Of a DNA stretch of 14,537 nucleotides, positions 1-14,537 are shown piece by piece. The notes beneath the pieces were generated by a model, which was given only the letters and a program-made list of their open reading frames with translations, was not told the DNA's origin and ran no database searches. The stretch is from positions 1 through 14,537 of the forward strand of contig NZJA01000006.1 in the NCBI GenBank assembly GCA_002691835.1, given 5' to 3'. The stretch's first letter is position 1. The number at the start of each line of letters is the position of its first letter. Origin of the DNA: Planctomycetota bacterium. Lineage in GTDB: Bacteria; Planctomycetota; UBA8108; UBA1146. The position numbers were made by a program, and so were the translations under genes.

Positions 1-42
1 TCTCCTGTTGAGTTTGGTCAGCCTCTATTCAGTTTTTCCTGA
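1..42 (+). CDS. accB: C-terminal end of AccB (biotin carboxyl carrier protein), partial at window edge
   Basis: Frame 1 from the first base reads SPVEFGQPLFSFS and then a TGA stop at 40-42. The string PVEFGQPLF matches the closing beta strand of biotinyl/lipoyl carrier domains, where AccB proteins usually end in a Val-Glu-(Phe/Tyr)-Gly-Gln-x-Leu-Phe pattern. AccB carries the biotin that AccC carboxylates, and accB lies directly upstream of accC in many bacteria. Here the gap to accC is 41 bases. Only 13 codons are visible, so the call rests on this short motif plus the neighbour. The biotinylated Lys would lie outside the window. Confidence 0.65.
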   Translation, partial: SPVEFGQPLFSFS

Positions 43-83
43 AGTACTAACAGCTCACAGAATCGAAATGATCAGGTCACGGA

Positions 84-1436
84 ATGAAGCCATTTTCTCG
101 CATACTGGTCGCTAATCGCGGTGAGATTGCCCAAAGGGTGATCCGTGCATGTCGTGAATTAGGCATCGAATCGGTTGCCGTTTATTCGGAAGCGGATCGT
201 CATGCCAGTTACCTGGATTTGGCAGATCACAAAGTCTGCATCGGCCCCGCGCCGAGCCTGAACTCCTATTTGGATATTTCAAAAATTATTGCGGCTGCAG
301 AAATCACCGACGTCGAAGCGATCCATCCCGGTTACGGGTTTCTTTCAGAGAATCCTCAGTTTGCGGAGATTTGCCAGTCTTGTCGAATCCAGTTCATTGG
401 TCCGACCGTTGAGAATATTCGTCAGCTGGGAGATAAAGCGATGGCACGTGAGCTGGCGATGGCCAGCAATGTTCCCGTTGTTCCAGGTTCTCCTGAGATC
501 GTTCCTGATGAAGATGAGGGATTGAGAATCTCCAAGGAGATCGGCTATCCCGTCTTGATCAAAGCGGTTGCCGGTGGAGGTGGCCGCGGCATGAGAATTG
601 CCCGCGAGGAGTCTTCCTTCGTGGCGGCTTATCAGGCCGCTCGTTCAGAAGCTGCGAATGCTTTTAAGAACTCAGACGTTTACATCGAGAAGCTGATCGA
701 AAAACCTCGACATGTCGAAATACAGATTCTGGCAGACTCCTATGGAAGTGTCATTCATCTGGGGGAACGAGATTGTTCCCTTCAGAGGCGACATCAAAAG
801 CTGGTGGAAGAGAGCCCCTCTCCTGCGGTAGATGAAGAGCTGCGGGCAAAGATGGGGGCCAGTGCCGTCAATCTTGCGAAGGCTTCCGGCTATCGAGGAG
901 CGGGAACGGTCGAGTTCCTTCTCGATCGCGAGGGGAACTACTATTTCATTGAAATGAATACCCGCATTCAGGTGGAACACCCGGTGACAGAAATGGTGAC
1001 GGGGATCGATCTGGTTCAAGAACAGATTCGAATCGCCAGCGGAGCTCCCCTGCGTTATCGCCAGGAAGATATCAAGATTCATGGTCATGCCATGGAGTGC
1101 CGAATCAATGCTGAAGATCCAGCTCGAGGTTTCGCTCCTTCTCCTGGAAAGATCCTCGATTTCCGTGCACCTGGGGGGATGGGGGTTCGTCTCGATTCCC
1201 ATGTATATTCCGGATACACGGTACCCAGTAATTACGATTCTCTTCTGGGTAAACTCATCGTCCATCGGGACACCCGCGAAGAGGCGATTCTGACGATGCG
1301 AAGAGCTTTAGACGAATTCACCATCGAGGGGATCAAAACAACGATTCCTTTCTACAGTGAAGTTCTGCAGCATTTCCATTTCGTTAAAGGGAATCTCGAT
1401 ACCGGCTTTATTGAGGAGTATTTGATCGACGCGTAA
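84..1436 (+). CDS. accC: Biotin carboxylase subunit of acetyl-CoA carboxylase (AccC)
   Basis: This ATP-grasp enzyme carboxylates the biotin on AccB using ATP and bicarbonate, the first half-reaction of cytoplasmic acetyl-CoA carboxylase, which starts fatty acid synthesis. At 450 residues it matches the E. coli enzyme (449). The N-terminal domain begins [14 protein letters not shown] (residues 7-20), with [10 protein letters not shown] at 81-90. The ATP-grasp part shows K118, K160, the glycine loop GGGGRGM at 164-170, H210, K239 (HQKL), metal ligands E277 and E290, and the catalytic stretch [10 protein letters not shown] at 291-300 with R294. R340 lies in MECR. All expected active-site residues appear intact. 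The protein stops at the usual end of AccC with no carrier or transferase fusion, so it is a stand-alone subunit. The start has only a weak ribosome site (AGG at 74-76) but gives the conserved N-terminus. It is probably cotranscribed with accB. Confidence 0.96.
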
Positions 1437-1468
1437 GCGCAAACGGTCATCTGTCACCCGGAAGCTCA

Positions 1469-1487
1469 GGCCTCTTTTTCTGAGGCC
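1469..1487 (+). terminator. Hairpin downstream of accC, weak terminator candidate
   Basis: GGCCTC (1469-1474) and GAGGCC (1482-1487) form a perfect 6-bp stem around a 7-base T-rich loop, 33 bases after the accC stop. A short T run follows only at 1500-1503, so this is not a canonical intrinsic terminator. It may only protect the 3' end or assist Rho-dependent termination. Confidence 0.3.
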
Positions 1488-1515
1488 GAAAGATCAGCCT
1501 TTTCAAGCGTATCTT

Positions 1516-1530
1516 TGGTTTCATAAACCA
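1516..1530. repeat. Perfect 6-3-6 inverted repeat between accC and the pseudopilin operon
   Basis: TGGTTT-CAT-AAACCA is an exact inverted repeat in the 221-base gap between accC and the first pseudopilin gene. It sits just upstream of a weak promoter-like pair, TTGCCT at 1541-1546 and CACAAT at 1563-1568 with a 16-base spacer. It could be an operator for the pseudopilin operon or a small hairpin. The assignment is inference. Confidence 0.3.
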
Positions 1531-1657
1531 CTTTCGGGTCTTGCCTCCCGTCCCCGATCGGTCACAATGGACCTACCGTTTCCAAGCACGGAACTTCGGA
1601 GTGCAAAGGTCCGTCCCAAGACCTTCATGGAGACGCAATTCTCGGAAGGGAAATGAC

Positions 1658-2302
1658 ATGCCCAGTTTTTTCAGGACCCGCTCTGCGGGCCAAACCCGGA
1701 CTGATTCCTCAAAGTCGGGTTTCACCCTCATCGAATTGATGATTGTCGTGGCCATTATCGGGGTTCTCTCAACTCTGGTGACCAAGATGATTCAAATGGC
1801 TCAGGCCCGCAGCTTCGAAGCGAATGCGAAAAGTGACGTCTCTACGATCTCCAGTGCGCTGGAAGCATATATGAGGGACGAGGGGGTTTATCCCGCCTGG
1901 AAAGAAAAGCTGGGTGGGGAAGATCTGGAAACTTTTAACTGCTTCCCGATTCTCTTCGAAAATCTTCAGGGAGAACGTCCTCCTGAGGGTAGAGGTGGAA
2001 AAAACACTCCCTACAGCGACATGGCTTCCGATCGGATCGCCGTGATCGATGAGGACTTTGATGACGAGTTCAAGCGGGTAGGCAGAGATGATCTCTTCGA
2101 TCCGGAAGTGGACAAATATTATCTCGACCCCTGGAGTGAGCCCTATTTCTATCGCGAGAACAAGTCGAAGAGGACCAAGGAAGACTGGATGCTCAAACGT
2201 CGCGGTTTCGACCTTTGGTCTGTCGGCCCGGATGGCGTAAATGACGCTTGTTTCGGACATCCCGAGGAGGACGAGGAGTACGATGATATTGGCAACTGGT
2301 AG
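1658..2302 (+). CDS. gspG: GspG-like major pseudopilin (type II secretion system)
   Basis: A 214-residue prepilin-like protein. GspG subunits polymerise in the inner membrane into the pseudopilus that pushes substrates through the outer-membrane secretin. The leader (residues 1-21) ends KSG, followed by FTLIELMIVVAIIGVLSTLV. Cleavage after G21 would leave Phe at +1 and Glu at +5 (E26), both needed for processing and assembly. The C-terminus shows the GspG pattern: DPWSEPYFYR, then FDLWSVGPDGVND, then DDIGNW, i.e. the DPW-x-x-PY and D-x-x-S-x-G-x-DG calcium-loop region. It is longer than typical GspG (about 140-150), with an acidic middle insertion and an EEDEEYDD tail. The ATG at 1658 was chosen over an upstream in-frame ATG at 1541 because GGAAGGGAA (1644-1652) precedes it and the upstream extension is Arg/Trp-rich and not leader-like. 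First gene of a five-gene operon. Confidence 0.88.
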   Translation: MPSFFRTRSAGQTRTDSSKSGFTLIELMIVVAIIGVLSTLVTKMIQMAQARSFEANAKSDVSTISSALEAYMRDEGVYPAWKEKLGGEDLETFNCFPILFENLQGERPPEGRGGKNTPYSDMASDRIAVIDEDFDDEFKRVGRDDLFDPEVDKYYLDPWSEPYFYRENKSKRTKEDWMLKRRGFDLWSVGPDGVNDACFGHPEEDEEYDDIGNW

Positions 2303-2993
2303 TCAGCGCAGGTTGCGCTTACAGGTCGCCTCTCAGGCAGGATTCACGATGGTGGAACTGTTGGTGACAATATCACTGATTGTTTTCCTCATGTCGATGT
2401 TGGCTGTCGGAGCTGGAAGGTATCTCGAAAATACATCCGCAAAAGCCACGGAAGCCCTCATCGCTCGTATCGAGCTGAACTTGCAGCAATACAAGGGGAT
2501 CACCGGCGCATTCCCCCCGGACGGCCTCGACGGAAAAGACGTGACGACCGAAGAGGGGACTCCTTTGACTGGCGGAGCGGCTCTGACGTTGGCATTGACT
2601 GAGCCGATGAGGTTGACCCGCAAAATCAATGGAGAAGTCCGCGTCATTGGAGAGGAACCTCCGATGGGGGATTTCCGATCGGATGAACTCTACGTCACCG
2701 AAGAGGACTCTGCCGCCAAAGAAATCTTGGATGCATGGGCCAACCCTCTCCACTACGACAATGTCAATGGGGGTGAGGAAGCCTTCAGTCCGCAAAGTCT
2801 CGGCGAGACTCATCTCGATTTCGATGAAGATCTTTACATTCATATGGAGGATCCTCGTGAAATCGAGGAGCTCAGTGGAATCATCGGGCCACAGAATTCC
2901 AATGAATATGATATCTGGAGCCATGGCTCTTCAGGGCACGAAGATACTGAGCAGTACGAGGACTACATCACCAATTGGGAAACGAGGAACTAA
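2283..2993 (+). CDS. Second GspG-like pseudopilin
   Basis: A 236-residue pseudopilin. The leader ends SQAG (G20), followed by FTMVELLVTISLIVFLMSML, with Glu at +5 (E25). The C-terminal part again carries GspG-style signatures: ILDAWANPLHY, EYDIWSHGSSG and a final DYITNWE, parallel to DPWSEPYFY, FDLWSVGPDG and DDIGNW in the gene before it. The two are therefore probably divergent paralogues. An acidic insertion (around residues 160-200) separates the motifs. The ATG at 2283 is preferred: a purine-rich GAGGAGGACGAGGAG lies just upstream inside the preceding gene. An earlier ATG at 2241 in the same frame would overlap that gene by 62 bases and lengthen the leader to 34 residues. The chosen start overlaps by 20 bases, suggesting translational coupling. 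Whether it replaces or mixes with the first GspG cannot be seen here. Confidence 0.82.
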   Translation: MILATGSQRRLRLQVASQAGFTMVELLVTISLIVFLMSMLAVGAGRYLENTSAKATEALIARIELNLQQYKGITGAFPPDGLDGKDVTTEEGTPLTGGAALTLALTEPMRLTRKINGEVRVIGEEPPMGDFRSDELYVTEEDSAAKEILDAWANPLHYDNVNGGEEAFSPQSLGETHLDFDEDLYIHMEDPREIEELSGIIGPQNSNEYDIWSHGSSGHEDTEQYEDYITNWETRN

Positions 2994-3632
2994 ATGTTTT
3001 CCCGCTCTCTGTCGAGGACCGACTCAGGTCAACGGGGTTTTACACTGGTTGAGATGATTGTGACGATCGGAATCATCATCATGGCCGCTGGATTCATCGC
3101 ACCTGCGGTGACCAAGATTTTCCAGGATCGCCGCATCGAGAATGCTGCTTCCGTGGTGATCACCGCCATCAATGAGGCCCGGAATTCGACGGTGACGAAG
3201 AAGCAAAAGCATTCGGTGGTTTTCTTAAAAAGAGGTGTGCGGATTTATCGACATCCGAAGCGTGATGATGCCGGCGGGTTCGAGGGGGGTTTGCGTTCTG
3301 TCAATGCGACGGATGTTGAACTGATCTCCTATTCGATGCCTTGTGCACGCCTGGAGGCAGAAGATCTTCCGGATATGCTTGTCGCTCAAAGTGATGGTTT
3401 GAGTCAAGATGACTGGAAGCCAGCGACTGGCGATGTTTACCTTGATCTGAACTTGGACGGCACGATTGATTTCAGAGCTCTGACAGACATCCCGTCGTAC
3501 AAGTTTGATGCAGATCCTCCATATGGAGGGGATCTCATGATTTTCCAAAGAGGCGACATTCGAGTCTGCTATGTGGATATCAAGGCGACTGGTCGAGCCG
3601 GTAGCAAGGTGGCGGAACTGGAGTCCGACTGA
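2994..3632 (+). CDS. gspH: GspH/FimT-like minor pseudopilin
   Basis: A 212-residue pseudopilin whose ATG directly follows the TAA of the preceding gene. The leader of 15 residues ends SGQRG. The mature part starts FTLVEMIVTIGIIIMAAGF with Glu at +5 (E20). After the hydrophobic helix, the segment with R43-44, INEARNSTVTKKQKHSVVF follows the GspH/FimT pattern: an amphipathic helix containing A-x-x-x-A-R-x-x-x, then a beta strand. GspH belongs to the minor pseudopilins that form the tip complex or prime pseudopilus assembly. It is somewhat longer than the usual 150-170 residues. The C-terminus (DVYLDLNLDGTIDF, then DDPPYGGDLMIF-like text) includes a DLNLDGTID stretch resembling a calcium-binding loop. 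Assignment to H rather than another minor pseudopilin rests on the helix pattern and on gene order. Confidence 0.75.
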   Translation: MFSRSLSRTDSGQRGFTLVEMIVTIGIIIMAAGFIAPAVTKIFQDRRIENAASVVITAINEARNSTVTKKQKHSVVFLKRGVRIYRHPKRDDAGGFEGGLRSVNATDVELISYSMPCARLEAEDLPDMLVAQSDGLSQDDWKPATGDVYLDLNLDGTIDFRALTDIPSYKFDADPPYGGDLMIFQRGDIRVCYVDIKATGRAGSKVAELESD

Positions 3633-4513
3633 TGAATCTGAAACAGATGAATCAACAACCTTCCCTGAAAGGAATTTCAGGGTTCACAATTCTGGAGATC
3701 TTATTGGCCGTGGTCATTCTGACCGTGGGGTTGCTGGGGCTTCTGGCAGTGTTTCCCGTCGCCATGGATTCAGGTCGGAAAGCAGTGGAGGCGACCAATG
3801 CGGTCATCATCACTCAGTCGGTCGAGCAGGCCATCCGCGATGGATTGAAAGAGCACAAGGCACAAAGTCGTGATGGTCGCTGGACCTATTTCATCTTTCA
3901 CCATGATGGAGTGACCGATGATTATCCGACGGATATTGAAAAGGCTCGACCCGGAGCGGATCACTACATCCTGCTGCCATCGCCAGATCCAGATGCCACC
4001 ACCAGTATCGATCGTGATTCCCACTGGGATCGTGGCAAAACTTTTATCTTCCCAGAATCGGACGGTTTGACCTGGATCGTCGACGACGGACTTGGTGAAC
4101 GAGAAGTCGATAACGGTACTGAAGACGATTTCCGTGGCAGCCCCAATGGCAATGGAAATCCTTTGTTAGCGGATGACGATGCCGACGATCGAGAAGTTTC
4201 CGGCTTTGATGGAGAAAGTTACCGTGATTTCGACGTTCGAAGGGTCTACACCCTGAGCAACAATTTCTTCGATGAAGAGATCGCCGAAGATTTTGACATC
4301 GTCGATGAAGATCCCATTTCACAATATTCCTTCGCGTTTGCCATTCGGCCTGCAAGGCAGGACGCCAGTCTTGGGATTCAGTTTCCGGACAGCTCGAATT
4401 TGGTTCCCGCAGGAGAACTTTACGAAGTAGATATCATGGTTTTCCGTACCTTTAGAGAAGGTACAAGGAATGCCGATCCGATTTACAGGAGTCAAATTCT
4501 TGTCCATCGCTAG
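3632..4513 (+). CDS. GspI/PilV-like minor pseudopilin, enlarged and acidic
   Basis: A 293-residue protein whose ATG shares its A with the TGA of the preceding gene. The leader of 17 residues ends KGISG. The mature helix begins FTILEILLAVVILTVGLLGL with Glu at +5 (E22), the classic GspI/PilV form. Canonical GspI is only about 120-130 residues, so this is more than double. The extra mass includes a very acidic stretch at residues 151-228, with about 27 Asp/Glu against 6 Arg. The end (YSFAFAIRPAR, then GELYEVDIMVFRTF, RSQILVHR) looks like a folded beta domain. A start five codons downstream (ATG 3647) is possible. By position it should be the I subunit that pairs with J and normally K in the tip complex. 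The assignment comes from the N-terminal helix and operon order, as the C-terminal domain is not one I recognise. Confidence 0.75.
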   Translation: MNLKQMNQQPSLKGISGFTILEILLAVVILTVGLLGLLAVFPVAMDSGRKAVEATNAVIITQSVEQAIRDGLKEHKAQSRDGRWTYFIFHHDGVTDDYPTDIEKARPGADHYILLPSPDPDATTSIDRDSHWDRGKTFIFPESDGLTWIVDDGLGEREVDNGTEDDFRGSPNGNGNPLLADDDADDREVSGFDGESYRDFDVRRVYTLSNNFFDEEIAEDFDIVDEDPISQYSFAFAIRPARQDASLGIQFPDSSNLVPAGELYEVDIMVFRTFREGTRNADPIYRSQILVHR

Positions 4514-4535
4514 AGAAGTCGAAGAGGTTTCACCC

Positions 4536-5753
4536 ATGGCTGTTCAGGATGATCGTGCTGGAAATCCCTCTTCCGAAAAGGGATTCACACTTCTGGAGTT
4601 GCTCGTCGCCCTGACCCTTGCCGCCATCATCTCATTGATCATTTCCCAAGTAGGAAATGATGCACAACGGATGTATGACACCACAATCAGTACTGTTGAG
4701 ACTTATCAGAAGTTCCGTTACGCGATGGACGACATCAACGAGAATCTCTCGAAAATGGTGCCAACGGCTTCTTTGGAGTTCTACAACGATCGCGGCAGGA
4801 CTCGCGGATATTGGGACGAAGGAGAAGAGATTCCCAACTCTTCTGGTCCCAATATGGACGGCGGAACTGCCGACGAATACGACGAGGCTGCAACGGTATT
4901 CGAGCGGACCTACGTCCTGAGCGACCCTCGCCCAGGGGAACCTGAAGAACATTCGAATGATTCGATTTACTTCAAGGCTCCCGTTGAGATCAATGGTGTG
5001 ACCCGCATGGCCAACATTGAGTATTTTCTGGCTGATCCACGATTGCTGGAGGCAGGAGCAGGAAATGATGGAAAGATTCCAGCAGATGAAGAGCTGACTT
5101 ACCAGGACAGTCGGAGATTGGTTCTTTTGAAGGCCGTTCGATATCTCGATATTGACGAAAAGAATGTCCGGTCTTCGACAGTTATCGTACGAAAGGTCAT
5201 TTCTGAGCTGTGCTCAAATGTGACAGATTTCAAAGTCGAATATTTTTACGATAATCCATTCGACAAGTCGCCTGGGGGCTACATGAGCCCTTCTGTTGAG
5301 CAGACCAGAGAACTCGTTGATACAGAGTTTGAGATCCGCCAGGAGCGGGGAACCTTTGTGCGCCCCTTCCTATACGGTGGCTTCACCTCAAGGTTACGAA
5401 CCACTGCCAGGGCTGGAGTCCGCGAGCTTGAAACCGGTTCCTTCAAGCCAGTGCTCTTCAACTATGCTCGAAGCAAACTGAAGTTTTCTCAGCTGAAGCC
5501 CGGCGACAAGATGTACGTTTGGGCAGATGGAGCAACCCAGTTCCCCTCAGGTGAGTATTCCTTGCTCTACAACAGCCTTGGAAGGCTGATGTTCAATGAG
5601 CAGATCCAGTCGAGTACCTGGTCTCAAGATCCTGGGGGACTGAGGTTTCGCGCTGCCTATGTTCCGCCTTCATTCCGCGTCTCTGTCAGAGTGCTGAATG
5701 AGAAGGGCGAAGAGCCGAGAACCCTGACAACGGTGGTCAAGACCGACAACTGA
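4536..5753 (+). CDS. GspJ/PilW-like minor pseudopilin, enlarged
   Basis: A 405-residue pseudopilin, last of the operon. The leader of 16 residues ends SSEKG, followed by FTLLELLVALTLAAIISLII with Glu at +5 (E21). The following helix (QKFRYAMDDINENLSKMVPTA) resembles the GspJ/PilW pattern of a long amphipathic helix with basic and acidic residues. GspJ is usually about 200 residues; this one carries an additional region including an Asp/Glu-rich part (residues 80-150). It ends with a beta segment, PPSFRVSVRVLNEKGEEPRT, typical of J/PilW C-termini. The ATG at 4536 leaves a 22-base gap after the previous stop, with AGAGG at 4524-4528 upstream. An in-frame ATG at 4470 (ribosome site GAGAAGG at 4454-4460) would overlap the previous gene by 44 bases and add 22 residues to the leader. 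No gspK follows; the next gene is convergent. Confidence 0.75.
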   Translation: MAVQDDRAGNPSSEKGFTLLELLVALTLAAIISLIISQVGNDAQRMYDTTISTVETYQKFRYAMDDINENLSKMVPTASLEFYNDRGRTRGYWDEGEEIPNSSGPNMDGGTADEYDEAATVFERTYVLSDPRPGEPEEHSNDSIYFKAPVEINGVTRMANIEYFLADPRLLEAGAGNDGKIPADEELTYQDSRRLVLLKAVRYLDIDEKNVRSSTVIVRKVISELCSNVTDFKVEYFYDNPFDKSPGGYMSPSVEQTRELVDTEFEIRQERGTFVRPFLYGGFTSRLRTTARAGVRELETGSFKPVLFNYARSKLKFSQLKPGDKMYVWADGATQFPSGEYSLLYNSLGRLMFNEQIQSSTWSQDPGGLRFRAAYVPPSFRVSVRVLNEKGEEPRTLTTVVKTDN

Positions 5754-5759
5754 TCAGTT
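5748..5759. repeat. 12-bp palindrome over the stop of the last pseudopilin gene
   Basis: AACTGATCAGTT is a perfect 12-bp palindrome covering the TGA of the J-like gene, in the 32-base gap between the convergent pseudopilin and rho operons. No T-rich intrinsic terminator is visible in this gap for either direction. Termination may be Rho-dependent, or the two operons may be transcribed into each other. Confidence 0.4.
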
Positions 5760-5785
5760 CTTGCGATCCTTCGTAAACTGAAAGC

Positions 5786-7264
5786 CTAGTCGGTTCTCTC
5801 AGTATTCAGGGCCAGCAGGAACTCAACATTGGATGGGGTCTGCTTCAGTTTTGCCTTGAGCATTTCCATGGCCTCCACAGGATTCATGTCGTTGAGGACC
5901 TTTCTCAGGATCCACAAACGCTTGATCTCCTCAGGGCTCATTAGGAGTTCCTCTTTTCGAGTACCAGATCGATTGATGTCGATCGCTGGCCAGACTCGTT
6001 TGTCGGCGAGGCGTCGATCCAGATGCAGCTCCATATTACCGGTGCCTTTAAACTCTTCAAAGATCACCTCATCCATCCGTGAGCCGGTATCGATCAAGGC
6101 TGTTGCCAGAATCGTCAGGCTACCCCCTTCTTCGATATTTCGGGCTGCTCCAAAGAACCGTTTGGGGCGTTGGAGAGCTCCGGCATCGACACCCCCTGAA
6201 AGGATTCTGCCGGAATGGGGGGCTTCGTTATTGTAAGCCCGGCCCAGTCGCGTAATCGAATCAAGAAGGATGACGACATCCCTGCCATATTCGACCAGGC
6301 GACGAGCCTTCTCGATGACCATTTCAGCAACCTGAACATGTCGAGATGCCGGTTCATCAAAGGTGGAGGAGATCACTTCACCACGGACATTTCTTTCCAT
6401 GTCAGTGACTTCCTCGGGACGTTCATCGATCAGAAGAACCATCAGGTCGACCTCTGGATGATTTGTCGCAATGGCGTTGGCAATATGTTGAAGAATGATG
6501 GTTTTACCGGTTCTGGGAGGCGCGACGATCAATCCCCGCTGACCTTTCCCGATCGGTGTGATCAAGTCGATGGTCCGTGTTTCGTTGATCGTCTGTTCCG
6601 TTTCCATCCTCAATCTCTCGTCGGGATAGAGTGGGGTCAGGTCATCGAATACGGCCTTTTGGTGTACCTTTTCGGGATTTTCGTAGTTGATGGCGTCGAC
6701 CTGCAACAGTGCGAAGTATCTCTCACCGTCTTTCGGAGGACGGACTTGTCCCTGGACCACCGTTCCAGTGGTCAGGCCGAATCGGCGAATCTGAGACGGA
6801 GAGACGTAAATGTCATCGGCGCACGGGTAGTAGGAGTAACGAGGGGAACGCAGGAATCCGAATCCATCGGGAAGGACTTCAAGAACACCTTCTCCGTACA
6901 TGACCCCGGAAGCCTTCGCCCGCTCTTTGAGAATCTCGAAGATCAGGTCCTGTTTCTTTAGACCTGCGATTTCCTCCAGGCCCTCTTCCCGAGCCATCGT
7001 CTGCAACTCCGCGATCGTCATTTTGTGCATTTCGGAGAGGTGCAGTTCCGGCACGTGACCGGAAACGGGCTTTGGTAGATCCTCGAGATCTTCGACGTCC
7101 TGAGGCAATCCCACGTATTCCTGAACCGGAGGTGCAGATTTTTTGGTGGTCTTGCGGGTCGTTTTTTTGGCTATTTTTTTACGGGTGGTCTTCTTGGCAG
7201 TTTTCTTGCGGGTCGTTTTTTTTGCACCGCGTGCTGGTTTGTCAGATCCCATTGAATCGCTCAT
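5786..7264 (-). CDS. rho: Transcription termination factor Rho with basic N-terminal extension
   Basis: A hexameric RNA-dependent ATPase/helicase that ends transcription by translocating on naked RNA. Residues 1-43 form a low-complexity basic tail of KKTTRKK-like repeats absent from E. coli Rho (419 aa). Residues about 82-116 are the Rho N-terminal helical domain. Residues about 120-195 are the cold-shock-like RNA-binding domain (DGFGFLRSP, then [14 protein letters not shown]). The ATPase core shows [15 protein letters not shown] (241-255, Walker A), [26 protein letters not shown] (Walker B, 329-345), and the secondary RNA-binding loops [20 protein letters not shown] and [17 protein letters not shown]. 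The total of 492 residues is long because of the tail. GAGGAG (7268-7273) precedes the ATG. It is the last gene of a polA-coaE-rho operon, 58 bases after coaE. Confidence 0.97.
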
Positions 7265-7322
7265 CTTCTCCTCGGTGTCCGTTGGTCCCCGGGTGGGGCT
7301 TTGGGATTGTTACTGAAAGGAC

Positions 7323-7991
7323 TCAGTCGATTTCTTTGATCCACTGTTGGATCAATTGTTCACAACGGGATTTCAATTCACCCGCAGTTGTCGAGTTACT
7401 GTTTGTGATCAGATCGGAAGATCCGGCTCTCTTGTCGGCGATGGGGAGTTGAGCTTTTTCCCGACGGGAACGCTCACCAGGGGCCCATCCCCGGTCATTG
7501 ATGACTCTTGATTCCCGATCTTCTTCGGGGGCTTCCACGAAGAGAATCCTGTCCACCTTATTCCTGTAGGGAGAAGTTTCGAGGAGGGGAATGTCGAGGA
7601 GGATCCAGATCCGGCCTTCCGGGAATGGACTGTTGCTATCGAACCCCATCCCTGCCAGTTTTTCAAGGGCATCGTCAATTCGTTGTCGAACAGCGGGATG
7701 AACCACTGATTCGAGGAATTTGAGGGCTTCTGGATCCGTGAAGACCACTTTTGAGAGGGATTCCCGATCGATCTCGCCAGATTCGGAGCGAATCTGATCC
7801 CCAAATTGATCGACCAATTGACGGATGACCGACTTTTCCGTCAAAACTGAGCGGGCCTCAGCATCGGCATCCAGTCGGCAGGCTCCGAGCTCTTCGAGGA
7901 GATTGGCAACCGTCGTTTTTCCTGAACCGATGCCTCCGGTCAATGCCACGACGAATGGTGGAGGACTTGAGGATCCATCACTTGGAGGCAT
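7323..7991 (-). CDS. coaE: Dephospho-CoA kinase (CoaE)
   Basis: This enzyme phosphorylates the ribose 3'-OH of dephospho-CoA with ATP, the last step of coenzyme A synthesis. The 222-residue product has the P-loop GGIGSGKTT at 19-27, then DADAEAR at 41-47, HPAVRQRI at 98-105, WILLDIPLLET at 129-139, and the lid/adenine region DRESRV...QLPIADKRAGSSDLITN at 158-197, all in the order expected for CoaE. The start at 7991 (MPPSDG) is chosen because GGAGAGGA at 8000-8007 stands eight bases upstream. A longer frame to 8036 lies fully inside polA and has no better site. The chosen start overlaps the polA 3' end by 14 bases, so translation is probably coupled. The first 12 residues are Ser/Pro-rich and precede the first beta strand. 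Confidence 0.94.
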   Translation of the reverse strand: MPPSDGSSSPPPFVVALTGGIGSGKTTVANLLEELGACRLDADAEARSVLTEKSVIRQLVDQFGDQIRSESGEIDRESLSKVVFTDPEALKFLESVVHPAVRQRIDDALEKLAGMGFDSNSPFPEGRIWILLDIPLLETSPYRNKVDRILFVEAPEEDRESRVINDRGWAPGERSRREKAQLPIADKRAGSSDLITNSNSTTAGELKSRCEQLIQQWIKEID

Positions 7992-10743
7992 CGAACCAGT
8001 CCTCTCCGGTATTGACTTCCACTTCCAGAGGGACACTCAGATCCATGACTCCGATCATGGCCTCCCGAAGCCAGCGCTGACAATCCTCAAACTGGTCACG
8101 GGGAACATCGAGCAATAGTTCGTCATGGATCTGCAGAAGCAGATGGCAGTCGCGACCGTCGAGTCGACATTGGCGATCGACTTCAATCATCGCCAGTTTG
8201 ATCATGTCTGCAGCAGATCCCTGAACCACGCTGTTGATCGCATATCTTTCTCCCTGAGCTTTTTCCCGAGCAACTCTTGAACGGATCTCGGGGAGTGGCC
8301 GGCGTCTTCCATGGAGGGTTCTGACCTCTCCGGTTTCAGCGGCTTTGCGTTTGGTTTCTTCCATCCAGTCTTGAACCGCCGGGAATCGGTGGAAGTAATC
8401 ATCGATAAATTGTTTTGCTTCCTTCACTGAGATCGCAAGATCCCTCGCCAGACCAAAGGCGCCCATTCCATACATCAGGACAAAGTTGACCGCCTTGGCT
8501 GCTGCACGTTCATCTTTGGTCACCTCAGAGTGATGCTTGTCGTGAATCTTTGCGGCCACTGAGGCATGGATGTCGACCCCGTCATGAATCGCCTGTAACA
8601 GCCCTTCGTCGGCGGTCAGGTGCGCCAAGAGGCGCAACTCTACTTGCGAATAGTCGGCGCTCACGAAGAGCCGGTCTGGACCGTTGGGAACAAAGCACTG
8701 ACGAATTTTTCGACCTTCTTCAGAGCGGATCGGAATGTTTTGCAGATTGGGTCGATTGGAGGCCAGGCGTCCTGTCGCTGTAATCGTCTGCCGGAAATCT
8801 GTGTGGATTCTGCCTGAGACCGGATGAACGTGCTGGGGCAGGGCTTGAATGTAGGTTGAGAGCAGCTTCGCCAGGCTCCGGTGACGCAGGATCGTCGTCG
8901 GCAACGGCTGTTCAGGATGCCGAAGAGATAACTCCTCAAGAGTCTCGGCTTTGACGCTGACCCCGGTTTTTGTTTTTGGGAGGCCCTCCGTAGGAAGTTT
9001 GAGGTCTTCAAAGAGAACTTTTTGAAGTTGCTTCGGGCTGGCAATGTTGAAAGGTTCTCCGGCAGCTTCATGGATTTCTGATTCCAGTTGCTGCATTTCA
9101 GAGACGAGTCGGGTTTCCTGCTCCTTGAGTCGCTCCTCATCGAGGGAGATTCCCTGACGTTCCATCGATGTGAGTACTTCGACAAGGGGGAGTTCGATTT
9201 CCCGGTAGACCGAATCGAGACCAAGCTGCTCGATATCTTTTTGCAGATGGTCATAAAGGCGAAGGGTGTAGTCCGCATCTTCCGCTGCGTATTCGGTGAT
9301 CTTTTCCGGTTCAATCTGATCCATGGAGATTTCTTCTTCACCGGAGCCGATCAGGGTCTTGATGGAAATCATGGTGTGCCCGAGTCGTTCACCAACGAGG
9401 TCATCCAACCCGTATCGACCACGAAGGGAATTGACAAGGTAGGCCGCAATCATCGGATCTCCGCTGATTCCACGGATGGTCACTCCCTCATTTCGCATCA
9501 CCTGTGCATCGAATTTCATGTTCTGACCGATTTTGCCGATGGCGGGATCCTCAAGGATCGGCTTGATCCGCTGGATCACATCTTCAAGTGGTATTGGACC
9601 TGCGCCATTGGGCGAGCGGAAAGGGATATACCAGGCTTCTCCATGGCGAACTGAAATACTGCAACCCACCGCAAAGCCGCCGATGCAATCAAGCGAGTTG
9701 GTTTCAGTATCAAATGCGAAGCGACCCTCATTTCGACAGGCTTCGACGACTTGATCCAACTGTTCAAGATCAGAGACATAGGAGTAGTCCACTTTTTCAG
9801 CGACAGCGGTCGAGGTTTGGGTCGGCTCTGTCGCTGCGGAGGGGGTTGTTTCGGCTGAACCGGAAAACAGATCCACCTCGACAGCCTCTTCGGGCTCAAG
9901 CATTTTCAGGAATCTGCGGAAACCCAGCTCCATGAAGAGTTGCCGCAATGCCGAATGATCGGGTTCAACCCGTTTCAGATCGTCCGGGAGCTCGGTCAGT
10001 GGGGCTTCCAGAGAAAGCGTGACCAGCTCCTTTGAGAGTTTGAAGATTTCAGGATCTTTGCGGACCTTCCTGATCGCGCTTTCTGGAATCGCATCGGGGA
10101 CTGGATCTTGTAGAAGGGATTCGGGGTCATCGACGACGTCGAGAATTTTAACCGCAGTCTTTGGCCCGACTCCTGCAACACCTGGAATGTTGTCAGAGCT
10201 GTCGCCGATCAGTGATTGATAAGCGATGACTTGATCAGGTCGGATCCCTTTTTTCTCGAGCAGTTCAGCTGGCCCATAGAGAGCCCACTTCTTCTCATCC
10301 AGGAATTGGACCTGAGGAGAGATCACCTGTTCCAAGTCCTTGTCCCGGGTGAGGAGTCGAACATCCATTTCAGCCTCTTGGGCGCGAACGGCCATCGTTG
10401 CCAGGCAGTCGTCCGCCTCATGCTGATCCGCCTGAAGGATGGGAACACGAAATGCTTCCAACATTCGATCGATGTAGGGAAGTTGGGATCGAAGCTCTTC
10501 GGGCATCGCATCCCGATTGGCCTTGTATTGGTCGTAACGGATATGACGAAAGGTTGGACCGTCGCATTCCATGGCGACAGCCCAATGGCTGACATCGTGA
10601 TCTCTGCAAAGTCGAAGCAGCAGATCGGTGACAGCGTAGATCGCCTGAACCTGCATCCCTTCGCTGTTGGTGAGGGGGCGCATTCCAAAATGTCCCCGAT
10701 AAATCTGATAGCGACCGTCGATCAGAAACAGTGTCTTGGACAA
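7978..10743 (-). CDS. polA: DNA polymerase I with 5' nuclease and intact proofreading domain
   Basis: This polymerase fills gaps and removes RNA primers in replication and excision repair. With a TTG start at 10743 it has 921 residues, close to E. coli (928). Domain 1, residues 5 to about 285, is the 5' nuclease: FLIDGRYQIYRG, EADD (109-112), DKD, and GDSSDNIPGVAGVGPKTA. A Ser/Thr/Ala-rich linker follows at about 290-320. Domain 2 is the 3'-5' exonuclease with all carboxylates: DTETNSLD (D345, E347), GQNMKFD (D412), YAAED (Y485, D489). Domain 3 is the polymerase: SADYSQVELRLLAH (D697), motif B with R746, K750, F754, Y758 and the following GMGAFGLA, and IHDELLLDVP (D874, E875). The conserved N-terminus SKTLFLIDG fits the TTG, with AAAGG upstream (10752-10756). 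A longer GTG-started frame reaches 10842 but adds a Pro/Ser-rich stretch. First gene of the operon. Confidence 0.96.
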   Translation of the reverse strand: MSKTLFLIDGRYQIYRGHFGMRPLTNSEGMQVQAIYAVTDLLLRLCRDHDVSHWAVAMECDGPTFRHIRYDQYKANRDAMPEELRSQLPYIDRMLEAFRVPILQADQHEADDCLATMAVRAQEAEMDVRLLTRDKDLEQVISPQVQFLDEKKWALYGPAELLEKKGIRPDQVIAYQSLIGDSSDNIPGVAGVGPKTAVKILDVVDDPESLLQDPVPDAIPESAIRKVRKDPEIFKLSKELVTLSLEAPLTELPDDLKRVEPDHSALRQLFMELGFRRFLKMLEPEEAVEVDLFSGSAETTPSAATEPTQTSTAVAEKVDYSYVSDLEQLDQVVEACRNEGRFAFDTETNSLDCIGGFAVGCSISVRHGEAWYIPFRSPNGAGPIPLEDVIQRIKPILEDPAIGKIGQNMKFDAQVMRNEGVTIRGISGDPMIAAYLVNSLRGRYGLDDLVGERLGHTMISIKTLIGSGEEEISMDQIEPEKITEYAAEDADYTLRLYDHLQKDIEQLGLDSVYREIELPLVEVLTSMERQGISLDEERLKEQETRLVSEMQQLESEIHEAAGEPFNIASPKQLQKVLFEDLKLPTEGLPKTKTGVSVKAETLEELSLRHPEQPLPTTILRHRSLAKLLSTYIQALPQHVHPVSGRIHTDFRQTITATGRLASNRPNLQNIPIRSEEGRKIRQCFVPNGPDRLFVSADYSQVELRLLAHLTADEGLLQAIHDGVDIHASVAAKIHDKHHSEVTKDERAAAKAVNFVLMYGMGAFGLARDLAISVKEAKQFIDDYFHRFPAVQDWMEETKRKAAETGEVRTLHGRRRPLPEIRSRVAREKAQGERYAINSVVQGSAADMIKLAMIEVDRQCRLDGRDCHLLLQIHDELLLDVPRDQFEDCQRWLREAMIGVMDLSVPLEVEVNTGEDWFDASK

Positions 10744-10779
10744 TTTGGAGACCTTTCGGGGGAGAAGCGAGACTGGAGG

Positions 10780-10812
10780 CCCCTCAGAAGGGGATTCCCG
10801 GGGAGGGGAATC
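10780..10812 (-). promoter_or_regulatory. Two overlapping hairpins in the putative polA leader
   Basis: Read on the plus strand, CCCCT (10780-10784) pairs with AGGGG (10789-10793) around CAGA. GATTCCC (10793-10799) pairs with GGGAATC (10806-10812) around six bases. Both stems are perfect and share base 10793, so on the minus-strand RNA they adjoin or compete. They lie about 37-70 bases upstream of the TTG start of polA. If polA instead starts at the GTG at 10842, they would be within the coding sequence. Confidence 0.4.
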
Positions 10813-10844
10813 AGGGGACCCTGTCGCCCCAAATCCACACACAG

Positions 10845-10873
10845 AACCTAGCGTATCCCTGTATATCCGGCAA
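10845..10873 (-). promoter_or_regulatory. Candidate sigma70-type promoter for polA-coaE-rho
   Basis: On the minus strand, TTGCCG (10873-10868) and TAGGTT (10850-10845) are separated by exactly 17 bases. The -35 matches 4 of 6 consensus bases and the -10 only 3 of 6. Transcription would start near 10838 and give a leader of about 95 bases before the TTG start of polA, containing the hairpins. This is inference from spacing and weak hexamers. Confidence 0.3.
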
Positions 10874-10892
10874 TATGGGGCCTCAGGGCTTC

Positions 10893-10921
10893 TTGACGAG
10901 GTGCCATTGTGGATTTAGGAT
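10893..10921 (+). promoter_or_regulatory. Candidate sigma70-type promoter for the plus-strand BRCT-protein gene
   Basis: TTGACG (10893-10898, 5 of 6 matches to the -35 consensus) and TAGGAT (10916-10921, 4 of 6 matches to the -10) have the ideal 17-base spacer. A start near 10928 would leave an untranslated leader of about 300 bases. Its -35 lies 19 bases from the -35 of the candidate polA promoter on the opposite strand. A promoter nearer to 11230 cannot be excluded. Confidence 0.35.
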
Positions 10922-11229
10922 CAGCGCTTCCGGTTGTTGGGAAGTACGGATGGGAGCCCCATTCGATTCAACCTGACCCCGGAGTGTGGATCAAAAAAGG
11001 GGATTCCGAAAGGAATGTTTCTTTGGCGCTTCACGATCTTTCGGATGGAAATGAACCGATGTCCTCGTTTTTCAGTCGGATGGGTCCACCGCACCCTGAG
11101 GGGGTGGGTGTCCGGCATTGTGATTCAGGTCGTCAGAAAAATTGAACAACTGCCAGATCCCTGTTCATACGACAGGCTTTGGCTTTGATACTCGGCTTTA
11201 TATTGCCGGGTATTCAGTGAGGAGTCTTC

Positions 11230-12441
11230 ATGGCCCGTAATCAGGGGGGAGCACAGCTCTCTTTTCTCATCGTCTCGTTGATTCTGAATCTGGGATTGGC
11301 TTTTGTCGTCTTCAGTATGAATGGCGAGTACCAGAGTCTGCTCAACCAGAATTCCAGTATCAACGCCAATGCCGAACGCATGGAAGATCAGATCAAGGAT
11401 AAGACTGCGGAGATCATGGCGATGAGAGGTTTGATTCAGGGCGCTGACGATCTTGCCGTTCCGACAGAGGAAGTGCGCAGCCTGATCGAAAAGGCGGGTT
11501 CTGAAATCGCCACTGCCAAAGGTTCATCGAACCCGCGCACCTATGGCTCATTGACCGATCTTTACTCGGACTCGACCGATACTATTCGATTCCTCAACAA
11601 TGAGCTCAACAGTCAGAGGTCTCTCGCCGAGGCCAAAGATCAGGAGTACATGGAGGTGGTTTCTTCGAAGAGCAATCTGGGAACTCAGCTCAACGAGGAG
11701 ATCGACAGCCTTCGTGGACAGGTCAATGATTTCCAGGTCGAACTGGAAGGCGCACGATCCAGAGGTCGGGAAGAAGCTCAACGCCTCCTCGAGGAGAATG
11801 AGCAGTTGGTTCAGGATCATAGTGCGGTGCTTTACAAGCTCCAGCGTGACTTGAGCATCACCGAGAACTTGCTTCAGAGATCGAATGACCGGATTGAAGA
11901 ACTCAAGCGCGAAATCGTTCGTGAAGAGACCTTTGCCATGGTCAAGCCGGACGGCGAAATCCTCAATGTTTCCGAAGAGCTCGGAAAAGCATGGATTAGC
12001 CTCGGTACCAAAAACAAGCTGCGTCGCGGTCTTGTCTTTGACGTGTTTGCTTTCCAAAAAGGTGGCAAGCGCATCAGCAAGGGACGAGTTGAGGTCCTCA
12101 AAGTCGAATCAGACTTCTCGGAAGTCGCCGTTCTCGAGAACCTTGACCGTTTCAATCCGATTTCAGCAGGCGATCAGATCACGAGCCCATTCTTTGATCA
12201 GGATGAGGTTCCTCACTTCGTCTTCGCTGGAGAAGCGGCGACCAATGGCAAGTACTCCGTTGAAGAGATGGTTCGCAAGATTGAGCTCTTCGGTGGGGTC
12301 GTTTCGACCAGCGTTGCTCTCGATACAGACTTTGTCGTTGCTGTGAAAGGCTACGAAGAGACCGATGAGTATGGATTGGCTCGTGACCTGGGTGTGACGA
12401 TCCTTCGTGAGCGTGAGCTTCTCGACTTCATCGATTTCTAG
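11230..12441 (+). CDS. Membrane-anchored coiled-coil protein with barrel-like and C-terminal BRCT-like domain
   Basis: A 403-residue protein I cannot name. Residues 10-30 form one transmembrane helix after a short Arg-containing N-terminus; acidic residues follow, which by the positive-inside rule favours an N-in, C-out signal anchor. Residues 31-70 and about 120-235 are charged, heptad-like and probably coiled coil. Residues about 236-320 look like a small beta-barrel (GKAWISLGTKNKLRRGLVFDVF, KGRVEVLKVESD, AGDQI), similar in pattern to FlgT C-terminal/SH3-like modules: a G-x-x-x-G-x-x-F/V motif and a closing GD-x-I. Residues 327-403 align by eye with the BRCT domain of NAD-dependent DNA ligase: HFVFAGE, a helix, FGGVVSTSVALDTDFVVA, LARDLGVTIL, ELLDFI. 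GAGGAG (11219-11224) supports the ATG. It stands alone between a divergent operon and a strong terminator. Confidence 0.85.
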   Translation: MARNQGGAQLSFLIVSLILNLGLAFVVFSMNGEYQSLLNQNSSINANAERMEDQIKDKTAEIMAMRGLIQGADDLAVPTEEVRSLIEKAGSEIATAKGSSNPRTYGSLTDLYSDSTDTIRFLNNELNSQRSLAEAKDQEYMEVVSSKSNLGTQLNEEIDSLRGQVNDFQVELEGARSRGREEAQRLLEENEQLVQDHSAVLYKLQRDLSITENLLQRSNDRIEELKREIVREETFAMVKPDGEILNVSEELGKAWISLGTKNKLRRGLVFDVFAFQKGGKRISKGRVEVLKVESDFSEVAVLENLDRFNPISAGDQITSPFFDQDEVPHFVFAGEAATNGKYSVEEMVRKIELFGGVVSTSVALDTDFVVAVKGYEETDEYGLARDLGVTILRERELLDFIDF

Positions 12442-12472
12442 GATTTGTCCCAACTGAATGGGAAATCTTCTG

Positions 12473-12510
12473 AAAAGGGGTGATTGCGATCCGCAATCAC
12501 CCCTTTTTTT
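12473..12510 (+). terminator. Strong intrinsic terminator after the BRCT-protein gene
   Basis: A perfect 16-bp stem (left arm 12473-12488, right arm 12492-12507) with a three-base ATC loop is followed by a T run, 12504-12510. The core is AAAAGGGGTGATTGCG and its exact complement. It lies 31 bases after the stop of the upstream gene and should isolate it from tatC. It is the only canonical Rho-independent terminator in the window. Confidence 0.93.
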
Positions 12511-12560
12511 GATGACCGGTTTTCGTGAGCTCTGGTCGGTGAATGCTGATAGCAGGGTTT

Positions 12561-12590
12561 TCCTGAGGAACTGGATTCTCCTGAGGAACT
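12561..12590. repeat. Two direct copies of a palindromic 12-mer upstream of tatC
   Basis: TCCTGAGGAACT occurs at 12561-12572 and again at 12579-12590, exactly 18 bases apart. Its first nine bases, TCCT-G-AGGA, are an inverted repeat around one central base. Directly downstream, TTTAAT at 12601-12606 matches 5 of 6 bases of a -10 box. The second copy then occupies the -35 position and the first lies 18 bases further up. This layout suits a dimeric regulator of tatC-cinA, but it could also be a chance local duplication. Confidence 0.45.
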
Positions 12591-12600
12591 CCATGGCCGG

Positions 12601-12606
12601 TTTAAT
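12601..12606 (+). promoter_or_regulatory. Candidate -10 box for tatC-cinA
   Basis: TTTAAT matches 5 of 6 bases of TATAAT. The position 17 bases upstream has no good -35 hexamer but is covered by the second TCCTGAGGA palindrome, so an activator-dependent promoter is possible. The leader to the TTG start would be about 70 bases. Confidence 0.25.
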
Positions 12607-12669
12607 TGCTGATACTCGAATGCCATGGCAACATGGCACTGTTGGATCGAGTGTGGGAAATCGCATATC

Positions 12670-12676
12670 GGAGGAG
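12670..12676 (+). promoter_or_regulatory. Ribosome binding site fixing the TTG start of tatC
   Basis: GGAGGAG, a near-perfect Shine-Dalgarno sequence, ends seven bases before TTG at 12684. It is much stronger than anything ahead of the upstream in-frame TTG at 12606, so it fixes a TTG start. Confidence 0.75.
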
Positions 12677-12683
12677 TCGCCCG

Positions 12684-14093
12684 TTGTCTGTTCAAAAAGA
12701 TTCCAGTGAAGATTCTTTGGAGACGATGTCTTTTGGGGACCACCTCGAAGAGCTGCGAACCCGGTTGATCCGCTCCCTTCTGGTCGTCGTTGTTTTTGCG
12801 AGCGTGGCTCTGGTGTATCAGAGTGAGCTGATGACGATCGTGACGGCTCCACATCGCAAGGCGATGCTTCAGATTGAGTCGTCCCGAGTCGTGAAGGCTT
12901 TGTCTGCTGAAGTTTCGGAATTATCTGGTGAATCGAAGGGCCTCGATGTCCAAATCGCAGGCCAAAGCCTGAAGCAGGCGATCAGTCGAGGGGACTGGTG
13001 GCAACGCTGGGATCGATTCAGAGAAAGCGCGCCGGGGACTGGACCACTCTCTGAACTGATTGCTTTGGTGGAGGAACGGGTAGAGCTCCTCGATGGGACT
13101 CTCAAAACCGGTGACCCCTTGCTTCGGATTCCGCAAAGTATTGAGTACTGCATCTCCCTGTTGGCAAAAATCTCCCAATCGGACAAAGTCCCCTGGGGTG
13201 GGCAAGGCACGCTTGAAGAATTACAGAGCCAACTGAATCAGGTCCTTGAATATTGGCAAGCAGCGCAGCGGATCGCGAGTTCTGAGGTGGAAGTCGGCAA
13301 GGTCCCAGCGGGATCCGATGTTGCGGAATCCGATGTTGCGGGATCTGATGTCGCGGAGTCCGATTCCACACTTGTTCCAGAGGAACGCATACGGGTTACA
13401 AAGGAACAGCTGTCCCTGGCTGAGAATAAACTTCGAGAAATGGCGGATCGTACAGAGACGATTGAGACGCGTTTGGTCGACTGGTCTAACTGGTATGAAG
13501 AGGGGCGGCCACTCGTTCTTCTGGCCTATACCGAAGCCTTCTTCGCATACATTAAGTTGGGTTTGTTTCTCGGATTAATCTGTGCACTGCCATGGATCTC
13601 CGCTGAAGTCTGGCAGTTTATTGCTGCTGGACTATATCCGGGGGAACGAAAGTCGGTCCGACCATTTTTACCGGTCGCGTTTTTGCTCCTCGCGGCGGGA
13701 GTCAACTTCGCTTATTGGATTCTCGTGCCGGTAGGCCTTTCATTTTTGGGGGGCTACGGAGATCCCTCGCTTTTGGCTACCAGCTTCACTCTGAAAGACT
13801 ACATGGGTCTTGTGTTCACTCTGGTTCTTGGAATGGGTTTGATTTTCCAGTTACCTTTGCTGATGGTTCTCTTGACTCGAAGCGGGATTGTCGCCGTTTC
13901 ATTTTTCAGGGAGTACCGAAAGGTCGCGATCATGACAGCGGTCGTTTTCGGAGCTTTTCTGACCCCTCCGGATGTGGTGACTCAAATGTTGATGGCCGGT
14001 CCGCTTGTCTTGCTCTATGAACTGGGCATCTTCGCCAGTCTCGTTTTGGGGAAACCTGCCCAAGCAAAGAATGAGCTCGATGAACCATCCTGA
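12684..14093 (+). CDS. tatC: Sec-independent protein translocase TatC with a large insertion between TM1 and TM2
   Basis: TatC is the inner-membrane receptor for twin-arginine signal peptides and forms the translocase with TatA/TatB. The 469-residue product begins with the cytoplasmic motif FGDHLEELRTRL (residues 17-28). TM1 covers about 29-46. TM2 (about 285-305, FFAYIKLGLFLGLICALPW) is followed by the conserved cytoplasmic GLYPGERK (E321, equivalent to E. coli E103). Then come TM3 (328-354), TM4 (374-398), TM5 with TPPD at 427-430, and TM6 (433-455). E. coli TatC has about 258 residues; the excess sits in the first external loop, residues about 62-274, which is charged and helix-prone and includes a short tandem repeat. 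Both conserved edges of that loop (TAPHRKAM and LAYTEAFFAYIKL) remain, so this is an insertion, not a misassembled fusion. No tatA/B gene is nearby. The 3' end overlaps cinA by 14 bases. Confidence 0.93.
   Translation: MSVQKDSSEDSLETMSFGDHLEELRTRLIRSLLVVVVFASVALVYQSELMTIVTAPHRKAMLQIESSRVVKALSAEVSELSGESKGLDVQIAGQSLKQAISRGDWWQRWDRFRESAPGTGPLSELIALVEERVELLDGTLKTGDPLLRIPQSIEYCISLLAKISQSDKVPWGGQGTLEELQSQLNQVLEYWQAAQRIASSEVEVGKVPAGSDVAESDVAGSDVAESDSTLVPEERIRVTKEQLSLAENKLREMADRTETIETRLVDWSNWYEEGRPLVLLAYTEAFFAYIKLGLFLGLICALPWISAEVWQFIAAGLYPGERKSVRPFLPVAFLLLAAGVNFAYWILVPVGLSFLGGYGDPSLLATSFTLKDYMGLVFTLVLGMGLIFQLPLLMVLLTRSGIVAVSFFREYRKVAIMTAVVFGAFLTPPDVVTQMLMAGPLVLLYELGIFASLVLGKPAQAKNELDEPS
13311..13367 (+). 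repeat. 15-bp tandem repeat inside tatC, about 3.8 units
   Basis: Units at 13311-13325, 13326-13340, 13341-13355 and a partial one at 13356-13367 follow the pattern G(G/A)(A/G)TC(C/T)GATGT(T/C)GCG. They encode the peptide repeat (G/E)SDVA. The first two copies differ at one base. The repeat lies in the TatC external-loop insertion and stays in frame, so copy-number change would lengthen or shorten the loop by five residues without breaking the gene. Confidence 0.85.
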
Positions 14094-14537
14094 AGGACCT
14101 TCCGAGCTCTCAGTGGGTGTGATCACTGTGGGTGATGAGATTCTTGAGGGGCGAATCCTCGATTCGCATTCCCGGTTTATTTCAGAGGAACTGCTGAGGT
14201 GGGGTGGTCAGGTCCGATGGCATCTCAGTCTTGGAGATTCACCGGGTGAGCTTCAAAAAGCGCTTTCTCTCTGGCAGGGAGAAGTGGATTGGATTGTGAT
14301 CACTGGAGGTCTTGGACCGACGGAGGATGACCGTACGCGACAGGAAGTGGCTGAGTTCATCGGTGTCGAGTTGGTCGAGGATTTCGATTCATGGACTGAG
14401 ATCCGTCAACGCTTGCGCAGTCGTGGATTCGAGCCGACTGATAACAATCGTAAGCAGGCATTCTTCCCCAGAGGCTCTGAGGTCCTCTCGAACCCTAAGG
14501 GGAGTGCGCCGGGGTTTTCGGTCGCTCTGCATTCTAA
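14080..14537 (+). CDS. cinA: CinA-family protein, N-terminal molybdopterin-binding-like (COG1058) domain, truncated by window end
   Basis: The visible 152 residues match the N-terminal domain of CinA. After a short N-terminus, SVGVITVGDEILEGRILDSH corresponds to the family's VGTELLLGQIVNTN-type strand-helix. VDWIVITGGLGPTEDDRTRQ (69-88) is the hallmark GGLGPT-x-DD-x-T motif, and NPKGSAPGFSV (138-148) the usual N-x-x-G-x-APG. Members act in pyridine-nucleotide salvage or ADP-ribose pyrophosphatase reactions, and the name comes from competence induction. Whether the C-terminal NMN deamidase domain is present cannot be seen. The ATG at 14080 overlaps the tatC end by 14 bases. An in-frame ATG at 14071 is equally possible, with neither preceded by a good ribosome site. 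It is presumably cotranscribed and translationally coupled with tatC. Confidence 0.9.
   Translation, partial: MNHPEGPSELSVGVITVGDEILEGRILDSHSRFISEELLRWGGQVRWHLSLGDSPGELQKALSLWQGEVDWIVITGGLGPTEDDRTRQEVAEFIGVELVEDFDSWTEIRQRLRSRGFEPTDNNRKQAFFPRGSEVLSNPKGSAPGFSVALHS

What the first reader, a model, noticed from the sequence alone, without database searches (positions are those of the whole stretch)
11230..12441. Membrane-tethered coiled-coil protein ending in a BRCT-like domain
The C-terminal 77 residues line up by eye with the BRCT domain of NAD-dependent DNA ligase: FVFAGE, the FGGVVSTSV turn, TDFVVA and LGVTIL elements, and a final ELLDFI helix. BRCT modules normally bind DNA ends or phosphopeptides in the cytoplasm. 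Here one is joined to an N-terminal membrane helix, a long coiled coil and a barrel-like module. The charge pattern around the helix suggests the bulk lies outside the cytoplasm, which would be odd for a BRCT fold. If the topology is instead C-in, it could tether DNA or repair complexes to the membrane; the gene is divergent from polA. I know no named family with this order of parts.
Basis: partly seen in the sequence, partly recalled or inferred. Interest (0 to 1): 0.72.

Follow-up and report, generated by a model that had tools for sequence, protein, structure and literature searches.

The report
Exported BRCT protein of Planctomycetota
A protein found in most sampled bacteria of one phylum carries a domain normally used inside cells to handle broken DNA, but here it probably sits outside the cytoplasm on a membrane-anchored rod, with its DNA-handling pocket lost and, in some relatives, a calcium-type loop in its place.

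Summary
ORF 11230-12441 (403 aa) has a short N-tail, one membrane helix, a long coiled coil, a beta barrel and a true BRCT domain (Pfam 31.6 bits, cut-off 21.3; model within 1.4 A of LigA BRCT over 72 residues). The barrel resembles the C-terminal domain of FlgT. The same architecture runs through Planctomycetota: 255 of 294 genomes have a barrel/BRCT-profile match below E 1e-12, a level that LigA did not reach in the genomes checked. Gene order is old: rho and coaE diverge from the gene and tatC often follows; polA is a neighbour in only 7 of 41 broad relatives. Charge bias favours, without proving, an exported C-terminal bulk. The residues matching LigA's phosphate pocket (Thr, Arg, Lys in 8 of 8 planctomycete LigA) are Ala, Val, Glu here; the Lys is absent in all 57 aligned rows. 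In a large subgroup, not in the window protein, that loop carries an EF-hand-like DxDxDG motif (motif in 109 of 120 listed proteins, 103 placed in the loop). Best reading: an envelope scaffold with an exported, repurposed BRCT head, not a DNA tether. Partner and role are not shown.

The parts
11230..12441 (+). gene for the 403-residue membrane-anchored coiled-coil / barrel / BRCT protein
   Evidence: ORF; homologues
11257..11319 (+). single N-terminal membrane helix, about residues 10-30, after a 9-residue tail
   Evidence: hydropathy and flanking charges of near relatives with the same N-terminus; helix 6-70 in the model
11551..11934 (+). long coiled-coil helix, residues 108-235 (further helix 6-70 and 79-97 before it)
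   Evidence: AlphaFold2 model
11950..12192 (+). beta barrel like the FlgT C-terminal domain, about residues 241-321
12208..12438 (+). BRCT domain, residues 327-403
   Evidence: Pfam; models; folds; profile-profile match of 24 remote relatives to planctomycete LigA BRCT, 98.7% probability
12472..12508 (+). 17-pair hairpin ending in a T run, intrinsic-terminator-like, between this gene and tatC
   Evidence: z -5.39; equivalent hairpin in L001-L006; the consensus scan did not list it
7978..10842 (-). polA, divergent neighbour
   Evidence: Pfam DNA_pol_A; shared with 14 of 15 near loci
7323..8036 (-). coaE, next to polA
   Evidence: Pfam CoaE; synteny
5786..7264 (-). rho
   Evidence: Pfam Rho domains; synteny
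12606..14093 (+). tatC, downstream on the same strand (true start probably near 12726, by eye)
   Evidence: Pfam TatC; synteny

Best explanation
The gene encodes the local member of a Planctomycetota family of single-pass inner-membrane proteins. The short N-tail stays in the cytoplasm. The membrane helix acts as an uncleaved signal-anchor. The coiled-coil rod, a FlgT_C-like barrel and a C-terminal BRCT domain lie in the periplasm. The BRCT domain is of the LigA/RFC1 type but has lost its phosphate-binding residues, so it most likely acts as a protein-protein head of an envelope scaffold, probably held by calcium in one subgroup. Shown by computation: the fold, the family, the gene order, the lost pocket, the DxDxDG motif. 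Inferred: the topology, that the loop binds calcium, and the scaffold role.
For: Fold. Family: the full-length profile matches 56 of 56 best ORFs in 55 loci, in each from profile position 24 or before to 399 or beyond; the barrel+BRCT profile has a best E below 1e-12 in 255 of 294 genomes (hand count). Of the 12 lowest-scoring such genomes re-searched, 11 have barrel and BRCT in one frame and one (G203) a barrel-only match in a 349-aa frame; the two genomes just above 1e-12 gave LigA-like frames only. Gene order shared with remote relatives supports orthology. Topology: a membrane helix in 56 of 56; N-flank net charge above C-flank in 46, equal in 9, below in 1; second set of 55 non-duplicate loci: 49 usable, 35 above, 10 equal, 4 below. 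Cys after the helix 20 of 22,369 residues; 11 of 53,626 after residue 60 in 120 Gimesia-type proteins; 38 of 4,758 in seven LigA. Pocket: Thr, Arg, Lys in 8 of 8 LigA; at those columns of the 57-row family alignment Thr 2 and Ser 5, Arg 10, Lys 0. DxDxDG-type motif in the beta1-alpha1 loop of 24 of 112 aligned proteins, 3 occurrences elsewhere; motif in 109 of 120 listed Gimesia-type proteins. BRCT net charge: family median -6, range -12 to 0.
Against: No topology experiment. 9 of 56 and 10 of 49 have no charge difference, and 1 and 4 point the other way. Scarce Cys is weak evidence: LigA's own cytosolic BRCT has 1 Cys in 719 residues, and Rho, also cytosolic, is lower (0.44%) than PolA or CoaE. 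The FlgT_C model is not listed for the window protein at E up to 10. Seven of 57 rows keep Ser or Thr and 10 keep Arg in the pocket, and the alpha2 column is less surely aligned in members with long insertions there. Gene order may be merely old: among 32 cases with a motif-based tatC start the gap is 100-400 nt in 28, and here it holds a strong hairpin. No out-of-phylum control could be run.
Confidence: 0.6

Rival explanations
1. C-in tether: the BRCT domain faces the cytoplasm and holds DNA ends or repair proteins (PolA, LigA) at the membrane.
For: LigA/RFC1-type BRCT; polA is divergent in the window and 14 of 15 near loci; a minority have no or reversed charge bias.
Against: Positive charge lies mostly on the N side; the phosphate pocket is lost and the domain is acidic; polA is a neighbour in only 7 of 41 broad relatives; a DxDxDG loop, a motif I recall as common in exported proteins, in a large subgroup.
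Confidence: 0.12
2. Periplasmic DNA-uptake factor: an exported BRCT that binds incoming DNA, near the pseudopilin genes seen in the window.
For: Pilin-like genes lie beyond rho in the window and in several relatives; bacterial BRCT pockets are tied to phosphates at DNA nicks or ends (PMC10504179, passages).
Against: Pocket residues lost, net negative domain; relatives of these pilin-like genes were not detected near many relatives that keep the gene.
Confidence: 0.08
3. Tat partner: a periplasmic accessory of the TatC translocase, whose gene lies downstream.
For: tatC downstream on the same strand in 14 of 15 near and 24 (or 25) of 41 broad cases; many planctomycete TatC here are 412-475 aa from a motif-based start, longer than E. 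coli TatC as I recall it.
Against: A terminator-like hairpin separates the genes in the window and six near loci (not found by the script in the other 33 of 39 loci); five loci keep polA, coaE and rho, two of them Gimesia aquarii by match, with no tatC detected nearby (L072, L074, L075, L077, L078); coaE is as constant a neighbour as tatC.
Confidence: 0.2

Closest known systems
BRCT domain of NAD-dependent DNA ligase LigA (PF00533)
   Same: Same fold, rmsd 1.4 A over 72 residues; nearest by sequence profile; shared Gly after helix 1 and Thr of the T-D-[FY] strand.
   Different: No ligase parts; phosphate-pocket Thr/Arg/Lys replaced; acidic; fused to a membrane anchor; 8 of 9 near genomes also have a separate LigA-like BRCT protein.
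RFC1 BRCT (2k6g, 2ebu, 7u1a)
   Same: Same BRCT subclass by sequence and fold.
   Different: Eukaryotic clamp-loader part that binds DNA; nothing else shared.
FlgT C-terminal domain (PF16538; 3w1e, 8z5n)
MreC / FtsL-type bitopic envelope scaffolds (recalled)
   Same: Short N-tail, one helix, coiled coil, beta domain outside (recalled).
   Different: No sequence membership: FtsL model NF049847 scores 19.1 against a cut-off of 50; I recall no BRCT in those families.

Membership tests
BRCT domain superfamily (PF00533) | Profile score over the curated cut-off | tested here: met
   31.6 bits against 21.3; 33 of 36 C-terminal halves match at E up to 1
BRCT domain superfamily (PF00533) | Four-stranded sheet with flanking helices | tested here: met
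Phosphate-binding BRCT (LigA / BRCA1 type) | Ser/Thr-Gly after strand 1 and Lys at the start of helix 2 (pocket as described in PMC10386641, passage) | tested here: not met
   Window has Ala-Gly and Glu; Lys in 0 of 57 and Ser/Thr in 7 of 57 family rows, against Thr and Lys in 8 of 8 LigA
NAD-dependent DNA ligase LigA | Full ligase model | tested here: not met
   TIGR00575 23 bits against 444.45, BRCT part only
FlgT_C (PF16538) | Profile match | tested here: not met
   Not listed for the window at E up to 10; weak in 12 of 36 C-terminal halves
FlgT_C (PF16538) | Barrel fold | tested here: inconclusive
FtsL (NF049847) | NCBIfam model score | tested here: not met
   19.1 against 50
Signal-anchored exported protein | C-terminal bulk outside the cytoplasm | tested here: inconclusive
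   Charge bias in 46 of 56 and 35 of 49; no experiment

The most novel reading that the evidence does not exclude
Most of a phylum has moved a DNA-ligase-type BRCT domain out of the cytoplasm, erased its phosphate pocket and, in one large subgroup, rebuilt the same loop as a calcium site, turning a DNA-nick reader into a core part of the planctomycete envelope.
Probability: 0.45. Interest if true: 0.78.

Novelty: new variant of a known kind. Interest (0 to 1): 0.62.

Why it matters
[quoted passage not shown] A near phylum-wide exported version would be a clear case of a repair module repurposed for the envelope. It also offers a conserved, testable gene in a phylum whose envelope and division are poorly understood; PMC10632474 (passages) counts 108 essential Planctomycetes-specific proteins of unknown function in Planctopirus limnophila.

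Tried and rejected
Chance or mis-read ORF: rejected by homologues and fold. LigA fragment or pseudogene: rejected, 8 of 9 near genomes hold a separate BRCT protein in a frame of 510-821 aa (the ninth, G009, showed only this protein). Membership in FtsL, FlgT or LigA: scores below cut-off or not listed.

Prevalence. First figures of 291 of 294 (full-length profile) and 289 of 294 (E 1e-5) were set aside because weak matches can be LigA. In one search, 34 genomes have a best E between 1e-12 and 1e-5 and 5 have none. Of these 39, 12 were re-searched: in 10 the best match was the BRCT part alone in a frame of 675-889 aa; the others were a 54-aa frame (G145) and barrel-only matches (G045). Two more (G186, G210) also gave BRCT-only matches in frames of 678 and 700 aa. 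The other 25 were not re-searched. The remaining 255 have best E below 1e-12; the listing is capped, so not each of the 255 was seen to span both domains.

Spread outside the phylum. Where an organism name was shown, searches gave only Planctomycetes (and Gimesia species); one search also gave DNA ligases without organism. These searches reach only relatives sharing exact words, most rows carry no organism, and one search listed 120 of 305.

Other. A promoter/terminator scan gave counts within the range of shuffles and did not list the downstream hairpin. A quick FastTree of 111 rows needs 6 changes for the DxDxDG label against 22.1 for shuffles, but 37 of 107 inner branches are open. Literature searches whose listed rows showed no exported or planctomycete BRCT: (open-licence papers only; some searches listed only part of their hits; titles and abstract starts seen). 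Passages by term, not whole texts, were seen of PMC8567305, PMC10632474, PMC10386641 and PMC10504179. Two newer Pfam accessions stand in precomputed labels of a few relatives: PF27442 (P0055), which is not in the held copy, and PF28533, which I did not look up; I cannot say whether they already cover part of this family.

Full report

How widespread. In the first search 48 of 57 proteins align over 95% or more of the query, two are shorter (P0039, P0050) and seven are remote. Pfam labels miss the BRCT in most remote members, but an alignment of 24 remote C-termini matches planctomycete LigA BRCT at 98.7% probability, and 33 of 36 C-terminal halves give a BRCT match at E up to 1. Gimesia proteins are named 'hypothetical protein' without any Pfam label. 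In 294 Planctomycetota genomes the barrel+BRCT profile gives a best E below 1e-12 in 255, a weaker match in 34 and none in 5 (counted by hand). The cut separates well where I looked: of 12 of the lowest-scoring genomes under it, 11 have both domains in one frame and one a barrel-only match in a 349-aa frame, while the two genomes just over it have only LigA-like frames; 10 of 12 other weak genomes were also LigA-like. Some genomes carry two copies side by side: in at least 14 of the 60 genomes two separate frames match on one contig within about 3 kb (G147 is a possible fifteenth).

Gene order. Pfam confirms the neighbours rho, coaE, polA and tatC in the window. In 15 near loci coaE lies upstream on the other strand in 15, polA in 14, rho in 13, and tatC downstream on the same strand in 14; some contigs end early. 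In 40 loci chosen from the better-scoring matches across the phylum (41 proteins) the numbers are coaE 29, rho 27, tatC 24 and polA 7; one more tatC, in L090, was mis-sided by the script, while the tblastn puts it downstream. So the order is old, and polA is not its constant part. In the window a strong hairpin followed by T's separates the gene from tatC, and likewise in L001-L006, while the script found none in the other 33 of 39 loci. Conserved order alone does not show that the gene works with tatC.

Topology. All 56 proteins of the first set have one helix near the N-terminus with Lys or Arg in the tail. The N-flank is more positive than the 15 residues after the helix in 46, equal in 9, less in 1. 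A second set, drawn from weaker-scoring genomes, gives 35, 10 and 4 of 49 usable out of 55 non-duplicate loci. Cys is almost absent after the helix: 20 of 22,369 residues, and 11 of 53,626 in 120 Gimesia-type proteins. Seven LigA have 38 of 4,758, but the LigA BRCT part alone has 1 of 719, so this argument is weak for the BRCT part. I take C-out as likely, not shown.

The pocket. PMC10386641 (passage) describes the BRCT phosphate pocket as Ser/Thr-Gly after strand 1 plus a Lys at the start of helix 2; PMC10504179 (passage) ties the pocket in prokaryotes to phosphates at DNA nicks or ends. That an Arg of helix 1 also belongs to it is recalled from RFC1. Planctomycete LigA has Thr, Arg and Lys at these places in 8 of 8. 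The window has Ala, Val and Glu. In the 57-row family alignment the Lys is absent in 57 of 57, Thr or Ser is present in 7, Arg in 10. The window BRCT has net charge -8, the family median is -6 (range -12 to 0), LigA lies between -2 and +2. DNA-end or phosphopeptide binding is therefore unlikely.

A loop that looks like a calcium site. In 24 of 112 aligned proteins the beta1-alpha1 loop, which carries half of the pocket in LigA, holds a DxDxDG-type motif; only 3 occurrences lie elsewhere in these proteins. In a search with a Gimesia protein, 109 of the 120 listed relatives (of 305 found) have the motif. A narrower pattern places 103 of them in that loop; in the other six it first lies at residues 303-342. 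The 11 without the exact motif show near variants at that place. The window protein itself does not have it. That it binds calcium is inference from the motif (recalled from EF-hands and dockerins).

Mechanism, with steps marked. Inferred: the helix anchors the protein in the inner membrane, the rod reaches into the periplasm, barrel and BRCT form the head. Shown by computation: the head's folds and the loss of the pocket. Inferred: the head binds a protein partner in the envelope, and in the Gimesia-type subgroup a calcium ion orders its loop. Not known: the partner.

Verdict. It is a new architecture built from known domains, spread through most sampled genomes of a phylum and, as far as my searches reach, without a name. 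Interest is well above ordinary because of the compartment and the loop, and limited by the absence of any functional evidence.

Noticed in passing
window 12606-14093: TatC is long here: Pfam matches it in two stretches, the larger at residues 299-466, with about 200 extra residues after the first membrane helix by eye. In relatives with a motif-based start TatC is 412-475 aa in some and 248-318 aa in others.
   Followed up: partly
L085 9369-12119; contigs of G030, G092, G110, G126, G197 and others: Two copies of the family side by side in some genomes (at least 14 of 60).
   Followed up: partly
L072, L074, L075, L077, L117-L119, L148 and others: EF-hand-like DxDxDG loop at the BRCT beta1-alpha1 turn, clustered in one part of the family.
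   Followed up: yes
window 1541-5753: Run of five genes next to rho: four have the pilin-type N-terminal methylation motif, two also match T2SS protein G, one (3632-4513) has no Pfam match. Kept in near relatives and some remote ones.
   Followed up: partly
L007, L014: Metagenome bins titled Bacillota and Proteobacteria that carry this planctomycete locus; titles are probably wrong.
   Followed up: partly
C-termini of L071-L077, L084, L092: Low-complexity tails rich in Ser, Thr, Gly and Arg after the BRCT domain in these members.
   Followed up: no
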